Program-made: the position numbers and the translations under genes
NCBI RefSeq assembly: GCF_005795905.1
Contig: NZ_VAWE01000001.1
Span: 496,001-560,000 of the forward strand
Length of the DNA stretch: 64,000 nucleotides
Direction of reading: 5' to 3'
Origin: Streptomyces marianii
GTDB lineage: Bacteria; Actinomycetota; Actinomycetes; Streptomycetales; Streptomycetaceae
Shown: piece after piece, positions 1 through 64,000 of the stretch
Position numbering within the stretch: position 1 is the stretch's first letter
How the letters are laid out: each line of letters begins with the position of its first letter
Notes under the pieces: generated by a model
Database searches by the model: none
The model's input: the letters and a program-made list of their open reading frames with translations, nothing else
Told to the model about the DNA's origin: nothing

Positions 1-2
1 CC

Positions 3-473
3 CGTATCGAGGTGCAACTCGCGCTCGGCGTCGCCACCGTGCTCGCCGTGGTGGGAGGGGCCCTGTGGTGGCGCAGGCTGCGCGGGAACCGCCTGGTCAC
101 CGTTGCCACCGCGCTCGGCGCGGCGGGACTCGTCCTCGACGTCGCGAGCGAGACGACGGCACTCGCCCCGACGGTGGCGGGACCCCTGGCGCTGCTACTG
201 ATCGGGGTCTGGCTGACCGCCACCGGACTGGCGCTGCGGCACGGCAGCCGGGCCTTCGGGACGACGACCGTGGTGCTGGGTCTGCTGACGCTGCTGGACG
301 CGTTCGAGCGGGCCTTCGTGATGATTCCGTGGACTCCCCTCGGTCCGGCGTGGCTGCGAGGTCTGCTGGGGCTCGTATGGGTCCTGTGGGCGGTGGCCGC
401 CTCGGCACACACGGTGGCGCGGGACCGGTCCGCATCCTCGCCCGCGGACGACCCGGCGCGGGTCTCCCCGTGA
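3..473 (+). CDS. Integral membrane protein, probably cut by the window edge
   Basis: The reading frame is open to the left edge (Arg-Ile-Glu before the first GTG at 12), so the true start is probably upstream and the GTG may be an internal valine. The visible 150-odd residues hold about four hydrophobic segments separated by short Arg-rich loops and end in a polar, Ala/Asp-rich tail. I do not recognise a named family. The stop overlaps the start of the next gene (GTGA at 470-473), so it is the first visible member of a coupled operon with the cupredoxin-like lipoprotein and the polytopic membrane protein downstream. Function unknown; co-operation with those two is inferred from context only. 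Confidence 0.6.
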   Translation, partial: RIEVQLALGVATVLAVVGGALWWRRLRGNRLVTVATALGAAGLVLDVASETTALAPTVAGPLALLLIGVWLTATGLALRHGSRAFGTTTVVLGLLTLLDAFERAFVMIPWTPLGPAWLRGLLGLVWVLWAVAASAHTVARDRSASSPADDPARVSP

Positions 474-1285
474 AGGCCGGGGGTGCACGACGCGTCCCGG
501 GAACGGCCGCGATGATCTGGGCGGCGGCCGCGACCCTCGCCCTGGGGGCGGCCTGTACGGAGCGGCCCACCACCCACCACGGCCCCGGAACGAACCACGA
601 TGTCGCCACAGACGGCGCCGGAACGCTCCTGGGCACCCCGGGCACGGGCCACCACGAGCGGCTTCGGCAGGTGCCCGCCGCGAACGCTCCCACCGTCTCC
701 CTGACCGTCCGGGCTGACGCGGACGACGGATGGAACGTCCGCATCGACGCCGGGCGCTTCCGCTTCACCCCCGACAGCGTGGGCGGTGCGGCCGTCCTGG
801 GCAGCGGACACGCCCACCTCTTCGCGGACGGCAAGAAGGTCGCACGCGCGTACGGCCGCTGGCACCATCTGTCCGCCGACGACGTGCCTCCCGGCACCAA
901 GACGCTCTCCGTCCGCCTCTACGCGGACGACCACACGGCGTGGGCCGTGGGCGGGGTCCCCGTGCAGGCCACCGCGCGCCTGCCCGGGCCCCCTCCCGAC
1001 GACCGTCCGGTAGCGGAACAGCCCGACAGAACGGCCGACTTCACCGTCGCCGCGGGCGTCGTCAGACCTGAGCCGGGCCGGATCGAGCTGAGAAGGGGCG
1101 ACCTGCTCGCCATCCGTGTCACCAGCGACACGGACGACGAACTGCACGTGCACGGCGTGAACCGCACGGCGGAGGTCGAGGCCGGCCGCACCACCACACT
1201 CCGGGTCGTCCTGGACCGTTCGGGGCTGTTCGAGGTGGAGATGCACCGGTCCGGTCTGGTGCTGACGCAGCTGGCCGTCCGATGA
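470..1285 (+). CDS. Secreted lipoprotein with C-terminal cupredoxin-like domain
   Basis: The GTG at 470 overlaps the upstream stop (GTGA) and is the start chosen. The frame is open further upstream, but that part is antisense-like and lies inside the preceding gene. About 29 residues in there is a hydrophobic stretch ending LGAAC, a lipobox-like site, so the protein is probably lipid-anchored outside the membrane. The middle is a beta-rich region. The last ~90 residues resemble the small cupredoxin fold seen near EfeO/CopC-type proteins, with a His-x-His pair (DELHVHG) and a late Met-His (EMH) as possible metal ligands. The downstream membrane protein overlaps by ATGA. A copper or other metal role is inferred; the usual Cys ligand of blue-copper proteins is not visible. 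Confidence 0.65.
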   Translation: MKAGGARRVPGTAAMIWAAAATLALGAACTERPTTHHGPGTNHDVATDGAGTLLGTPGTGHHERLRQVPAANAPTVSLTVRADADDGWNVRIDAGRFRFTPDSVGGAAVLGSGHAHLFADGKKVARAYGRWHHLSADDVPPGTKTLSVRLYADDHTAWAVGGVPVQATARLPGPPPDDRPVAEQPDRTADFTVAAGVVRPEPGRIELRRGDLLAIRVTSDTDDELHVHGVNRTAEVEAGRTTTLRVVLDRSGLFEVEMHRSGLVLTQLAVR

Positions 1286-2580
1286 GCAGTTGGACCGGCC
1301 TCGCCCACGGCGTCGGCGCCGGGCACGACCTGCCGATCCCCGCCTTCCACGCCTACGCGGGAGCGTTCGCCGCCCTGCTCGTCTCCTTCCTCGCACTGGG
1401 ACTCCTCTGGCCCCGCTCGCGTTTCCGGGGCGACCGCGCCGGCCGTCCCCTGCCGGCCCGCGTGCAGCGCTGGGCGAGGGCACCCGCCCTCCGTGCCGGG
1501 CTGCGCGTACTGGGGCTCGCCGCCACCGCCGCGGTCCTCCTTCATCTTCTGCTCGGCCCGGACGACCCCGAACGCAATCCGGCCCCCGGCACGGTCTACG
1601 TCCTGTTCTGGGTGGGCCTGGTCCCCGCCTCGCTCCTGCTCGGCCCCGTGTGGCGGCTCCTCAACCCGCTGCGCACGCTGCACACACTGGGCTGCCGGGT
1701 GGTTCACCGCTCCCCGGCGGAGCCGTTCCGCCGGCTCCCGCAGCGAGTCGGCTACTGGCCCGCGGCAGCCGGACTGCTCGCTTTCACCTGGCTCGAACTC
1801 GCTTCTCCCGCCCCGGCCTCGGCCTCCGCCCTGCTCGCCTTTCTGCTCGCTTACGCGTCCGTGCAACTCGCCGGCGCCGCGGTCTTCGGCAGTGACTGGT
1901 TCGACCGGTGCGACGCGTTCGAGGCCTACTCCGGACTCCTCGCGCGGCTGGCCCCGATCGGCCGTCGCGCGGACGGGCAGCTCGTCGTGCGGGGCCCGCT
2001 GCACGGTCTCGACGGCACTCCCCCGGCACCGGGGCTCGTGGCCGTCATGTGCGTGCTGCTCGGCAGCACCGCCTACGACGGCGCGTCCGGCACACCATCA
2101 TGGATCACCACACTGCAGACGTCGCCACTGGGCCGCACCGCCACGGCCACGCTCGGGCTTCTGGGCGGCACGGCCGCCGTCGCCGCCCTCTACGTCGTCG
2201 GTGCCGGTGCGGCCCGCCTCATGGCCGGGCCCGTGCGCCGACCGCTCACCACGTTCGCCCACTCCCTGCTGCCGATCGCCATCGGCTATCTGGTCGCCCA
2301 CTACAGCTCGCTCCTCGCCACCGAGGGTCCGCGCACCGTACTGACCGCGATGGGTTCCGGGGCGGCCGGCCCGCCCGGGCCTGAACCTCCGTTCAGCCCC
2401 GGGGGCCTTGCCACGCTGCAGGTGACGTCCGTGGTCACCGGACATGTCCTGGGCGTCGTCGCGGCACATGACAGATCGGTACGCGTCCACCCTCCGGAGC
2501 GGGCCCTGGCGGGAGAGGTCCCCCTCCTGGTGCTGATGATCGTGTACACGCTCGGAGGCATCGGGCTGCTCATCAGCTGA
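1282..2580 (+). CDS. Polytopic membrane protein of unknown function
   Basis: 432 residues with roughly ten to twelve hydrophobic helices spread along the whole length, joined by short Arg/Pro-rich loops. The N-terminus has two His residues near the predicted outer face (AHGVGAGHDLPIPAFH). The ATG overlaps the stop of the cupredoxin-like lipoprotein (ATGA at 1282-1285), so the two are translationally coupled and probably act together at the membrane. I do not recognise a transporter signature. A role in metal handling is a guess from the partner. It is the last gene of the operon; about 100 nt separate it from the next gene, which has its own strong ribosome site. Confidence 0.65.
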   Translation: MSSWTGLAHGVGAGHDLPIPAFHAYAGAFAALLVSFLALGLLWPRSRFRGDRAGRPLPARVQRWARAPALRAGLRVLGLAATAAVLLHLLLGPDDPERNPAPGTVYVLFWVGLVPASLLLGPVWRLLNPLRTLHTLGCRVVHRSPAEPFRRLPQRVGYWPAAAGLLAFTWLELASPAPASASALLAFLLAYASVQLAGAAVFGSDWFDRCDAFEAYSGLLARLAPIGRRADGQLVVRGPLHGLDGTPPAPGLVAVMCVLLGSTAYDGASGTPSWITTLQTSPLGRTATATLGLLGGTAAVAALYVVGAGAARLMAGPVRRPLTTFAHSLLPIAIGYLVAHYSSLLATEGPRTVLTAMGSGAAGPPGPEPPFSPGGLATLQVTSVVTGHVLGVVAAHDRSVRVHPPERALAGEVPLLVLMIVYTLGGIGLLIS

Positions 2581-2681
2581 CCGGGGAGACCCCGGCGGAA
2601 AGCCGCCGGCCACCAACCCGCAGGGGCACCGACCGCCGCCCCGGACGGACCGGACCACTCGACGTCATCCAGGAGGTACGT

Positions 2682-4247
2682 GTGAAGCCCGTACTCAGAC
2701 CCACCCGCACCCGACGGTTCAGCACCGTGGCATGGGTCACCGCAGTGCTCGTCGGGGCGACCTCGGTCGCCGTCCCCGCGCCCCGGGCCGACGCCGCGGT
2801 GGGCAGCGCCACCGTGCCCGCGGCCGCCACCGGGAGGGTTCTGGTGATCGGCCTGGACGGGGCGAACCTCGACCGCGTCAAGGCCGCCGACGCTCCGAAC
2901 CTCCATTCCCTCATGGCACAGGGGATGACCGCCCCGAGCACCCTTCCCACCGTGCCCATGGCCCTCACGTCCTCCGGCCCCGGCTGGTCCACGGTCGCCA
3001 CCGGCGTGTGGCCGGACAAGCACAAGGTGTGGGGCAACCTCTTCCTCCTCGCGGACTTCGACAGCCACCCGGACTTCCTGACCCGCATCGAGCGCTCCCG
3101 TCCCGCCCTCGCCACCTATGCCGCTGCGGGCTGGGAACCTCTGGCTTCGGCGCGCAAGGGCGGCCCCGTGTTCTCCTCCGCCGTCGACAAGCGGCTGAGC
3201 CTCGACGGCTCGACCAACGGCAACCGCACCGAGGACGGCAAGGTCGCCGTCGCGGCGGCCGAGGAGTTGCACGGGGGCGATCCCGACGCCGCATTCGTCT
3301 ACTTCGGTGAGATCGACTCGGCGGGCCACGGCCACGGTGCCGCCAGCACGCAGTACCTGGACGCCATAGCCAGGACCGACCGGAACGTCGGGATGCTGCT
3401 GGGCGCCGTCACCACACGGCCGAAGTACCACGAGGAGAACTGGCAGATCCTGGTCACCACGGATCACGGTCACACCGACAAGGGCGGTCACGGCGGTTTC
3501 ACCGTCAAGGAGCGAGGCACCTTCGTCATCGCCACGGGCCCCGGCATCTCCCCGGGCTCGGTACGGCACGACGTACGGCAGGTCGACGTCGCCGCCACGG
3601 CGCTCTCGCACGTCGGCGTGGCGGTCGACGGCCTCGACGGACGGCCCCTGGAGACAACGGGCGAGGACGCGTTCGACACCGTGCGCCCCCTGTTGCGCAC
3701 CCGCGTCGACGAGTCCGGTGTTCCGGCGGGGACGCTCGGATTCACCCACACTCCCCCCGACGGCTGGCGGGTCGACAACTCGGCGATGGGCGGGGGTGGT
3801 GTGGCGGAATGGCGCGGATGGACTTTCGCCACGGACGAGTTCTGGTCGCAGACGCAGTGGGGCCAGTGCCGGGAGACGAACGTCCGCTCCCGCGACGTCT
3901 TCGCCGTCGCCGATTCCGACGAGTGGTCCGACCGGTCCACAAAAGGCTCCTTCGACTCCACTCTCATCAGCCCTCGTTGGGCCACGACCGGCGGTTCAGC
4001 GGTCACCCTGAGCTACCGATCGCACTACCGCCACTGGCCCGGACAGCGGGCCGAGGTCCGGGTCTCCTTCGACGGGGGGCCCTGGACGACGGCCAGGAGC
4101 CATACCCGTACCGCCCTGGCCTCCGGCGAATCGATTCACATCGACGTGCCCGCGGGCGCCACTGACATCCGGGTGGGCTTCCGCTACCGCGGAGGCAACG
4201 ACTGGTACTGGGCGGTGGACGACGTCCGCGTCGGCCCGGCGCGCTGA
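2682..4247 (+). CDS. Secreted alkaline-phosphatase-superfamily phosphodiesterase
   Basis: GTG start at 2682 follows a strong AGGAGG site. Residues 1-39 form a signal peptide ending near ADA. Residues 50-340 are a type I phosphodiesterase/nucleotide pyrophosphatase domain: the first metal-binding Asp in VIGLDGANLD (about residue 59), the nucleophile region TSSGPGWS (about 97-104) followed by GVWPDKH, and the second metal-site cluster TTDHGHTDKGGHGG (about 258-270). The C-terminal ~170 residues look like a beta-sandwich (MAM/jelly-roll-like, many Trp and Asp) that may bind glycan or substrate. It likely hydrolyses phosphodiesters or phosphomonoesters outside the cell. The substrate cannot be read from sequence. 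A strong bidirectional hairpin follows. Confidence 0.85.
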   Translation: MKPVLRPTRTRRFSTVAWVTAVLVGATSVAVPAPRADAAVGSATVPAAATGRVLVIGLDGANLDRVKAADAPNLHSLMAQGMTAPSTLPTVPMALTSSGPGWSTVATGVWPDKHKVWGNLFLLADFDSHPDFLTRIERSRPALATYAAAGWEPLASARKGGPVFSSAVDKRLSLDGSTNGNRTEDGKVAVAAAEELHGGDPDAAFVYFGEIDSAGHGHGAASTQYLDAIARTDRNVGMLLGAVTTRPKYHEENWQILVTTDHGHTDKGGHGGFTVKERGTFVIATGPGISPGSVRHDVRQVDVAATALSHVGVAVDGLDGRPLETTGEDAFDTVRPLLRTRVDESGVPAGTLGFTHTPPDGWRVDNSAMGGGGVAEWRGWTFATDEFWSQTQWGQCRETNVRSRDVFAVADSDEWSDRSTKGSFDSTLISPRWATTGGSAVTLSYRSHYRHWPGQRAEVRVSFDGGPWTTARSHTRTALASGESIHIDVPAGATDIRVGFRYRGGNDWYWAVDDVRVGPAR

Positions 4248-4260
4248 ACTGCCGCGTCGG

Positions 4261-4292
4261 AGGTCCGGCCCCGCCGAGGCGGGGCCGGACCT
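4261..4292. terminator. Bidirectional terminator hairpin
   Basis: A perfect 15-bp stem (4261-4275 with 4278-4292) closes on a 2-nt loop. It lies 13 nt after the phosphodiesterase stop and 6 nt before the convergent lipase stop, so it can serve both genes. There is no U-tract, as is usual in streptomycetes. Confidence 0.85.
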
Positions 4293-4298
4293 GACCGG

Positions 4299-4964
4299 TC
4301 AGGCGATGAAGTCCCGCACCTTCGTGTAGTTCCCGTGGTCGTCGTTCATGCTGTTGTGGGACTTGCACCCCACCGACGTGTTGGTCGCACCGCTCAGTTT
4401 CGCCGACTCGTCCGGGTTGATGGCGGCGTCACATGTGGACCAGAGGGTGGCGTAGTTGACGGCACCCGGGGTTTCGTCGTCGGCGTTGAGGCTCTTCAGG
4501 AAGCTGCTCCCGATGACCATTTCCTTGCACGAGGTGTAGAAGGAGCAGAACAGGCTGACGTCCGTCCCGTGGTTCACTCCGGCGACCGAGACGAAGTCGT
4601 CGACGTACGAGGTGCCGCCGTGGTACTTGAGGTACCAGCGGGAGTTCAGCGCACCCATCGAGTGGACGACGACGTCGACCTTCTCGGCGCCCGTGGCGGC
4701 GAGCACCTGCTGCACCTTCGCCGCCAGCTGCGACGCCGTGGTCTTGTTGGACTGCTTCCAGTCGTAGGACCAGGTGTGCAGCTCCGATGCCGCGTACCCG
4801 TCCGCCTTGAACTTGCCGATCCAGGTGTTCCAGGTGCTGGCCGAGCTGCTGAGGCCGTGCACGAACAGGACCGGGTTGCGCGTCGCCGCATGTGCGGTAG
4901 GCACGGCGACGAGGGGTGCCAGAACCGCAGCGGTGGCTGCGACAAGCATTGCGGTGCGTCTCAT
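4299..4964 (-). CDS. Secreted triacylglycerol lipase (alpha/beta hydrolase)
   Basis: 221 residues, in the size range of small bacterial lipases (Bacillus LipA / lipase class 2). Residues 1-26 are a typical Sec signal peptide ending AHA. The oxyanion-hole motif FVHGLSSS lies just after it and the nucleophile elbow is VHSMGA (about residues 103-108). A candidate catalytic Asp lies in the NPDES region and the His in DDHGNY near the C-terminus. Four Cys could form two disulphides, consistent with export. The start has GGAG about 6 nt upstream. An imperfect operator-like palindrome lies about 110 nt upstream. The AraC-type gene is upstream in the same direction, separated by 200 nt, and is a plausible but unproven regulator. 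Confidence 0.88.
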
Positions 4965-5071
4965 GTGTGACTCCGATGTCTGGCCATGACTGGTCCGTGT
5001 AAGACCTCGGGCATGGCGTGGAGGTGGGGGACACCGGCCGGTGGCATCGGGGAATCTGACACAACATCAGT

Positions 5072-5089
5072 AGTTACCGCAAGGTAACT
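5072..5089. promoter_or_regulatory. Palindrome upstream of lipase, candidate operator
   Basis: AGTTACC-gcaa-GGTAACT is a perfect 7-bp inverted repeat in otherwise GC-rich DNA, 108 nt upstream of the lipase start codon and 75 nt downstream of the AraC-type stop. Symmetry and local AT content suggest a repressor or activator site. The protein that reads it is unknown. Confidence 0.45.
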
Positions 5090-5164
5090 GCACAGATTTT
5101 TTGGTCCGGGCGGCAAACGCGGTGCCCGAGGGGCAACGGCTGCGGCGGGGCAGGCAGGTACGGA

Positions 5165-6127
5165 TCAGACGTGGGGGTGCCGGCGACGCAGCTCCCGCGG
5201 ACTGGTCCCGAAGCGCTGGCGGAAGGCGGTGCTCAGGGCACTCGCGGAGGAGAACCCCATGGCGCATGCCAGTTCGCTGATCGTCATGTGCGCGTACTCG
5301 GCACATTGGAGACGATCACGGACCACGCGCAGGCGTTCCTCACGGATCAGCTCGCGCGGGGTGGTCCCGGCTCGCTGCAGGGCGAGTTGGACTTGGCGCA
5401 GCGACCAGCCGAGCGCTCGCGCCATGGAAGTACCGGTGAGTCCCGGATCGGCGGCATGGCCCCGTGCGTAACGGCGGACGACCGCCTCGACCTCGGCCAG
5501 GTGATCCGGAACGTCCGGGCGGTCGTCACCCGCGGCGAGCATGCACAGCAACTCGACCGCGCGGTCCGTGACGGCGTCGAACTGCGTGGCGTCGAGACGC
5601 GTGCGCTCGTCGTGGAGGCCGACCACCATGCCGTGCAGGACGCGTCCCAGCCCCGTGGACAGGTCGACTCCGGTGTCCAGGGGGGCCTTCCGGTTGAGCG
5701 GACCCTCGATCTCGCAGGCGGGTATGGACAGGATGACACCCCTCAGCGTCGAGTCGTGCAGCAACTCGAACGGGGCGTCCAACGTCATCAGTCTTCCGCG
5801 GCCCGGAGTCAGCCGGACCTGCCGGCCGTCCTGCCGAAGGGTCAGCTCGCCCTCGAGCGGGAACACGAACCGGTAGTCCGGAGCGGGCGCCTGGCGCACC
5901 AGCCGGGGCGTTCTTTCGTACTCGACCCGATCACTTCGCCAGGTGATGAGGTCGTACGTGTCGCTGCGCTGGCTGGTCATCTCGCCGCTGAAGCTGTCCG
6001 GGCGGGCGTACCTGAAGTCCAGCCGGGTGTGGTGGAAGTCGACCTGCTCGCTCCACGAGTCGGCCCGTTCCCGCGGCTCGACGTCGGCCGTTGTCTGTTC
6101 GACCACGGTGTACGTTCCGCCACGCAA
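5165..6127 (-). CDS. AraC/XylS-family transcriptional regulator
   Basis: 320 residues in the usual two-part arrangement. Residues 1-190 are a cupin-like AraC-binding-2 sensor domain (many Arg, the segment FVFPLEGELTLRQDG and the turn TPGRGRLMTLD). Residues ~215-318 are the double helix-turn-helix; the second helix pair is well conserved in SELACAMGFSSASALSTAFRQRFGTSPRELRRR. It probably binds DNA as a dimer and activates a nearby catabolic or secreted-enzyme gene; the lipase just downstream is the closest candidate. The 273-nt spacer between its start and the divergent cvnA holds no gene. That spacer has one small dyad (TTCTC-n7-GAGAA near 6316) and presumably both promoters. Confidence 0.88.
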   Translation of the reverse strand: MRGGTYTVVEQTTADVEPRERADSWSEQVDFHHTRLDFRYARPDSFSGEMTSQRSDTYDLITWRSDRVEYERTPRLVRQAPAPDYRFVFPLEGELTLRQDGRQVRLTPGRGRLMTLDAPFELLHDSTLRGVILSIPACEIEGPLNRKAPLDTGVDLSTGLGRVLHGMVVGLHDERTRLDATQFDAVTDRAVELLCMLAAGDDRPDVPDHLAEVEAVVRRYARGHAADPGLTGTSMARALGWSLRQVQLALQRAGTTPRELIREERLRVVRDRLQCAEYAHMTISELACAMGFSSASALSTAFRQRFGTSPRELRRRHPHV

Positions 6128-6400
6128 AGCGCCCCTCCGCCGTCACGCGTCCTTGTCCGCACCGCCAGCCGATCCGACGGTTCCAGCGGCCATCCGCGCG
6201 GGCATCGTAGTGCAGACGGCCGGATTGTGTACCCATCGAGGCGCCGCCCGGGAACACCGGGGCAGTCCGCCGCCCGCCCCGGGCTCCTCCAGGCCCAATG
6301 CGTCTGACGGCAAGTTCTCTGCGCGTGAGAAGTAGTACACGCGTCCGACCGGAACTAACGTCAGGCGCTCCCGCAGGGTTCAAGCCGTCTTGAGGACTTC

Positions 6401-7708
6401 ATGACTGAACAGATACCGGATGCGGTGGTGTGGTGCCTGGCCCTCGGCCTGCTCGCACTCACCGTGCTCCTGGTGCGGCAGCGCGGGATCAGCGCGCGGC
6501 GGAGGAAACGGAACGAGGAGCTGGCGGACGGCCTGCGAACCCGGGAAGAGGAGCTCCGCCACCTGATCACCGTACGGCTGCCGGCCCTGGAGGAGTCGGC
6601 GGGCCAGTCCGTACCCGCCGCCGGACTCCTCGACAGCCGACTGGCGGAGACGGACTTCGCGAAGTGCCTGGACGGCGTGCTCGAACGGTTCGCCGAGGCC
6701 GTGGAGAACGCACAGGCCCGGGCCGACCGGTCGGCGAAGGCGGCACTGAAGTCCTCGATGCGCTCGATCCAGGCCCTGGCCAGCGAACAGCAGGTGGCCA
6801 TCTCGGAGATGCAGGACCGCCACGACCACCCCGACGTCCTGCGGGACCTTCTGGAAGTCGACCACGCCAACGCCCAGTTCGGCCGCCGTGCCCAAGCCAT
6901 CGCCGTGCTGTGCGGATCCTGGCCCGGGCGGCAGCGGACGGCGTCCGGGCTGGTCGAGGTGGTACGCGGAGCCACGTCGCGGATCCGTGACTACCGGCGG
7001 ATCCGTATCCGCGGCGAGGTCGACATCGCTGTCGAGAGCCGGGCCGTGGAGCCCGTGGTCCTGGCCGTCGCCGAGCTGCTGGACAACGCGGCGCGCCACT
7101 CACAACCCACCACCCAGGTGGAGGTGGGCATCCAGGCGGTGCACAACGGCGCCTGCGTCGTGATCGACGACGCGGGAGTCGGAATGGACGCGCAGGCATC
7201 GGAGCAGGCCTCGGTGCTGCTGTCCGGCAGGCGCACGGTGGACGTCACCCGGCTCGAGGACCCTCCGCAGTTCGGCTTCGCGGTCATCGGGGTCCTCGCC
7301 CGCCGGTACGGGTTCAGCGTCCACGTGGACACCCAGTCCCCGTACGGTGGCGTACGAGCCGTCGTGTTCCTCCCGAGCGTCCTGCTCACGCGTCCGGAGA
7401 CCTCCGACGGGCTTTCCCATTCCCCCGCGCCCGTGGCTGCGGCCCGCGGCGCGGCCGGTCCCGCCTGGTCGGCCGAGCCGGCGGCCCCCGCGGCGACAAC
7501 CGCGGGGGGACTGCCGAAGCGACGCCGCCGCGCCGCTCAGCATCCGGCGACGGCACAGCAGGCGCCGGGCCCCGCCGAGGAGGCGGAGGCCGACACCCGG
7601 TCCGCCGAGGAAACCGCCAGGCGGATCGGTGCGTTCGCACGCGGCACTCTGCACGGCCGTGCCACCGAGGCCGCGCTCCACGAAGACGAAGGGAACAACC
7701 GAGGATGA
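6401..7708 (+). CDS. cvnA: CvnA: membrane-tethered histidine-kinase-like ATPase of a conservon
   Basis: First gene of a four-gene conservon. Residues ~5-24 are a single membrane helix, followed by an Arg-rich stretch and a helical linker (about 30-150). A GHKL ATPase domain follows (about 200-335) with the N-box AELLDNAARHS and the G1 box DDAGVGMD. There is no obvious phospho-acceptor His box, as is normal for CvnA proteins, which are proposed to act with CvnB-D as a G-protein-coupled-receptor-like complex at the membrane. The C-terminal ~110 residues are Ala/Pro/Arg-rich and probably disordered. The stop overlaps cvnB by ATGA. Confidence 0.92.
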   Translation: MTEQIPDAVVWCLALGLLALTVLLVRQRGISARRRKRNEELADGLRTREEELRHLITVRLPALEESAGQSVPAAGLLDSRLAETDFAKCLDGVLERFAEAVENAQARADRSAKAALKSSMRSIQALASEQQVAISEMQDRHDHPDVLRDLLEVDHANAQFGRRAQAIAVLCGSWPGRQRTASGLVEVVRGATSRIRDYRRIRIRGEVDIAVESRAVEPVVLAVAELLDNAARHSQPTTQVEVGIQAVHNGACVVIDDAGVGMDAQASEQASVLLSGRRTVDVTRLEDPPQFGFAVIGVLARRYGFSVHVDTQSPYGGVRAVVFLPSVLLTRPETSDGLSHSPAPVAAARGAAGPAWSAEPAAPAATTAGGLPKRRRRAAQHPATAQQAPGPAEEAEADTRSAEETARRIGAFARGTLHGRATEAALHEDEGNNRG

Positions 7709-8118
7709 TCGAGCCCAGGAACAGCGATGTGGGCTGGATGCTCGATGAGGTCCTGAAGGTGCCCGAGGCCCTGCACGCGATCCTGCTCTCGTCGGACGGC
7801 ATGCTCCGGGCCCACTCCGCGGACATCGGCAGGGACGATGCCGAGCGGCTGGCGGCCGGACTCTCCGGCCTGCAGTCCATCAGCCGCAGTACGGCCGAGT
7901 TCTGCGGTCACGACGACAGCCCCTGGCGGCAGACCCTCATCGAGTTCGCCCACGGCTACGTGTTCCTCGTCGCCGCCGGCGAGGGCGCCTACCTCGCGGT
8001 CTCCACGACGGAGAACGTGGACATGGAGGCGGTCACGTACCGCATGCACAAACTGGTCGACCGGCTCGGCAAGGAGATGACCAGTCCGGCGCGGCATGGA
8101 ACCGGCATCCGGGCATGA
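7705..8118 (+). CDS. cvnB: CvnB: roadblock/LC7-domain protein
   Basis: 137 residues covering one roadblock/LC7 fold: alternating strands and helices with the typical start (DVGWMLDEVLKVPEALHAILLSSDGM) and a central segment with ASGLSGLQ-like character. In conservons this protein is thought to modulate nucleotide exchange or hydrolysis on CvnD and to bridge it to CvnA. It starts inside the cvnA stop (ATGA at 7705) and its own stop overlaps cvnC (ATGA at 8115), so the three are translationally coupled. Length matches the family. Confidence 0.93.
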   Translation: MIEPRNSDVGWMLDEVLKVPEALHAILLSSDGMLRAHSADIGRDDAERLAAGLSGLQSISRSTAEFCGHDDSPWRQTLIEFAHGYVFLVAAGEGAYLAVSTTENVDMEAVTYRMHKLVDRLGKEMTSPARHGTGIRA

Positions 8119-8477
8119 CTCCCCCGAGGAGCCGCCCCGGCGGAAGGCTGGTACGGCCCTACGTGGTCACGGAGGGCCGCGCTCACCCGAGCCGCGGCAC
8201 CCTTGACCTCGTCACCCTCCTGATCGCCGCCGTGGGGCCGTCCCTCGCCGGTCTGGGGCCCGAGAAGCGGCGTATCGCGGAGCTCTGCAGACCGGGGGCA
8301 CTGTCGGTGGCGGAGGTGGCCGGGCATCTGTCGCTGCCGGTCAGCGTCACGAAGGTCCTGGTGGCCGACCTCCTGGACAGCGGACACATCGTCACCCTCG
8401 CGCCGGTCCCGGCCGCTCTGCCGTCCGATGCCCGAATCCTGCAGGAGGTGCTCGATGGGCTCCGCGCCCGCCTCTGA
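8115..8477 (+). CDS. cvnC: CvnC: DUF742 protein
   Basis: 120 residues with the DUF742 pattern: an N-terminal RLVRPYVVTEGR segment, a hydrophobic helix with DLVTLL, and a winged-helix-like core (LCRPGALSVAEVAGHLSLPVSVTKVLVADLL) that recalls a MarR/HTH fold. It is a conserved partner in the conservon complex; biochemical function is not established. It overlaps cvnB at its start and runs 23 nt into cvnD at its end. Confidence 0.93.
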   Translation: MTPPRSRPGGRLVRPYVVTEGRAHPSRGTLDLVTLLIAAVGPSLAGLGPEKRRIAELCRPGALSVAEVAGHLSLPVSVTKVLVADLLDSGHIVTLAPVPAALPSDARILQEVLDGLRARL

Positions 8478-9063
8478 GTCCGAAGACGTCTATCTCCGAC
8501 CGGGCGTGCAGACCGCGGTCAAGATCCTGGTGGTCGGCCACTTCGCGGTCGGCAAGACCACCTACGTGGGGACGTTGTCCGAGATCCGTCCGCTGCGCAC
8601 CGAGGAGGTGATGACCGAGGCAGGCGCCCTGGTCGACGACCTCGCGGGCACCCATGACAAGACGACCACCACGGTGGCCCTCGACTTCGGCCGCCTCACG
8701 CTCAGCGACACTCTTGTGCTGTACCTCTTCGGCACCCCCGGGCAGCAGCGGTTCACCGAGCTCTGGCGTGACATGACCCGGGGCGCACTCGGGGCACTCG
8801 TCCTGGCAGACACCCGCCGCCTTCAGCATTCGTTCGACGTCATGGGCGTCCTGGAGGAACTCGGCCTGCCCTACGCGGTCGCCCTCAACGAGTTCGACGG
8901 TGGACCCCGGCACACGCTGAGCGAGGTGCGCGAGGCCCTCGATCTGCTGCCGGAAACCCCCCTCGTCCGCTGTGACGCCCGCGACCGCGACTCCTCGACC
9001 CGGGCACTGGTCTCCCTCGTCGAGCACCTGCTGACCCGCATGAGCGAACTGGAGCACGCATGA
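8455..9063 (+). CDS. cvnD: CvnD: small GTPase of the conservon
   Basis: The ATG at 8455 is preferred over an ATG 27 nt upstream because AGGAGG lies 6 nt in front of it. The 202-residue protein has the MglA/Ras-like G motifs: P-loop GHFAVGKTT (about residues 27-35), a switch region after IRPL, G3-like FGTPGQQRF (the Asp of DxxG replaced by Thr, as in this family), NEFD in place of NKxD, and a late CDARD in the G5 position. It is thought to be the GTP-binding switch whose state depends on CvnA-C. The downstream P450 overlaps by ATGA, so it is part of the same transcript. Confidence 0.93.
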   Translation: MGSAPASESEDVYLRPGVQTAVKILVVGHFAVGKTTYVGTLSEIRPLRTEEVMTEAGALVDDLAGTHDKTTTTVALDFGRLTLSDTLVLYLFGTPGQQRFTELWRDMTRGALGALVLADTRRLQHSFDVMGVLEELGLPYAVALNEFDGGPRHTLSEVREALDLLPETPLVRCDARDRDSSTRALVSLVEHLLTRMSELEHA

Positions 9064-10436
9064 CCCCTGAATCGACGCCCGACCCCGAGTCCGGCTGCCC
9101 CCGCCACGAGCTGCTGTACGGGCCCGGCTTCGCAGCGGATCCGGCCGCCGCCTACCGGCGCATGCGGCAGGCCGGACCGACCGCCCCGGTCGAGCTGTCA
9201 CCCGGGGTGCGAGCCACCCTCGTCACCGGCTACGACGCCGCACTCCACGTGCTGCGCAGTCCCGAGAAGTTCTCGAAGGACTCCCGCCGCTGGCGCGACA
9301 TGGCCGACGGCACCGTGCCTGCGGACAGCCCGGTCGCGCCGATGATGGCCTACCGGCCGAACGCCCTGCTGACCGACGGGCCGGAGCACCGGCGGTTGCG
9401 CGAGGCGATCACGGACAGCCTGGGGGGCGTGGAGCCCAGCGCCCTGCGCGGCTATGTCGGGCAGAGCGCCGACACGCTCATCGACCGAATCGCCCTGGAC
9501 GGGGAGGCGGACCTGCTCGGCGCGTACGCCCGGCCCCTGCCGCTTCTGGTGCTCAACCAGCTCTTCGGCTGCCCGCCTGAGTACGGCGACCGCCTGGTCG
9601 AGGGAATGGCCGGCATCTTCGAACTCGTCGACGCCGAGAAGGCGAACGAGCTCCTCACCCGAACCGTCGGCGACCTGATCGCGCTCAAACGCGAGACTCC
9701 GGGGAAGGACGTGACCTCCCGGCTCATCGCCCATCCCGCGCGGCTGACGGACGAGGAACTCGTCCACACCCTGGTCCTGCTCATGGGCGCCGGCACCGAA
9801 CCCGAGCAGAACCTGATCGCGAACAGCCTGCGCCTGCTGCTGTCGGACGACCGGTTCGCGGGCAGTCTGTCGGGCGGCAGCCTGCCCGTGGAGGACGCCC
9901 TCGACGAAGTGCTGTGGACCGACCCTCCCATGGCGAACTACGGCGTCCACTTCCCGGTGCACGACGTCGTGTACGAAGGGACCCTGCTCAAGGAGGGCCA
10001 CCCTGTCGTCATCAGCTTCGCCGCCGCGAACACGGACCCCGCCCTGGTGGTCGATCAGCGCACCGGCAACCGCGCCCACCTGGCGTGGAGCGCAGGCCCG
10101 CATTCCTGTCCCGCACAGGGCGCGGCCCGGCTGATCGCCGCCGTGGCCATCGAGAAGCTCCTCGACCGGCTTCCCGACATGGAACTCGCCGTGCCGGTCG
10201 GGGATCTCGAGTGGCGGCAGGGCCCCTTCCACCGCGCGCTCGCCGCTCTGCCCGTGCGTTTCCAGCCCGTCGCCGTCACCCGCTCCGAAGAGGATGAGCG
10301 GCCTGCGGGTGACGGCGGGTCCACGGGGCCGGGCAGGCACGCCTCCGCACCGCCCGGAGGGCGCCGGAGTGCGCCGGTGGCCACTGCGCCCAAGAGCCGC
10401 TGGGCCCGGCTGCTGGCCTGGTGGTGGGGCGAGTGA
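9060..10436 (+). CDS. Cytochrome P450, CYP157-like, lacking the ExxR motif
   Basis: Fifth gene of the conservon operon, starting inside the cvnD stop. The P450 fold is recognisable, and the heme ligand sits in a modified loop (WSAGPHSCPAQG, Cys about 350). Two hallmark motifs are altered. The K-helix reads EVLW at about 283-286, so the invariant Arg of ExxR is Trp. The I-helix reads GAGTEPEQN, where the usual acid-Thr pair is not intact. S. coelicolor CYP157 enzymes in conservons are known to lack ExxR, so this matches a family property rather than decay. The C-terminal ~50 residues are a Pro/Gly/Arg-rich tail ending in a Trp-rich patch (WARLLAWWWGE) that could touch membrane or partner. Substrate unknown. 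Confidence 0.88.
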   Translation: MTPESTPDPESGCPRHELLYGPGFAADPAAAYRRMRQAGPTAPVELSPGVRATLVTGYDAALHVLRSPEKFSKDSRRWRDMADGTVPADSPVAPMMAYRPNALLTDGPEHRRLREAITDSLGGVEPSALRGYVGQSADTLIDRIALDGEADLLGAYARPLPLLVLNQLFGCPPEYGDRLVEGMAGIFELVDAEKANELLTRTVGDLIALKRETPGKDVTSRLIAHPARLTDEELVHTLVLLMGAGTEPEQNLIANSLRLLLSDDRFAGSLSGGSLPVEDALDEVLWTDPPMANYGVHFPVHDVVYEGTLLKEGHPVVISFAAANTDPALVVDQRTGNRAHLAWSAGPHSCPAQGAARLIAAVAIEKLLDRLPDMELAVPVGDLEWRQGPFHRALAALPVRFQPVAVTRSEEDERPAGDGGSTGPGRHASAPPGGRRSAPVATAPKSRWARLLAWWWGE

Positions 10437-11681
10437 TCAGGTCAGGCGTACGGGGAGGGACTGGTGGCCGTTGGAGATGAACGACTCCACGGGCAGCAGT
10501 TCCTCCGAGGGCGCGGCGAGAGTGAGCCCGGGGAAGCGTCCGAACAGCGCGGGAAGTGCGATGCGGGCCTCCAGGCGGCCCAGCGGGGCGCCGAGGCAGT
10601 GGTGCACCCCGTACCCGAAGGCCAGGTGATCCTTGTCGACCCGGGTGACGTCGAACCGATCGGCGTCTTTCCCGTACCGCTCGGGATCGCGCCCCGCAGC
10701 AGCGTAGGCGGCGAGGATGGCCTCTCCCGCGCGGATCACCGTCCCTTGCGGGCCTCCGAGTTCACCGAGCTCGATGTCCTCCACGGCGTACCGCAACGGC
10801 AGACTGGCCACCGGCGCGTCCGCACGCAGGGTCTCTTCGACGGCGTCGTCCCACGTGGCCCGGCCCGCACGGATGTGCGCGAGCTGCTCGGGGTGGGTCA
10901 GCAGGGCGTGCACGGCGTTGTCGATGAGGTTGACCGTGGTCTCGTGGCCCGCACCGATCATGAGCACCAGGGTGTCGAGCAGTTCCTGTTCACTGAGCCC
11001 GGCGCTGCTCCCGTCGTCGCGGGCAGCGAGGAGGTGGGTGGTCAGGTCGTCACCGGGCGACTCCCGCTTGGCCTCGACGAGTTCCCCCATCACGGCGTAG
11101 AGACGCGCGTGGTTGGCGGTGACCTCGTCGGGCTCCGCGGAGGTGTGGAAGAGACTGTCCACGACCTCTCGCATGTCCACGGCCTTGTCGCGGGGCAGAC
11201 CGAACAGCTCACTGATCACCTGGATCGGCAGCGGGTAGCAGAACTCCTCGCGCAGATCGACCACCTCACCGTGCCTCCCGACCTCGGCGACACGGTCCAG
11301 CAGCTTGCCGGTGATCTCCTCGATGCGCGGTCGCAGCGCGGCCGTCCGCCGCGCGGTGAAGGCGCTGGAGATCAGGGTGCGCAAGCGCTTGTGCTCACTG
11401 CCGTAGGCGGTGAACATGTTCTGCACGGCGACCCAGGTGAACAGCGGCCAGTCCGGCGAGATCTGTCCGTTGATCCAGAGCGGCCAGTGCCGGCGCGGAT
11501 CCTTGGACACCCGCACGTCGGTGAGCAGCCGCTTGAGGAGTTCGGGACTGCTGACCGCGAACGCTCCCACCGCGTCGGGGAGTTCGACGCGCGCCACCGG
11601 CCCTCTCTCACGCATCCGAGAGCCTTCACCGTGGATGTCCCGGCCCGCCGGGTCTATCGCCATCGGGCACTGATCTGGCAT
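10437..11681 (-). CDS. Cytochrome P450, probably CYP154-like
   Basis: The ATG at 11681 is chosen because GGAGGGG lies 6 nt upstream; the longer open frame has no such site. The 414-residue protein has all standard signatures: I-helix GAGHETT, K-helix EETLR (ExxR intact), and heme loop FGYGVHHCLGAPLGR. Its stop codon directly abuts the stop of the CYP157-like gene with no base between them. In S. coelicolor CYP157 and CYP154 genes occur as neighbours in conservons, which is why CYP154 is suggested; exact family needs alignment. Unlike an operon partner it is on the opposite strand. A partial dyad (GAAC-ac-GTTC near 11713) lies in its upstream region. Confidence 0.9.
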   Translation of the reverse strand: MPDQCPMAIDPAGRDIHGEGSRMRERGPVARVELPDAVGAFAVSSPELLKRLLTDVRVSKDPRRHWPLWINGQISPDWPLFTWVAVQNMFTAYGSEHKRLRTLISSAFTARRTAALRPRIEEITGKLLDRVAEVGRHGEVVDLREEFCYPLPIQVISELFGLPRDKAVDMREVVDSLFHTSAEPDEVTANHARLYAVMGELVEAKRESPGDDLTTHLLAARDDGSSAGLSEQELLDTLVLMIGAGHETTVNLIDNAVHALLTHPEQLAHIRAGRATWDDAVEETLRADAPVASLPLRYAVEDIELGELGGPQGTVIRAGEAILAAYAAAGRDPERYGKDADRFDVTRVDKDHLAFGYGVHHCLGAPLGRLEARIALPALFGRFPGLTLAAPSEELLPVESFISNGHQSLPVRLT

Positions 11682-11839
11682 GGAACGCCCCTCCGGTACT
11701 GGACTGTGAACACGTTCAGTGATGCTACTTCCGCGTAGAGCAGTCGTTCCCGGGTTGCTCGGGGGCATGCGCGCTGTGGCAAGTTCCCTGCGCACAGCGG
11801 AAAACGCCGAACCGGCCCGCCCTACGCGGAGGGCCCGTC

Positions 11840-12559
11840 CTACGCGGAGGTGGTGAAGCGGGCTCGCCACGGATCGCGCAGCAGTGCGATCTCCGCCATG
11901 TGGTGGATGAGTTCGAGATTGCCCCCCGCCATCACACTGACGAACGGTTCGTCCGGGTCGGAGCCGTACGGATACTGCGAGAAGCCGACCGTGTCGAGCT
12001 GCTCGTCGGTGAGGGCGGCGACGCTGTCGCGCCAGCGGTCGATCAGCGCCCAGAACCGTTCGAGCGCGAGGCCGGCGGAGGGGGTGAAGGCGACCAGCTG
12101 CTCCGGCATCCGACGCCGTTCACCGAAGGTCCACTCCCACTGGCCGGCGAAGCAGGAGTGCAGGTGCCCCAGCCGCCACGCGATGGTGGTGATCGGCGTC
12201 GCGTCGGGCTCCGGTGTGCCGGTGTGGGCGAGGACCTCTTCCACCCGCTCGATGCCGACGCTCCAGTCCTCGGCGATCCTGGCGATCGTCATGCCGCCGG
12301 CGGCCTGCCGCGCGACCTCGGCGTACTCGCTCGCCGGGATGTCCGGGGCACCCTTGTCGAGCACCCACTCCCCCGGCCCGTAGGCCCTGGGCGTCATCGC
12401 CTCGCCCCGACGGCGGATCGACCAGGAGCCGGGCACCGGCTCCCACAGGTACTCGTCGTCGCCGAGCCCCGTCAGCCGCACCCGGGCCATCTCCCTGGCC
12501 TGGTCGAACTGTGCGAGCAGCAGGCCCAAACGGTCGGTCCTTGCGCCCTCGGTCTCCAT
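11840..12559 (-). CDS. DinB-family protein
   Basis: 239 residues from an ATG at 12559 with GGGGAG about 9 nt upstream; the longer frame lacks a ribosome site. DinB/YfiT-like four-helix bundles are metal-binding proteins acting in bacillithiol/mycothiol transfer or as unknown hydrolases. Here the features are LLAQFDQAREMARVRLTGL at the N-terminus, WRLGHLHSCFAGQWEW in the middle (first His ligands) and ELIHHMAEIALLRD at the C-terminus (His pair). The segment around residues 65-125 is an insertion relative to short DinB proteins. It is likely a mycothiol-dependent enzyme, but that is inference. A short direct repeat (ggcccgYcctacgcgga, twice) straddles its stop codon. Confidence 0.82.
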   Translation of the reverse strand: METEGARTDRLGLLLAQFDQAREMARVRLTGLGDDEYLWEPVPGSWSIRRRGEAMTPRAYGPGEWVLDKGAPDIPASEYAEVARQAAGGMTIARIAEDWSVGIERVEEVLAHTGTPEPDATPITTIAWRLGHLHSCFAGQWEWTFGERRRMPEQLVAFTPSAGLALERFWALIDRWRDSVAALTDEQLDTVGFSQYPYGSDPDEPFVSVMAGGNLELIHHMAEIALLRDPWRARFTTSA

Positions 12560-12663
12560 CCCGGGCTCCCCTTCGCGGTGGCTGTTCGTGACTCGTCGCG
12601 TCCAGCGTGAAGTTAACGGGCCGTCTCGCGTGGCGCGACCGAGTTCCCGGCCCAGGCAACAGT

Positions 12664-12849
12664 TCAGAGGCGGACGTCCCAGCCGACCGTGGACCTCAGC
12701 GTCCTCGCGATCTCCGGGTCGCGCACCGCGGCCGTCGGGTTCTCGACGGTGACCGACAGTTTGTGGGTCCGCAGGTCGAGCAGCCACAGGAACAGGTCGG
12801 ACACCCGCACCCGGGTCCGCCCCGCGAGCGGTTCGTTCTCGCGGAGCAC
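12664..12849 (-). pseudogene. 3' remnant of an unidentified gene
   Basis: About 61 codons on the minus strand read as ordinary protein (ending ...DLFLWLLDLRTHKLSV and then a charged tail to GWDVRL) and then lose coherent codon character at about 12850. There the plus-strand TPR remnant begins. I cannot name the family. The simplest reading is the C-terminal end of a gene whose 5' part was deleted. Confidence 0.35.
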
Positions 12850-12855
12850 GAGCTG

Positions 12856-13305
12856 CGCACCGCGCGGGACATGCCGGCCGCCAAGCGGGCCGTTCTGTTC
12901 GCCGCGCAGGTGGAGGTCGAGCCGGCCGATGTGCTGCGGCGTCTCGGACGGCTCGACGAGGCCGCCGGACTGCTCACCGCGCTGCTCGAACCGGGCGACC
13001 GGCACGGCGCGGTGCACGCGGGCGGAGCGCACCGGCTGGTCGGGCTGCTCGGGCTGGTCGCGGAGGAACGCGGCGACGGCGATGCCGCCGAGGAGCACTA
13101 CGTCCTCGCCCTGGGGCTGCTCGAACGCAGTGGGGCGAGTGGGGACCTCGCCGATCTGTGCCGGCTGCTCGGCGACCTGCTGCGCCGGGCCGGCCGCACC
13201 GAGACCGCGCTGGACGCGTACCGCACGGGTCTGGGCCATCGGGCGTCGCCGGGCACGACGCCCCTGGGCCCCGCCCCGGCGGCGCCGACGCTCCTTCAGC
13301 GGTAG
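12856..13305 (+). pseudogene. C-terminal TPR fragment of an XRE/TPR-type regulator
   Basis: About 150 codons encode helical TPR-like repeats (AAQVEVEPADVLRRLGRLDEAAG, then EEHYVLALGLLERSGASGDLADLC and GDLLRRAGRTETALDAY) typical of the C-terminal half of Streptomyces helix-turn-helix/TPR regulators. No N-terminal HTH and no plausible start are present: upstream of about 12850 the frame turns into the antisense of another remnant. I therefore call it a 5'-truncated pseudogene. An internal start making a short TPR protein cannot be excluded. Confidence 0.5.
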
Positions 13306-13479
13306 CGGAACGTCCGCACCGGGTGCTCCAACGGCCGCCGTCGTTCGCCGAACCGGTCCAGCGTGGCCGACGCACCCGGCGGTGCCGACCGGATCGGGCA
13401 CCGGAGATTGCGCGCGTTCGACGCCCGGGGACCGGAGTCGGTCCGGTGAACGCGCTCGGGAACCGGCCGGGGTCCGGGC

Positions 13480-13758
13480 TCAGCGTTCGTAACGGGTGGG
13501 CGGGAAGGGGTCACGGTCCTTCCTCGCGGCTTCGCCCGTGGGGATCTCACCCGCGCCGGCCTCACGGTCGACCTCGTCCTGCGCCGCCCGGTACTCGGCC
13601 TCCGGGTCCTCCGGCGCCCCGGCAGGCAGACCCGCTTCCGCCCGGTCGCGCGCCGTGCGCTGTTCGAGCGCGTCCTCGTCGGGCCGCCGGGGCATTCCCC
13701 TGCCGTGGCCGTGGTCCGGGTCGCCCTCGACCGCTCGGTTCGGCTTGTGGTGTGTCAT
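13480..13758 (-). CDS. Small hydrophilic hypothetical protein
   Basis: 92 residues from an ATG at 13758 with AAGGAGG about 9 nt upstream. The sequence is highly charged and low in hydrophobics (RPDEDALEQRTARDRAEAGL, later DEVDREAGAGE), so it is probably intrinsically disordered and cytosolic. Similar short acidic/basic proteins are common in streptomycetes and have no known function. It is monocistronic as far as can be seen. Confidence 0.6.
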   Translation of the reverse strand: MTHHKPNRAVEGDPDHGHGRGMPRRPDEDALEQRTARDRAEAGLPAGAPEDPEAEYRAAQDEVDREAGAGEIPTGEAARKDRDPFPPTRYER

Positions 13759-14148
13759 GGGTGAGCCCTCCTTCCGGCGCGCACCCGGGCGTTCGTGCGT
13801 ACGCGTGCGCCTGATCTGTCGTTCCTTCTCATCCTGCGCGCCTCCGGCCGGCTCGTCATCCGTACCGCCCGTGCCCCGGGAGCACGGGAACCGGGTGGTG
13901 CACGAGCGGGGCTCGCGCGGACACGAGGCGTGACGCGGCGGCATGCCCGGCGCGGGACGGCCGGGACGCTTCGGCGGCGGCCGGCCGTTCCGTACCCGCC
14001 CCGGCGCCGCGTCGGGACGCGTACGGCGCACGCGCGGGCGCCCGCGTCCTCGCCTCGCGACGGTGGCCACGACGGCGCTCGTGGGCTCGCGTTCGGTTCT
14101 CGCCGTCGGCGCAACCTGCGGTGGAACGTTGAACTTTCGACCCCTATC
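13759..14148. other. Intergenic region, divergent promoters
   Basis: 390 nt without a supported gene between the small hydrophilic protein (minus) and the M1 peptidase (plus). Just before the peptidase there is a possible -10 (TATCAT, 14145-14150) with GGAAC about 17 nt further up (14123-14127). If real, transcription would begin almost at the GTG at 14158, giving a leaderless mRNA. Nothing else stands out. Confidence 0.35.
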
Positions 14149-15570
14149 ATGGCGTTTGTGTACCCGCGGCTCGGTCTCCGCAGCCTCGCTCCGGCCGCCG
14201 CCCTGATCGTCCTCGGCGGCGCGCCCGTGACCGGCGCGGCCGGACACCACTCCGGAACCCACGGCAGCCCGGGCGCCGCCGGCGCCCGGGACCCCTACTT
14301 CCCCACCCTGGGCAACGGCGGCTACGACGTCCGGCACTACACGCTCACCCTCGACTACGACCCGGGGTCGCACCGGCTCACCGGAACCGCCGAGATCACC
14401 GCCCGCGCCGCCCAGGACCTCAGCGCCTTCAATCTCGATCTCCACGGGATGGCCGTCCGCTCCGCCGCCGTCGACGGGACGCCCGCCGTCCACACCCGGG
14501 CCGGCGACGAACTGACCCTCCGGCCCGCCCACGACGTCCGCCGGGGCGACGTCTTCCGGGCCGTCGTCCGCTACGACGGCGCACCGGGCGAGCTCACCGA
14601 CTCCGAGGGCACCCGCGAGGGCTGGCTGAGAACCGAGGACGGTGCGATCGCGCTCGGGCAGCCGCAGGGATCCATGACCTGGTTCCCGGGGAACCACCAC
14701 CCCGGCGACAAGGCGACGTACGACATCTCCGTGACCGTCCCCGACGGCCTGACCGCCGTCTCCAACGGGGACCTGCGCTCCCAGCGGCCCACAGCCGACG
14801 GCCAGGGCACCACGTTCGCCTGGCACTCCGCACAGCCCATGGCCACATACCTCGCCACCGTCGGCGTCGGTGCGTACGAGATCACCAGATCCCGGCCCGG
14901 GACGGCCGGCATACCCGTGTACACCGCAGCGGACAGGACCGTCGCCGGGCGCGTCCGTGAGTTGCTGGACCGAGTCCCCGAGCTCACGAACTGGTCGGTC
15001 GACAAGTTCGGCCCCTATCCGTTCTCCTCCACCGGCGTGATCGTCGAACGCGAGGGCGATGCGGACTACGCGCTGGAGACGCAGAACCGGTCGGTCTTCA
15101 CGGAGGACTCGTTCGACCCCGCGACGCTCGTGCACGAGCTGGCCCACCAGTGGTACGGCGACTCCGTCACCCCCAGGACCTGGCGGGACGTCTGGCTGAG
15201 CGAGGGCTTCGCGACATACGCGGAGTGGCTCTACCTGGAGGAGTTCGAGGACACTCCCGTCCGGGCGAGCTTCGAGGACGCCTTCGGCTCCGACGACAAC
15301 TGGGCCTTCCCGCCCGCCGACCAGCCCGGGGCCGGTCAGCTCCTCGGGGACCCGGTGTACGAACGCGGCGCGATGACACTGCAGAAGGTCCGCGAGGCGG
15401 TCGGCGACACCGTGTTCTTCTCCGTTCTGCGCGGCTGGGCGGCGACCCACCGCCACGGCAACGCCTCCACACAGGACTTCACCGCGTATGTGGAGCGCAT
15501 GTCGGGCAAGGACCTCGGCGCGCTGTGGGACGTCTGGCTCTACGGCGACGGCCGGCCGTCGAGGCCCTGA
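14149..15570 (+). CDS. Secreted M1-family zinc metallopeptidase
   Basis: 473 residues if started at ATG 14149; an in-frame GTG at 14158 is equally possible and there is no Shine-Dalgarno for either. Residues ~1-35 are a signal peptide. An M1 N-terminal beta domain follows (HYTLTLDYDP...), then the catalytic domain with HELAHQWYGDSVTP (zinc-binding HExxH near residues 329-333) and WLSEGFATYAEWL giving the third ligand Glu. The exopeptidase signature appears as EREGDADYALETQNR, a degenerate GxMEN-type region seen in secreted actinobacterial M1 proteins. The short C-terminus lacks the large helical domain of aminopeptidase N. It probably trims extracellular peptides. Confidence 0.88.
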   Translation: MAFVYPRLGLRSLAPAAALIVLGGAPVTGAAGHHSGTHGSPGAAGARDPYFPTLGNGGYDVRHYTLTLDYDPGSHRLTGTAEITARAAQDLSAFNLDLHGMAVRSAAVDGTPAVHTRAGDELTLRPAHDVRRGDVFRAVVRYDGAPGELTDSEGTREGWLRTEDGAIALGQPQGSMTWFPGNHHPGDKATYDISVTVPDGLTAVSNGDLRSQRPTADGQGTTFAWHSAQPMATYLATVGVGAYEITRSRPGTAGIPVYTAADRTVAGRVRELLDRVPELTNWSVDKFGPYPFSSTGVIVEREGDADYALETQNRSVFTEDSFDPATLVHELAHQWYGDSVTPRTWRDVWLSEGFATYAEWLYLEEFEDTPVRASFEDAFGSDDNWAFPPADQPGAGQLLGDPVYERGAMTLQKVREAVGDTVFFSVLRGWAATHRHGNASTQDFTAYVERMSGKDLGALWDVWLYGDGRPSRP

Positions 15571-15713
15571 CGCCGCACCCGCCGCGCCACCGGGGGCTGC
15601 GCCGGACGCCGGCACGCGGGGACCGGGCGTCGGCGTACCGACGCCGGGCGACCGCACCCGAGTGCCGGACGCCGGCACGCGGGCACCGCGCGGTCCCGCC
15701 GGAAAGGCCCGTG

Positions 15714-15744
15714 TCCCAGAAGGCGGGGAGTCCGCCTTCCGGGA
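15714..15744. terminator. Bidirectional terminator hairpin
   Basis: A 13-bp stem with one mismatch (15714-15726 with 15732-15744) and a 5-nt loop lies between the convergent M1 peptidase and GAPDH genes. The preceding ~110 nt also hold a 20-bp exact direct repeat (gccggacgccggcacgcggg at 15601 and 15665) and a small perfect dyad GGCGTCGG-cgta-CCGACGCC. Confidence 0.7.
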
Positions 15745-15824
15745 CGCGCGGCGAGACGTCCGCCGGCGCCGGACCGCCGGGGACCGACGACCGGGTACGG
15801 AACGACCGGGTCAGATCACGGTGG

Positions 15825-17270
15825 TCAGGCCACCGGCGCCGGGTAGGTCGGGTACTCCACCCCGGAGACATGCTGGACGACGCGGATCACCTGGCACGAG
15901 TAGCCGAACTCGTTGTCGTACCAGAGGTAGAGGATCGCGCTGTCGCCGTCGACCTTCGTGGCTCCGGCGTCGACGATCGACGCGTGGCGCGAGCCGATGA
16001 AGTCGTTGGAGACGGCGTCGGGCGCGGTGATGAAGTCGATCTGGCGCTTCAACGGCGAGGTCAGCGACACGTGGCGGAGGTAGTCCAGGACTTCCTCGCG
16101 CGTGGTCTCGCGGCCGAGCCGCAGGCTCAGGATCGCGATCGAGACGTCCGGGACGGGGACGCGGATCGAGCTGCCGGTGATCGGCGCCTTGAGGTCGGGC
16201 AGCGCCTTGGCCACGGCGGAGGCGGCGCCGGTCTCGGTGATGACCATGTTGAGCGGCGCGGAACGGCCACGACGGTCGGCCTTGTGGTAATTGTCCAGCA
16301 GGTTCTGGTCGTTGGTGAACGAGTGGACGGTCTCCACGTGACCCCGCAGGACACCGTACTCGTCCGCCATGGCCTTCAGCGGCGGGACGATCGCGTTGGT
16401 GGTGCAGGACGCGCAGGAGAGGATCTGCTCGTCCGGCTTGATCGTGTCGTGGTTGACGCCGTGCACGATGTTCGGGACGTCGCCCTTGCCCGGGGCGGTC
16501 AGGACGACCTTGTCGATACCGGGGCGGAGATGCGTCGACAGGCCCTCGCGGTCCCGCCACTTGCCCGTGTTGTCGATGAGGATGGCGTCCTTGATGCCGT
16601 AGGCCGTGTAGTCGACCTCCGACGGGTCGCCGGCGTAGATGACCTTGATCTCGTTGCCGTTGGCGACGATCGTGCTGTTCGCCTCGTCCACGGTGATCGT
16701 GCCCTGGAACTGGCCGTGGATCGAGTCCCGGCGCAGCAGCGACGCACGCTTGACGATGTCCTGGTCACCGCCCCGGCGGACGACGATCGCGCGCAGCCGG
16801 AGGCCGTTGCCGGAGCCGGCCTTCTCGATGAGCAGACGGGCGACGAGCCGGCCGATGCGGCCGAAGCCGTACAGCACCACGTCGCGCGGCTGACGGCGCT
16901 CGATCTTGTTGTCGCCCGTGGCACCGGCGACGGCCTCCGCGGTGAAGTCCTCCACCGAGAGACCACGGCCGTCGGTCCGGTACGTGGCGGCGAGCATGCC
17001 GATGTCGATCTGGGAAGGCCCGAGGTCGAGCTCGGTGAGGGCCTGCAGGAAGGGAAGCGTCTCGGTGACCGAGAGCTCCTCGCCGGCGATCTGGCGGGCG
17101 AATCGATGGGTCTTCAGGATGCTGACCACCGACTTGTTCACCAGGGAGCGGCTGTGCAGCAGGACGGTGACGTCCCGCTCACGGTGCAGCTTCCCGATGA
17201 TCGGGATCATCGACTCCGCGATCTCCTCGCGATGCTTCCAGTTTGTGAACGAGTCCTCGTTGACAGTCAC
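15825..17270 (-). CDS. gap: Glyceraldehyde-3-phosphate dehydrogenase, long form
   Basis: 481 residues, about 140 longer than classic GAPDH at the N-terminus. Residues 1-125 form a helical extension (WKHREEIAESMIPIIGKL...) of the kind found in a distinct actinobacterial/proteobacterial GAPDH group. The NAD-binding Rossmann motif YGFGRIGR is at about 133-140. The active-site Cys lies in SCASCTTN (about 285), with the catalytic domain and the conserved WYDNEFGYS near the C-terminus. The enzyme oxidises glyceraldehyde-3-phosphate to 1,3-bisphosphoglycerate in glycolysis or the reverse. GTG start at 17270 with GAAAG upstream. It is divergent from the DUF5709 gene. A second short-form gap elsewhere in the genome would be expected. 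Confidence 0.93.
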   Translation of the reverse strand: MTVNEDSFTNWKHREEIAESMIPIIGKLHRERDVTVLLHSRSLVNKSVVSILKTHRFARQIAGEELSVTETLPFLQALTELDLGPSQIDIGMLAATYRTDGRGLSVEDFTAEAVAGATGDNKIERRQPRDVVLYGFGRIGRLVARLLIEKAGSGNGLRLRAIVVRRGGDQDIVKRASLLRRDSIHGQFQGTITVDEANSTIVANGNEIKVIYAGDPSEVDYTAYGIKDAILIDNTGKWRDREGLSTHLRPGIDKVVLTAPGKGDVPNIVHGVNHDTIKPDEQILSCASCTTNAIVPPLKAMADEYGVLRGHVETVHSFTNDQNLLDNYHKADRRGRSAPLNMVITETGAASAVAKALPDLKAPITGSSIRVPVPDVSIAILSLRLGRETTREEVLDYLRHVSLTSPLKRQIDFITAPDAVSNDFIGSRHASIVDAGATKVDGDSAILYLWYDNEFGYSCQVIRVVQHVSGVEYPTYPAPVA

Positions 17271-17665
17271 AGATTTATCTTTCGAGCTAGGCGGTGCTCA
17301 TATGCTAACCCGCCCTTCATCTGGCCCTTCAGAGGGTCTCGTTCGAGAGTGCACGACCGCCGCACTTGCACGGAGCACAACACCTCACAACGGGCATATC
17401 GAAGGATCCGACCCCTCTCCGGTCGCAGAACGTGCCGGTTAGGCGACGCTCCGGGACGGACATCGCCGTCGGGCGGGACGTTACCTAGGCTTGCGCTTAG
17501 GGGCACGCGCAACCCACGGGGGTCCCGGGCGCGGGACGCGCAACGCGCACCGGGCCCGCGCAGCGGGACACAGGGCAGGCCACCGAGCCGTGAACGACGA
17601 GCAGGCGCTCTGACCGGAGTGCACGTCCTCCGCAGATCGGAGCTCCACGGAGCGAGAAGACGATC
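17271..17665. other. Divergent intergenic region
   Basis: 395 nt between gap (minus) and the DUF5709 gene (plus). It includes an AT-richer stretch (17270-17310, with tcatatgctaac) that probably contains the gap promoter on the minus strand, and a second around 17480-17500 (ttacctaggcttgcgcttag) likely serving the DUF5709 gene. No ORF with coding character is seen. Confidence 0.4.
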
Positions 17666-18151
17666 ATGAGCGACAGCAGGGCGGACGACGTCTACCAGCC
17701 GACCGGTGACAACGAGGAACAGGGCGACGCGGCCCACTTGGACCTCGAGGACGTGCTGGACGAACCGGACTACGACCAGATACTCGACCAGGGCTACTCC
17801 CCGCCGGAGAGGCCGTTCGGCGTCAACAAGGTGGGTACGACCGCGGCGGAGCAGCGCGAGGGCGAGACGCTCGACCAGCGGCTGGCGGTGGAACTCCCCG
17901 ATGTCGCCGCGTACGACTGGGACGGCATCGGCGACCTGCCGGGCGGCGAGGGCGAGCCGATCGACGACGAGGTCGGCTCCTGGCGCGCGGGGCGGCTCGT
18001 CGCCCCCGACGAGGGCACCCGGCCGGACACGGACAAGCAGCTCTTCGCCTCCGACGTGGGCATCGACGCGGGAGCCGCCGGCGCGGAGGAGGCGGCGGTG
18101 CACGTCGTGTTCGAGGAGGACGGCAGCGAACCCTACGACGACGGGCCGTGA
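17666..18151 (+). CDS. DUF5709 protein
   Basis: 161 residues, very acidic (many Asp/Glu), with the conserved core YSPPERPFGVNKVGTTAAEQREGETLDQRL and the later EVGSWRAGRLVAPDEG that mark DUF5709. The length is normal. The family is actinobacterial, of unknown function, and commonly found near stress genes. The upstream sequence has GAGCGAGAAG before ATG. It is followed at 149 nt by a PRC-barrel gene, another typical general-stress neighbour. Confidence 0.88.
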   Translation: MSDSRADDVYQPTGDNEEQGDAAHLDLEDVLDEPDYDQILDQGYSPPERPFGVNKVGTTAAEQREGETLDQRLAVELPDVAAYDWDGIGDLPGGEGEPIDDEVGSWRAGRLVAPDEGTRPDTDKQLFASDVGIDAGAAGAEEAAVHVVFEEDGSEPYDDGP

Positions 18152-18164
18152 CCGGGTGCGGCGG

Positions 18165-18287
18165 CTCGGGGTGTTCCTCGCACGCCGCCAGGTGTGCCGT
18201 CCGGAAAGCGGGGCACGCGGATGACCGGGGACGGGAAAAGCGAGTTTCTTCCCGGAATTCCCGTCCGCCGCCGAGGAACACCCCGAG
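18165..18287. repeat. 16-bp perfect inverted repeat with nested dyad
   Basis: CTCGGGGTGTTCCTCG (18165-18180) is exactly complementary to 18272-18287, with 91 nt between. Inside the loop a second dyad GGACGGGAA...TTCCCGTCC is present. The outer right arm ends 13 nt before the PRC-barrel GTG and covers the region just upstream of its ribosome site (GAGGAG), so folding could affect its translation. Alternatively it ends the DUF5709 transcript. Confidence 0.6.
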
Positions 18288-18300
18288 GTGAGGAGCACCG

Positions 18301-18648
18301 GTGAGTGAGCACATGTGGGCCTACGTACCGACCAGCGGGCACAACCGCGACGACGACCTGACGGGTTATCGGGTGGAGGCGACCGACGGGGACATCGGCA
18401 AGGTCGACAAACACTCCAACGAGGTCGGCTCCCAGTACGTCGTCGTCGACACCGGGGTGTGGATCTTCGGCAAGGAAGTACTCCTGCCGGCAGGCACGAT
18501 CACGGTCGTCGACCACGACGAGAGGCGGATCATCGTGTCCCGCACGAAGGAGGAGATCAAGTCCGCGCCGGAGTTCGACAAGGACAAGCATCTCGGCGAC
18601 CCGGCCTACCGCGACCAGCTCGGCGGGTACTACGGCTCCGGCCACTGA
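18301..18648 (+). CDS. PRC-barrel domain protein
   Basis: 115 residues from GTG 18301 with GAGGAG about 5-6 nt upstream. A PRC-barrel beta fold covers residues ~20-80 (LTGYRVEATDGDIGKVDKH, YVVVDTGVWIFGKEVLLP), then a charged tail with DPAYRDQLGGYYGSGH. Such stand-alone PRC-barrel proteins are frequent in streptomycetes and are linked with osmotic or general stress; the molecular role is unknown. Its 5' region lies in a long inverted repeat. Confidence 0.87.
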   Translation: MSEHMWAYVPTSGHNRDDDLTGYRVEATDGDIGKVDKHSNEVGSQYVVVDTGVWIFGKEVLLPAGTITVVDHDERRIIVSRTKEEIKSAPEFDKDKHLGDPAYRDQLGGYYGSGH

Positions 18649-18874
18649 GCCGCCGGACCACGCCGTCCGCTGGGCACGTCCCGTACGCCGGGGCGTGCCC
18701 AGCGGGCTGTGCGCACCGGCCGACCGTAGGCGGTCCACCGGCCCCGGTCACAGGACCGACAGGACGCGCCAGGACGAGGAGGACGCGCCATGAGCAGGGA
18801 GAGCCCTCGAAACGGTCCATCGCGATGATCAGGAGCAGGAGCGCGGGCGGCATGAGCACGGCGGTGAGAATCAT
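18557..18874 (-). CDS. Small membrane protein, possibly frameshifted
   Basis: ATG at 18874 follows GAGGAG by about 6 nt. The first 22 residues are a clean membrane helix followed by the charged DRFE (MILTAVLMPPALLLLIIAMD). This resembles short one-helix proteins common in Streptomyces, which usually end within 40-60 residues. Here the frame continues for 105 codons, losing protein-like character after DRFE and overlapping the 3' end of the PRC-barrel gene antisense. A one-base shift after about 18812 gives a different tail. The start and helix are convincing; the C-terminus is not. Confidence 0.4.
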   Translation of the reverse strand: MILTAVLMPPALLLLIIAMDRFEGSPCSWRVLLVLARPVGPVTGAGGPPTVGRCAQPAGHAPAYGTCPADGVVRRLSGRSRSTRRAGRGRPGRRDACPCRTPART

Positions 18875-19413
18875 GGGCGTCTCCTCGGGGGCTGGTGCTC
18901 GCTTTGCCACTGGAGGACAGGGGGAACGCCCGTGTTCGTGAAGTTTCATTGACCGCTCACGGGCCGGGGCACCGACCCGGGCCGCACCGGCACGACGGGG
19001 CGGCTGGGCTGCCGAGTCCGTCCTCGTGGGCCTGTCCGCGCGGCGCACGCCGGGGCTGGAACCGCCGCCACCGGGGCGGCGACCTCACCGGCGCGGGTCT
19101 CGCTCACCCCCGGCCGGCCGGTGCGCCGGGCCATGGGATGCCACTGCGGTGAAGACCGTTCCGCCGTCGTGGGGTTGAGGTACCGAGCCGTCGCCGCGGC
19201 CTCGCGGGTGGGCCGAACCGCCCACGAGCCGCCGCAGTCGGCGGGTGGCCGGGCCATCAGGTCATCCGTCCCGGACTATTGACTCTTTGTGTGACAGTCG
19301 CGATCCTCGTCGCACCGCTTGCACGGGTCATGACAAGGGGATCTCGGCGGAAGGTCCCGGCTCCGGACGGACTCGGCCCCGGCCCGGTCGTCCGCTCACC
19401 GAAGGCTTGAGTG
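18875..19413. other. Intergenic, no supported gene
   Basis: About 540 nt between the small membrane protein and the secreted amidohydrolase-like gene. No reading frame here shows a ribosome site together with protein-like composition. It presumably holds the promoter for the downstream gene; the AT-richer 19275-19300 (attgactctttgtgtgacag) is the best candidate for it. Confidence 0.4.
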
Positions 19414-21477
19414 ATGACGATGAAACGGCTCTCGCGTCGCCGCCGTGGACCCCTCGCGGTGGTGACCCTGCTCCTCACCGCGCTGGCACTTGTCCTCGGC
19501 ACGGCCCCCGGGTCCTCGGCCGAGTCCGGCTGGTGGGTGCCGGCCGCCCGGCCCGCGCCCGACTCCGGGATCAATGTCACGGGCGAGCCCTTCAAGGGCA
19601 CCGGCCCGGACGGGAAGGTGCGCGGCTTCGTCGACGCGCACAACCACATCATGTCGAACGAGGCGTTCGGCGGACGGCTCATCTGCGGCAGGGCCTTCTC
19701 GGAACAGGGCATCGCCGACGCCCTCAAGGACTGCCCGGAGCACTACCCCGACGGCTCCCTCGCCGTCTTCGACTTCATCACCAAGGGCGGGGACGGCCGG
19801 CACGACCCGAACGGCTGGCCGACGTTCAAGGACTGGCCCGCCCACGACTCGCTCACGCACCAGCAGAACTACTACGCCTGGATCGAGCGGGCCTGGCGCG
19901 GCGGCCAGCGCGTCCTCGTCAACGACCTGGTGACCAACGGCGTGATCTGCTCGGTGTACTTCTTCAAGGACCGCGGCTGCGACGAGATGACCTCCATCCG
20001 CCTGCAGGCTCGGAAGACCTACGAGATGCAGGCGTACATCGACAGAGTCTACGGCGGACCCGGCAAGGGCTTCTTCCGGATCGTCACCGACTCCGCGCAG
20101 GCCCGGCAGGTCATCGAGCAGGGCAAACTGGCCGTGGTCCTCGGGGTGGAGACCTCCGAGCCGTTCGGCTGCAAACAGATCCTGGACGTCCCGCAGTGCG
20201 GCCGGGACGACATCGACCGCGGTCTCGACGAACTCCACGAGCTCGGCGTACGAAGCATGTTCCTCTGCCACAAGTTCGACAACGCGCTGTGCGGCGTCCG
20301 GTTCGACTCGGGCACGCAGGGCACCGCGATCAACGTCGGCCAGTTCCTGTCCACCGGCACGTTCTGGAAGACGGAGAAGTGCGCGGGCCCGCAGCACGAC
20401 AACCCCATCGGCCTCGCCGCCGCGCCCGGTGCCGAGAAGGAGCTCCCGCCGGGGGTGAAGGTGCCGTCGTACTCCGCGGACGCGCGGTGCAACACCCGCG
20501 GACTCACCGAACTCGGCGAGTACGCCGTGCGCGGCATGATGAAGCGCAAGATGATGCTCGAGATCGACCACATGAGCGTCAAGGCCACGGGACGGGTGCT
20601 CGACATCCTCGAGGCCGACGCGTACCCGGGTGTGCTCTCCTCGCACAGCTGGATGGACACCGACTGGACCGAGCGCGTGTACCGGCTCGGCGGTTTCATC
20701 GCCCAGTACATGCACGGTTCCGAGCACTTCAGCGCGGAGGCCGAGCGCACGGACGCGCTCCGCGAGAAGTACGGCGTCGGATACGGCTACGGCAGCGACA
20801 TGAACGGCGTCGGAGGCTGGCCGGGGCCGCGGGGTGCCGACACCCCCAACCCCGTGCGCTACCCCTTCCGCAGCGCCGACGGCGGCTCCGTGCTCGACCG
20901 GCAGACCACCGGCCAGCGCACCTGGGACCTCAACACCGACGGCGCGGCGCACTACGGCCTCGTCCCGGACTGGCTGGAGGACGTACGGATCGTCGGCGGC
21001 CAGGGCGTCGTGGACGACCTCTTCCGGGGTGCGGAGTCCTACCTCGGCACCTGGGGCGCGTCCGAGCGGCACAGGGCCGGGGTGAACCTCGCCGCCGGCG
21101 CACCGGCCTCGGCCAGTTCCTCGGAGTGGAGCCTGTTCACCAGTTACGCCCCCGCCAGGGCCGTCGACGGCAACGCGAGGACCCGCTGGGCGAGCCACTG
21201 GAACGACGACCAGTGGCTCCGGATCGACCTCGGCGCACCGACCCTGGTCAAACGGGTCACTCTCGACTGGGAACGCGCCTACGGGAAGTCCTACCGCGTC
21301 GAGGTGTCGTCGGACGGGACGAACTGGCGGCCGGTGTGGTCCACGACGGCAGGTGACGGCGGCCTGGACACCGCCCGGTTCGACGGGACGACGGCCCGCC
21401 ATGTGCGCATCCACGGGCTGGAACGCGGTACCAAGTGGGGCTACTCCCTGCACGAGGTCGGCGTCTACAGCGACTGA
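19414..21477 (+). CDS. Secreted amidohydrolase-like protein with C-terminal discoidin (F5/8 type C) domain
   Basis: ATG 19414 is preferred (GAAGG 8 nt upstream); GTG 19411 and ATG 19420 are alternatives. Residues 1-36 are a signal peptide with a run of Arg before the hydrophobic core. A metal-dependent hydrolase-like barrel follows: DAHNH at about 73-77, HKFDNALCG, EIDHMS near residue 389, SSHSWMD, and GYGSDMNG. This arrangement recalls amidohydrolase/membrane-dipeptidase enzymes, but I cannot assign a substrate. The last ~130 residues are a CBM32/F5-8C beta-sandwich (ARAVDGNARTRWAS, WLRIDLG, VEVSSDGTNW, RYVRI-like HVRIHG). Likely an extracellular hydrolase that binds a glycan or cell surface. 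Monocistronic with a strong terminator. Confidence 0.8.
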   Translation: MTMKRLSRRRRGPLAVVTLLLTALALVLGTAPGSSAESGWWVPAARPAPDSGINVTGEPFKGTGPDGKVRGFVDAHNHIMSNEAFGGRLICGRAFSEQGIADALKDCPEHYPDGSLAVFDFITKGGDGRHDPNGWPTFKDWPAHDSLTHQQNYYAWIERAWRGGQRVLVNDLVTNGVICSVYFFKDRGCDEMTSIRLQARKTYEMQAYIDRVYGGPGKGFFRIVTDSAQARQVIEQGKLAVVLGVETSEPFGCKQILDVPQCGRDDIDRGLDELHELGVRSMFLCHKFDNALCGVRFDSGTQGTAINVGQFLSTGTFWKTEKCAGPQHDNPIGLAAAPGAEKELPPGVKVPSYSADARCNTRGLTELGEYAVRGMMKRKMMLEIDHMSVKATGRVLDILEADAYPGVLSSHSWMDTDWTERVYRLGGFIAQYMHGSEHFSAEAERTDALREKYGVGYGYGSDMNGVGGWPGPRGADTPNPVRYPFRSADGGSVLDRQTTGQRTWDLNTDGAAHYGLVPDWLEDVRIVGGQGVVDDLFRGAESYLGTWGASERHRAGVNLAAGAPASASSSEWSLFTSYAPARAVDGNARTRWASHWNDDQWLRIDLGAPTLVKRVTLDWERAYGKSYRVEVSSDGTNWRPVWSTTAGDGGLDTARFDGTTARHVRIHGLERGTKWGYSLHEVGVYSD

Positions 21478-21497
21478 GCCGCGGACGGGGTGCGCAC

Positions 21498-21545
21498 AGC
21501 GGCCGGGGCCGGCCGGATCGGCTGATCCGGCCGGCCCCGGCCGCT
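21498..21545. terminator. Strong terminator hairpin
   Basis: A perfect 22-bp stem (21498-21519 with 21524-21545) with a 4-nt loop lies 20 nt after the amidohydrolase-like stop. No T-run follows. Confidence 0.9.
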
Positions 21546-21636
21546 TCCCCGCAACGCGTCACGAGGCCCCGGGACGGGGCGCGCTGGGCACGGAACAGCA
21601 CGGCAACCGAGCACAGCACAGGAACGAGGGAACCGC

Positions 21637-22260
21637 ATGGCACGGATGCCGTCGGCCGCACGGCGCCGGCAGCTGATCGAGGCGGCGATCCGGGCGATGA
21701 CCCGTGACGGCGTCCCCAGGACGACGACACGCTCGATCGCCGCCGAGGCGGATGTGTCGCTGAGCGTCTTCCACTACTGCTTCGACTCCAAGCAGGAACT
21801 GCTGGAGTCGGTCATCGAGGCGATCACCGAGCACTACGTCGCGGTGGTGCGGGAGGCGATCCGGCCCAAGGCGACCCTGCGTGAGACGGTCCGCGCGGGG
21901 TTCCAGGCCTACTGGGACCATGTCTGCGCCAACCCCGGTGAACACATGCTCACCTACGAGCTCACCCAGTACGCCCTGCGCCAGCCGGGGTTCGAGCAAC
22001 TGGCACGCCGTCAGTACCAGCTGTACACCGACACGTTCACCGAGCTCATCGACCAGCTGCGGCACGACATGGGGCTCGAGCCGAGCGTCCCCGTCGCGGT
22101 CCTGGCGCACTACCTGGCCGTCATGACCGACGGGCTCACCCTGAACTTCCTGGTCCTCGGCGACGCGACCGCCGCCTCGGACGTCCTGGACACGATCGCC
22201 GACCAGGTCGTGCATCTCTTCCGCACCGAGAACCGGCCGACCGCCCCCGGGGCCACCTGA
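21637..22260 (+). CDS. TetR-family transcriptional regulator
   Basis: 207 residues. The N-terminal HTH is typical (RRRQLIEAAIRAMTRDG, TTTRSIAAEADVSLSVFHYCFDSKQELLESV, residues ~8-55). The C-terminal ligand domain is helical with several aromatic residues (FQAYWDHVCANPGEHMLTYELTQYAL) and fits the group with a TetR_C_6-like domain. ATG start with GAGG about 9-12 nt upstream. It is followed after 143 nt by the sugar ABC transporter genes in the same direction and might control them, but TetR control of sugar import is not usual and the link is positional only. Confidence 0.88.
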   Translation: MARMPSAARRRQLIEAAIRAMTRDGVPRTTTRSIAAEADVSLSVFHYCFDSKQELLESVIEAITEHYVAVVREAIRPKATLRETVRAGFQAYWDHVCANPGEHMLTYELTQYALRQPGFEQLARRQYQLYTDTFTELIDQLRHDMGLEPSVPVAVLAHYLAVMTDGLTLNFLVLGDATAASDVLDTIADQVVHLFRTENRPTAPGAT

Positions 22261-22379
22261 CGGCCGGTCGGCACACCCCGCCTCGGCCCGCACACATTCC
22301 CCGATCGCGGCCGCACACGGACCGCACGGAACTGCGCCCGACGGGGCCGCCCCACCGGCTCGCCCGACAGCTCGTTTTC

Positions 22380-22407
22380 ATGTTTTCCCATACATTGGGG
22401 AATATGC
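22380..22407. promoter_or_regulatory. AT-rich imperfect dyad at the ABC-operon 5' end
   Basis: catgttttccc-ataca-ttggggaatatg is an AT-rich island in 75% GC DNA with imperfect two-fold symmetry (TTCCC/GGGGAA with flanking CAT/ATG). It contains both candidate start codons (22380, 22404). It probably holds the promoter or an operator of the transporter operon, which argues for the later start. Confidence 0.35.
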
Positions 22408-23570
22408 CGGTTCCACCTCGCCGCTCGCAGAGCCGCCGAGGCCGCGGCGGAAGGAGGCCGTGGACGCGCGGCGGTCCGGCCCGCGCCCTGGCCGCCGCCA
22501 CGGCGGCCGCTGCGCTGGCCGGTCTCACGGCCTGCGGGACGGCCGGGGAGGCGGGCGAGGACGCGGGCGGCACCTCGGGCGCGGACGGCTTCACGATCGG
22601 GCTGCTGCTCCCGGACGTCCACACCGCACGCTGGGCGACCGCCGACAAGCCCCTCATCCAGGCGAAGGTCAAGGCGCTGTGCCCCGACTGCAGGCTGCTG
22701 CACGCCTACGCCTCCGCGGACGTGGCCACTCAGCAGCAGCAGATCGAGTCCATGATCGCGAAGGGGGCAAAGGTCCTGATCCTCGACCCCGTCGACGACA
22801 AGGCACTGCGGTCCTCGATCGCCCGGGCCCGGGACGCGAACGTGCCGGTGGTCTCGTACGACCGCCTCGCCCAAGGGCCCATCTCCGCCTACTCCAGCTA
22901 CGACTCGGAGGAGATCGGCAGGATCCAGGCCCAGGAGCTCCTCAAGGCGATGGGACCCAAGGCCCGCGGCGGCCAGATCGTGATGATGAACGGCGACCCC
23001 ACCGACCCCAACACCCGGGATCTGCGCCGGGGCGCACTGTCCGTGCTCCAGGGCAAGGTGAAGATCGCCAGGTCCTACTACACCGGCGGTTGGATACCGG
23101 AGAACGCCTTCCGGAACATGTCCGCCGCGATCGCCGAACTGGGCCCGGACCGCATCGACGGCGTGCTGTCGGCCAACGACGGGCTGGCGGGCGGTGTCGT
23201 CACGGCGCTCAAGGCGGCCGGGGTCAAACCGCTGCCGCCCGTCACCGGACAGGACGCCGACCTGTCCGCCGTCCGCAGGATCGTCAAGGGCGAGCAGTAC
23301 ATGACCGTCTACAAGTCCTTCGAGGCGGAAGCCGAGGCCGCCGCGGAGATGGCCGTCGCCCTGGGACGCGGCGAGAAGCTCGACGACGTCGCCCGGGACC
23401 GGGTGCGCAACGACACCGACGACGACATCCCCGCGGTCCTGGGGCCCCTGGTGCCCGTGACCGCGGACAACATCGAGGAGACGGTGGTCGAGAACGGCCT
23501 CTACACGGTCGACCAGATCTGCACCCCGGCGGTCGAGGCCGCCTGCCGGAAAGCGGGACTCACCGGATAG
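22404..23570 (+). CDS. Sugar ABC transporter substrate-binding lipoprotein (XylF-like)
   Basis: About 388 residues from ATG 22404; ATG 22380 sits in an operator-like dyad. The N-terminal Arg-rich segment and hydrophobic stretch end in a lipobox (LTAC), so the protein is membrane-anchored outside. The rest is a type I periplasmic-binding fold close to XylF: DVHTARWATADKP, QQQIESMIAKGAKVLILDP, ARDANVPVVSYDRL, QIVMMNGDPTDPNTRDLRRG, VLSANDGLAGGV and VTGQDADLSAVRRI. It captures a monosaccharide, xylose being the best guess by similarity of motifs. It is the first gene of a three-gene importer. Substrate is inferred. Confidence 0.88.
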   Translation: MPVPPRRSQSRRGRGGRRPWTRGGPARALAAATAAAALAGLTACGTAGEAGEDAGGTSGADGFTIGLLLPDVHTARWATADKPLIQAKVKALCPDCRLLHAYASADVATQQQQIESMIAKGAKVLILDPVDDKALRSSIARARDANVPVVSYDRLAQGPISAYSSYDSEEIGRIQAQELLKAMGPKARGGQIVMMNGDPTDPNTRDLRRGALSVLQGKVKIARSYYTGGWIPENAFRNMSAAIAELGPDRIDGVLSANDGLAGGVVTALKAAGVKPLPPVTGQDADLSAVRRIVKGEQYMTVYKSFEAEAEAAAEMAVALGRGEKLDDVARDRVRNDTDDDIPAVLGPLVPVTADNIEETVVENGLYTVDQICTPAVEAACRKAGLTG

Positions 23571-23636
23571 CCGGCCGGAGGCCGCTGTCCCCGGGGCGGC
23601 GTCCTGCCGGAGCGACGGACGGGACGGGCGAAGGAG

Positions 23637-24431
23637 ATGGTTCACGTGCCGAGCGCCCCACTCCTGGCGATGCGGGGGATCAGCAAGCGGTACGGCGCCG
23701 TGTGGGCACTGACCGACATCGAGCTGGAGATCCACGCCGGCGAGGTCGTCGCCCTGGTCGGCGACAACGGGGCGGGCAAGTCCACGCTGGTCAAGGTGAT
23801 CACCGGGGTCGGACCCGCCGACAAGGGCGTCATCGAGTGGAACGGCCGCCCCGTGAGGATCTCCCGCCCCCGTGACGCCCAGGCCCTGGGCATCACCAGC
23901 GTCTATCAGGACCTCGCCCTGTGCGAGACGCTCGACGTCGTCGGCAACATCTTCCTGGGGCACGAACTCGGCGGGAGCGGGATCCTCGACGAGGTGTCCA
24001 TGGAGCGACGGGCCCAGGAGCTGGACGTCCTGGAGTCGCTGTCGACGCGCCTCCCCAGCTTCCGGGTGCCCGTCGCCTCGCTTTCGGCGGGGCAGCGGCA
24101 GACGGTCGCCATCGCCCGCGCGCTGCTCAGCGAACCCAGGCTGCTCATCCTGGACGAGCCCACCGCCGCGCTGGGGGTCAGACAGACCGCCCAGTTCCTG
24201 GACCTGATCGAACGGCTGCGGGACCGAGGGCTCGGAGTGCTCCTGGTGAGCCACAACCTCGGCGACGTCAAGGCGGTCGCGGACCAGGTCGCGGTGCTCC
24301 ACCTCGGCCGCAACAACGGCTTCTTCAGCGTGCCGACCACCTCCCAGGAGCAGATCGTCTCCTCCATGACCGGCGCCACCAACAACGCCGTGACCCATCG
24401 CCGGGACCGGTGGGGGGAGGTGCTGTGGTGA
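23637..24431 (+). CDS. Sugar ABC transporter ATP-binding protein, single NBD
   Basis: 264 residues with one complete ABC cassette: Walker A GDNGAGKST (about 41-49), the Q-loop region SVYQDLALC, signature SLSAGQRQTVAIARAL, Walker B LLILDEPTAALG and switch VSHNL. XylG/RbsA-type ATPases normally carry two fused cassettes (~500 residues). This one has one, as in the FrcA type, so the complex probably uses a homodimer. The GTG of the permease gene overlaps its stop (GTGA at 24428), so it is translationally coupled. Confidence 0.92.
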   Translation: MVHVPSAPLLAMRGISKRYGAVWALTDIELEIHAGEVVALVGDNGAGKSTLVKVITGVGPADKGVIEWNGRPVRISRPRDAQALGITSVYQDLALCETLDVVGNIFLGHELGGSGILDEVSMERRAQELDVLESLSTRLPSFRVPVASLSAGQRQTVAIARALLSEPRLLILDEPTAALGVRQTAQFLDLIERLRDRGLGVLLVSHNLGDVKAVADQVAVLHLGRNNGFFSVPTTSQEQIVSSMTGATNNAVTHRRDRWGEVLW

Positions 24432-25717
24432 AGCGGACCGGGGCGTCGGAGCGCACGGGGGCAACCGGCCCCGGCGAGGGCGCGCCCCGGGGCACCCCCG
24501 CGCGCGCCGACCGGGGCCGCGCGGACGCCGACAGGGGTTTCAGGAGCCACGCCGGGGACTTCGCCCGCCGGATGCGCAGCGGCGAGTTCGGCGCGGTCCC
24601 GGGAGTCGCCGCCGTCGCCCTGCTGTGGATCATCTTCCAGAGCCTGGACCAGCAGTTCCTCTCTCCGCGCAATCTTTCCAACCTCAGCATCGACATCGTC
24701 GGCACGGGCATGATCGCGCTCGGCCTGGTCTTCGTGCTGCTCCTCGGCGACGTGGATCTGTCCGTCGGCTCCGTCAGCGGGCTCACGGCCGCCGTATTCG
24801 CCGTGCTCAACGTGAACCAGGGCATGCCGGAGTGGGCGGCCGTACTCGCGGCCCTGGTGGTGGGCGCGGCGGTCGGCGCCGCCCAGGGCTTCTTCTCGGC
24901 CCGGCTCGGCGTCCCGGCCTTCGTCGTCACACTGGCGGGTCTGCTGGCCTGGAACGGGCTCATGCTGTACGTGCTGGGCGCCAGCGGCACCATCAACCTC
25001 CCCGAAGCGGGCTTCGTCCACGCCCTGACCAGCTACTACTTCCGGGAGACCGCGGTCGCCTACGGGCTGGCCGCCCTGAGCGTGGCCATGTTCTTCCTGG
25101 CGTCGTACCGGGACTCCCGCCGGCGCCGGTCCGTCGGTGTGATGTACCGGCCACTCGGCGTCGTCGTCGTGCGCACCGCCGCGGTGGCGGTGGTCGCGTT
25201 CGCCGCCGCGTACATGCTGAACCGCTTCCAGGGCCTGCCGCTCGCCCTGCTGATCTTCCTGGTCTTCGTCGTCGGCCTGGACTTCGTGTTGCGTCGCACC
25301 TTCTACGGCCGCAAGATCGTCGCCATCGGCGGCGGTCGCGAGGCGGCCCGCCGCGCCGGGATCAACGTGGTGTGGCTGCGGATCTCGGCGTTCATGGTGT
25401 CCGGGACGCTGGCCGCGGTCGGCGGGCTCTTCCTGGCCTCCAGGGTGGCCGCGGTCGGCCAGACGTCGGGCTCCAGCATCCTCCTGATCAACGCGATCGC
25501 CGCGGCCGTGATCGGCGGCGTCAGCCTGTTCGGCGGACGGGGGACGACATGGTCCGTGCTGCTGGGCATGCTCGTCATCCAGTCGATCGCGTCGGGCATG
25601 GTCCTGCTGGGCATCCCGACGCCGATGCAGTCGGTGATCACGGGATGTGTGCTGCTCGCCGCGGTGGTCCTCGACTCGTTGGCACGGCATTCGCAGAAGG
25701 CGCACGGCAGGGCGTGA
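24428..25717 (+). CDS. Sugar ABC transporter permease (XylH/RbsC-like)
   Basis: 429 residues from the overlapping GTG. The first ~50 residues are polar and disordered; then about ten to eleven membrane helices follow in the BPD_transp_2 pattern, e.g. GTGMIALGLVFVLLLGDVDLSVG near the start and GVSLFGGRGTTWSVLLGMLVIQ near the end. The cytoplasmic coupling loop reads AIGGGREAARRAGINV, the EAA-like site that contacts the ATPase. Length is at the upper end for the family because of the N-terminal extension. It ends the operon; a 56-bp tandem duplication lies downstream. Confidence 0.92.
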   Translation: MKRTGASERTGATGPGEGAPRGTPARADRGRADADRGFRSHAGDFARRMRSGEFGAVPGVAAVALLWIIFQSLDQQFLSPRNLSNLSIDIVGTGMIALGLVFVLLLGDVDLSVGSVSGLTAAVFAVLNVNQGMPEWAAVLAALVVGAAVGAAQGFFSARLGVPAFVVTLAGLLAWNGLMLYVLGASGTINLPEAGFVHALTSYYFRETAVAYGLAALSVAMFFLASYRDSRRRRSVGVMYRPLGVVVVRTAAVAVVAFAAAYMLNRFQGLPLALLIFLVFVVGLDFVLRRTFYGRKIVAIGGGREAARRAGINVVWLRISAFMVSGTLAAVGGLFLASRVAAVGQTSGSSILLINAIAAAVIGGVSLFGGRGTTWSVLLGMLVIQSIASGMVLLGIPTPMQSVITGCVLLAAVVLDSLARHSQKAHGRA

Positions 25718-26263
25718 CCCGGCCGGTGGGGAGGCGCCGACCGCGGCACTCGGCGGCGGGCCGGACCGCGGGCCGGTGGCCGGGGAGCCGGACCGCGGAG
25801 GAGGTCCGGCGGCGCACGGGACCGCGGGCCCGTGGCCGGGGAGCCGGACCGCGGAGGAGGTCCGGCGGCGCACGGGCGTCATGGACGGTGCGGGGAGGTG
25901 CCCGGGAGGCGTCCGGCCCCTGCGGCTACTCGGCGGCTCGGGGGTACGCCGCGTGCTCGGCGTGCTCGGCGAGCGCCCGGTAGACGCCGGTGACGGACGG
26001 CCCTCGGCTTTGCGCCGGACGCGTCTCATGCCCGACTGTCGGGCGTACCCGATGCGGATGCCCGCGCCCGGAGCGTCCGCGTCGGCCGGGGGCGGGGAAC
26101 CGGGCCGCCACGGCTGCCCCGGCCCACGGGCGGCCGGGGTGGGCACCGGCCGCGCGCCGGACAGAGGTCGAGGTGACGTCGCCCGCCCGGACGTCGCCCG
26201 CCCGGACGCCTCCCTCCGGGTTCCCCGGGGCGGCCGGGTGGGCGCGCGGCGGCCGACTGGACG
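25718..26263. other. Intergenic, GC-extreme, no supported gene
   Basis: About 546 nt between the convergent permease and quinone-reductase-like genes. It contains the 56-bp tandem duplication and a short direct repeat (gtcgcccgcccggac, twice near 26175-26205). Open frames run through it on both strands but none has a ribosome site or protein-like composition. Confidence 0.5.
25765..25876. repeat. Tandem duplication of a 56-bp unit
   Basis: 25765-25820 and 25821-25876 are the same 56-bp sequence with a single mismatch (ggccggtgg versus ggcccgtgg). Each unit contains a hairpin-forming core (ccggaccgcgga...ggtccgg). It lies 48 nt after the permease stop, so it may act as a doubled terminator. 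Confidence 0.85.
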
Positions 26264-27283
26264 TCAGGGCCTGACGTCCACCAGGACTTTGCCGACCGCG
26301 CGGCTCTCGACCGCTCGGTGCGCGTCGGCCGTGCGGTCGAGGGGAAAGCGGATCAGCGGCAGGCCGTGCTCCTCGCCGACCGGCAGCGCGCCGTCGCGCA
26401 CTGCGGCGGCGACGTCCTGGGCGGCCGCGGCGCGTGGCTCCGGACCGGCCGTGTAGAGGACCAGGAACTGGAAGCGTGTGTTCAGCACCATGTTCTGCAG
26501 CACGTTCAGTTCGACCGGCTTGCCACCGTCGTTGGCGTAGGTCGAGATCGTGCCGCGGGTTCGCAGCACGGCCAGGTCCAGTGCGAGGTTCGCGCCCAGC
26601 GCCACCTCTGCGACGATGTCGACGCCGTCCGGGGCGATCTTGCGGATCTCGGCGGCCGGGTCGCCCTCGCGGTAGTTGATCACGTGGTGGGCTCCGGCGG
26701 CGGTGGCCAGCCGGGCTTTCTCCGGGCTGCTGATCGTGCTGATCACGGTGGCGCCGGCCCATCGGGCGAGCTGGATCACCGCGTGCCCGACCGCTCCGGC
26801 CCCGCCCGCGGCGAGCACCACCTCTCCATCGAGCGCACCGGGCCGCAGCCGACGCGGCCCGTCCTCGGCGACGGTGAGCGCGCGGTGCGCGGTCAACGCG
26901 GGGACTCCGAGTGCGGCGCCGATGTCGAAGCCGGCCTCGTCGGGCAGCGGCACGGCCTGGCCGGCGGGTACGACGGTGAACTCGGCGGCGGTGCCGGTGG
27001 GCCGCCCGGCGGCCGCCATGAACACCCAGACCCGCTGACCGACCCGGCTCCGGTCGACACCCTCACCGACGGCGTCGATCGTGCCGGCGCCGTCGAGGTG
27101 CGGGGTGACCTCGGAGAAGTGCTTGGGGTGGCCGGCGCCGGAGCGCGCCTGCCAGTCGGTCGGGTTGACCCCGGACACGGCGACCCGGACGCGAACCTCG
27201 CCGGGGCCCGGCGACGGCAGGTCACGGTCGACGAACTGGAGAACGTCGGGGGCGCCGTTGTCGCGGTAGATGATGGCCTTCAT
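26264..27283 (-). CDS. NADPH:quinone reductase-type (MDR) oxidoreductase
   Basis: 339 residues of the medium-chain dehydrogenase/reductase superfamily: GroES-like N-terminal domain (MKAIIYRDNGAPDVLQF, VSGVNPTDWQARSG) and a Rossmann domain with VVLAAGGAGAVGHAVIQLARWAGA (about 150-172) and KARLATAAGAHHVINY. No structural or catalytic zinc Cys set is visible, so it belongs to the zinc-free quinone oxidoreductase branch using NADPH. ATG start with AAGGA upstream. It lies 106 nt downstream of the aldo/keto reductase gene on the same strand and is probably part of the TetR-controlled operon, perhaps detoxifying quinones or enals. Confidence 0.9.
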   Translation of the reverse strand: MKAIIYRDNGAPDVLQFVDRDLPSPGPGEVRVRVAVSGVNPTDWQARSGAGHPKHFSEVTPHLDGAGTIDAVGEGVDRSRVGQRVWVFMAAAGRPTGTAAEFTVVPAGQAVPLPDEAGFDIGAALGVPALTAHRALTVAEDGPRRLRPGALDGEVVLAAGGAGAVGHAVIQLARWAGATVISTISSPEKARLATAAGAHHVINYREGDPAAEIRKIAPDGVDIVAEVALGANLALDLAVLRTRGTISTYANDGGKPVELNVLQNMVLNTRFQFLVLYTAGPEPRAAAAQDVAAAVRDGALPVGEEHGLPLIRFPLDRTADAHRAVESRAVGKVLVDVRP

Positions 27284-27389
27284 GATCCGTCCTTGGAGCC
27301 TGGTAGAGCGGGCTTTCCGGCGTGACCTGGCGGTTCGTCAGGGTGTCCGGCGTGGGGCGTGGTCGCGGCCCGGGCCGCGTTTGTTCCGG

Positions 27390-28283
27390 TCAGCCGATGG
27401 GGACTTCGTTGGAGCGGGACTCGATGGCACCGAGGGTGGCGAGGGTCGCGGCGTCGAAGGTGATCTCGCTGACCGCCATGTTGGCCTCCAGGTGGACGGC
27501 GTTGGCGGTGCCGGGGATGAGCAGCACGTTGGGAGCGTGGTGCAGCAGCCATGCGAGGCCGACTTGGGCAGGCGTGACGCCCAGGGACTCGGCCACGGCG
27601 AGCACCGCCGGCTCGTCGGTGACCTGGGGCAGGCCGGGGATGGCTCCGCCGAGCGGGAAGAACGGCACCCAGGCGATGCCCTCCGTCTCACACAGCCGCA
27701 GCACCTCCTCGTCACCGCGGGAGACGAGTCCATACGCGTTCTGCACGCAGACGATGCCCGCCGGCAGGGCACGGCGCAGGACGTCGAGGGTGATGCCGCT
27801 CAGACCGATCGCACCGATCTTGCCCTCGTCGCGCAGGGCGGTCATCACCGCGAGCTGGTCGTCGAGGTCGACGACCTGGTCGCCCTCGGGACGCAGCCCG
27901 GGGCCGGAGTCGAGGCGCCGCAGGTTGACGACAGCGAGCCGGTCGAGACCGAGACCGCGCAGGTTGTCCTCGACGCTGGCGCGCAGTTGCTCGGGCCGCT
28001 GCGCCAGACGCAACGGCAGATCCCCGCCCGGGTTGGGGTCGGCGCCGACCTTCGTGACGACCAGGACGCCGTCCTCGGGGTGCAGCACCTCGCGGAGCAC
28101 GTCGTTGGCGAAACCGAAGCCGTAGAACTGGGCGGTGTCCACGTGGTCGACGCCCAGCTCGATCGCGCGGCGCAGCAACGCGACGGCCTCGCCGCGGCGG
28201 TCGTGCAGGCGCTCGAGCTGCAACGCGCCGTAGCCGATGCGGAAGACGGTGCGGGCGGCTAACGAAGCGGTCGCGGTAATCAT
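27390..28283 (-). CDS. Aldo/keto reductase
   Basis: 297 residues, one (beta/alpha)8 barrel. The catalytic tetrad positions are visible: Asp and Tyr in VDHVDTAQFYGFG (about 46-58) and the Lys in VVTKVGADPN. The usual His of the tetrad position reads Asn-Leu-Arg (VVNLRRLDSG) rather than HxHxxD. QNAYGLVSR and IPGTANAVHLEANM contribute NADPH binding. Start ATG overlaps the stop of the TetR gene (ATGA), so the two are translationally coupled. Probably reduces small aldehydes or ketones; substrate unknown. Confidence 0.9.
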   Translation of the reverse strand: MITATASLAARTVFRIGYGALQLERLHDRRGEAVALLRRAIELGVDHVDTAQFYGFGFANDVLREVLHPEDGVLVVTKVGADPNPGGDLPLRLAQRPEQLRASVEDNLRGLGLDRLAVVNLRRLDSGPGLRPEGDQVVDLDDQLAVMTALRDEGKIGAIGLSGITLDVLRRALPAGIVCVQNAYGLVSRGDEEVLRLCETEGIAWVPFFPLGGAIPGLPQVTDEPAVLAVAESLGVTPAQVGLAWLLHHAPNVLLIPGTANAVHLEANMAVSEITFDAATLATLGAIESRSNEVPIG

Positions 28284-28837
28284 GACGCTGTCTCCTCGGT
28301 CGGTGTTCGCAAGGCGGTGTACAGCAGTTCGGCCTGGTAGAGCGCCATGACCCGGTGGGCGATCGGGGTGGCGCGCTCCCGGGCTCGGGGCGGCTCGTGG
28401 TGCTCGACCTTGACGAGCCAGGCCGTGACGCAGTCGCGCAGCATCGCGCGCATCCGGTCGGTCATGTCGACGACGATGCCGTGGATGGCCGGGTCGGTGG
28501 TCGCCTCACCCCAGGTCTGCACGCCGACCCGGGCCTCGGCGGGGTCGATGGCGGCGATCAGGCGGGAGAGCAGTTCGTCGGGGCCGGGTGGGGCGTCGGC
28601 CGCGGCGTACTCACCGAGGACGTCGGCGCGCTTGGCGAGTACGTCGCGGGCGGCGGCCCGCACCAGGTCGGCCTTGTTGCGGTAGTGCGCATAGATCGAG
28701 CCGGCCGAGAGGCCGCACTCGGCGGTGATGTCGGCGATCGAGGTCCGCTCCAGCCCGTTGCGGCTGAAACAACGGACAGCGGCCTCGGCGATCTGAGTAC
28801 GCCGGAGTTCCTTGCGCGCGTCGGTGAGCCGAGGCAC
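28280..28837 (-). CDS. TetR-family repressor, probable autoregulator of the AKR/MDR operon
   Basis: GTG 28837 is preferred: GGAGG lies a few nt upstream, while the ATG at 28861 falls in the middle of a near-perfect operator palindrome. The 185-residue protein has the HTH RRTQIAEAAVRCFSRNGLERTSIADITAECGLSAGSIYAHYRNKADLVRAAARDVL in its first ~60 residues and a helical ligand domain. It is first in the operon with the aldo/keto reductase (overlapping stop/start) and likely controls both reductases and itself through the adjacent palindrome. Confidence 0.9.
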   Translation of the reverse strand: MPRLTDARKELRRTQIAEAAVRCFSRNGLERTSIADITAECGLSAGSIYAHYRNKADLVRAAARDVLAKRADVLGEYAAADAPPGPDELLSRLIAAIDPAEARVGVQTWGEATTDPAIHGIVVDMTDRMRAMLRDCVTAWLVKVEHHEPPRARERATPIAHRVMALYQAELLYTALRTPTEETAS

Positions 28838-28846
28838 CGCACCTCC

Positions 28847-28876
28847 CACAAAAAGAATCATGGTTCTTCTTGTGGA
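28847..28876. promoter_or_regulatory. Operator palindrome for the TetR gene
   Basis: CCACAAAAAGAA (28847-28858) pairs with TTCTTCTTGTGG (28865-28876) with one mismatch and a 6-nt centre containing CATG. It is strikingly AT-rich for this genome and lies 10 nt upstream of the TetR GTG, overlapping the promoter region. Size and position fit a TetR dimer pair. Confidence 0.75.
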
Positions 28877-28946
28877 GGACGTTAGCAGAATCGCTGTTCT
28901 GTATGGGGTGGGTGCATCTCGTATGAGCAGACCCGGTCGTGACGGC

Positions 28947-29113
28947 CTAGTGCCGCGTCAGGCAAGGTTTGCCCGTCAAGGAGCGGCGTCCGGTGCGGTA
29001 AATCGCAAGGCGCCGGATCGACCTCGTAGTGGGCCTACTCGGTTGATCCGGCAACGCCGCGAGTCGCCGTGCCGGGCGCCGCGACGGGACGAACGTCGCC
29101 TGATGCGGCACTG
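28947..29113. mobile_element. MITE-like element, copy 1 (short form)
   Basis: About 165 bp beginning CTAG-tgccgcgtc and ending gatgcggcac, i.e. with terminal inverted repeats of about 10 bp. It matches the element at 55098-55489 along its whole length at roughly 90-95% by eye, except that the tandem array is absent here (joined at 'gtgcggtaaatcgcaagg'). The left end has the full CTAG; the right end reads CTGG, so that flank has decayed or recombined. There is no transposase gene inside; mobilisation in trans by an IS with matching ends would be required. Confidence 0.65.
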
Positions 29114-29274
29114 GAAGCCGCTCGTGCGCGGCATCCCGCCCATCTGGCCCCGGCGCCGAAGGCTCGCGAAGCTGCACGCCGACAAGGAACGGCGGCGTCG
29201 ATGCAGAGGCTGTTGAACACCACGAGCACCACGGCCACGACACTGACACTGGCGTTGCTCGTCCTGCCGGGCCG

Positions 29275-29610
29275 GTGGGTGCAACGTCGGTGGTGGGGGT
29301 ACTACTCGGAGCCACAATGGCCATGGGGCGCGCGCTGCGCGTAGGAGGCTCGGCCGCCTTGTACCACTGGAGTATCAGGCTGGTGCTGGTCGCCCAAAAG
29401 CGTACTCCTCTGCGCTTGGTCCGTCTGCTCCACGAAGCGGAGAGCCATGTTCTGGTCTACCGCGTAGGAAGCGGCTTCTCCTTCCCGCACCGACTCCTGC
29501 AGGACCGTCTCGCCCAGCCTGGAGCCGATCTGCTGCTGTTGGAGACGATTGGCGCCCGTGAAGGCCGTGAGCCCGGCATGGCCCGCGCTAGATCAGTCAA
29601 GGGCCGCTGA
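29275..29610 (+). pseudogene. C-terminal fragment of a large NTPase (NACHT-type) protein
   Basis: The peptide around YHWSIRLVLVAQKRTPLRL, then VRLLHEAESHVLVYRVGSGF and FPHRLLQDRLA matches the end of large Streptomyces NACHT/AAA signalling ATPases, where this block follows the membrane helices. The rest of the protein is missing: upstream is the MITE-like element and non-coding sequence. The frame ends 29610. It is a remnant. Confidence 0.5.
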
Positions 29611-29875
29611 GCGTCTTCAGCGCCGGCGAAGCGCGGCGTCCAACCCGTGACCACCCGACACCGGATCGCCCACGGCCCGGACGAGGCGAGTTCGGCGAGG
29701 CGCCCGGCCTGTTCGCTCTTCGGCCCGAGGGCGGTGAGCACCGTCGGCTCGGCGGCCGTCCGCTTCTCCCCGGCCAGCAGCTTGGCAGGGGGTCGCCCCA
29801 GCGGTCGCCGTCCCCAGCGAACACGTCCCGCCGGCGCAAGAAGCGATGCAGGTGCTCCAGGTGTGGCGAACCCAC
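29560..29875 (-). pseudogene. Tn3-family transposase fragment, frameshifted
   Basis: Reading the minus strand from 29875, EHLHRFLRRRDVFAGDGDRWGDP and then, after a one-base shift near 29780, AKLLAGEKRTAAEPTVLTALG and later AGRLAELA. This corresponds to the middle of Tn3-type transposases (RRRDVFA...RWxDPxAxLL...). Only about 100 codons remain, with no catalytic DDE region. It adjoins the NTPase remnant, so the 29-30 kb segment has seen several insertions and deletions. Confidence 0.5.
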
Positions 29876-29984
29876 CGCAGCAGGCCTCTTACTCAGCGCT
29901 GACCAGGCAGAACAGGCACGTCACCGAACCGGAATCAAGATCGCTCCACTACCGCCGGTTCCCGCTCCGACACTCCCCGAGGGC

Positions 29985-30605
29985 CTACTCGAACCGTGCG
30001 GTGTCACCGGCGCCCCGGCGCACGATCTCCGGTTCGCCACCGGAGAAGTCGATGACGGTGGTCGGCTCGGTGCCGCAGTCGCCCGAGTCGAGCACGGCGT
30101 CCACGACGTGGTCGAGCCGTTCCTTGATCTCCCAGCCCTGCGTCATCGGCTCGTCCTCGCCCGGCAGGAGGAGGGTGCTGGACAGCAGGGGCTCGCCGAG
30201 CTCCTCGACGAGCGCCTGCGCGACGACGTGCTCGGGGATGCGGACGCCCACCGTCTTCTTCTTCGGGTGCAGCAGTTGGCGCGGCACCTCCTTGGTCGCC
30301 GGCAGGATGAACGTGTAGCTGCCGGGGGTGGCCGCCTTGACCGCCCGGAAGACGTCCTTGTCGACGTGCACGAACTGGCCGAGCTGGGCGAAGTCCCGGC
30401 ACACGAGGGTGAAGTGGTGGCGGTCGTCGAGGTCGCGGATCGAGCGGATCCGGTTGATGCCCTCCCGGCTGCCGAGGCGGCAGCCCAGGGCGAAACAGGA
30501 GTCCGTCGGGTACACGACGAGGCCGTCGGACCGGATGGTGTCGGCCACGGTGTTGATGGTGCGGCGCTGGGGGTTCTCGGGATGGACGTCGAAGTACTTC
30601 GCCAT
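29985..30605 (-). CDS. YrdC/YciO/Sua5-domain protein (threonylcarbamoyl-AMP synthase-like)
   Basis: 206 residues covering one YrdC domain: KYFDVHPENPQRRTINTV at the N-terminus, the nucleotide-binding GLVVYPTDSCFALGC, SIRDLDDRHHFTLVC, and PGSYTFILPATKEVPRQL with KKKTVGVRIP. The pattern, especially the start and the KKKT motif, is closer to YciO than to canonical Sua5/TsaC, so a role in the t6A pathway is likely but not certain. ATG start; monocistronic. No unusual features. Confidence 0.9.
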   Translation of the reverse strand: MAKYFDVHPENPQRRTINTVADTIRSDGLVVYPTDSCFALGCRLGSREGINRIRSIRDLDDRHHFTLVCRDFAQLGQFVHVDKDVFRAVKAATPGSYTFILPATKEVPRQLLHPKKKTVGVRIPEHVVAQALVEELGEPLLSSTLLLPGEDEPMTQGWEIKERLDHVVDAVLDSGDCGTEPTTVIDFSGGEPEIVRRGAGDTARFE

Positions 30606-30868
30606 CCGGCGAGTGTAGGTGATCAGGGCCGATCCTCCCCGGTCGGGCGGAGAAGTTCGGGAGCGCGGGCGGCCGGCCGCGGGTGGGACGGGGCAGGATT
30701 CCGGAGAATCGCCGGTGCGGGGCGCGTGCGCGGGAGCACGCTGGGCATGCCCGACTGCGGGTGCCCCCCCGGCACGTACGTGCGGAGGGGCAACCGGACG
30801 AGCGGCGACTGACGAGCGATCATGGCGAGTGCACTGATCGCGCCCACCGATGCGGAGGAGTGGAACGG

Positions 30869-32509
30869 ATGCCGAACGAGCGCGCAGGACAGCCGGCGCG
30901 GCCTGAGGACCTCATCGATGTGCCTCGGCTGGTGACGGCGTACTACGCCCTGCACCCCGATCCGGCGGACCCCGCGCAGCGGGTCGCCTTCGGCACCTCG
31001 GGGCACCGCGGGTCCTCGCTCGCCACGGCCTTCAACGAGGACCACATCGCCGCGACCAGCCAGGCGATCTGCGAGTACCGGAGCCGGCAGGGCATCGACG
31101 GGCCGCTGTTCCTCGGTGCCGACACCCATGCACTGTCCGAACCCGCGAAGGTCACGGCGGTCGAGGTGTTCGCGGCCAACGGCGTCACCGTGCTGGTCGA
31201 CGAGGCCGACGGCTACACCCCCACCCCGGCCGTCTCGCACGCCATCCTCGTCCGCAACCGCGGCCGCGCCTCCGGCCTGGCCGACGGCGTGGTGGTCACG
31301 CCGTCGCACAATCCCCCGTCGGACGGGGGCTTCAAGTACAACCCGCCGAACGGCGGCCCCGCCGGTTCCGAGGCGACCGGCTGGATCCAGGACCGCGCCA
31401 ACGAGATCATCACCGGCGGGCTGAAGGACGTACGGCGCGTCCCCTGGGCCCGGGCGCTGGCAGCCGCGACGACCGGACGGTACGACTTCCTGGGTTCCTA
31501 CGTGTCCGACCTGCCGTCCGTGCTCGACCTCGACGCGGTGCGCGCCGCGGGTGTGCGCATCGGGGCCGATCCGCTCGGCGGGGCTTCCGTGGCGTACTGG
31601 GGCCGCATCGCCGAGGAGCACCGCCTCGATCTGACCGTCGTCAACCCGCTCACGGACCCTGCGTGGCGCTTCATGACGCTGGACTGGGACGGCAGGATCC
31701 GCATGGACTGCTCCTCCCCGTACGCGATGGCGTCGTTGATCGAGCAGCGCGACCGGTTCCAGGTCGCCACGGGCAACGACGCCGACTCCGACCGGCACGG
31801 CATCGTCACCCCGGACAGCGGGCTCATGAACCCCAACCACTATCTGTCCACGGCGATCTCGTACCTCTACGGCCACCGCGCCCAGTGGCCGGCCGGAGCG
31901 GCGGTCGGCAAGACGCTGGTGTCGTCGAGCATGATCGACCGGGTGGCGGCCGACCTCGGCCGGGAGCTGCGCGAAGTACCGGTCGGTTTCAAGTGGTTCG
32001 TGGACGGGCTGCTCGACGGCTCACTCGGCTTCGGCGGTGAGGAGTCCGCCGGCGCCTCGTTCCTGCGGCGGGACGGCTCGGTGTGGACGACCGACAAGGA
32101 CGGCATCGTGCTCGCCCTGCTCGCGTCCGAGATCCTGGCCGTGACGGGGGCGTCGCCCAGCCGCCACTACGCCTCGCTCACCGAGCGGTTCGGCGAACCG
32201 GCGTACGCCCGGGTCGACGCTCCCGCGACCCGTGAGGAGAAGGCCGTGCTGAGCCGGCTCTCCCCCGAGCAGGTGACCGCGGACACCCTGGCCGGGGAGC
32301 CGATCACCGCGGTGCTGACCCGTGCGCCGGGCAACGGCGCACCGATCGGCGGCATCAAGGTGACCACCGCCAACGCCTGGTTCGCGGCGCGGCCTTCGGG
32401 CACGGAGGACGTCTACAAGGTGTACGCCGAGTCGTTCCTCGGACCGGACCATCTGACGAGGGTGCAGGACGAGGCCCGGTCCGTGGTGGCCGCGGCTCTG
32501 CGCGGCTGA
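30869..32509 (+). CDS. pgm: Phosphoglucomutase (alpha-D-glucose-phosphate-specific)
   Basis: 546 residues, from ATG 30869 with GGAGGAG 8 nt upstream. The alpha-phosphohexomutase signatures are complete: [10 protein letters not shown] near residue 41, active Ser loop [22 protein letters not shown] (about 147-168), metal-binding [14 protein letters not shown], sugar-binding [12 protein letters not shown] and phosphate-binding [15 protein letters not shown] close to the C-terminus. It interconverts glucose-1- and glucose-6-phosphate, feeding glycogen, trehalose and cell-wall sugar pathways. A hairpin follows the stop. Confidence 0.96.
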
Positions 32510-32520
32510 GCCGGGGCGGG

Positions 32521-32544
32521 CCTCCCCGCCGACCGGCGGGGAGG
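32521..32544. terminator. Bidirectional terminator hairpin
   Basis: A perfect 11-bp stem, CCTCCCCGCCG-ac-CGGCGGGGAGG, sits between the convergent pgm and UBP zinc-finger genes and ends one base before the latter's stop codon. Confidence 0.85.
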
Positions 32545-32545
32545 A

Positions 32546-32908
32546 TCAGTGGAGGTGCCGCTCCCAGTCGGCGGGCACGGCGCCGGCGGGGCCGGGAACC
32601 GGTTGCGCGAGCGGGTGGGCGGTGGGCTCGGCGAGCGGCGGACCGCCCTCGTAGTACTGCTCGGTCCGGACGTTCCAGAACCAGTCCTCGCCCGGCTCGA
32701 AGCTCGTCAGGTACGGGTGTCCCGCGTCGACGGCGTGGCGCGTGCCGTGCTGCGAAGGGGACGAGTCGCAGCACCCGATGTGCCCGCACTCGGCGCACCG
32801 GCGCAGATGCATCCACCAGCCCGGACCGTCCCCGGCGAGGCACTCGGCACAGCCGGTGCCGCTGGGTCGTGCGGTCGGGTCGATCCCCGGAATCCGGTCG
32901 TCCGCCAT
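32546..32908 (-). CDS. UBP-type zinc-finger protein
   Basis: 120 residues from ATG 32908 with GAGGAG 7 nt upstream. The Cys/His set matches a ZnF-UBP domain: CAECLAGDGPGWWMHLRRCAECGHIGCCDSSPSQHGTRH followed by GHPYLTSFEPGEDWFWN. Bacterial members are small stand-alone proteins of unknown role; in eukaryotes the fold reads the free C-terminus of ubiquitin. It is 154 nt downstream of the sensor-kinase gene on the same strand, which may or may not be an operon relation. Confidence 0.9.
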   Translation of the reverse strand: MADDRIPGIDPTARPSGTGCAECLAGDGPGWWMHLRRCAECGHIGCCDSSPSQHGTRHAVDAGHPYLTSFEPGEDWFWNVRTEQYYEGGPPLAEPTAHPLAQPVPGPAGAVPADWERHLH

Positions 32909-33062
32909 GGCGCCGCTCCTCGGTCGTTCCACGGTGTCGCCGGCGCGGTCCGGCGGGCGCGGCCGGCGCTCGTTCCCCCCAGGCTCGCGCCGGGTGGGGG
33001 TGATCGCCAGTCGCGGGAACCAACCGGCGCCCCGATCCCTCCGAGGCGACCGGGCCGGGCTG

Positions 33063-34514
33063 TCAGAGCGGCGGTTCGTCGCCGGAGGGCCGGACGAGGG
33101 GCAGGCAGACCCGGAACCGGGTGTCGCCCGGGTGCGAGGCGACGCGGATGTCACCGCCGTGCTTGTTGACCACGATCCGGTACGAGATGTCGAGTCCGAG
33201 GCCCGTGCCCTCGCCGACCGGTTTCGTCGAGAAGAACGGTTCGAAGATGCGGGGGCGGATCCCGGGATCGATGCCCGTGCCCGTGTCCCGTACCTCGACG
33301 TACGCCTTGCCGTCCTCGTGCCAGGTGGCGAGGGTGAGGGTGCCGTCGCCGTCCATCGCGGAGAGGGCGTTGTCGATGAGGTTCGTCCACACCTGGTTGA
33401 GCTCCGCGCCATACCCGGGGACGAGCGGCATGTCCCCGGCGTACTCCTTCTCCACCCGCACCCCTGCGGGGATCTTCGCCTTGAGCATCACCAGGGTGGC
33501 GTCGAGGAGCTCATGGAGGTCGACGGGCTGCTGGGCGGCGCGGTCGAGTTGGGAGTACTGCCGGGCCGCTTCCACCAGTCCGGAGATGCGGCGGACCGCG
33601 TCCTCGATCTCGCCCATCAGCATCTCGGTGTCGACCGTGTAGTTCAGCCAGGCCACCGCCGACCGGCGGTTCCCGTCGGACAGTTCCGCGGTGGCGTCGG
33701 CGAGCCAGTCGGCGTCGATGCCGCCGGAGACCAGGGTGGGGGCGATGTCCCAGGCGTTCTCCAGCCCTGCCTCCTCCAGCCAGTCGCCCAGTTCGTCCTC
33801 GGCGTCGGCCGCCTCGATCGCCGTGAGCTGGCGGGCGTCCCGGGCACGCCGCACCGCGGCGTCCTGCATCTCCACCAGCTCGTGGAGGCGCTTGCCGTCG
33901 ACGCGGCCGTCGGCGATCAGCGCCAGCTTGTGCCGCATGCGGGTCACCCGGTCACGCAGGGTGTCGGTGGCGCGGACCGCCGCTGCTGCGGGGTTGTTGA
34001 GCTCGTGGGTCAGGCCGGCGGTCAGCGAGCCGAGGGCGAGCAGCCGCTCGCGCTCCCCGACGATGATGTCGCTGGCCCGGAGCCCGAGGAACAGTCCTTC
34101 GAGCAGATGCAGGGCCATGGGGAACCAGGTCCCGACGGCGGCGGCGAACTCGGACGCGGGCAGGACGAACAGCTCCACGTCGGTCACCGCACGCATCGTG
34201 TTCGGGTACACCTGGTCCACGCGGTCGCCGAGGTAGGCCTGAGTGGCCCCGCCGTAGGCGCCGCGCTGCTCGCTGCGGGTGAGTTCGATCTCGTCGCCGT
34301 GGAGCTGACGGCTGATCGCGACGGTGCCGGAGAGCAGCACGAAGAAGCAGGTCGCGCTCTCCCCCTGGGCGTACACGGGTGTTCCCGCCTCGCGCACCTC
34401 CACGCGTCCGCGCTCGGAGAGCCAGGCCAGCTGGTCGTCGTCGAGCGCCTCGAAGAGGAACAGGGTGCGCAGTTCGTCCGGGGTGAGCGCCTCCCGTGGG
34501 ACCGGGGCGGTCAT
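33063..34514 (-). CDS. Sensor histidine kinase with N-terminal cyclic-nucleotide-binding domain
   Basis: 483 residues. Residues ~15-140 form a cNMP-binding beta roll (LFLFEALDDDQLAWLSERG, YAQGESATCFFVLLSGTVAIS) and lack a membrane segment, so the kinase is soluble. The phospho-acceptor region is ALGSLTAGLTHELNNPAAAAVRAT (His about 169). The long helical region to ~330 precedes the GHKL ATPase: NQVWTNLIDNALSAM (N box), VRDTGTGID (G1), FEPFFSTK and GEGTGLGLDIS (G2). Its start overlaps the stop of the upstream receiver-thioredoxin-reductase gene (ATGA), so the kinase and receiver are made together and the receiver is the likely phosphorylation target. Redox or cAMP sensing is inferred. Confidence 0.92.
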   Translation of the reverse strand: MTAPVPREALTPDELRTLFLFEALDDDQLAWLSERGRVEVREAGTPVYAQGESATCFFVLLSGTVAISRQLHGDEIELTRSEQRGAYGGATQAYLGDRVDQVYPNTMRAVTDVELFVLPASEFAAAVGTWFPMALHLLEGLFLGLRASDIIVGERERLLALGSLTAGLTHELNNPAAAAVRATDTLRDRVTRMRHKLALIADGRVDGKRLHELVEMQDAAVRRARDARQLTAIEAADAEDELGDWLEEAGLENAWDIAPTLVSGGIDADWLADATAELSDGNRRSAVAWLNYTVDTEMLMGEIEDAVRRISGLVEAARQYSQLDRAAQQPVDLHELLDATLVMLKAKIPAGVRVEKEYAGDMPLVPGYGAELNQVWTNLIDNALSAMDGDGTLTLATWHEDGKAYVEVRDTGTGIDPGIRPRIFEPFFSTKPVGEGTGLGLDISYRIVVNKHGGDIRVASHPGDTRFRVCLPLVRPSGDEPPL

Positions 34515-36169
34515 TGGGCCTCCAGATAGCGGTGCACGAGCGTGACGGCCATCGCCCCTTCGCCGACCGCCGACGCCACGCGCTTGACCGACTCGGCGCG
34601 GACGTCCCCCGCCGCGAACACCCCGGGCACGCTGGTCTCGAGGTGGTACGGCGCCCGCGCCAGCGGCCAGCGGGGCGACCGTCCGCCCGCCTCGGGGAGG
34701 TCGGGGCCGGTCAGGACGAATCCCCGGTCGTCACGGGCGACCAGTCCGTCCAGCCACTGCGTCTGCGGTTCGGCCCCGATGAACACGAACAGCCAGGTGG
34801 CGTCGACCTCCCTGAGGGCCCCGGTGCGGTTGTCCCGCAGGGTCAGCCGCTCCAGGTGGCCCTTTCCGTCCCCGGCGGCCACCTCGGTGCACGGATGGAT
34901 GTCGATGTTGGGCACGGCCTCGATCTGCTGGATCAGGTAGGCGGACATGGAGTGGGTCAGGTCCGGGCCGCGCAGCAGCACATGGACCCTCGCGGCGAAG
35001 CGCGAGAAGTACACCGCCGCCTGCCCTGCGGAGTTGGCGCCGCCGACGATGTACACGTCGTCGCCGCGGCAGCTGGCCGCCTCGAAGGCCGCCGAGCCGT
35101 AGAAGACGCCGGCGCCGCAGTAGCCGTCGAGCTGTGCGCCCGCGAGGCGCCGGTAGGTGACCCCCGTGGCGAGGACGACGGTGTGCGCGCCGACCGAGGT
35201 GCCGTCCGCGAACCTCAGGACGCGTCCGGACCCCGCGGCCTCCAGCGCCACCACCTCGGTGGCGCTGAGTATCTCTGCGCCGAACCGGGACGCCTGCCGT
35301 CGCGCCCGGTCGGTGAGCTGCGCGCCGGTGACCCCGTCGGGGAAGCCCAGGTAGTTCTCGATCCGGCTGCTCTGCCCCGCCTGGCCGCCGGTGGCACTGC
35401 GCTCGACGAGCACGGTGCGCAGCCCCTCGGAGGCGGCGTACACGGCGGCGCCCAGCCCGGCCGGGCCGGCGCCGATGACGACGACGTCGTAGAAGTCGGC
35501 CGCGGGGCTGGTGCGCAGGCCGACGTGGGCGGCGAGTTCCGCCTCCGTGGGTGCGTGCAGGACCCTGCCCTCGGCGGTGACGACGAGGGGGACGTCCGCC
35601 GGTGTGAGCCCGGCCGCCTCGAGCAGCTGAGCGCCCTCGGGCTCGTCGGCGGCTATCCACCGGTACGGCACGAGGTTGCGCGCGAGGAACTCCCGTACGG
35701 CGAAGGAGGGGGCGGACCAGCGATGACCCACCAGCCTCGTCTCGGGCGTCTCCGGGTCGGATGTCGCGTCCCAGATGTCGACCAGGGTGTCGAGCACGGG
35801 GTAGAGGTTCTCCTCCGGCGGGCTCCAGGGCTTCAGCAGATAGTGGTCGAGATCGACGACGTTGATCGCGTCGATCGCCGCGCCCGTGTCCGCGTACGCG
35901 GTGAGCAGCACCCGCCGCGCCCGGGGGAACAGGTCCATGGCGGCCTCCAGGAACTGGACGCCGTTCATGGTGGGCATGCGGTAGTCGGCGATCATCACGG
36001 CGACCGCCTCGCCCCGCAGCCTGACCTCGCGCAGGGCTTCGAGGCCCTCGTCGCCCGAGGTGGCGCGCAGCACGCGGAAGCGGCCGCCGTAATGGCGCCG
36101 CAGATCACGGGCGATGGCCCGGGAGACTCCTGGATCGTCGTCGACGGTCAGGATCGTCGCCTTAGCCAT
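34511..36169 (-). CDS. Response-regulator receiver fused to thioredoxin-reductase-like FAD oxidoreductase
   Basis: 552 residues in three parts. Residues 1-125 are a CheY-like receiver with acidic pocket VDDDP and phospho-acceptor Asp in MIADYRMP (about 62), plus TAY and LLKPW. Residues ~130-220 are a thioredoxin/glutaredoxin-like segment (PSFAVREFLARNLVPYRWI, GLTPADVPLVVT). Residues ~228-550 are the two-domain TrxR fold: FAD motif VVVIGAGPAGLGAAVYA, NADPH motif YIVGGANSAGQAAVYF and the late GVFAAGDVR. The redox-active CxxC of TrxR is absent: the corresponding segment reads GAGVFYGSAAFEAASC. It is first in the operon with the sensor kinase. Likely a phosphorylation-controlled flavin oxidoreductase; partner unknown. 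Confidence 0.92.
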   Translation of the reverse strand: MAKATILTVDDDPGVSRAIARDLRRHYGGRFRVLRATSGDEGLEALREVRLRGEAVAVMIADYRMPTMNGVQFLEAAMDLFPRARRVLLTAYADTGAAIDAINVVDLDHYLLKPWSPPEENLYPVLDTLVDIWDATSDPETPETRLVGHRWSAPSFAVREFLARNLVPYRWIAADEPEGAQLLEAAGLTPADVPLVVTAEGRVLHAPTEAELAAHVGLRTSPAADFYDVVVIGAGPAGLGAAVYAASEGLRTVLVERSATGGQAGQSSRIENYLGFPDGVTGAQLTDRARRQASRFGAEILSATEVVALEAAGSGRVLRFADGTSVGAHTVVLATGVTYRRLAGAQLDGYCGAGVFYGSAAFEAASCRGDDVYIVGGANSAGQAAVYFSRFAARVHVLLRGPDLTHSMSAYLIQQIEAVPNIDIHPCTEVAAGDGKGHLERLTLRDNRTGALREVDATWLFVFIGAEPQTQWLDGLVARDDRGFVLTGPDLPEAGGRSPRWPLARAPYHLETSVPGVFAAGDVRAESVKRVASAVGEGAMAVTLVHRYLEAQ

Positions 36170-36627
36170 CTCCTCATGATGCGCCCGCGGTCCTGCGGGC
36201 GCCTGCCGGAACAGCGTCCCCTGGGCGTCCCCCCGGTGCGGGCGGATGCCGGGCGTGGGCTCTCCGCGGGCGCTCGGAGAGACGTACGGGCCGGGACAGG
36301 CGCCGGCGGGGCTCTGCGCCGGGGCGATCCGGCCGCCGGGGCGAGGCGTACGCGTTTACTGCCGCAGAGCCGGACGGACTGGGCTGCATGGTGATCGAGC
36401 TCGGGAGCGGGGGCGCCTTGCGTGCTGCCGGCCCGGTCCCGCCACGCCTCCGTCCGCTCCCTGGAGCGAGACGCACGCCCCGGCGTCGACGCGGTCACCC
36501 GGCACGTGGCCGAACGCGACCCCGCCGCGCGCCGCCGGCTGTGACACCCGCCGTTTGCGGCTGGTGACGGAGTTCCTACCGGCACCCCCACCCAGCCGAG
36601 GTTCCCTTCGGCCGACCGGGTTGGCTG
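36170..36627. other. Intergenic, no supported gene
   Basis: About 460 nt between the receiver-TrxR gene and the amidohydrolase remnant. Reading frames here lack ribosome sites and coding character. It holds the divergent promoter of the redox operon and perhaps decayed 5' sequence of the amidohydrolase. Confidence 0.4.
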
Positions 36628-36746
36628 AGGTGCGGCTGGGGGTTTCCCATCGCATGATCGAGAAGCTGCCCGTCGACAAGGCGGCCCGGCAGCGCATCCT
36701 CGGCGGCAACGCCGAGGCCCTCTTCGACCTCAGGAGCCGTCCGTGA
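36628..36746 (+). pseudogene. C-terminal remnant of an amidohydrolase
   Basis: The last ~40 codons, VRLGVSHRMIEKLPVDKAA then RQRILGGNAEALFDL, match the end of metal-dependent amidohydrolase-2 proteins (IxxLPVx...KILGGNAxRLF). The rest of the gene is gone: upstream frames have no amidohydrolase motifs. Its stop overlaps the P450 start (GTGA at 36743), so it was once the upstream partner of the P450 in an operon. Confidence 0.6.
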
Positions 36747-37975
36747 CCACGACGCACGACCCCGTCGCCGCAGCCGAGCGGTGCACCCCTGCGTACCGAA
36801 GGAACCCGCACCCGGTCTACTCGGCCCTTCGTGAAGCGGCGCCCGTCTGCCCGATGACACCGCCGCACGGCGTCAAGACGTACCTGATCACCCGGTACGA
36901 GGACGCCCGCGCGGCCCTGTCGGACCCCCGGCTGAGCAAGGACATGTACGGGGCCATGGACGCGTACCGGAGGATCTTCGGTGACTCGTCGGTGGCACTG
37001 GACGACAACATGCTCAACTCCGACGCGCCCAAGCACACCCGGCTGCGCAAACTCGTCAACTCCGAGTTCACCCCGCGCCGGGTCGAGGCCCTGCGGCCGA
37101 AGATCCAGGACATCGTGGACCGGCTACTCGACGCGTGCCCGACTGGGACACCGTTCGACCTGCTTCCGGCCTTCGCCTTCCCGCTGCCCATGACCGTGAT
37201 CTGCGAGCTGCTCGGCGTGCCGCCGAAGGAGCGGTCGCTGATGCAGGAACTGTCCACGACGGTGGCCCAGACAGGCCTCAGCGAGGAGTCCAAGCGGGCC
37301 CAGCAACAGGCGGATGAGGATTTCCACGCCTACTTCACCGAGCTCATCGCACGCAAGCGCAGCAAGCCGGGTGACGACCTGCTCAGCGCGCTCGCCGCGA
37401 CCAAGGACGGCGGGCTCACCGAGAACGAACTCGTCTCCACCGCGTTCGTCCTGATGTTCGCCGGCCACAAGACGACCGCGTACCTCATCGGCAACGCCGT
37501 GTACCACCTCCTCGCCAACCCCGCGCAACTCCGCACCGTGCAGAAGGACCCGGAGCTGATCGGCCCGGCGGTGGAGGAACTGATCCGCTATGACAGCTCG
37601 GTCGAGAGCTCGACCTTCCGGTACTCGACCGAGGACATGGAAATCGGCGGCACCCGCATCCCCAAGGGCGCCCTGGTCCAGATCTCGCTCCTCTCCGCCA
37701 ACCGCGACCCGCTGAAGTTCGAGAACCCCGACGAGTTCGACGTGCACCGCCAGGGCACCGCCGCCCACATCGGCTTCGGCCACGGCAGCCACTACTGCAT
37801 CGGAGCGCCGCTGGCCCGGCTGGAGACGCAACTCGCGCTCAGCAGCCTGTTCAGGCGGTTCCCGAAGATCACACTCGCCGACCCGCAGGCCGAACCGGCG
37901 TGGATGGAGGTCCCGTTCCCGGCCTTCCGCGGCCTCACGAACCTACCGGTCGTCCTCCAACCCGCCGCCTCCTGA
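36743..37975 (+). CDS. Cytochrome P450 with Lys in the I-helix acid position
   Basis: 410 residues, class I bacterial type. K-helix ExxR is intact (EELIRYDSSVES) and the heme loop FGHGSHYCIGAPLARLE is normal. The I-helix, however, reads FAGHKTTAY: the conserved acid before Thr is Lys (about residue 243). GTG start overlaps the amidohydrolase-remnant stop. No ferredoxin or ferredoxin reductase is nearby, so redox partners must be encoded elsewhere. It is followed after 153 nt by a VOC-domain gene. A 56-bp relic of a second P450 3' end with the same terminal sequence is at 43493. Function unknown; a tailoring or detoxifying hydroxylase is the default idea. Confidence 0.92.
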   Translation: MTTTHDPVAAAERCTPAYRRNPHPVYSALREAAPVCPMTPPHGVKTYLITRYEDARAALSDPRLSKDMYGAMDAYRRIFGDSSVALDDNMLNSDAPKHTRLRKLVNSEFTPRRVEALRPKIQDIVDRLLDACPTGTPFDLLPAFAFPLPMTVICELLGVPPKERSLMQELSTTVAQTGLSEESKRAQQQADEDFHAYFTELIARKRSKPGDDLLSALAATKDGGLTENELVSTAFVLMFAGHKTTAYLIGNAVYHLLANPAQLRTVQKDPELIGPAVEELIRYDSSVESSTFRYSTEDMEIGGTRIPKGALVQISLLSANRDPLKFENPDEFDVHRQGTAAHIGFGHGSHYCIGAPLARLETQLALSSLFRRFPKITLADPQAEPAWMEVPFPAFRGLTNLPVVLQPAAS

Positions 37976-38128
37976 ACGCCGGCGGTCTGAACGAACAACG
38001 TCCGGCCCTGGTGCCACCCGGTACGGGTCGTCTTCCCAACACTTGGCGCCGTGTCGGCGCTGAGAGGGCGCGACACAGGTCGGGGGAGCGTCCGAGCCTC
38101 ACATTCCGCACGAAAGAGAGTCACCGTC

Positions 38129-38905
38129 ATGGCAGACGCACCCGAAGGCACACCGATCTGGGCCGACGCGATGTTCTCCGACCTGGAAGGGGCCAAGGCC
38201 TTCTACGGCGAGGTCCTGGGCTGGACGTTCGGCGAGCCGTCGTCGCAGTACGGCAACTACACGCAGGCGTACGCGGACGGCAAGGCCGTCGCCGCGGTGG
38301 CACCGCCCATGCCCGGGCAGGAGGGGCACTCCCAGTGGCGCCTCTACCTGGCGTCCCCGGACGCCGCCGCCACCGCCGGGAAGATCCGGCAGAACGGCGG
38401 CACCGTACTCATGGAGCCGATGCAGGTCGGCGACCTCGGGACGATGTGCCTCGCGCAGGACCCGAGCGGTGTCGCCTTCGGCGTCTGGCAACCGGGCACG
38501 CACAAGGGCTTCGAGGCGACGAACGTCCCCGGCTCGTTTTACTGGGCGGAGGTCTTCACCCGCGAGCCCGGGAAGTCCGACGCGTTCTTCCCCGCGGTCT
38601 TCGGCTACAGCGTGAAGGCAGTAGCCGAAGAGAGTGACGACCTCATCGCCTTCGAGCTGCGCGGACAGCCCGTTCTCGGACGCATGAACATGACCGACAA
38701 GGGAGGCTTTCAGCCCGGCACACCTCCGTACATCCAGGCTTGCTGGTCCGTCGCGGACTGCGACGTCGCGGTGAAGGCGGCCCAGAAGCTCGGGGGCAGA
38801 GTGGTGTTCGGGCCGAGGACCATGCCGTTCGGACGACTCGCGGCCGTCATGGACCCGCACGGCGCGCCGTTTGCCGTCATCGACACCACCACGACTGGCC
38901 GGTAG
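38129..38905 (+). CDS. VOC-family protein (two glyoxalase-like modules), copy 1
   Basis: 258 residues from ATG 38129 with AGAGAG about 7 nt upstream. Two VOC (glyoxalase/extradiol-type) modules: residues ~5-120 (PIWADAMFSDLEGAKAFYGEVLGWTFG, MLMEPMQ-like MEPMQVGDLGTMCLAQDPSGVAFGVWQ) and ~130-255 (SFYWAEVFTREPGKSDAFFPAVFGY, GRVVFGPRTMPFGRLAAVMDPHGAPFAVI). This tandem type is common in streptomycetes and close to the 'hydroxylase' StfX-like group; substrate unknown. The first ~480 nt are almost identical (about ten differences) to the copy at 46794, and the rest is clearly more diverged. A strong terminator lies about 100 nt downstream. Confidence 0.88.
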   Translation: MADAPEGTPIWADAMFSDLEGAKAFYGEVLGWTFGEPSSQYGNYTQAYADGKAVAAVAPPMPGQEGHSQWRLYLASPDAAATAGKIRQNGGTVLMEPMQVGDLGTMCLAQDPSGVAFGVWQPGTHKGFEATNVPGSFYWAEVFTREPGKSDAFFPAVFGYSVKAVAEESDDLIAFELRGQPVLGRMNMTDKGGFQPGTPPYIQACWSVADCDVAVKAAQKLGGRVVFGPRTMPFGRLAAVMDPHGAPFAVIDTTTTGR

Positions 38906-39007
38906 CCGGCCCTCTGCTGACCGGTGGAAGTCGCCGCCGAGCCCAGCGCCCTTCCAGCGGGATGACGCCGCGGTCAAGCGTGGCTGATGGTGACATGACG
39001 AAGCCCG

Positions 39008-39047
39008 TGCCGCGGGTGTGGTGAGTGCGATCACCACACCCGCGGCA
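39008..39047. terminator. Terminator hairpin after VOC copy 1
   Basis: A perfect 17-bp stem (39008-39024 with 39031-39047) with a 6-nt loop. It lies 102 nt after the VOC stop. Confidence 0.8.
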
Positions 39048-39482
39048 GTGGTGAGAGTCGGCGCCGACGGATGGACTGACGATCTCGGTCGGACGCGGGG
39101 GAAGCCGGACACCCGTGCGTCGAGTGGGTGGAATCCAGCCGCCGTCCCAAGAGCAGGGGGGTCTTTGCGCGAAGTGATCTTGTCCGGTCCGGACTGATCC
39201 GCATCATGCAATGCCCCCTGGCCTCAAGAGGAGCAGAGGGTGAAAAGAGTCCTGCGGACAGGGTGGGCGGCTTTCAAATAGCCGCACCCAAACAAGAGAC
39301 TAATTCATCCATTCGGCTCAGCATGGTTGCGCTGCTTGGGTGGCGGCGTGACAGTTGAGGCACCAGGCGCTGAGCGCCGCCCATAGCGGGCATGTGCGGC
39401 CATTGCGTTCCACCCCTCACACCTCGTCCACCAATAGCGAGGAAGCGAGTGGTGGATCCTGACCGCACAGAGAGGAGATGTC
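39048..39482. other. Lower-GC intergenic region
   Basis: 435 nt without a supported gene. From about 39200 the base composition drops visibly (e.g. gactaattcatccattcgg), unlike the flanks, and stays lower through the two ABM genes to about 40320. A 76-codon open frame at 39128 has no ribosome site and no recognisable content. The promoter of the first ABM gene must lie here. Confidence 0.5.
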
Positions 39483-39785
39483 ATGAGCAGCTCTTCCCGA
39501 ATACGTGTCGTCCTTCGCGTCCAGCTTCACGAGGGCATGGGAGCGAAGTATGCGTCCGCTTACAACCTGGTCCGCGACGACATAGCAAAGGCTGATGGAT
39601 ACATCAGCAGCCAGCTGTGTCAGTCGGTATCCGAGCCAGACACGTGGATCCTCACCAGCGAATGGGCGTCGCCGGACGACTATCAGGCATTCGTGGAGGA
39701 CGAGGGCTTTACGGCCCGTCGCGCTTCAATGCGCGCATGTGTTCGCGACGGGAAATCTTCGCAGTACGCGGTCGTATCTGAGTGA
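39483..39785 (+). CDS. Antibiotic-biosynthesis-monooxygenase (ABM) domain protein
   Basis: 100 residues, a single ferredoxin-like ABM/Dabb-type fold: VVLRVQLHEGMGAKYASAYNLV, DGYISSQLCQS, DTWILTSEWASPDDYQAFVEDEGF. GAGGAG precedes the ATG by 6 nt. Small ABM proteins act as cofactor-free oxygenases in aromatic polyketide tailoring (e.g. ActVA-Orf6 type) or have unknown roles in primary metabolism. It faces a second ABM gene across a terminator. Codon use is less GC-biased than neighbours, suggesting recent acquisition. Confidence 0.82.
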   Translation: MSSSSRIRVVLRVQLHEGMGAKYASAYNLVRDDIAKADGYISSQLCQSVSEPDTWILTSEWASPDDYQAFVEDEGFTARRASMRACVRDGKSSQYAVVSE

Positions 39786-39800
39786 AGCCCGCAGCGAACA

Positions 39801-39837
39801 AGCGGCCGTCTCCCAGAGCGTTCGGGAGGCGGCCGCT
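39801..39837. terminator. Bidirectional terminator between the two ABM genes
   Basis: A 14-bp stem with one mismatch, AGCGGCCGtCTCCC with GGGAGgCGGCCGCT, and a 9-nt loop. It is 15 nt after one stop and 44 nt before the other. Confidence 0.85.
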
Positions 39838-39881
39838 CCCGTCACAACCACCGTGGCCGCCGACTCAAGGCGCGATATCAC

Positions 39882-40214
39882 TTAGCCCCTGGCGTGGGAT
39901 GATGCTACTTCGTACAGCCGAGGATGAAACTCGAGAACGTTCGCAGCGGCTTCTTCCAGGAGAGTCTGGATCTCCGGATCAGCCATCATGGCATGGAAGT
40001 CCTCCTCGGTCTCCCATTGGGAGTAGTTGACGACAGACTTGCCGTCCAGGCTGGCGTGAAAGTTCGCGCAAATGAAACCCGGCAAGTGCTTGATTGAGCC
40101 TTCCGTGGCCTCCGCCAGCAGGGCAAGCACCTCTTTCTGGTGCTCGGGCGAGACTTTGAGAACGTTGACGAGTGTGACTACTGGGCGACTGGAATCGATG
40201 TGAGCGATGGCCAT
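39882..40214 (-). CDS. ABM-domain protein, second copy type
   Basis: 110 residues, also one ABM fold: VVTLVNVLKVSPEHQKEVLALL, LPGFICANFHASLDGKSVVNYSQWETEEDFHAMM, and a C-terminal helix with FHPRLYEV. It is a different subfamily from the facing gene (the W-E-T-E-E-D-F block is characteristic of the polyketide-associated ABM proteins). ATG start; upstream 260 nt to the IS remnant hold no gene. Reduced GC like its neighbour. An isolated pair like this suggests a relic of an aromatic polyketide or quinone-modifying locus. Confidence 0.82.
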   Translation of the reverse strand: MAIAHIDSSRPVVTLVNVLKVSPEHQKEVLALLAEATEGSIKHLPGFICANFHASLDGKSVVNYSQWETEEDFHAMMADPEIQTLLEEAAANVLEFHPRLYEVASSHARG

Positions 40215-40476
40215 GGATCATCGATTCCCCGAATGGCAAGCACTCTCGGCACCATCCAGAGAAATATCCCACGAACGAGTGACTTCACCTACCTCTAGAG
40301 CCGTCTGACTCGCCCCTCACTCGTTCGAGCTGACCTCACGCTCCGATCAGCCACCTGCGTCTTCCGCAACAAGCGCGTCCGGCGGCCGGGGGTCCGTGCC
40401 GAGGCGAACCATCCAGCCAAGTGGCCGACATCGCTTCGCCGGAGGAGCTCGAATCGCAGTGGTGAGTCCGATGTGT

Positions 40477-40779
40477 TCAGTGGTCGTAGGCGATCAGGGA
40501 TCGTTTGATCTCGGTGTTGGTGGTCCAGTTGTGCCGGATGCCGACGGCGAGGGCGAGGAGTGGTTGTCCGGTGCGGGCGAAGACTCCGGCGGGGGTTCTG
40601 CCGCCGTGTTGTTCCAGGCTGAGCTGGCCTTTGAGGGTATCGATCAACCGCAGGTCGTCGTGCCGGGTGGACACCTGCCGGGCCAGCGCCTCGATGACAT
40701 GGCTGATCAGCGGCCCGTCGGCGACCAGCCGCTTGTCCTCACGCTTCGCCAAGTCGTCCACGGCGCCGCATAGGGGCAT
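40477..40779 (-). pseudogene. IS982-family transposase C-terminal remnant
   Basis: The last ~54 codons (DTLKGQLSLEQHGGRTPAGV then FARTGQPLLALA, RHNW, KRSLIAYDH) match the C-terminus of IS982-type transposases, including the conserved DTLKGQLxLExHGGRTxxGV block. Upstream the frame (from MPLCGAVDDLAKRED) does not resemble the transposase core, so the element is truncated and probably rearranged. No inverted repeat ends are recognised. It lies directly upstream of the MFS exporter gene. Confidence 0.7.
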
Positions 40780-40905
40780 GGTCCGCCACCTCCTGCGGAA
40801 GGTCCATGGCAGGCCGGACCTCGGTGTCGTCTCCCGTTGGCCGATGCCCCCCGGACGGGGCGCGGAATCCGCCCCTGGTCCGGGCCCCGACACCAATGGC
40901 CCAGC

Positions 40906-40936
40906 ATTTCTATACGAGACGGTGCCGTATAGAAAT
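40906..40936. promoter_or_regulatory. Perfect operator palindrome before the MFS gene
   Basis: ATTTCTATACG (40906-40916) and CGTATAGAAAT (40926-40936) are perfect 11-bp inverted repeats around a 9-nt centre. The site ends 11 nt before the ATG of the exporter. The pattern (ATAC-n-GTAT core) is of the TetR/QacR kind. No TetR gene is adjacent; the upstream side is an IS remnant. Confidence 0.8.
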
Positions 40937-40947
40937 ACGCTGCGATC

Positions 40948-42564
40948 ATGTCCACACCGCCGGGCGCACCCCCCGCCCCACCCCGGGTTCCGGAAGCCGT
41001 TCACCGACGCCGCTGGCTCATTCTGGCCGTATCGATGTTCACCGTTTTCGTCGTGGTGCTGGGCCACTCGGTCCTCAACGTGGCGGTCAAGACCATCGCC
41101 TCCCCGGCGCCCGTGGGTATCGGCGCCACACAGGGGGAGCTGGAATGGGCCATCAACTCCTACACCCTCGTCTTCGCCGCCCTGCTGTTCACGGCCGGTC
41201 TGATCGGCGACCGCGCGGGCCGCAGGAGGACCCTGCTGTTCGGCATGGCCGTGTTCGGCATCGGCTCGGCGCTGGCCGCGTTCTCCGGCTCGTCCGGCGA
41301 GCTCATCGCCTACCGCGCGGTGATGGGCCTCGGCGCCGCGTTCGTGATGCCGGCGACCCTCGCCGTCCTCATGAACGTCTTCGAACGGGACGAGCAGCCC
41401 AAGGCTCTGGGGATCTGGGCGGGCGGGGTGGGCATCGCCATCGCCCTCGGTCCGCTCACGGGCGGGCTGCTGCTGGAACACTTCTGGTGGGGTTCGATCT
41501 TCCTGGTGAACGTGCCGGTGGTGGTCGTCGGCTTCGTCGCGATGGCCCTGCTCGTCCCCGACTCCCGGGACCCCGAACCCGGCCGGATCGACCCCGTCGG
41601 CGTGCTGCTGTCCATCGTCGGGCTCGTCCTGCTCGTCTACGGGATCATCCACGGCGGTGAACTCGCCTCGCTCTCCGACCGGTCCGTGCTGCTGCCCCTG
41701 GTCGGCGGGCTCACCGTGCTGGCGGTGTTCGTGGTGTACGAGCACCGCATCGACCACCCGGCACTGGACTTCTCGTACTTCAGGAATCCCGCGTTCTCCG
41801 CCGCGATCACCGCGACCGCTCTCGCCTTCCTCTCGATGATGGGCGTCGCGTTCTTCTCGGTGTTCTACCTCCAGAGCGTGCTCGGCCACAGCCCGCTGCA
41901 GGCCGGTCTGCTGGTGCTGCCGCTCGCGGTGGCCCAGTCGCTGTCCGCACCGCGCGCCCGGCTGGCCGTCGCCCGGTTCGGGGCCAAGGCGACCTGCACG
42001 GCCGGAATGATGATGATCTCGACCGGGCTCGCCTGCTTCGCCTTCTTCGACACCTCGACCCCGCTGTGGGCGCTGGAGCTCGCCTTCTTCGTGCAGGGCG
42101 CCGGCATGGGGCTTGTCATGTCACCCGTCACGGTCACGGTCATGCAGGCGCTGCCGAGGGAGAAGGCGGGCGTGGCCTCCGCGATCAACAACACCTTCCG
42201 GCAGGTCGGCGGGGCGCTGGGCGTGGCCGTTCTCGGCTCCCTGCTGTCGGCCGCGTACCGGGGCGGGATCGAGAGCACCCTGGAGCGCGCCCCCGGCGTC
42301 CCGGACGAGGCGAAGCACGCGGCGGGCGAGTCGCTGGAGGCGACACTGGCCGTCGCCGAACGGCTCGGCCCCGCCGGACAGCTCCTGATCGCGCCCGCGC
42401 ACCAGGCGTTCCTCGTCGCCATGCACCTGGCGGCGCTGTGCGCGGCGACGGTGACGCTCATCGGCGCGGTCGTCGTGGCCATGTATCTCCCCGGCCGGCG
42501 GAAGCCCGCGGACGCACCGGCCCTGCCGGACGAGCGCCCGGCGGCGGGGGTGGCCCGGGGATGA
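40948..42564 (+). CDS. MFS drug exporter, DHA2 (EmrB/QacA) type
   Basis: 538 residues with about 14 membrane helices. Motif A in the first inter-helix loop reads [16 protein letters not shown], motif C-like region [21 protein letters not shown], and the helix 1 start [28 protein letters not shown] is typical of the 14-TMS DHA2 family. It probably exports a toxic small molecule using the proton gradient. Transcription is likely controlled by the perfect palindrome just upstream. The following phosphotransferase gene overlaps by ATGA, so the two are coupled. Confidence 0.93.
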
Positions 42565-43427
42565 CCGGCAGAGAACCTGCGGTGGACGACACGTCGAGAT
42601 CAACGGAGACCACAGTGACCACTTCCACATGGGCGGATTTGCCGACCACGGTGCGCCTCCGCCTGGAGGACGACCTCAAGCCGATCGGGCCGCCCTCGCT
42701 CGTCGCTGACGACTTCACACCGGGCCTGCGGGTCCGGTTCCCGACCGACGACGGCACCGTGTTCGTCAAGGCGATCCGCTCGGACTCGGGGCCCGCGGCT
42801 TCCTACCGGACGGAGGCTGCCGTCAGTAAAGTGCTCCCCGCTGGGATCAGCCCCCAGCTACTGATCTCGCTCGAGTGTGACGGTTGGGTGGCCCTTGCCT
42901 TCCACTTCCACGCAGGACGCCACGCAGATCTGACCCCTGGCTCTCCCGACCTGCAACCAGTCGTCGACGCCGTTGGCAGGCTCCACGTACCGCTGACACC
43001 GAACCCGCTCCCCGGCGCCCCGCACATCACGACCAACCCCGTTCTCCAGGAAGCCGACCACAGGCGTTTCCCCGGCGATACGCTGCTCCACTGCGACCTG
43101 GGTGCCAAGAACCTCGTGATCGCCGAGGACGGCCAGATCAGGATCATCCGCTGGGCCCGCCCTCACCGAGGACCGGCGTGGATCGACACCGCATTCCTGA
43201 TACCGCAACTCATTCTCGCCGGACACACCGCCCAGGAAGCCGAGAAATGGGTGGACCAGGTCCCGGCCTACCAACAAGCCGACAAAGCAGCGATCAACCT
43301 CTTCGCGGCCGCCCTGACCGGGTACTGGCTCAGCCGCGCGCCACAGCCCCCCTCGAACCGCGCTCACTCCCGTGACCGGATCATCGACGCCGCCCGCGCA
43401 TGGGTCAGACACCGGTCGTTTGTCTGA
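42561..43427 (+). CDS. Aminoglycoside-phosphotransferase-fold protein, metal-site Asp missing
   Basis: 288 residues of the APH/ChoK kinase-like fold. Catalytic loop [10 protein letters not shown] is present (Asp about 179). The DFG-equivalent that should give a metal-binding Asp (usually VIDW or VVDW) reads IIRWARP, i.e. Arg at about 197, followed by the normal [10 protein letters not shown]. The N-terminal lobe has [11 protein letters not shown] with the ATP-binding Lys. The protein may be an inactive or altered kinase. It starts inside the stop of the exporter gene (ATGA), suggesting joint use in self-resistance or detoxification. No frameshift is seen. Confidence 0.8.
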
Positions 43428-43492
43428 CCCAGGGCCGTCCATCGGCACCGCCCACGCGGAAGGGCCGCAGCTTCGCCCTGTCGGGTGCCTCC

Positions 43493-43548
43493 CGAACCTG
43501 CCGGCCGTACTCCGACCCGCAGCCTCCAGAACGCCGGCGGCCTGAACG
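43493..43548 (+). pseudogene. Relic of a P450 gene 3' end
   Basis: These 56 nt align without gaps to 37938-37993, the last 38 nt of the P450 gene plus 18 nt after its stop, with 7 mismatches. The stop itself (tga) has become aga here. Nothing else of a P450 is present. It marks a former second copy of the P450-VOC region. Confidence 0.6.
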
Positions 43549-43639
43549 CCGCCGGGCGAACCCGTACCCCCGAGCCGGGCTCGCGCCGCGGCTCCGTGCC
43601 ACGGTGCCCCGGGGCGCGCCGGTGGGTACGGTCGGACCC

Positions 43640-44452
43640 ATGCAACGGGTCGGCGCGGTACTGATCGACATCGACGGTGTGCTCACCGTCTCCTGGAAGC
43701 CCCTGCCGGGGGCGGTGGAGGCGATGAAGCGCCTGCGGGAGCGACGCGTCCCGCTGGCGCTGGTCACCAACACCACGTCGCGCACCCGCGAATCCGTCGC
43801 CAGCGCACTGGCCGGCGCCGGCTTCCCGGTGACCGCGGACGACATCGTCACCGCGCCCGCCGCGACCGCCGCGTATCTCGCCGCGCGGTTCCCCGGGGCG
43901 CGGTGCCTGCTGCTCAACAGCGGTGACATCGCCGGGGACCTCGAAGGGGTCACCGTCGTGGGCTTGGAGGACGAGGCCCCGGCGGACGTGGTCGTCGTCG
44001 GGGGCGCGGGTCCCGAGTTCGGCTACGCGGCGCTGAACCGCGCGTTCGCCCATCTCCAGCGCGGCGCACGCCTGGTCGCCATGCACCGCAATCTGTACTG
44101 GCGGACCGACGCGGGACTCCAGCTCGACTCGGGCGCGTTCCTGGCGGGCCTGGAACAGGCGGCCGGCACGGAGGCCGAGGTGCTCGGCAAGCCGTCGGGG
44201 GCGTTCTTCGCCGCGGCCCTGGCTCGTACCGGCGCCGATCCCGCCGGGACGCTCATGGTGGGCGACGACATCGAGTCCGACGTCCTCGCGGCACAGCGCC
44301 AGGGGCTCACCGGGGTCCTGGTCAGGACGGGCAAGTACCGCCCCGAGACCCACCGGGACGCGTCGGGGACGCCGGACCACGTCCTGGACTCCTTCGCCGA
44401 TGTGCCGGGGCTGCTGGAGCGGCTGGAGCGGCTGGAGGGGCGGGACGGCTGA
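43640..44452 (+). CDS. HAD-IIA family hydrolase
   Basis: 270 residues from ATG 43640; the ribosome site is weak. HAD motif I is [20 protein letters not shown] (nucleophile Asp about 10), motif [13 protein letters not shown], and motif [16 protein letters not shown] with [14 protein letters not shown]. The cap between motifs II and III is the IIA type as in HDHD2/NagD-like phosphatases. It probably dephosphorylates a small phosphorylated metabolite. A hairpin follows 10 nt after the stop. Confidence 0.9.
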
Positions 44453-44461
44453 GCATCCCGG

Positions 44462-44483
44462 GGCGCCGTTCAGGAACGGCGCC
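44462..44483. terminator. Terminator hairpin after HAD gene
   Basis: A perfect 10-bp stem GGCGCCGTTC-ag-GAACGGCGCC lies 10 nt after the stop codon. Confidence 0.7.
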
Positions 44484-44559
44484 GGGACGGGCGTGCCGCC
44501 GACTCCGCTCTCCGCGAACCCGCCTCCCGCACCGGAGGACGAGGTGTTTGGGTCTCCGC

Positions 44560-45600
44560 ATGGAGATCCTGGTTCTGGGTGGAACGGCCTGGGTGGGCCG
44601 CGAGTTGTCGGCACGGGCGATCGAGCGCGGCCATCGGGTGACCTGCCTCGCCCGGGGCGAGAGCGGGGCCGTCGCCGACGGAGCCCGGCTGGTGGCCGCC
44701 GACCGGCGTGACCCCTCGGCGTACGAACCGCTGCTCGACCGCGAGTGGGACGCGGTGTTCGAGGTGTCGTGGCAGCCGGGCTTCGTCCGCGGCGCCCTGG
44801 ACGCCCTGGCCCTCCGGGCCCGGCACTGGACGTACGTGTCCTCGGTCAGTGCCTACAGCTCGCACTCCGCCGCCGACGCGGACGAGTCCGCGGCACTGCT
44901 GCCTCCGACGGATCGCGACGAGGTGGACCGCGCGATGTACGGCGAGGCGAAAGCCGCCTGCGAGCAGGCCTCGCGGGCCGCCGTGGGCGACCGCCTCCTC
45001 ATCGCGCGCGCCGGTCTGATCGGCGGCCCCGGTGATCACAGCGGGCGCTCCGGCTACTGGGTGGCCCGGGCAGCCCGCGCACCACGAGAGCCGCTGCTCG
45101 TTCCCGACGCGCTGGGCATGCCCACCCAGGCGGTCGACGTGCGGGACCTCACGGACTGGCTGCTCGACGCCGCGGAGAAGGGGACGACCGGCACCTACGA
45201 TGCCGTCGGCCCGGTCGTTCCGTTCGGCGAGTGGATCGAGCTGTCCCGCGCCGTCGGCGGGCACACCGGGGGGTTGGTGCCCGCCGACGCGGCATGGCTG
45301 CTCGCCAACGACGTGGCCGGGTTCATGGGACACGAGTCCCTCCCGATGTGGCTGGACGAGCCGGGCTGGGAGGGCTTCTCGGCGCGGAGCGGCGCTGCGG
45401 CCCGGGCCGCGGGTCTGCGTCACCGGCCTCGGCAGGAGTTGCTGGCGGACCTGCTGGCCTGGGAGCGGGAGAAGGGCCTCGACCGGGAGCGCCGCGCCGG
45501 TCTCAGCGCCGCGCGGGAACGGGAGCTGATCGACGCCCTGCGCGCGGCCCGGGCGTCGGATGACGCGCGGGACACGAGCGGAACGCACGACACCGCGTGA
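44560..45600 (+). CDS. NAD-dependent epimerase/dehydratase (extended SDR-like)
   Basis: 346 residues from ATG 44560; a TTG four codons earlier is an alternative. The N-terminal Rossmann motif is [22 protein letters not shown]. The SDR active-site region reads [12 protein letters not shown] and then [12 protein letters not shown] (Tyr-x-x-x-Lys equivalent as YGEAK). The substrate-binding half has [10 protein letters not shown] and an Arg-rich C-terminal helix. It belongs to the group often called isoflavone-reductase-like or nucleoside-diphosphate-sugar epimerase in actinobacteria; no real substrate is known. The stop overlaps the downstream zinc-ribbon gene (GTGA). Confidence 0.9.
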
Positions 45601-46031
45601 TCACGCAGGGCGCGCGGGTCACCGGGCCCTGCACGGAATGCGGGGCCGTGACGGTGTACGAGGTGGGTCAGTGGATCGACCGCGGGAGGGTGTGGTGGGG
45701 CAGCGAGGGCTGGTGCGAGCACTGCACCCACGCGTGGTGCGAGCGCGACCGCGGTCCGGTGACTCCCGATCGGGTCAGAACGGCGTTGCTGAGGGCGCAC
45801 GGACCGGTGAGGCTCGGGCTGGCGGACGCCCGGAGCGGTCTGGTGCCGGTACTCAGGGCACTGCGCATGACGGGGGACCTGACCGTCGCGGAGGCACGCG
45901 CCCGAGCCGACGAACCGTCCGGTCCCGGCCTCTTCGGCACTCGGGTGGAGATGGAGTTCCTGGCACTCGCCCTTCGCGACCGCGGTGTGGCCGTGGTCGT
46001 CGAGTGCTCCGGCGGACTCGGGGCGACGTGA
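45597..46031 (+). CDS. Hypothetical protein with zinc-ribbon-like CxxC pairs
   Basis: 144 residues from GTG 45597, overlapping the epimerase stop. The N-terminus has [15 protein letters not shown] and then [13 protein letters not shown]: two CxxC pairs spaced about 30 residues, as in a zinc ribbon. The C-terminal half is helical ([44 protein letters not shown]) and resembles ribosomal-L7/L12-like or regulator helices without clear assignment. I do not recognise a named family. Coupling to the epimerase suggests a shared, unknown pathway. Confidence 0.7.
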
Positions 46032-46199
46032 CGGCCCGCCGTGCCGGCCCCGGCGCAACCCCGTCGCAACGTCGCCGGGGGTTGACTCGGCCACCACGCC
46101 GCGCCGGAGTGCCGCGGCGGGGAAGGGGCGGAACGTGTATCTGCGTCATACGGAGCGCCCGGTGCGCGGGTGGGCACCTCGGCCCCCGGATCCCGCGTC

Positions 46200-46571
46200 A
46201 TGAGCGCCGGAGCGGATGCGCTCGCGCCCGTGGAGCTCACGCCCGCCGCGGCCGGCCTCGTACGCCGGCTGACCGCGGCCCACGGGCCCTTGATGTTCCA
46301 CCAGTCGGGAGGCTGCTGCGACGGCAGCGCCCCCATGTGCTACCCGGCGGGCGAGTTCCGCACCGGCGGCTCGGACGTGCTGCTGGCCGAGCTCGTGGTC
46401 GAGGGCGTCGACGCACCGGTGCCCTTCTGGATGTCGGTGAGCCAGTACGAGGCGTGGCGCCACACACGTCTGATCGTCGACGTCGTCGAGGGGCGAGGCA
46501 GCGGGTTCTCGCTGGAGGCCCCCGAGGGTGTGCGGTTCCTGATCCGCTCCCGGATGCTCGGCACACCCTGA
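46200..46571 (+). CDS. DUF779 protein
   Basis: 123 residues from ATG 46200 (GTG 46170 is an in-frame alternative). The DUF779 signature is complete: LMFHQSGGCCDGSAPMCYP, then VLLAELVVEGVDAPVPFWMS, and the tail GSGFSLEAPEGVRFLIRSR. In many bacteria DUF779 sits next to an aldehyde dehydrogenase (AldB/ExaC) and may be an accessory factor. Here no such dehydrogenase is adjacent, so it is an orphan in this context. Upstream about 170 nt to the zinc-ribbon gene hold nothing clear. Confidence 0.9.
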   Translation: MSAGADALAPVELTPAAAGLVRRLTAAHGPLMFHQSGGCCDGSAPMCYPAGEFRTGGSDVLLAELVVEGVDAPVPFWMSVSQYEAWRHTRLIVDVVEGRGSGFSLEAPEGVRFLIRSRMLGTP

Positions 46572-46793
46572 CCCCCCTGGCCTGATCCTCGACTCCCCGG
46601 TGCGGCGGCGAGAGGGCGGGCCACGTGCCGGGAAGGGGGCTCCCCCGGACCGGGCGGCATCGGGGCTCGTGCGGTGGTGCCGCGCCGCGCCACCGCGCGG
46701 GACGGCGCGGCGGTGGCTAGCGTGACTCGCGGGGAGGAGCCCCCGACCCGCGACACTCCGCACAGCAAGTCCGCACAGAAGAGAGTCACCGTC

Positions 46794-47585
46794 ATGGCAG
46801 ACGCACCCGAAGGCACACCGATCTGGGCCGACGCGATGTTCTCCGACCTGGAGGGGGCCAAGGCCTTCTACGGCGAGGTCCTGGGCTGGACGTTCGGCGA
46901 GTCGTCGTCGGAGTACGGCAACTACACGCAGGCGTACGCGGACGGCAAGGCCGTCGCCGCGGTGGTACCGCCCATGCCCGGGCAGGAGGGGCACTCCCAG
47001 TGGTGCCTCTACCTGGCGTCCCCGGACGCCGCCGCCACCGCCGGGAAGATCCGGCAGAACGGCGGCACCGTACTCATGGAGCCGATGCAGGTCGGCGACT
47101 TCGGGACGATGTGCCTCGCGCAGGACCCGAGCGGTGTCGCCTTCGGCGTCTGGCAACCGGGCACGCACAAGGGCTTCGAGGCGACGAACGTCCCCGGCTC
47201 CTTCTGCTGGGCGGAGGTCTTCACCCGCGAGCCCGGGAAGTCCGACGCGTTCTTCCCCGCGGTCTTCGGCTACGGCGTGAAGGCCGTGGCGGACCCCGGG
47301 ATGGACTTCAAGGTGTTCGACCTGGGCAGGGATCCCGTCCTCGGACGGATGAGCATGACGGACGAGGAGTTCCCGCCCGAGGTGCCCTCCTACGTCCAGG
47401 TCTACTGGACCGTCGCGGACTGCGACGCCGCGGTGGAGAAGGTCCAGGAGCTGGGCGGCAGGCTGGTGTTCGGGCCGATGTCGATGCCCTTCGGCCGGTT
47501 CGCGGCCGTGATCGACCCCCAGGGCGCGCCGTTCGCCGTCATCGACACCACCACGACCGCGGGCGAGATGCCGACGTTCACCTGA
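46794..47585 (+). CDS. VOC-family protein (two glyoxalase-like modules), copy 2
   Basis: 263 residues from ATG 46794 (AGAGAG about 7 nt upstream). Same architecture as the protein at 38129: two VOC modules with DGKAVAAVVPPMPGQEG in the first and SYVQVYWTVADCDAAVEKVQELGGRLVFGP in the second. The first 160 codons and about 20 nt of leader are almost identical in DNA to copy 1, while the last third is about 80% similar by eye. This points to gene conversion or a recent partial duplication. Flanking genes differ from those at copy 1. Confidence 0.88.
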   Translation: MADAPEGTPIWADAMFSDLEGAKAFYGEVLGWTFGESSSEYGNYTQAYADGKAVAAVVPPMPGQEGHSQWCLYLASPDAAATAGKIRQNGGTVLMEPMQVGDFGTMCLAQDPSGVAFGVWQPGTHKGFEATNVPGSFCWAEVFTREPGKSDAFFPAVFGYGVKAVADPGMDFKVFDLGRDPVLGRMSMTDEEFPPEVPSYVQVYWTVADCDAAVEKVQELGGRLVFGPMSMPFGRFAAVIDPQGAPFAVIDTTTTAGEMPTFT

Positions 47586-47600
47586 CGCGCGGAGGGACGC

Positions 47601-47627
47601 CCGGCACCGCACCCCGACCGGTGCCGG
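47601..47627. terminator. Terminator hairpin between convergent genes
   Basis: Perfect 9-bp stem CCGGCACCG...CGGTGCCGG with a 9-nt loop, 16 nt after the VOC stop and 97 nt before the convergent serine-hydrolase stop. Confidence 0.65.
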
Positions 47628-47723
47628 TTGTCCGCGTGCGCCGGGATCCGGCCGGCTGTGCGCCGGCGCGGTCCGGTCCGGCGCGGGTGCCGTCGACGAC
47701 GCCCGGCCGGCCGAGGGGCCTGT

Positions 47724-49385
47724 TCAGCGGCGTGTGAAGGTGCCCAGGCCTGTCTCGTCGAGGTACTCGACGCGCAGGGTCCGCGCCGCCGTGCTCCCTT
47801 CTCCGAAGGAGAAGGTGACGCCCGTCCGCCCCACGGCGTTCTCGCCGGCCGTCTCGAAGCTGAACGTGTCGCCGTCGTAGTGGCGCAGCGGGAAACGCTT
47901 CGGCTCCGGGCCGAGTTCGAGCACGAGACCGTCCGGACCGGTGGTGACGGTGGCATCGCCGTAGTAGGCGTTGCCGTACGTTCCGGTGTAGACGCCGTCG
48001 GGCCGGGCGGCCTTGGCGGCGGCGGGCGGATCGGCGTAGTCCGTGGGCGACACACCGGCGTCGTCCATCTCGGTGTAGAGCGCGGCGAACAGGGCGAGCC
48101 AGTCGCGCGTGGGCTTGCCGTACTGGGCGGTGTCGAAGAAGTCCTGGGCGACGGCGTCGGCCAGCCCGACGGGCTTGCCGTTGGTGAGCACGACGATCCC
48201 GAGCTGCTCACCGGGCAGCATGGTCACATTGGTGTTGGCGCCGAGCTCGAAGGCACCGGAGTGACTGAGCCGCAACCGGGCCTGGTTGTCGTAGTTCACG
48301 TTCCAGCCCAGCCCGTAGAAGCCGGTGCGGCCCGCGGGGGCCGTCGGCGGCTGGGAGACGATCTCGGGCAGATGTGTGTGCCGCAGGCTCGCCGCGTCGA
48401 TCAGCTGCCTGCCGTCGAGCCTGCCTCCGGCGAGTTGGAGCCGCAGCCACCGCATCATGTCGGCCGCGGTGGAGCTGACCCCTCCGGCGGGTGCCTGGGC
48501 GTCCGCGTCGCGGACGTACTTGGCCTGCCAGGTGCCGTCGGGCCCGGGTACGTGGGTCACCGCCTTGTTCGCGGCCTTCTCGTAATCGGCGAAGGTGGTG
48601 CTGGTCGAGTCCATGCCGGCGGGCCGGAAGAGGGTGTCCTCGGCGAGCTTCTGCCAGCTGACGCCCTCCGCGCGGGCGACGGCCTCCGCACCGGCGGTGA
48701 AGCCGAAGTTCGTGTAGGCGTACGAGGCGCGGAAGGGGGCGAGCGGCTCGTCGCGGAGACGGCCCAGGATGTACGCCTGGTCGTAGCCCAGGTCCTCCAG
48801 CAGGTCTCCGGCGTGGTCGGGCAGGCCGCTGCGGTGGGACATGAGGTCGGTGACGGTGACATGCCCGGACACCCAGGGGTCCTTGAGGGCGAAGCCGGGC
48901 AGGTGGCGGGTGACCGGTTCGTCCCAGGCGGCTCCCCGGCCGTCCGCGTCCTTGTCGGCGACGGCCCCGGCGACGACGGTCGAGCCGATCGGCTTCGAGA
49001 GCGAGGCCAGCTGGAAGACGGTGTCGGGGTCCACGGCGGGGGGCTCATCGACGTGCCGCTTGCCGAAGCCCTTCAGATACAGCACGCGATCCTGGTGCAC
49101 GACGCCCACCGCGACGCCGGGGACGCCGGTCTGCTTCATCATGTCCTGCACGACGCCGTCGAGCCGGGCCACGGCGCGGTCCACGTCGGCCCGGGTGAGC
49201 AGCGGCGGAGGCTGGTCCGTCGGCGGTTTCGGTACGGCTTGCGACGGCGGTGGTGTGGGGCTGGGCGAAGGGTCCTGACCGACGGCACCCGAGGTGAGGA
49301 CCGTCGCCGCGAGGAGCAGTGCGGCCAGGCCCGATGCGGCGAGCCTGCGGCCGCGGCGCGGCCGCAGGCCCTTCGCGGCGTGCAT
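47724..49385 (-). CDS. Secreted serine hydrolase, class C beta-lactamase-like
   Basis: 553 residues from ATG 49385; the frame is open further upstream but without a start supported by composition. Residues 1-45 form a long Arg-rich signal peptide, then a Pro/Ser linker. The beta-lactamase/transpeptidase-like domain has SxxK in LASLSKPIGS, YxN in YAYTNFGF and the third box HSG in LSHSGAFELG. A C-terminal DUF3471-like lipocalin-type domain (GVYTGTYGNAYYGDATVTTG) ends the protein. Such enzymes hydrolyse esters or D-amino peptides rather than antibiotics. The DUF6777 lipoprotein is the next gene upstream on the same strand. Confidence 0.9.
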   Translation of the reverse strand: MHAAKGLRPRRGRRLAASGLAALLLAATVLTSGAVGQDPSPSPTPPPSQAVPKPPTDQPPPLLTRADVDRAVARLDGVVQDMMKQTGVPGVAVGVVHQDRVLYLKGFGKRHVDEPPAVDPDTVFQLASLSKPIGSTVVAGAVADKDADGRGAAWDEPVTRHLPGFALKDPWVSGHVTVTDLMSHRSGLPDHAGDLLEDLGYDQAYILGRLRDEPLAPFRASYAYTNFGFTAGAEAVARAEGVSWQKLAEDTLFRPAGMDSTSTTFADYEKAANKAVTHVPGPDGTWQAKYVRDADAQAPAGGVSSTAADMMRWLRLQLAGGRLDGRQLIDAASLRHTHLPEIVSQPPTAPAGRTGFYGLGWNVNYDNQARLRLSHSGAFELGANTNVTMLPGEQLGIVVLTNGKPVGLADAVAQDFFDTAQYGKPTRDWLALFAALYTEMDDAGVSPTDYADPPAAAKAARPDGVYTGTYGNAYYGDATVTTGPDGLVLELGPEPKRFPLRHYDGDTFSFETAGENAVGRTGVTFSFGEGSTAARTLRVEYLDETGLGTFTRR

Positions 49386-49548
49386 GAACCCATTGAACGC
49401 CCGAAACGGGACCCTGTCGTCCGGAGACCGGCCGCCGCGGCATCCGGCCCTCCCACGGGTGGGGCACGCTGTGCGGTGTGCGGCGGGGACGGGAGGCGGA
49501 GCACGGGCCGCTGCGCCGGTCCCCGGCGGCATGGGGATCAGGCCCGGT

Positions 49549-50877
49549 TCAGCACTGGCCGAGTCCCCGGGCGGCCGGGTCCTCTTGCAGCGCGGTGGCC
49601 GTGACCCAGCCCAGGCCCCCGGACTTGAGCCCGAGCCGGACCCATAGCGCGCTTGTCGAGCCGTGAGCGGTGGTGGTTTCGCCGTGGCCGTAGCACGTTG
49701 CCGGGTACCGGTCTCCCGCCGCCACGGAGCTGATCCCGGGGCTGGTGGACGAGGGGGATTCGCGGACCGTCTCATCCGCGAGGGCGGTCATCACGGTTGC
49801 GTCCTTGTCTGTGAGGTCGGTCGGGGAGGAGGTCGGGGAGGGCGATTCCGTCCGCGCCGGGTCCGGGCCCGGCGCCACGGTGAGCGTCACGGTGGCACCA
49901 TGGGGAACCTGCTCCTCCGCGGCCGGGTCCTGATCGAGGACCGTGCCGGGCGCGGCGCCGCCGGAAAGTCCGTCGTTCGTCTGTACCCGGAATCCCCGAT
50001 CCTCGAGGATCTGCGTGGCCTCCTGGACCGGCCTGTCCGTCACCGCGGGGACGCGGGCTTCGGCATTCTCGGTGCCGGGGACCTTCTCGGCGCCGGGATC
50101 GTCCCGCAGCGGTTTGTCCTGCGCGCCGTCCGTCCCGGCTCGCCGTTCCAGACCCGCGTCCTCGTCCTCGATGTCGACCAGTTCGTACGCCGTGACCGGC
50201 CGTTCCTCGGCCACTGGTTCGATCTTGACGACCTTCTCGGGGTCGTATGCCCTCCACTTCTTGCCCTTGTCCTGGAACGTCACGTCGGCGCTGTCGACGT
50301 CGTGCTCGAAGGTACCGAGGGGGTTGCCGCAACTGCACTGCACGGCCGGTTTGCCGTAGGCGTCGACCAGGACGGCGATGCCCGCTTCCAGCAGGGCGTC
50401 GAAGCCGACCGCCTTGCCCTTCTTGTAGTCGTGGTTTCTCACCAGCGTGTCGTTGCGCAGCACCACGGGCGTGAGCTTCTTCACGAAGCCCTCGATCTCG
50501 TCGACGCCCATTCCCTGCGCGGTGGCCCACTGCACCGCCTTGCGGCGGTGTGCCGGGTCCTTGAGGAAGCGGACGAGCTTGTTCTTGTCGCAGCTCCTAC
50601 TCCTCCGCGATCCTCCGTACAGGCCGGGCTGGTCGCCCTTCCTCGTCCCGCCCCCAAGGGCCAGGGTCTCGCCCACCAGGGCGTCCGTCCCCAGGCGGAG
50701 CGCCTCCTCGAAGAACGGCGCGGCGGTCGGAACGCCCCGGGCCACCGCCCGGACGGCGACCTTGGCGCCTTGGGCGGCGACCTTGCCGCCGATGCAGCCG
50801 GTGGTCATGACGGCGAGGCCGACCAGGATCGCCGCGAAGGCGACAGCCGTCCGCCTGATCCTCTGTGCACGTTTCAT
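49549..50877 (-). CDS. DUF6777/PASTA-domain lipoprotein
   Basis: 442 residues from ATG 50877; the ATG two codons upstream lies too close to the AAGGGA site. Lipobox VMTTGC after a short hydrophobic helix anchors it outside the membrane. Residues ~30-235 match DUF6777: GGTRKGDQPGLYGGSRR, CDKNKLVRFLKDPAHRRKAV, TPVVLRNDTLVRNHDYKKG, and the CSCGNPL pair. Residues ~280-330 form a PASTA domain (VPAVTDRPVQEATQILEDRGFRV), which in other proteins binds muropeptides. The last ~60 residues look like an SH3-like beta unit with two Cys. A cell-wall sensing or scaffolding role is inferred from PASTA. Confidence 0.85.
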   Translation of the reverse strand: MKRAQRIRRTAVAFAAILVGLAVMTTGCIGGKVAAQGAKVAVRAVARGVPTAAPFFEEALRLGTDALVGETLALGGGTRKGDQPGLYGGSRRSRSCDKNKLVRFLKDPAHRRKAVQWATAQGMGVDEIEGFVKKLTPVVLRNDTLVRNHDYKKGKAVGFDALLEAGIAVLVDAYGKPAVQCSCGNPLGTFEHDVDSADVTFQDKGKKWRAYDPEKVVKIEPVAEERPVTAYELVDIEDEDAGLERRAGTDGAQDKPLRDDPGAEKVPGTENAEARVPAVTDRPVQEATQILEDRGFRVQTNDGLSGGAAPGTVLDQDPAAEEQVPHGATVTLTVAPGPDPARTESPSPTSSPTDLTDKDATVMTALADETVRESPSSTSPGISSVAAGDRYPATCYGHGETTTAHGSTSALWVRLGLKSGGLGWVTATALQEDPAARGLGQC

Positions 50878-51457
50878 GTCCATTCCCTTTCAAACATGGT
50901 CGGTTCAACTCGTTGGTCGGGTCTGCCAGCCGCTGGCCGGGGTGCGGCGCGGGGTGTGTCCGGCGCGCCGTCGAGGAGGCGCGGGCGTTTCTCGCCGGCC
51001 GCGGGCAGTCCGATGCCCAGGCGCAGGCAGGCGTTGTGCCGCAGGTCGGTGCGGGAGGCCAAGGGGCCACCGCCGCCACGGCGGGCCGGGCGGGAGGCGC
51101 GGGAGGCGCGGGAGGCGCGGGAGAGGATGCGTGCGGTTGGCAGGCGGTGCCGGCCAGGACCGGGAGCACTGCGGCCGGGACGGCCACAGGACGTGGATGC
51201 GAGCGTGCATGCGGTTCTTCCCTTGACTGGTGCCCCCGTCGGTGACGGGATGGTCGTTCGCTCGGCCGGTCCGCGCCGCGCCCGGCCGGTGCTGCGGAGC
51301 GCGGGGCCGAGCGGCCGGTGCACGCCGATTGATGCACCCGGTGCGCGGCAGTTGGTGCCGGTTCGGTCAACACCACGGCGTTGCTGCTGGTGATGGGCTT
51401 ATGGTGGGTTTTCCGGTCCGGTCCGGACCGGACACTGCGGTCTGCTGGAGGCGGGGT
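50878..51457. other. Intergenic with short repeats and a possible decayed lipoprotein ORF
   Basis: About 580 nt. A 9-bp unit (cgggaggcg) is repeated three times plus a partial (51091-51124). On the minus strand an ATG at 51210 has AGGGAAG upstream. If one base near 51187 is skipped it would read a lipoprotein signal (AAVLPVLAGTAC) and a Pro/Ala-rich mature part, so a frameshifted small lipoprotein gene is possible. The evidence is too weak for a call. The promoter of the downstream AAA regulator also lies here. Confidence 0.35.
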
Positions 51458-52453
51458 ATGGGGGAGGCGGAGCCGACACCGCGGCGGGTGTTCGCCGGCC
51501 GGCTGAGCGAGTTGCTGGGACTGGCGGTGGATCTTCCGGTCAAGAGCGCGGTGGCCGAGGCCAACCGGCGCCGTCCCGCCGGGCGGGGTCGGCCGATCTC
51601 CGGGCGCCGGGTCAGCGACTGGAAGCAGGGCCGGCACCTGCCCGAATCCGAGGTGGCGTTCCTGGTCCTGGTCCGGGTGCTGCTCGAGCACTGCCGCGGC
51701 CGGCGGATCCCTGCCGACGAGGTCGGTGCAGGACTGCTGGACGAGGAGCAGTGGCGACGCTGGCTGCGGGCCGCCCGGGCCTCCCAGCCCGACGCCGCAC
51801 CCCCGGCCCGGCAGGGCACCGCACAGGGCCGGCCGGCCGAGCAGCCGGCGCCCGCCCTGGGCGTGTCCGAAGCGCCCACCCGCAGTCGGGACGAGCGCCC
51901 GGTCCACCCACGTGCTGTCGACCGGATCGGCATCGGCCAGGGCCTGTCCGGCGAGGTGAGTGCCGGCAACGGCCCGCGCAGAACGTCCGGAGCATCAGTG
52001 CTTCCCCCGGACCGTGGTACGCGGGACCTCGTCGTGCGCGCCTGCGGGAGACCGGCGGAGCGGGAGGAGTTCGTCGGGCGTGCGGCCGAACTCGCGGCCC
52101 TCGCAGAGCGGATCGAGGCTGCGGCGCGCGGCACCGGGTCCGTGGTGCTGCTCGCGGGCCCGGCGGGCGTCGGCAAGAGCACCCTCGCGGCCGAGGCACT
52201 GCGCCGCCACACCGGTTCCGCAGGCTTCACGGTCGTACGAGGCCATTGCCCCAGAGACGCGGTAGCGCCACCACTGTGGCCCTGGCAGCGAGCACTGCGT
52301 CTTGCGGGAGTCGCCCCTGGGGTACCGGCGCCGCGAAACGCCGGGTCGCCGCCGGGAGCCGCCGGGGCCGCGACGGGGCAGCAGTCGTGGGGGGGCGACG
52401 GGGCCGGCCACCGCGGCAGCGGCGCGGTTCTTGGAACTGGCCGGGATGAGTGA
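51458..52453 (+). pseudogene. N-terminal half of a split AAA/TPR regulator
   Basis: ATG 51458 with GGAGG 6 nt upstream. Residues ~5-75 form a helix-turn-helix-like domain (RRPAGRGRPISGRRVSDWKQ, GRHLPESEVAFLVLVRVLL) like the N-terminal domain of other Streptomyces NTPase proteins. A linker follows, then the P-loop domain: EFVGRAAELAALAERIEA, and Walker A LAGPAGVGKSTLAAEAL. After CPRDAVAPPLWPWQRALR the sequence goes on to a run of 7 G (52389-52395) and then out of frame to a stop at 52453. Removing one G joins it to the second half in one 1,098-codon gene. As written it lacks Walker B. Confidence 0.75.
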
Positions 52454-54752
52454 GGCGCTGGCCGTGGCAGCCTCCGAACGCCCGCTGGTCGTTCTGCTGG
52501 AGGATCTGCACTGGGCCGACACCGCCAGCCTCGATCTGCTGCGGCACGTGACCGGTGAGGCGTCCGAGTGCGGGTTGTTCGTGCTCGGCACCTTCCGGGA
52601 GCCCGGGCCCGAGGAAGCCTCCGGAGCGCTCGCGGACCTGGGCCGCTACGGGGCCGCCGTGCTGCGGCTGGCGCCGTTCACCCAGGAAGAGGTCGCGCAG
52701 TGCGTCGGCGAGCCGAGCGCGGCGGAGTGGTACCGGCGTACCGGTGGGCTGCCGCTGCTCGTCGCGGCACTGCGCACGCACGCAACCGACCTCAGCACCA
52801 TCGTCAGCGGGCTGCTGACCGGGCTCACCACCGAGCAACGGGACGTCGTGCGTGCCGCAGCCGTGCTCGGCGAACTGCTGAACCCAGCCCAGCTCGCCTC
52901 GGTCCTGCCGGAGTTGGGCGAGACCGTCGTCGCCCAGTCGCTGGCGGCGGCCTGGCACGCCGGTGTCCTCACCGCGGCAGAGACCACCGATACCGGACGC
53001 GCCTACCGCTTCACCCACGATCTGGTACGCGACGAGGTGCTCGGCCGAACCGCCCCCGGCGTCGCCCGCGCCCTGCATCGAGCCGCCGCGCGGGCACTGG
53101 AGCAGGCCGGGGACGGGGCCGAGGCGGCCCGCATCGCGGCGCACTGGCGACGGGCCGGCAAGGAGGCCGGCCACCGTGCCGCCGCCGCGCGCTGGTCCCG
53201 GATCGCCGCGGCCCAGGCCCGCGAACGGCACGCCTACGCCGATGCCGCCCGGCACCTGGCGGACGCCGCCGCCGTACTCGCACCGACGGACCCACAGCGC
53301 GCCCCGGCTCTCATCGAACTGGCCCGCGCCGAGTACCTTGCCGGGCGCTACGACGCCGGCCTGCGCCACTGCACCGAAGCGGCCGACGCGGCGAACGCAA
53401 CCGGCCGGCCGGCGCTGCTCGCCGATGCCGCCCTGGTGCTGCAGGGCGTCACATTCCCGCAGGCCTCACGGACGATCAGCCGACTCTGCAGGGCGGCGCT
53501 GGCCGTCGAGGACCTGCCGAGCGCTGTGCGCGCCCGGCTGCTCGCCCAGCTCGCCACCGCTTCGGCCGATCTCGGTTCGCTCGAGGTGGCGGCCGAGCAC
53601 GCCCGCGCCGCCCTCGCTCTGACCGAGGCCACTGGTGACCTGCGAGCCGAACTCGACGCGGCTCGAGCCATGGAGATGACCCTGGCCCATCCGGACGACG
53701 TCGCCGAACGCCTGCGCCTGGGCGAGCTGACCGTGTCCCACGCCGAGCAACTCGGCGACCCGCTCGCCTCGGTGCTGGGCCAAGAGTGGCGTATCCAAGC
53801 CGGATACCTGATGGGCCGGCTGGACCTGGTGGACGATGCGATCCGCGGCGTCGAGGCGATCGCGGCCCGTTCCGGGCTACCGCTGACCCGCTGGCATCTG
53901 CTCCGCGTCAGCGCCGCCCGCGCCGCGCAGGAAGGACGGTTCGCCGCTGCCCGCCGGTGCAACGAAGACGCCGCCGAACTCGCCCTGGCCAGCGGAGACC
54001 AGACCGCGATCGTCATGAACCACGTGCTGTGCCAGCAACTGGCCCTGCTTCGCGGCGACGCCGCGGAACTGCCCGAGGAGATGTGGCGTGACCTCGACCG
54101 GGCGCCGAGACAGCCGCTGATCCTGTCCGCGCGGGCGCGGGCACTGTTCCTCACCGGGCGGCTGGACGAGGCGCGGGAGGCCTACACCCAGCTCCGCCCA
54201 CTGCTGCCGATCCCGATGACGAACCCGACGTGGCCGGCGGTGCTCCTGCATCTGGTCGACCTGATCGAGCTGATCGGCGATGGCGAGGCCGCGCGACTGG
54301 CGTATGACCAGCTCGCGCCGTTCCGGCCCTATCCGGGAGCGCTCGGGACGCCCACGGCCTACTTCTCCGGTACGGTCAGTCGCGAACTCGGACGTCTCGC
54401 CCTGGCCGCCGGCCGCCCGGCCGAAGCCGAGGCGCTGTTACGCGAGGCGCTGGTCCGCAACCGGGCCCTCGGCGCCCGGCCGTACGTGGCGCTGACCTGT
54501 CTGGAGCTCGCCGCCGTCCAACGCGACCGGGGTGCCCTGGCAGAGGCGGCAGCCCTCGCCGGGGAAGCGCTGGCCATCACCGATCAGCTCGACCAGCCCG
54601 GACCGTCCGCCGCTGCCGTACGCCTCATCAACGAGATCGCCGCCCTGCGAGCCGACGCCGACCCCATGGCTCCCCGCGAACGCGAGGTCGCGGACAACGA
54701 ACCGGCCGAGTACCTCGCGGGCCGGACACCGGGCGGGGCGTGCCACTCCTGA
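52446..54752 (+). CDS. C-terminal half of the split AAA/TPR regulator (LuxR end missing)
   Basis: Continues the preceding gene in the +1 frame from the G7 run; ATG 52446 is a possible internal start. Walker B is VVLLEDLHWADTASLDLL, followed by FREPG, RRTGGLPLLV and RFTHDLVRDEVL of the MalT/LAL ATPase type. Then come about ten helical TPR-like repeats, e.g. DAARHLADAAAVL, LDEAREAYTQLRPLL and GRPAEAEALLREAL. LAL regulators end in a LuxR HTH starting LTPREREVA. Here the sequence reaches MAPREREVADNEPAEYLAGR and stops, so the DNA-binding part is gone. Both defects suggest a decaying gene unless the frameshift is phase-variable. Confidence 0.75.
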   Translation: MSEALAVAASERPLVVLLEDLHWADTASLDLLRHVTGEASECGLFVLGTFREPGPEEASGALADLGRYGAAVLRLAPFTQEEVAQCVGEPSAAEWYRRTGGLPLLVAALRTHATDLSTIVSGLLTGLTTEQRDVVRAAAVLGELLNPAQLASVLPELGETVVAQSLAAAWHAGVLTAAETTDTGRAYRFTHDLVRDEVLGRTAPGVARALHRAAARALEQAGDGAEAARIAAHWRRAGKEAGHRAAAARWSRIAAAQARERHAYADAARHLADAAAVLAPTDPQRAPALIELARAEYLAGRYDAGLRHCTEAADAANATGRPALLADAALVLQGVTFPQASRTISRLCRAALAVEDLPSAVRARLLAQLATASADLGSLEVAAEHARAALALTEATGDLRAELDAARAMEMTLAHPDDVAERLRLGELTVSHAEQLGDPLASVLGQEWRIQAGYLMGRLDLVDDAIRGVEAIAARSGLPLTRWHLLRVSAARAAQEGRFAAARRCNEDAAELALASGDQTAIVMNHVLCQQLALLRGDAAELPEEMWRDLDRAPRQPLILSARARALFLTGRLDEAREAYTQLRPLLPIPMTNPTWPAVLLHLVDLIELIGDGEAARLAYDQLAPFRPYPGALGTPTAYFSGTVSRELGRLALAAGRPAEAEALLREALVRNRALGARPYVALTCLELAAVQRDRGALAEAAALAGEALAITDQLDQPGPSAAAVRLINEIAALRADADPMAPREREVADNEPAEYLAGRTPGGACHS

Positions 54753-55097
54753 ATCGGTGTCCAGGCCGCCTGCCGTCCACAGCACCGCTTCACGGACGCC
54801 GCACTGACCGCCCTGGGGCCGATGGTTTCGACGCGGCGGACCGGGACGTCGCCCGGCTGTCCCCGTGCTCGCCACCACGTCGCCATGCCCGGCCGTTACC
54901 CCCTCCGGCACACCGGGACGCCCGGCGGGCTGCGACCGCTGGGCACCCCCGACACCGCCGGGCAGGATGGAAAGCACGGCCCGGACGGCCTGCTGTGGCG
55001 TCACGCCGCGGCGCGCGGTACCCCGGACCGTGCCCGTTGTCCGGTTCGCGGTGGCTTCACCCAAGGCGTGCCGAGGAGTAGACCCGAGCGTTTCTGC
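54753..55097. other. Intergenic, no supported gene
   Basis: 345 nt between the broken regulator and the MITE-like element. No reading frame has a ribosome site plus protein-like composition; the LuxR-type HTH that should follow the regulator is not present in any frame. Confidence 0.5.
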
Positions 55098-55489
55098 CTA
55101 GTGCCGCGTCAGGCGAGGTTCGCCCGTCAAGGAGCGGCGTCCGGTGCATGGGGTCTTCCCGGGCCCTCCGGCCGAGGGGGTGGGGTCTCCCCAGGCCCTC
55201 CGGCCGAGGGGGTGGGGCCTCCCCAGGCCCTCCGGCCGAGGGGGTGGGGCCTCCCCAGGCCCTCCGGGCCGAGGGGGTGGGGCCTCCCCAGGCCCTCCGG
55301 CCGAGGGGGTGGGGCCTCCCCAGGCCCTCCGGCCGAGGGGGTGGGGCCTCCCCAGGCCCTCCGGGCCGAGGGGAAGATCGCAAGGCCCCGGATCGACCTC
55401 GTAGGGGGCCTGCTCGGTTGATTCGGCAACGCCGCGAGTCGCCGTGCCGGGCGCCGCGACGGGGCGAACGTCGCCCGATGCGGCACTAG
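55098..55489. mobile_element. MITE-like element, copy 2 (with internal tandem array)
   Basis: It starts CTAG-tgccgcgtc and ends gatgcggca-CTAG, so the ~10-bp terminal inverted repeats are flanked on both sides by CTAG, a likely target duplication or part of the ends. Its outer parts (55098-55147 and 55374-55489) match the element at 28947-29113, and a 32-bp tandem array is inserted between them. No transposase is encoded. The right end lies 9 nt before the alkylsulfatase ATG, so that gene's leader is supplied by the element. Confidence 0.7.
55162..55373. repeat. Tandem array: six 32-33-bp units plus a partial
   Basis: Unit starts are 55162, 55194, 55226, 55258, 55291, 55323 and a 19-bp partial at 55355. 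Unit core: ggccctccggccgag then ggggtggggcctcccca. Units differ at one or two positions (gtctcccca in the first; an extra g in ccgggccg in units 4 and 7). Each unit contains the dyad TGGGG-cct-CCCCA. Because 32 is not a multiple of 3, all frames stay open across the array, which gives spurious Pro/Gly-rich reading frames on both strands. Confidence 0.92.
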
Positions 55490-55498
55490 CCTGCGGGC

Positions 55499-57313
55499 AT
55501 GACGGACCCTGACTTCGACGACGAGACGGACTTCGACAACGCCGACCGCGGCTTCATCGCCTCGCTGGCGAACCCGAGGATCACCGGCGCCGACGGCTCT
55601 CCGGTGTGGGACGCCGCCGCCTACGGCTTCCTGGCGGGGGACTGCCCGGACACCGCGCATCCGAGTCTGTGGCGACAGGGGCAACTGGTGGCCCGGCACG
55701 GCCTCTACGAGGTGACGGAGGGGATCTACCAGGTGCGCGGCCTGGATCTTTCGAACATGACGCTGGTCGAGGGCGACACCGGTGTGATCGTGATCGACCC
55801 GCTGATCTCGGTGGAGACCGCCGCCGCGGCGCTGGCACTTTACCGTGAGCACCGCGGCGACCGCCCGGTCACCGGGATGATCTACACCCACTCGCACGGC
55901 GATCACTTCGGCGGTTCCCGTGCGATCGTTCCGGACGGTTCGGTGCCGGTACTGGCGCCGTCCGGCTTCCTGGAGCACGCGGTCAGTGAGAACGTGTACG
56001 CCGGCACCGCGATGACGCGCCGCGCCGCGTTCATGTACGGCAGCGGGCTGCCCAAGGGCCCGGCGGGGCAGATCGGGTGCGGGCTGGGCACCACCACCTC
56101 CACCGGCACGATCAGCCTGGTGGCGCCGACCGTCGACATCACCCGTACCCGGCAGCGGGAGACCGTCGACGGGGTGGAGATCGTCTTCCAGCTCACCCCC
56201 GGTACCGAGGCGCCCTCGGAGATGAACTTCCTCTTCCCCCGGAGGCGGGCACTGTGCATGGCCGAGAACGCCACCCACACCCTGCACAACATCCTGACCC
56301 TGCGCGGCGCGGTCGTCCGCGACCCGCGGGTCTGGGCGCACTACCTCAGCGAGGCCGAGGAGCTGTTCGCCGACCGGGCCGACGTGGTCTTCGCCTCCCA
56401 CCACTGGCCGACCTGGGGCCGCGAGGCGATCGGCGCCTTCCTCACCGCCCAGCGCGACCTGTACACCTACCTGCACGACCAGACCCTGCGCCTGCTCAAC
56501 CAGGGGCTGACCGGCACGGAGATCGCGGAGGAGGTCACGCTTCCGCCGGAGCTGGAGCGGACCTGGTCCGCACGCGGCTACTACGGCTCGGTCAGCCACA
56601 ACGTCAAGGCTATCTACCAGCGCTACATGGGCTGGTACGACGGCAATCCCGCCCACCTGTGGCAGCATCCGCCGGTGGAGCAGGCCCGCCGCTTCACCGC
56701 CGACTACGGCGGCATCGACGCGATCACCGCCAAGGGCCGTCAGTACGCCGCGGCCGGCGACCTCCGCTTCGCCGCCACCCTGCTCAACCACGCCGTCTTC
56801 GCCCACCCCGACCACACCCCGGCCCGCGAAGCCCTCGCCGAGGTCTACGACCGGCTCGGCCACGGCGCCGAGAACGGCACCTGGCGCAACTACTACCTCA
56901 CCGCCGCCATGGAGCTGCGCGGCACCCTCGCCAAGGTGGCGGTCGACATCAACGACCCCGAGATGGCCATGGCCCTCACCATCGACCAGCTCATCGACTC
57001 CCTCGCCATCCGCGTCAACGGCCCCCGCGCCTGGGACACCCGCCTCACCCTGGACTGGCGGCTCACCGACCAGAGCCGGGCCTGGCGCCTCACCCTCTCC
57101 AACGGCGCCCTCACCTACCGCGCCCGCGACCTGAGCGCCGCGCCCGCCCGACCCGCCGACCTCACGCTGACCCTGACCAAGCCCCAGCTCCTCCGCGTCC
57201 TGGCCGGCCGCGGCCTGGACGGGGCAACCGTCGACGGTGACCCCGCCGTCCTGAACCGGCTCTTCTCCCTCCTCGACACCCCCGACCCCCAGTTCGCCGT
57301 CGTCACCCCCTGA
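55499..57313 (+). CDS. Alkyl sulfatase, SdsA1/metallo-beta-lactamase type
   Basis: 604 residues with the three-domain layout of SdsA1-like alkylsulfatases. The N-terminal metallo-beta-lactamase domain has the zinc motif YTHSHGDHFGG (about 124-134) and later AENATHTLHN. The central alpha-helical dimerisation domain has GWYDGNPAHLWQHPP and YAAAGDLRFAATLLNHAVFA. The C-terminal SCP2-like lipid-binding domain spans about 480-604 (AMALTIDQLIDSLAIRVNGPRAWDTRLTLDW). It hydrolyses primary alkyl sulfates to alcohol and sulfate. No signal peptide, unlike secreted SdsA1. No clear ribosome site: the ATG sits 9 nt after the MITE-like element. Confidence 0.93.
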   Translation: MTDPDFDDETDFDNADRGFIASLANPRITGADGSPVWDAAAYGFLAGDCPDTAHPSLWRQGQLVARHGLYEVTEGIYQVRGLDLSNMTLVEGDTGVIVIDPLISVETAAAALALYREHRGDRPVTGMIYTHSHGDHFGGSRAIVPDGSVPVLAPSGFLEHAVSENVYAGTAMTRRAAFMYGSGLPKGPAGQIGCGLGTTTSTGTISLVAPTVDITRTRQRETVDGVEIVFQLTPGTEAPSEMNFLFPRRRALCMAENATHTLHNILTLRGAVVRDPRVWAHYLSEAEELFADRADVVFASHHWPTWGREAIGAFLTAQRDLYTYLHDQTLRLLNQGLTGTEIAEEVTLPPELERTWSARGYYGSVSHNVKAIYQRYMGWYDGNPAHLWQHPPVEQARRFTADYGGIDAITAKGRQYAAAGDLRFAATLLNHAVFAHPDHTPAREALAEVYDRLGHGAENGTWRNYYLTAAMELRGTLAKVAVDINDPEMAMALTIDQLIDSLAIRVNGPRAWDTRLTLDWRLTDQSRAWRLTLSNGALTYRARDLSAAPARPADLTLTLTKPQLLRVLAGRGLDGATVDGDPAVLNRLFSLLDTPDPQFAVVTP

Positions 57314-57528
57314 CACACCCGCGCTGGGAACGCCCACACCCACGATGCAGGGCACGCCGCGATCCGCTTCCCCGCGCGCCGCGGCCGGCCGGCCCGAGTG
57401 CGCGACACCTCGAGACGCGAGACCACCAGTCCCCGCCCCCGTCCCGGAACCGGTCGGGTCCGGCAAGTGCCGTCGTGCGCGGGGCCGCCCGTGAGCGGAC
57501 GGAGGCCCGCCGTCGTGCGGCCGAACCG

Positions 57529-57723
57529 TCAGGGCTTGAGCTTGCCGACGACCTCGGCGGTCGCCGAGACGCCGTCGTGGATGGTGGGCGCCATGCTCGT
57601 ACCCGCGAGGAAGAACCCGAGCAGGCCGCACACGAGTGCGTGCGAGAGCTTCAACCCCCCGTTGCGGAGGAAGATCACCGCGAGGACGAGCAACAGCAGC
57701 ACCACTGAAACCGAAACGGCCAT
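57529..57723 (-). CDS. Small membrane protein (64 aa)
   Basis: ATG 57723 with GGAGG 8 nt upstream. Two hydrophobic helices: residues 3-18 and ~27-43 (SHALVCGLLGFFLAGTSMAP), then a short polar tail with GVSATAEVVGKLKP. Closely similar short proteins are common in Streptomyces, often near integrative or plasmid-derived genes, with no known function. It stands alone between the alkylsulfatase and a decayed phospholipase-like gene. Confidence 0.72.
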   Translation of the reverse strand: MAVSVSVVLLLLVLAVIFLRNGGLKLSHALVCGLLGFFLAGTSMAPTIHDGVSATAEVVGKLKP

Positions 57724-57849
57724 GGACCGGCCTCCCTCCGCCGCACCCGGTGTGCGGCATTCGGGCGCCAGTGTGGCGGAGCAGCGGCGCCGGACGGCCG
57801 ACTGGCGTGTCCGCCGATCGGGTGGTCATCAAATCCGTTGTTGACTACG

Positions 57850-58350
57850 GGCGTTGTCGTGGACCAGCGGTCGCGGGCGAGGAGGAAGGGCCACAGACCG
57901 GCGGGGCCGTCGGTGTTGACGAGGCCGGCGCGCGCAGCGAGCGGTTCGTGCCACACGGCGTCGCGGGCGGCACCCGAAGCGTCGGGGTTGGCCCAGAAGC
58001 GGACGCGCCCTCGGGAATGCGCTGTGGAGACGCTGGAGTTCAGCCGGGCGCGGTCGGCTTGCGGGAACGACCCGTCGCCTGACGGGTGGAGCTCTGGGGC
58101 CAATTGCCGGACACCAGCGGGATGAAGCAGGCGGGAGCCGGTCCGGGACGGCGAGGTCGTCGAGGCGACCGTGGTAGAAGGCGTGGCGAACGCGCGGGAC
58201 CTCCACGGGGCGCCGGCGCCGCAGGAGTGTGCGGTCGTGGCCGGCGGCGAGCAGCCCCGCGCCGGGCGCGGCGCCTTCGTCCTCCGTGACCGCGACCAGC
58301 GCCGCGGTCACGGAGGCGTCGAGCCCTGCGGTCAGCTCTCCGCAGACCGG
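57850..58350 (-). pseudogene. Decayed PI-PLC/GDPD-like secreted phosphodiesterase
   Basis: On the minus strand the piece VRHAFYHGRLDDLAVPDRLP lies in one frame. After a shift near 58100, GDGSFPQADRARLNSSVSTA, RVRFWANPDASGAARDAVWH and NTDGPAGLWPFLLARD are in another. This order matches the C-terminal part of Streptomyces phosphatidylinositol-specific phospholipase C-like proteins (RVRFWATPD...AVW...NTDDLAGL...FL). The N-terminal catalytic part is not recognisable. Clearly broken. Confidence 0.55.
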
Positions 58351-58507
58351 CCGGCCGGGGCGGAGAGCGGACCGCTGCCCCTTGCTCGTGCGTACGGCCC
58401 GGCCGGGACGACTCCCGGCCGGGCCGTACACCTTGGAGCGTCGGTCTGCCGCGGTGGAGGCGACGGAGCCGATCGGAGTCCGTTGGTCCCGGTCCCGGGC
58501 CCGCGCG

Positions 58508-59593
58508 TCACCTCGGGCCGGGCAGCGAGACGAGTTCCGCCAGCGCCTCCTTGTGACGGCCCGGGGCGCCGAGGGCGATCTCGTCCGCCTTGGCCCGCTT
58601 GAGATACAGGTGCGCCGGGTGCTCCCAGGTCATACCGATGCCGGCGTGGAGCTGGACGCACTCCTCGGCGGCGCGCACCGCCACCCGGGAGCAGTGCGCC
58701 TGGGCGACGGAGACCGCGAGCGGCACCTCGGCGCTTCGGGTCGCGAGCGCGTCCGCCGCGTTGCGCGCCGCGGCGCGCGCTCCGGCGACATCGAGCCACA
58801 GTTGCGCCATCCGGTGCTTCAGTGCCTGGAACGAGCCCACGGGCCGGTTGAACTGGTAGCGGTCGCGCGTGTACCGGACCGTCTCCTCCAGGCACCACTC
58901 CGCGATCCCCAGCTGCTCCGAGGCGAGCAGCCCGGCGCCGGCGAGCAGTCCGCGGCGCACCGCGGCGCGGGCCTGCTCCACGTCCGCGAGCCGGGTGCCC
59001 GAGCCCTCCGCGGTGGTGACGGAGGCGAGGGGGCGGGTGAGATCGAGCGGAGTGAGCGGTTCGACCGTGGCGTCCCCCCGCCCCACGGCGTGGAGGCCGT
59101 CCGCCCGGAGCACGAGCAGCACATCGGCGGCCGCGGCGTCGGCGACACCCGTCACGGTCTTTCCGCTCGGGAGGCCGGCCCCTGCGGAGGCGGAGAGCGG
59201 GAGGGCGAGGACCGCGACGGTCCGGCCGGCGGCAAGCCCCTTCAGAAGCCCCGTCGCCTCGTCGTCCGCCCCACCGAGCGCGAGCAGCGTCTCGGTGGCG
59301 ATGACCGAGCTGGTGAGGTACGGGGCGGGGGTGACCGCCCGGCCGAGCTCCTCGAGGACGACCGCGGCCTCTCGGTGACCGGCGCCCTGGCCGCCGAGCT
59401 CGTCGGGCACGAGGAGTCCGGCCGCGCCGATGCCTGCCGCGAGCGACTGCCACAGCCCGTCGTCGTAGGGCGACCCCGACTCGGCACGGGCGAGGGTGGC
59501 CGTGTGGTCGGAACGTCCGGTGAGCAGGGAGCGAACGGCGGCCCTCAGGTCGTCCTCGGTCTCGGAGTAGAGGAGGTCGGGCTGTGTGCTCAT
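58508..59593 (-). CDS. Acyl-CoA dehydrogenase (short, partner subunit)
   Basis: 361 residues. The acyl-CoA dehydrogenase fold is clear in the C-terminal half: LGIAEWCLEETVRYTRDRYQFNRPVGSFQALKHRMAQLW and VQLHAGIGMTWEHPAHLYLKRA. The middle beta domain is shortened and lacks the usual FAD/substrate signature of the full-length partner, as in heteromeric FadE/ChsE-type pairs where two different subunits form an alpha2beta2 enzyme. No catalytic Glu position can be assigned by eye. It is last in a three-gene operon, its ATG overlapping the stop of the second dehydrogenase (ATGA). Confidence 0.92.
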   Translation of the reverse strand: MSTQPDLLYSETEDDLRAAVRSLLTGRSDHTATLARAESGSPYDDGLWQSLAAGIGAAGLLVPDELGGQGAGHREAAVVLEELGRAVTPAPYLTSSVIATETLLALGGADDEATGLLKGLAAGRTVAVLALPLSASAGAGLPSGKTVTGVADAAAADVLLVLRADGLHAVGRGDATVEPLTPLDLTRPLASVTTAEGSGTRLADVEQARAAVRRGLLAGAGLLASEQLGIAEWCLEETVRYTRDRYQFNRPVGSFQALKHRMAQLWLDVAGARAAARNAADALATRSAEVPLAVSVAQAHCSRVAVRAAEECVQLHAGIGMTWEHPAHLYLKRAKADEIALGAPGRHKEALAELVSLPGPR

Positions 59594-60777
59594 CGCGCGA
59601 GGTCCTTCCAGGGGACGTCCTTGTCGTTGCGGGGTTCGGCGGGCAGTCCGAGCACCCGTTCGGCGACGATGTTGAGCAGCACCTCGCTGGTGCCGCCCTC
59701 GATCGAGTTGCCCTTGGAGCGCAGATAGCGGTAGCCCGCGTCACGGCCGGTGAAGTCGACCAGCTCGGGGCGGCGCATGGTCCAGTCGTCGTACAGCAGG
59801 CCCTCGTCGCCGCGGAGTTCCACCTCGAGGCCGCTGATCTCCTGGTTCAGCCGGGCGAAGCCGAGCTTCATGCCCGATCCCTCGGGGCCGGGCTGGCCCG
59901 CGGCGAGCTGCTGGCGCAGTCGTTCGCCGGTGAGCCGGGAGACCTCGGCCTGCACCCACAGGGTGAGCAGCCGCTGGTGGAGGTCGTGGGTGCGCAGCTC
60001 GGGACGCTCGCGCCAGGTGCGGACGACGGGCCCGATCATTCCGCCTTCGCGCGGCAGGCGCATGCCGCCGATGGAGACGCGTTCGTTCATGAGGGTGGTC
60101 TGGGCGACCTTCCAGCCCTCGCCGACGGGGCCGAGCCGGCGGGCGTCGGGGATCCGCACGTCGGTGAGGAAGACCTCGTTGAACTCGGCCTCACCGGTGA
60201 TCTGGCGCAGCGGCCGGACCTCGACGCCCGGGTCACTCATGTCGCAGAGGAAGTAGGTGATGCCCCGGTGCTTGGGAGCGTCCGGGTCGGTGCGGGCGAT
60301 GAGGATGGCCCAGCGGGCGAGGTGCGCGCTGGAGGTCCACACCTTCTGCCCGTTGACCACCCAGTCGCCTTCGGCGCCGTCCCGGACGGCGCGGGTACCG
60401 AGCGCGGCCAGGTCGGAGCCGGCGCCGGGCTCGCTGAACAGCTGGCACCAGACCTCGTCGCCGACCCAGAGCGGCCTCAGGAACCGCCGCTTCTGCTCCT
60501 CGGTGCCGTACGCGAGGATCGTGGGCGCCGCCATGCCGAGGCCGATGCCGATCCGGCGGGGGTCGTTGTCGGGAGCGCCGGCGGCTTCCAGTTCGGCGTC
60601 GACGACGGCCTGCAGCGAGCGGGCCGCGCCGAGTCCGCCGAGTCCGGCCGGGTAGTGCACCCAGGCCAGACCCGCGTCGAAGCGGGCCTTGAGGAAGTCG
60701 GTCCGCCCGGTGGTGGCGGGCGGGTGTTCCGCGAGGAACTCGCGGGTGCGCAGACGCAGTTCGGCGGCGTCGGTCAT
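59590..60777 (-). CDS. Acyl-CoA dehydrogenase
   Basis: 395 residues. N-terminal helical domain (LRTREFLAEHPPAT...), then WCQLFSEPGAGSDLAAL and VNGQKVWTSSAHLARWAIL (FAD- and substrate-binding), and the C-terminal helices RYLRSKGNSIEGGTSEVLLNIVAERVLGLP with the Glu-Gly-Gly-Thr-Ser-Glu stretch that normally contains or neighbours the catalytic base. It fits the long-chain/steroid-side-chain FadE group that works with a second short subunit. The stop overlaps the short dehydrogenase, and its ATG overlaps the stop of the quinone reductase gene, so all three are coupled. Confidence 0.94.
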   Translation of the reverse strand: MTDAAELRLRTREFLAEHPPATTGRTDFLKARFDAGLAWVHYPAGLGGLGAARSLQAVVDAELEAAGAPDNDPRRIGIGLGMAAPTILAYGTEEQKRRFLRPLWVGDEVWCQLFSEPGAGSDLAALGTRAVRDGAEGDWVVNGQKVWTSSAHLARWAILIARTDPDAPKHRGITYFLCDMSDPGVEVRPLRQITGEAEFNEVFLTDVRIPDARRLGPVGEGWKVAQTTLMNERVSIGGMRLPREGGMIGPVVRTWRERPELRTHDLHQRLLTLWVQAEVSRLTGERLRQQLAAGQPGPEGSGMKLGFARLNQEISGLEVELRGDEGLLYDDWTMRRPELVDFTGRDAGYRYLRSKGNSIEGGTSEVLLNIVAERVLGLPAEPRNDKDVPWKDLAR

Positions 60778-61742
60778 GCGGCCGCTCCTTCCGGGAGGAC
60801 GACGAGGCGTCCGGTGGTGGTGCCGTCGGCGACGCGCTGGACGGCGTCGGCGGCGCCCTTGAGGGCGACCCGGTCGCTGACGAGCGGCTTGATCAGTCCC
60901 CCGGCCGCCAGGTCGGTGAGCGTCTCGTGGCAGCGGAGCACGGCCCTGGGGTCCATCCGGTTGTAGAGGCCCCAGTGCAGTCCGACGATCGAGTAGTTCT
61001 TCACCAGCGCGTGGTTGAGCGCCGGGCTGGGGATACCGCCGCTCGCGAAGCCCACGACGAGGATGCGGCCCTCGAACGCGACGCACTTGGCGGACTTGGC
61101 GTACGCGTCGCCGCCGACCGGGTCGAAGACGACGTCGGCACCGCGGCCGCCGGTGGCGTCCTTCACCGCGGCGACGATGTCGTCCTCGCGCCGGTCGATG
61201 ACGAGGTCGCAGCCGAGCTCGCGGGCCACGGCGGCCTTCTCAGGTCCGCCGACGACGCCGATGACACGGGCGCCGGCGGCCTTGCCGAGCTGTACCGCGG
61301 CGCTGCCGACGCCGCCGGACGCCGCGTGCACGAGCAGCGTCTCGCCCTCCCGGAGGTTCGCGCGGCGGTGCAGTCCGAACCAGCCCGTCTGGTAGCCGAT
61401 GTGCAGTGCCGCGGCCTCGGCGTCGTCGAGGGCGTCGGGAGCGGGCAGCAGCGCGGCCTCGTCGGCGACGGCGTACTCGGCGAACCCTCCGTACGGCAGG
61501 GCCGGGGTGGCGATGACGCGGCGGCCGTCCTCGGTCTCACCGCAGATCTCCACCCCGGGGGTGAAGGGCAGCGGCGGCGTCACCTGGTAGTGGCCGCGGC
61601 AGAGCAGCGCGTCGGGGAAGTTGACGCTGGCGGCCCGCACCCTGAGCAGGACCTGCCCTTCGCCGGGCTGCGGGCGGCCGGCCTCCTCCAGGCGCATCAC
61701 CTCGCCCGGCTCGCCGTTCCGGTGCACTCGCCATGCCTGCAT
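60774..61742 (-). CDS. NADPH:quinone oxidoreductase-family (MDR) protein
   Basis: 322 residues from ATG 61742 with GGAGG 6 nt upstream. MDR fold: GroES-like domain (MQAWRVHRNGEPGEVMRLEE, VNFPDALLCRGHYQ) and Rossmann domain (VHAASGGVGSAAVQLGKAAGA, about residues 142-162). It has no zinc ligands, so it is a quinone/enoyl reductase type. First gene of the operon with two acyl-CoA dehydrogenases; in such operons it is thought to reduce an enoyl-CoA or quinone intermediate. A palindromic site 47 nt upstream may control the operon. Confidence 0.93.
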   Translation of the reverse strand: MQAWRVHRNGEPGEVMRLEEAGRPQPGEGQVLLRVRAASVNFPDALLCRGHYQVTPPLPFTPGVEICGETEDGRRVIATPALPYGGFAEYAVADEAALLPAPDALDDAEAAALHIGYQTGWFGLHRRANLREGETLLVHAASGGVGSAAVQLGKAAGARVIGVVGGPEKAAVARELGCDLVIDRREDDIVAAVKDATGGRGADVVFDPVGGDAYAKSAKCVAFEGRILVVGFASGGIPSPALNHALVKNYSIVGLHWGLYNRMDPRAVLRCHETLTDLAAGGLIKPLVSDRVALKGAADAVQRVADGTTTGRLVVLPEGAAA

Positions 61743-61788
61743 TCGGGCCTCCGCGGTGTGTAGGGCGTACCACTGCTCTGCGCATACT

Positions 61789-61800
61789 AAGCGGTCGCTT
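61789..61800. promoter_or_regulatory. Operator-like palindrome before the acyl-CoA dehydrogenase operon
   Basis: AAGCG-gt-CGCTT is a perfect 5-bp inverted repeat within ctAAGCGGTCGCTTgc, next to a possible minus-strand -10 (TAGTAT, 61785-61790). Similar AAGCG/CGCTT dyads precede TetR-controlled fatty-acid or steroid catabolic operons in actinobacteria. The remaining 61743-62073 region contains no other clear signal. Confidence 0.5.
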
Positions 61801-62073
61801 GCCCTCCTGGGAACAGCTGCGTCCGGCCGGGGCACCCGGCCACCGGCCCCTCCCCCCGTTCCCGGCCGGACCACTCCCCGCTCCCGGCCCTTCCACTGCG
61901 CCGCGCCCCACGACCGCCACGCTCCGCCGGGAGCCCCGCCGCACGGCGGCGACCGTCCGCGCCTCCGCCCGTCCCCCGCCCCACGGCCGCACGCCCCGCC
62001 CGTGCGGCCCCGTCGCGGGACGGCGGGCGCGGGAGCACGCTGGAAAGGAGGCCGTCTCCCGGAGGACGTGTCC

Positions 62074-62907
62074 ATGAACGCCATCACTGACACCGAGGCG
62101 GGGCGCCGTCTCGCCGCGTTCTTCGACAACCCCGTCGTCGGGATGCTCCCGTGGATCATGTTCTCGGTCCTGGCCGGCCCCGGCCGGTTCGAGTTCGCCG
62201 TGGGGGTCTCCCTGGCGATCGCCGTCTTCGTCCTCGTCGTGGACCGGCTGAGACGCCCCGGCGCCTCGGTCAAGATCCTCGAGGTCGCCGACGTCGTCTT
62301 CTTCGCGGCCCTCACGATCGTCGGCCTCTTCGCCTCGGTGGGAACGCTGCGCTGGCTGGAGACGTACTCCGGGGAGCTCTCCAACTTCGCCCTGGTGGCC
62401 ATCGCCTTCGGCTCGATCGCGGTCCGCGAGCCCTTCACCGTGCAGTACGCCCGCGAACGGGTGGACCGCTCGCTGTGGAACACCCGCGGCTTCCTGCACA
62501 CCAACTACGTGATCACCGCCGTGTGGGGGCTCGCGTTCCTGGTGGCGGCGGTGGCGGGGCTCATCGGTGACCTCGTGCTACGCCAACCGGACAACGTCTG
62601 GACCAACTGGGTCATCCAGATCGGGGCGATCATCGTCGCCCTGCGCTTCACCGAGTGGTACCCACCGGTCGTACGGGAGCGCATCCACGGCGGCAGGCCG
62701 TCCCGCGGCGGCCCGACGTCCGTGGGCTCCCTGTTCATGCCCTTCGCCGGCTATCTGGTGCCCGTGGGGATCGTCGTGCTGGCCCTCGGCTCCGGGCCGG
62801 CCTGGCTGGGCATCGCCCTGATCGTCCTCGGAGCCCTGCTCGTACGGGCGTTCAGGCTCGACGCGAACGGCGAGCGGGCCACGGAACCGCGCCACGACAC
62901 CGAGTGA
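62074..62907 (+). CDS. Membrane protein of unknown function
   Basis: 277 residues from ATG 62074 with GGAGG 8 nt upstream. Seven to eight hydrophobic helices; the most typical are VGMLPWIMFSVLAGPGRFEFAVGVSLAIAVFVLVV and LFMPFAGYLVPVGIVVLALGSGPAWLGIALIVLGALLVRAF. The middle has REPFTVQYARERVDRSLWNTRGFLHTNYVIT, conserved in a group of unnamed actinobacterial membrane proteins. No transporter motif is recognised. Divergent from the acyl-CoA dehydrogenase operon; 331 nt lie between their starts. Confidence 0.8.
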   Translation: MNAITDTEAGRRLAAFFDNPVVGMLPWIMFSVLAGPGRFEFAVGVSLAIAVFVLVVDRLRRPGASVKILEVADVVFFAALTIVGLFASVGTLRWLETYSGELSNFALVAIAFGSIAVREPFTVQYARERVDRSLWNTRGFLHTNYVITAVWGLAFLVAAVAGLIGDLVLRQPDNVWTNWVIQIGAIIVALRFTEWYPPVVRERIHGGRPSRGGPTSVGSLFMPFAGYLVPVGIVVLALGSGPAWLGIALIVLGALLVRAFRLDANGERATEPRHDTE

Positions 62908-62992
62908 GCGCTGCGGCGGGAACCGCCCGGCACCCACGGCCGCCTCATCGCGAGACGGTGTGCCCGGTCGCCGGGGTGCGGCGACGCCCTCC

Positions 62993-63008
62993 CGGCGGGA
63001 GCCCGCCG
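62993..63008. terminator. Short terminator-like hairpin
   Basis: CGGCGGG-ag-CCCGCCG, a 7-bp perfect stem, lies between the convergent membrane-protein and PIG-L genes, 85 nt after the former's stop. Confidence 0.45.
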
Positions 63009-63036
63009 AAGACCCGCCCGCCCGGGGCCCGGGCCG

Positions 63037-63792
63037 CTACCGGCCGAAGAGTTCGAAGGCCACCGCCGGCACCCCGCCGAACCGGGGGGCCACCGCCTGG
63101 GCGCTGCCCACCAGGAACTCCCGGCAGTACGCCTCCGGGTCCTCGTCCGTCAGAACCTCGATGTAACTGCGGTGTTGCAGCAGCGACCGCACCGAGCGCT
63201 CGAGCCCGGCCGTGGCGTCCACGGCGTGGGTCGGGGTCGACGAGCCGGCGATCGCCACCCATCGGACGCCGCTCCAGGGCTGCAGGCCCTGCTCGGTGAG
63301 GAGTTCGGGGAAGATCCAGCGGTTGCCCGCGTCACCGGCGGCGTCCAGCACGGCCCGGCCCACGGCACGATGGTCCGGCGAGTTCCAGGCTCCGCCGACG
63401 GCCGGGCCCCAGGTGTCGCGGTGGTTGAGGGTGACGACCAGCTCGGGGCGGTGCCGACGGATCGCGGCCGCGATGTCGCGGCGCAGCGCCGTGCCGTACT
63501 CGATGACGCCGTCCCGGTGGTCGAGGAACTCGACGGCGCTCACACCGACGACCGCGGCGCTCGCCCGCTGCTCCCGCTCGCGCAGCGGCCCGCACTCGGC
63601 GGGGTCGACGGTGTCGATCCCGGCCTCGCCCCGGGTGGCGAGGAGGTACGTCACCTCCTTGCCCGCGTCGGTCCAGCCGGCGACGGCCGCGGCGCAGCCG
63701 TACTCGAGGTCGTCCGGGTGGGCGACGACGGCGAGTGCCCGCTGCCAGTCGTCCGGTACCGGTACGAGCTGAGGTTCGGTCAGTTCGGTCAT
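63037..63792 (-). CDS. PIG-L family deacetylase
   Basis: 251 residues from ATG 63792; the longer open frame has no support. The zinc-binding signature VVAHPDDLEYGCAAAVAGW (Ala-His-Pro-Asp-Asp) is at about 22-40, with RDGVIEYGTALRRDIAAAIRRHRPELVVTLNHRD and NSPDHRAVGRAVLDAA providing the second Asp/His sites. Family members deacetylate GlcNAc-type substrates: MshB and Mca in mycothiol metabolism, or glycan precursors. The substrate is not readable here, and MshB itself is longer. Likely cytosolic. Confidence 0.92.
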   Translation of the reverse strand: MTELTEPQLVPVPDDWQRALAVVAHPDDLEYGCAAAVAGWTDAGKEVTYLLATRGEAGIDTVDPAECGPLREREQRASAAVVGVSAVEFLDHRDGVIEYGTALRRDIAAAIRRHRPELVVTLNHRDTWGPAVGGAWNSPDHRAVGRAVLDAAGDAGNRWIFPELLTEQGLQPWSGVRWVAIAGSSTPTHAVDATAGLERSVRSLLQHRSYIEVLTDEDPEAYCREFLVGSAQAVAPRFGGVPAVAFELFGR

Positions 63793-63906
63793 ACGGGCAG
63801 CGTATCCGCAGTGGTCGCGCGTCCCGGAGTGGTTTCCGGGCAACGGTGGGGGTCGTGCCGCCGCCGTGCCCGCCCCGCCCGCCGGCGCCGGGGCACGGCA
63901 CTCTCG

Positions 63907-64000
63907 TCACACCTCGTCGCGGACCAGGGCGAGCAGCCGGTCGAGCACACGGGAGCCGGACGCCCGCACGCCGTCGTGTTCGTACTCGTCGGTGACCCAC
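63907..64000 (-). CDS. C-terminal end of a gene continuing beyond the window
   Basis: About 30 codons with good codon bias (VTDEYEHDGVRASGSRVLDR then LLALVRDEV and stop at 63907). It runs off the right edge. The family is not identified. Confidence 0.5.
   Translation of the reverse strand, partial: WVTDEYEHDGVRASGSRVLDRLLALVRDEV

Follow-up and report, generated by a model that had tools for sequence, protein, structure and literature searches.

Small modular repeats of bacteria

REP sequences and BIMEs are intergenic palindromes that often lie near the 3′ ends of genes, as do the Streptomyces copies described here; to our knowledge, they have no TA-duplicating transposon ends and are spread by other means. 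We also know of no array in the Correia elements of Neisseria. These Correia elements are small and have inverted repeats, as the Streptomyces element does, and they are reported to undergo RNase III cleavage upon transcription (PMC3049150, in which BIMEs are also named). RUP of S. pneumoniae is likewise a small repeat whose ends resemble those of an IS630-type element (IS630-Spn1), as is the case here; the part of the source available presents it as a simple 107-bp repeat and makes no mention of an array, whereas the Streptomyces element has one (PMC3049150).

In BOX, found in Streptococcus pneumoniae and S. suis, two end modules surround a variable tandem array, which is predicted to fold separately from the rest of the transcript (PMC3049150). 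The same design, that is, end modules with an internal tandem module of variable number, was found in the Streptomyces family. In S. suis, two kinds of end occur around one boxB, comparable with the unit common to two end families here, and the ends of BOX have been likened to ISSpn2, while those of the Streptomyces element match IS630 (same source). Unlike BOX, the Streptomyces element has a unit of 32–33 bp, located within a single arm of a hairpin that shows covariation. That is to say, it is best described as a MITE of the IS630 type with a BOX-like architecture and not as BOX, the likeness being one of design alone. A literature search, with most subscription journals outside its scope, found no Streptomyces MITE with an array.

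The two copies in the window

The window, i.e., the whole analysed stretch of 64 kb, corresponds to C1:496001-560000 of the 9.0-Mb genome of S. marianii and contains two copies of the element (Table 1). An earlier note on this DNA had read them as MITE-like, with the same inverted ends next to CTAG and a difference of one block at one exact position. Copy 2 extends from 55101 to 55486 (386 bp), and its inverted ends match those of copy 1; in the left part the two share 44 of 46 bases and in the right part 104 of 110, and the five bases GGTAA of copy 1 are replaced in copy 2 by a 229-bp insert, so that the block difference at a single junction was borne out. In this insert, Tandem Repeats Finder reported 7.0 copies of a 32-bp unit with 96% matches (55149–55373). 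As to the flanks, copy 2 has CTAG on both sides as claimed, while copy 1 has CTAG on the left and CTGG on the right. CTAG occurs 8 times in the window against about 165 predicted by base composition, and three of these sites adjoin ends of copies 1 and 2. Because CTAG is so rare in the window, chance can hardly account for its presence at three of the four element ends.

The earlier note had also reckoned with the copies being part of a conserved gene or of an rRNA- or tRNA-like unit; neither a conserved gene nor a known RNA family was found to include them. A search of the window against Rfam matched no family, and L124, an array-less copy from a different species, had as its best Rfam match a microRNA hairpin model with 66.4 bits against a cut-off of 168.

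Table 1. Features of the two element copies and their neighbouring genes (window coordinates)
Feature	Position	Strand	Remarks
TetR-type regulator gene, neighbour of copy 1	28280..28861	-	Gene call
Presumed target-duplication TA in the left CTAG of copy 1	28948..28949	.	CTAG at 28947; right counterpart 29112-29113 is TG
Copy 1, array-less element	28950..29111	+	162 bp; junction GGTAA at 28997-29001
Left TA target duplication of copy 2	55099..55100	.	Sequence reading
Left arm of copy 2, with terminal inverted repeat	55101..55147	+	Sequence reading
Array of copy 2: seven hairpin-forming units of 32-33 bp at the left core junction	55148..55376	+	Tandem Repeats Finder and reading
Core hairpin and right arm of copy 2, with terminal inverted repeat	55377..55486	+	Sequence reading
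Right TA target duplication of copy 2	55487..55488	.	Sequence reading
Alkyl sulfatase-like gene (metallo-beta-lactamase fold), neighbour of copy 2	55499..57313	+	Start codon 12 bases after copy 2

The family in S. marianii and in the genus

With up to 3 mismatches allowed, the left-arm pattern matched the genome 47 times and the right-arm pattern 55 times, and the reversed controls gave 0 matches. Reading of 57 left–right pairings, two of which were palindromic copies read backwards, led to 55 elements, a census that is incomplete, since the first survey scored 40 of 251 candidates and some pattern matches were left unread. Among these 55, 15 lack the unit, 35 contain between one and seven, 2 are odd and 3 are short; the supposition that the array belongs to a single copy therefore does not hold. 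Elements with one, two, three, four, five, six and seven units number 9, 9, 4, 6, 2, 2 and 3, respectively, the unit numbers being rounded from insert lengths, with the irregular 61-bp insert of L077 scored as two. Most elements are 160–393 bp long, the three short ones measure 51–103 bp (cut-off 155 bp), and the two odd ones have inserts of 529 and 1693 bp and total lengths of 686 and 1850 bp. None of the small elements carries a transposase gene. Being short, present in many copies and equipped with inverted ends shared with IS630-type elements, the family has the MITE-like nature first proposed for it.

Some single elements deserve description. L063 (~952-1011) and L064 (~973-1027) contain elements of about 51–56 bp that have the same inverted ends, which nearly abut. 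L037 (G000:C1 ~1316830-1317515) has ten units and, within the 207-bp piece with which its insert begins, a foreign-looking stretch that is probably a nested insertion.

The unit is also found between other ends. The unit pattern gave 121 genome matches (control 0), and 14 stretches (L258-L271) were picked from these matches, among 100 places listed, and read: 13 of them contain a core like that of the first family, where units again occupy the same junction, in different surroundings. In 9 of these 13 second-family stretches both ends match GGGCGTGTT..AACACGCCC (up to 3 mismatches per side; L263 was represented by L066), and L258, L259, L262 and L269 are second-family copies worn or cut at one end. 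In L271 a first-family array adjoins a one-unit second-family copy. Minisatellites occur in GC-rich genomes, and on that ground the array could be thought an unrelated minisatellite that arose by chance inside one copy; dozens of copies from two families, however, have this unit at one and the same junction, which already contradicts the idea, and we regard it as extremely improbable.

In the genus, the left pattern (up to 2 mismatches) was found in 67 of 392 genomes, with the largest number, 53, in that of S. marianii. Named genomes, when scanned for exact matches, yielded at least 118 stretches, and the matches listed comprised 117 from Streptomyces and one from Kitasatospora. Array-less forms are present in other species. 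The idea that array-less copies are simple losses of the unit is not favoured, a similar array-less junction being found in other species (L116, L123, L191).

Ends, target site and transposase

The earlier note had proposed to look for full-length relatives with a transposase. Contig C3 of the same genome has an IS630-type element with the same ends, whose transposase gene (68234-69361) scores 156 bits with NF033545 (cut-off 100) and also matches PF13358. Its CTAG-bounded inverted ends lie 3.2 kb apart (L061:3222-6464, i.e., G000:C3 ~68221-71463, on a contig of 107.6 kb), and an IS3 transposase gene and an APH-family phosphotransferase gene lie inside as well; it is perhaps a transposon with passengers. 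This transposase is the sole full-length close copy found in the genome, the chromosome having fragments or distant relatives (32% identical) only. The IS630 copies L102-L104 (32% identical) were rejected as partners, as their ends differ. Relatives of the transposase at an E-value of 0.001 or better occur in 319 of 392 genomes. When 30 transposase loci (that of C3 and 29 relatives, 83–98% identical) were searched with up to 6 mismatches tolerated, at least one matching end was found at all 30 and both ends in inverted order at 24, the second end of L331 having 6 mismatches; in several loci the matching ends are about 1.23 kb apart.

The earlier note had suggested checking for a target duplication of CTAG; a duplication of TA within CTAG is supported by flank counts and by one clean empty site. 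CTAG stands on both flanks of 73 of 101 copies from other genomes (106 readings, five palindromic copies being read on both strands) and of 17 of 52 own copies, and on at least one flank of 96 of 101 and 40 of 52, respectively; an exact CTAG is missing from both sides in 12 of the 52 own copies. As for the empty site, L138 of S. viridochromogenes is occupied, while L299 in G172 runs through a single CTAG. With the two flanks of L138 put together, the alignment is at 82% and extends for about 295 bp to the left of the site and for 88 bp to its right, as far as L299 reaches. This fits TA duplication at CTAG. Of the three candidate empty sites shown, that of L138/L299 is clean, and those of L167/L150 and L014/L197 are not. 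The empty site thus concerns another copy of the family, and none was clean for the two window copies: for copy 1, the left flank is 88% (G382) and 90% (G360) identical in genomes without the element and the right flank is not alignable; for copy 2, relatives are homologous from the gene start onwards (81 genomes), and upstream, among the matches listed from 392 genomes (e.g., G191), the homology ends well short of the site. In summary, the family has inverted ends in common with an autonomous element and a TA duplication, which are the features of a MITE of the IS630 superfamily.

Growth of the arrays

The earlier note had spoken of one element that captured or grew an array; growth in place is now seen in the way units cluster by array, and it is not an event of one copy. 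For 104 units from 34 arrays of both families (each array's last unit and pieces outside 24–40 bp being excluded), the mean distance was 0.077 within arrays and 0.164 between them, and 0 of 2000 permutations gave a within-array distance as low. Moreover, 17 of 70 adjacent pairs consist of identical units, against 0.5% of between-array pairs. Since units are closer within than between arrays, this comparison of sequences shows that the growth of arrays was local and took place in situ. It could instead be supposed that amplification took place a single time, in a small number of master elements from which the array then spread by transposition, so that arrays were inherited rather than grown, and the similar last-unit variant in many arrays and the unit common to two end families would agree with this; but the clustering just described speaks against it, as do array lengths that occupy every step from 0 to 7, and we consider it unlikely. 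Local growth at dispersed copies is therefore retained. In a tree of the own backbones, arrayed and array-less copies are intermixed with poor resolution, so that the tree is compatible with a single origin of the unit insertion and also with several.

In other genomes, the unit-junction pattern was found in 11 of 392, with 104 matches here, 2 in G290 and 1 in each remaining genome, numbers to be read against a reversed control that gave stray matches of similar size. A broader junction pattern was found in 4 of 333 genomes (94 matches here, 13 in G290 and 1 each in G036 and G176), the single matches in G036 and G176 and a third place in G290 (C1:5820151) being known as pattern matches only. 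G290 contains 9.5 copies of a 34-bp variant of the unit between the same left and right arms, and in addition a two-unit copy (L366). Arrays of this unit are thereby confirmed in one other genome, and the restriction of arrays to the S. marianii genome is ruled out by these G290 arrays with their variant junction. G034 has three copies (L276-L278) with one unit each. These one-unit copies and the array-less forms elsewhere make it probable that acquisition of the unit predates this species, with array growth later and local.

In L308 of G350, a different hairpin is located at the opposite (right) core junction and has grown on both arms, to 4.0 and 6.1 copies. The expansion of this right-junction insert on both arms is seen in L310 of G350 as well, and the units in L308 are of 19 bp and 18 bp. 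Several other species have single, differing palindromic inserts at these core junctions. The core junctions are thus recurrent sites of insertion and growth.

Genomic setting

The neighbouring genes were taken from a crude in-house gene caller, by which some distances come out negative. After 17 copies lacking flanks or neighbours were dropped and 4 double readings removed, 137 copies were left, of which 67 lie between convergent genes, compared with 63 of 404 other gaps of at least 60 bp. Copies between co-directional genes lie at a median of 12–14 bp past the end of the upstream gene and 113–133 bp before the next start, 23 of them in sense and 35 in antisense orientation. Copy 2, placed 12 bases before the start codon of the alkyl sulfatase-like gene, is an exception to this placement at 3′ ends.

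Pairing of the hairpin and its strand

The pairing was studied in an alignment (A1) of 48 array-less rows chosen from 67 references, in which columns 22-47 are fixed in most rows owing to the exact fetching pattern. The predicted consensus has 57 pairs, of which 18 have changed on both sides, and 97.9% of cells are paired; 0 of 500 shuffles were as high on any of five measures, a test that kinship of rows can inflate, and in a sliding control the pairing falls to 33–47%. For wobble and energy counts, L190, which contains N, was excluded, leaving 47 rows. All 47 are predicted to fold with lower energy on the given strand than on the other (means −134.8 vs −98.8 kcal/mol).

When array-less copies were compared with their own reverse complement, which is blind to strand, 2792 Watson–Crick, 497 G.T, 26 A.C and 249 other cells were counted, and G.T exceeded A.C by 33 to 2 in column pairs with a mismatch in at least two rows and by 48 to 15 in those with a mismatch in at least one. 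With the array removed, 36 own arrayed copies (one with the 529-bp insert) gave 205 G.T and 104 A.C, and in 13 second-family copies of the same genome the asymmetry is nearly absent (48 G.T, 36 A.C). In a third end set (L147, L186, L194), one strand has 11–14 wobbles and the opposite strand 0; these three, from S. dysideae, are 196-bp hairpin elements with ends GGGGGTGTTTCG..CGAAACACCCCC. In other words, strand-specific pairing is strong in families without arrays and weak in those that commonly have them.

The one-strand wobble excess of array-less copies suggests selection on RNA, which may have been relaxed in arrayed lineages. The pairing could also be kept at the level of DNA, through transposase ends, a cruciform or template-switch repair of the palindrome, with the G.T bias caused by mutation that favours one strand or by a stage at which the DNA is single-stranded. 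The ends are indeed those of a DDE-type transposon, the wobble bias is slight in arrayed copies and in the second family, and a split of 23 sense to 35 antisense among co-directional copies is not what selection through host transcripts alone would predict; on the other hand, pairing of double-stranded DNA is blind to G.T versus A.C, yet the cells divide 497 to 26 and the column pairs 33 to 2, and a genome-wide mutational skew is opposed by the unbiased second family of the same genome. We give this DNA-level explanation substantial weight, somewhat short of an even chance. Selection on RNA is the reading followed below.

Proposed course of events and meaning

Taken as a whole, an account of an IS630-type, BOX-like modular MITE whose arrays grew at a fixed junction seems to us likely to be correct. 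IS630-type transposases would act in trans on the non-autonomous element and insert it into CTAG, with duplication of TA, and its body would form one long hairpin with the junction in the left arm. In one subfamily, a hairpin unit of 32–33 bp would have entered this junction, probably before this species. The unit then multiplied in place at dispersed copies, here and separately in at least one other lineage, presumably by slippage or unequal exchange. As each unit is predicted to fold alone, the array could grow without breaking the ends or the main hairpin. The array-less form is probably kept paired by selection, most likely on the transcript of the given strand, and putative effects on neighbouring genes would be exerted through hairpins near gene 3′ ends.

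More tentatively, and as a possible rather than a probable reading, the MITE transcript may be the unit of selection, with array-less copies constrained to a nearly continuous RNA hairpin, and the arm junction an open slot for self-folding units, which would enter and multiply there repeatedly and in different species. If that is true, tunable hairpins would be distributed across the whole genome, for the most part at the 3′ ends of genes. One genome offers dozens of dispersed copies with the same junction and 0 to 7 units, array-less controls, a second end family and an autonomous partner, so that two questions become testable: why some lineages allow array growth, and whether selection acts on bacterial MITEs at the level of RNA. 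Variable hairpins found between convergent genes of Streptomyces would be explained in part by this family, whose arrays could serve as typing markers.
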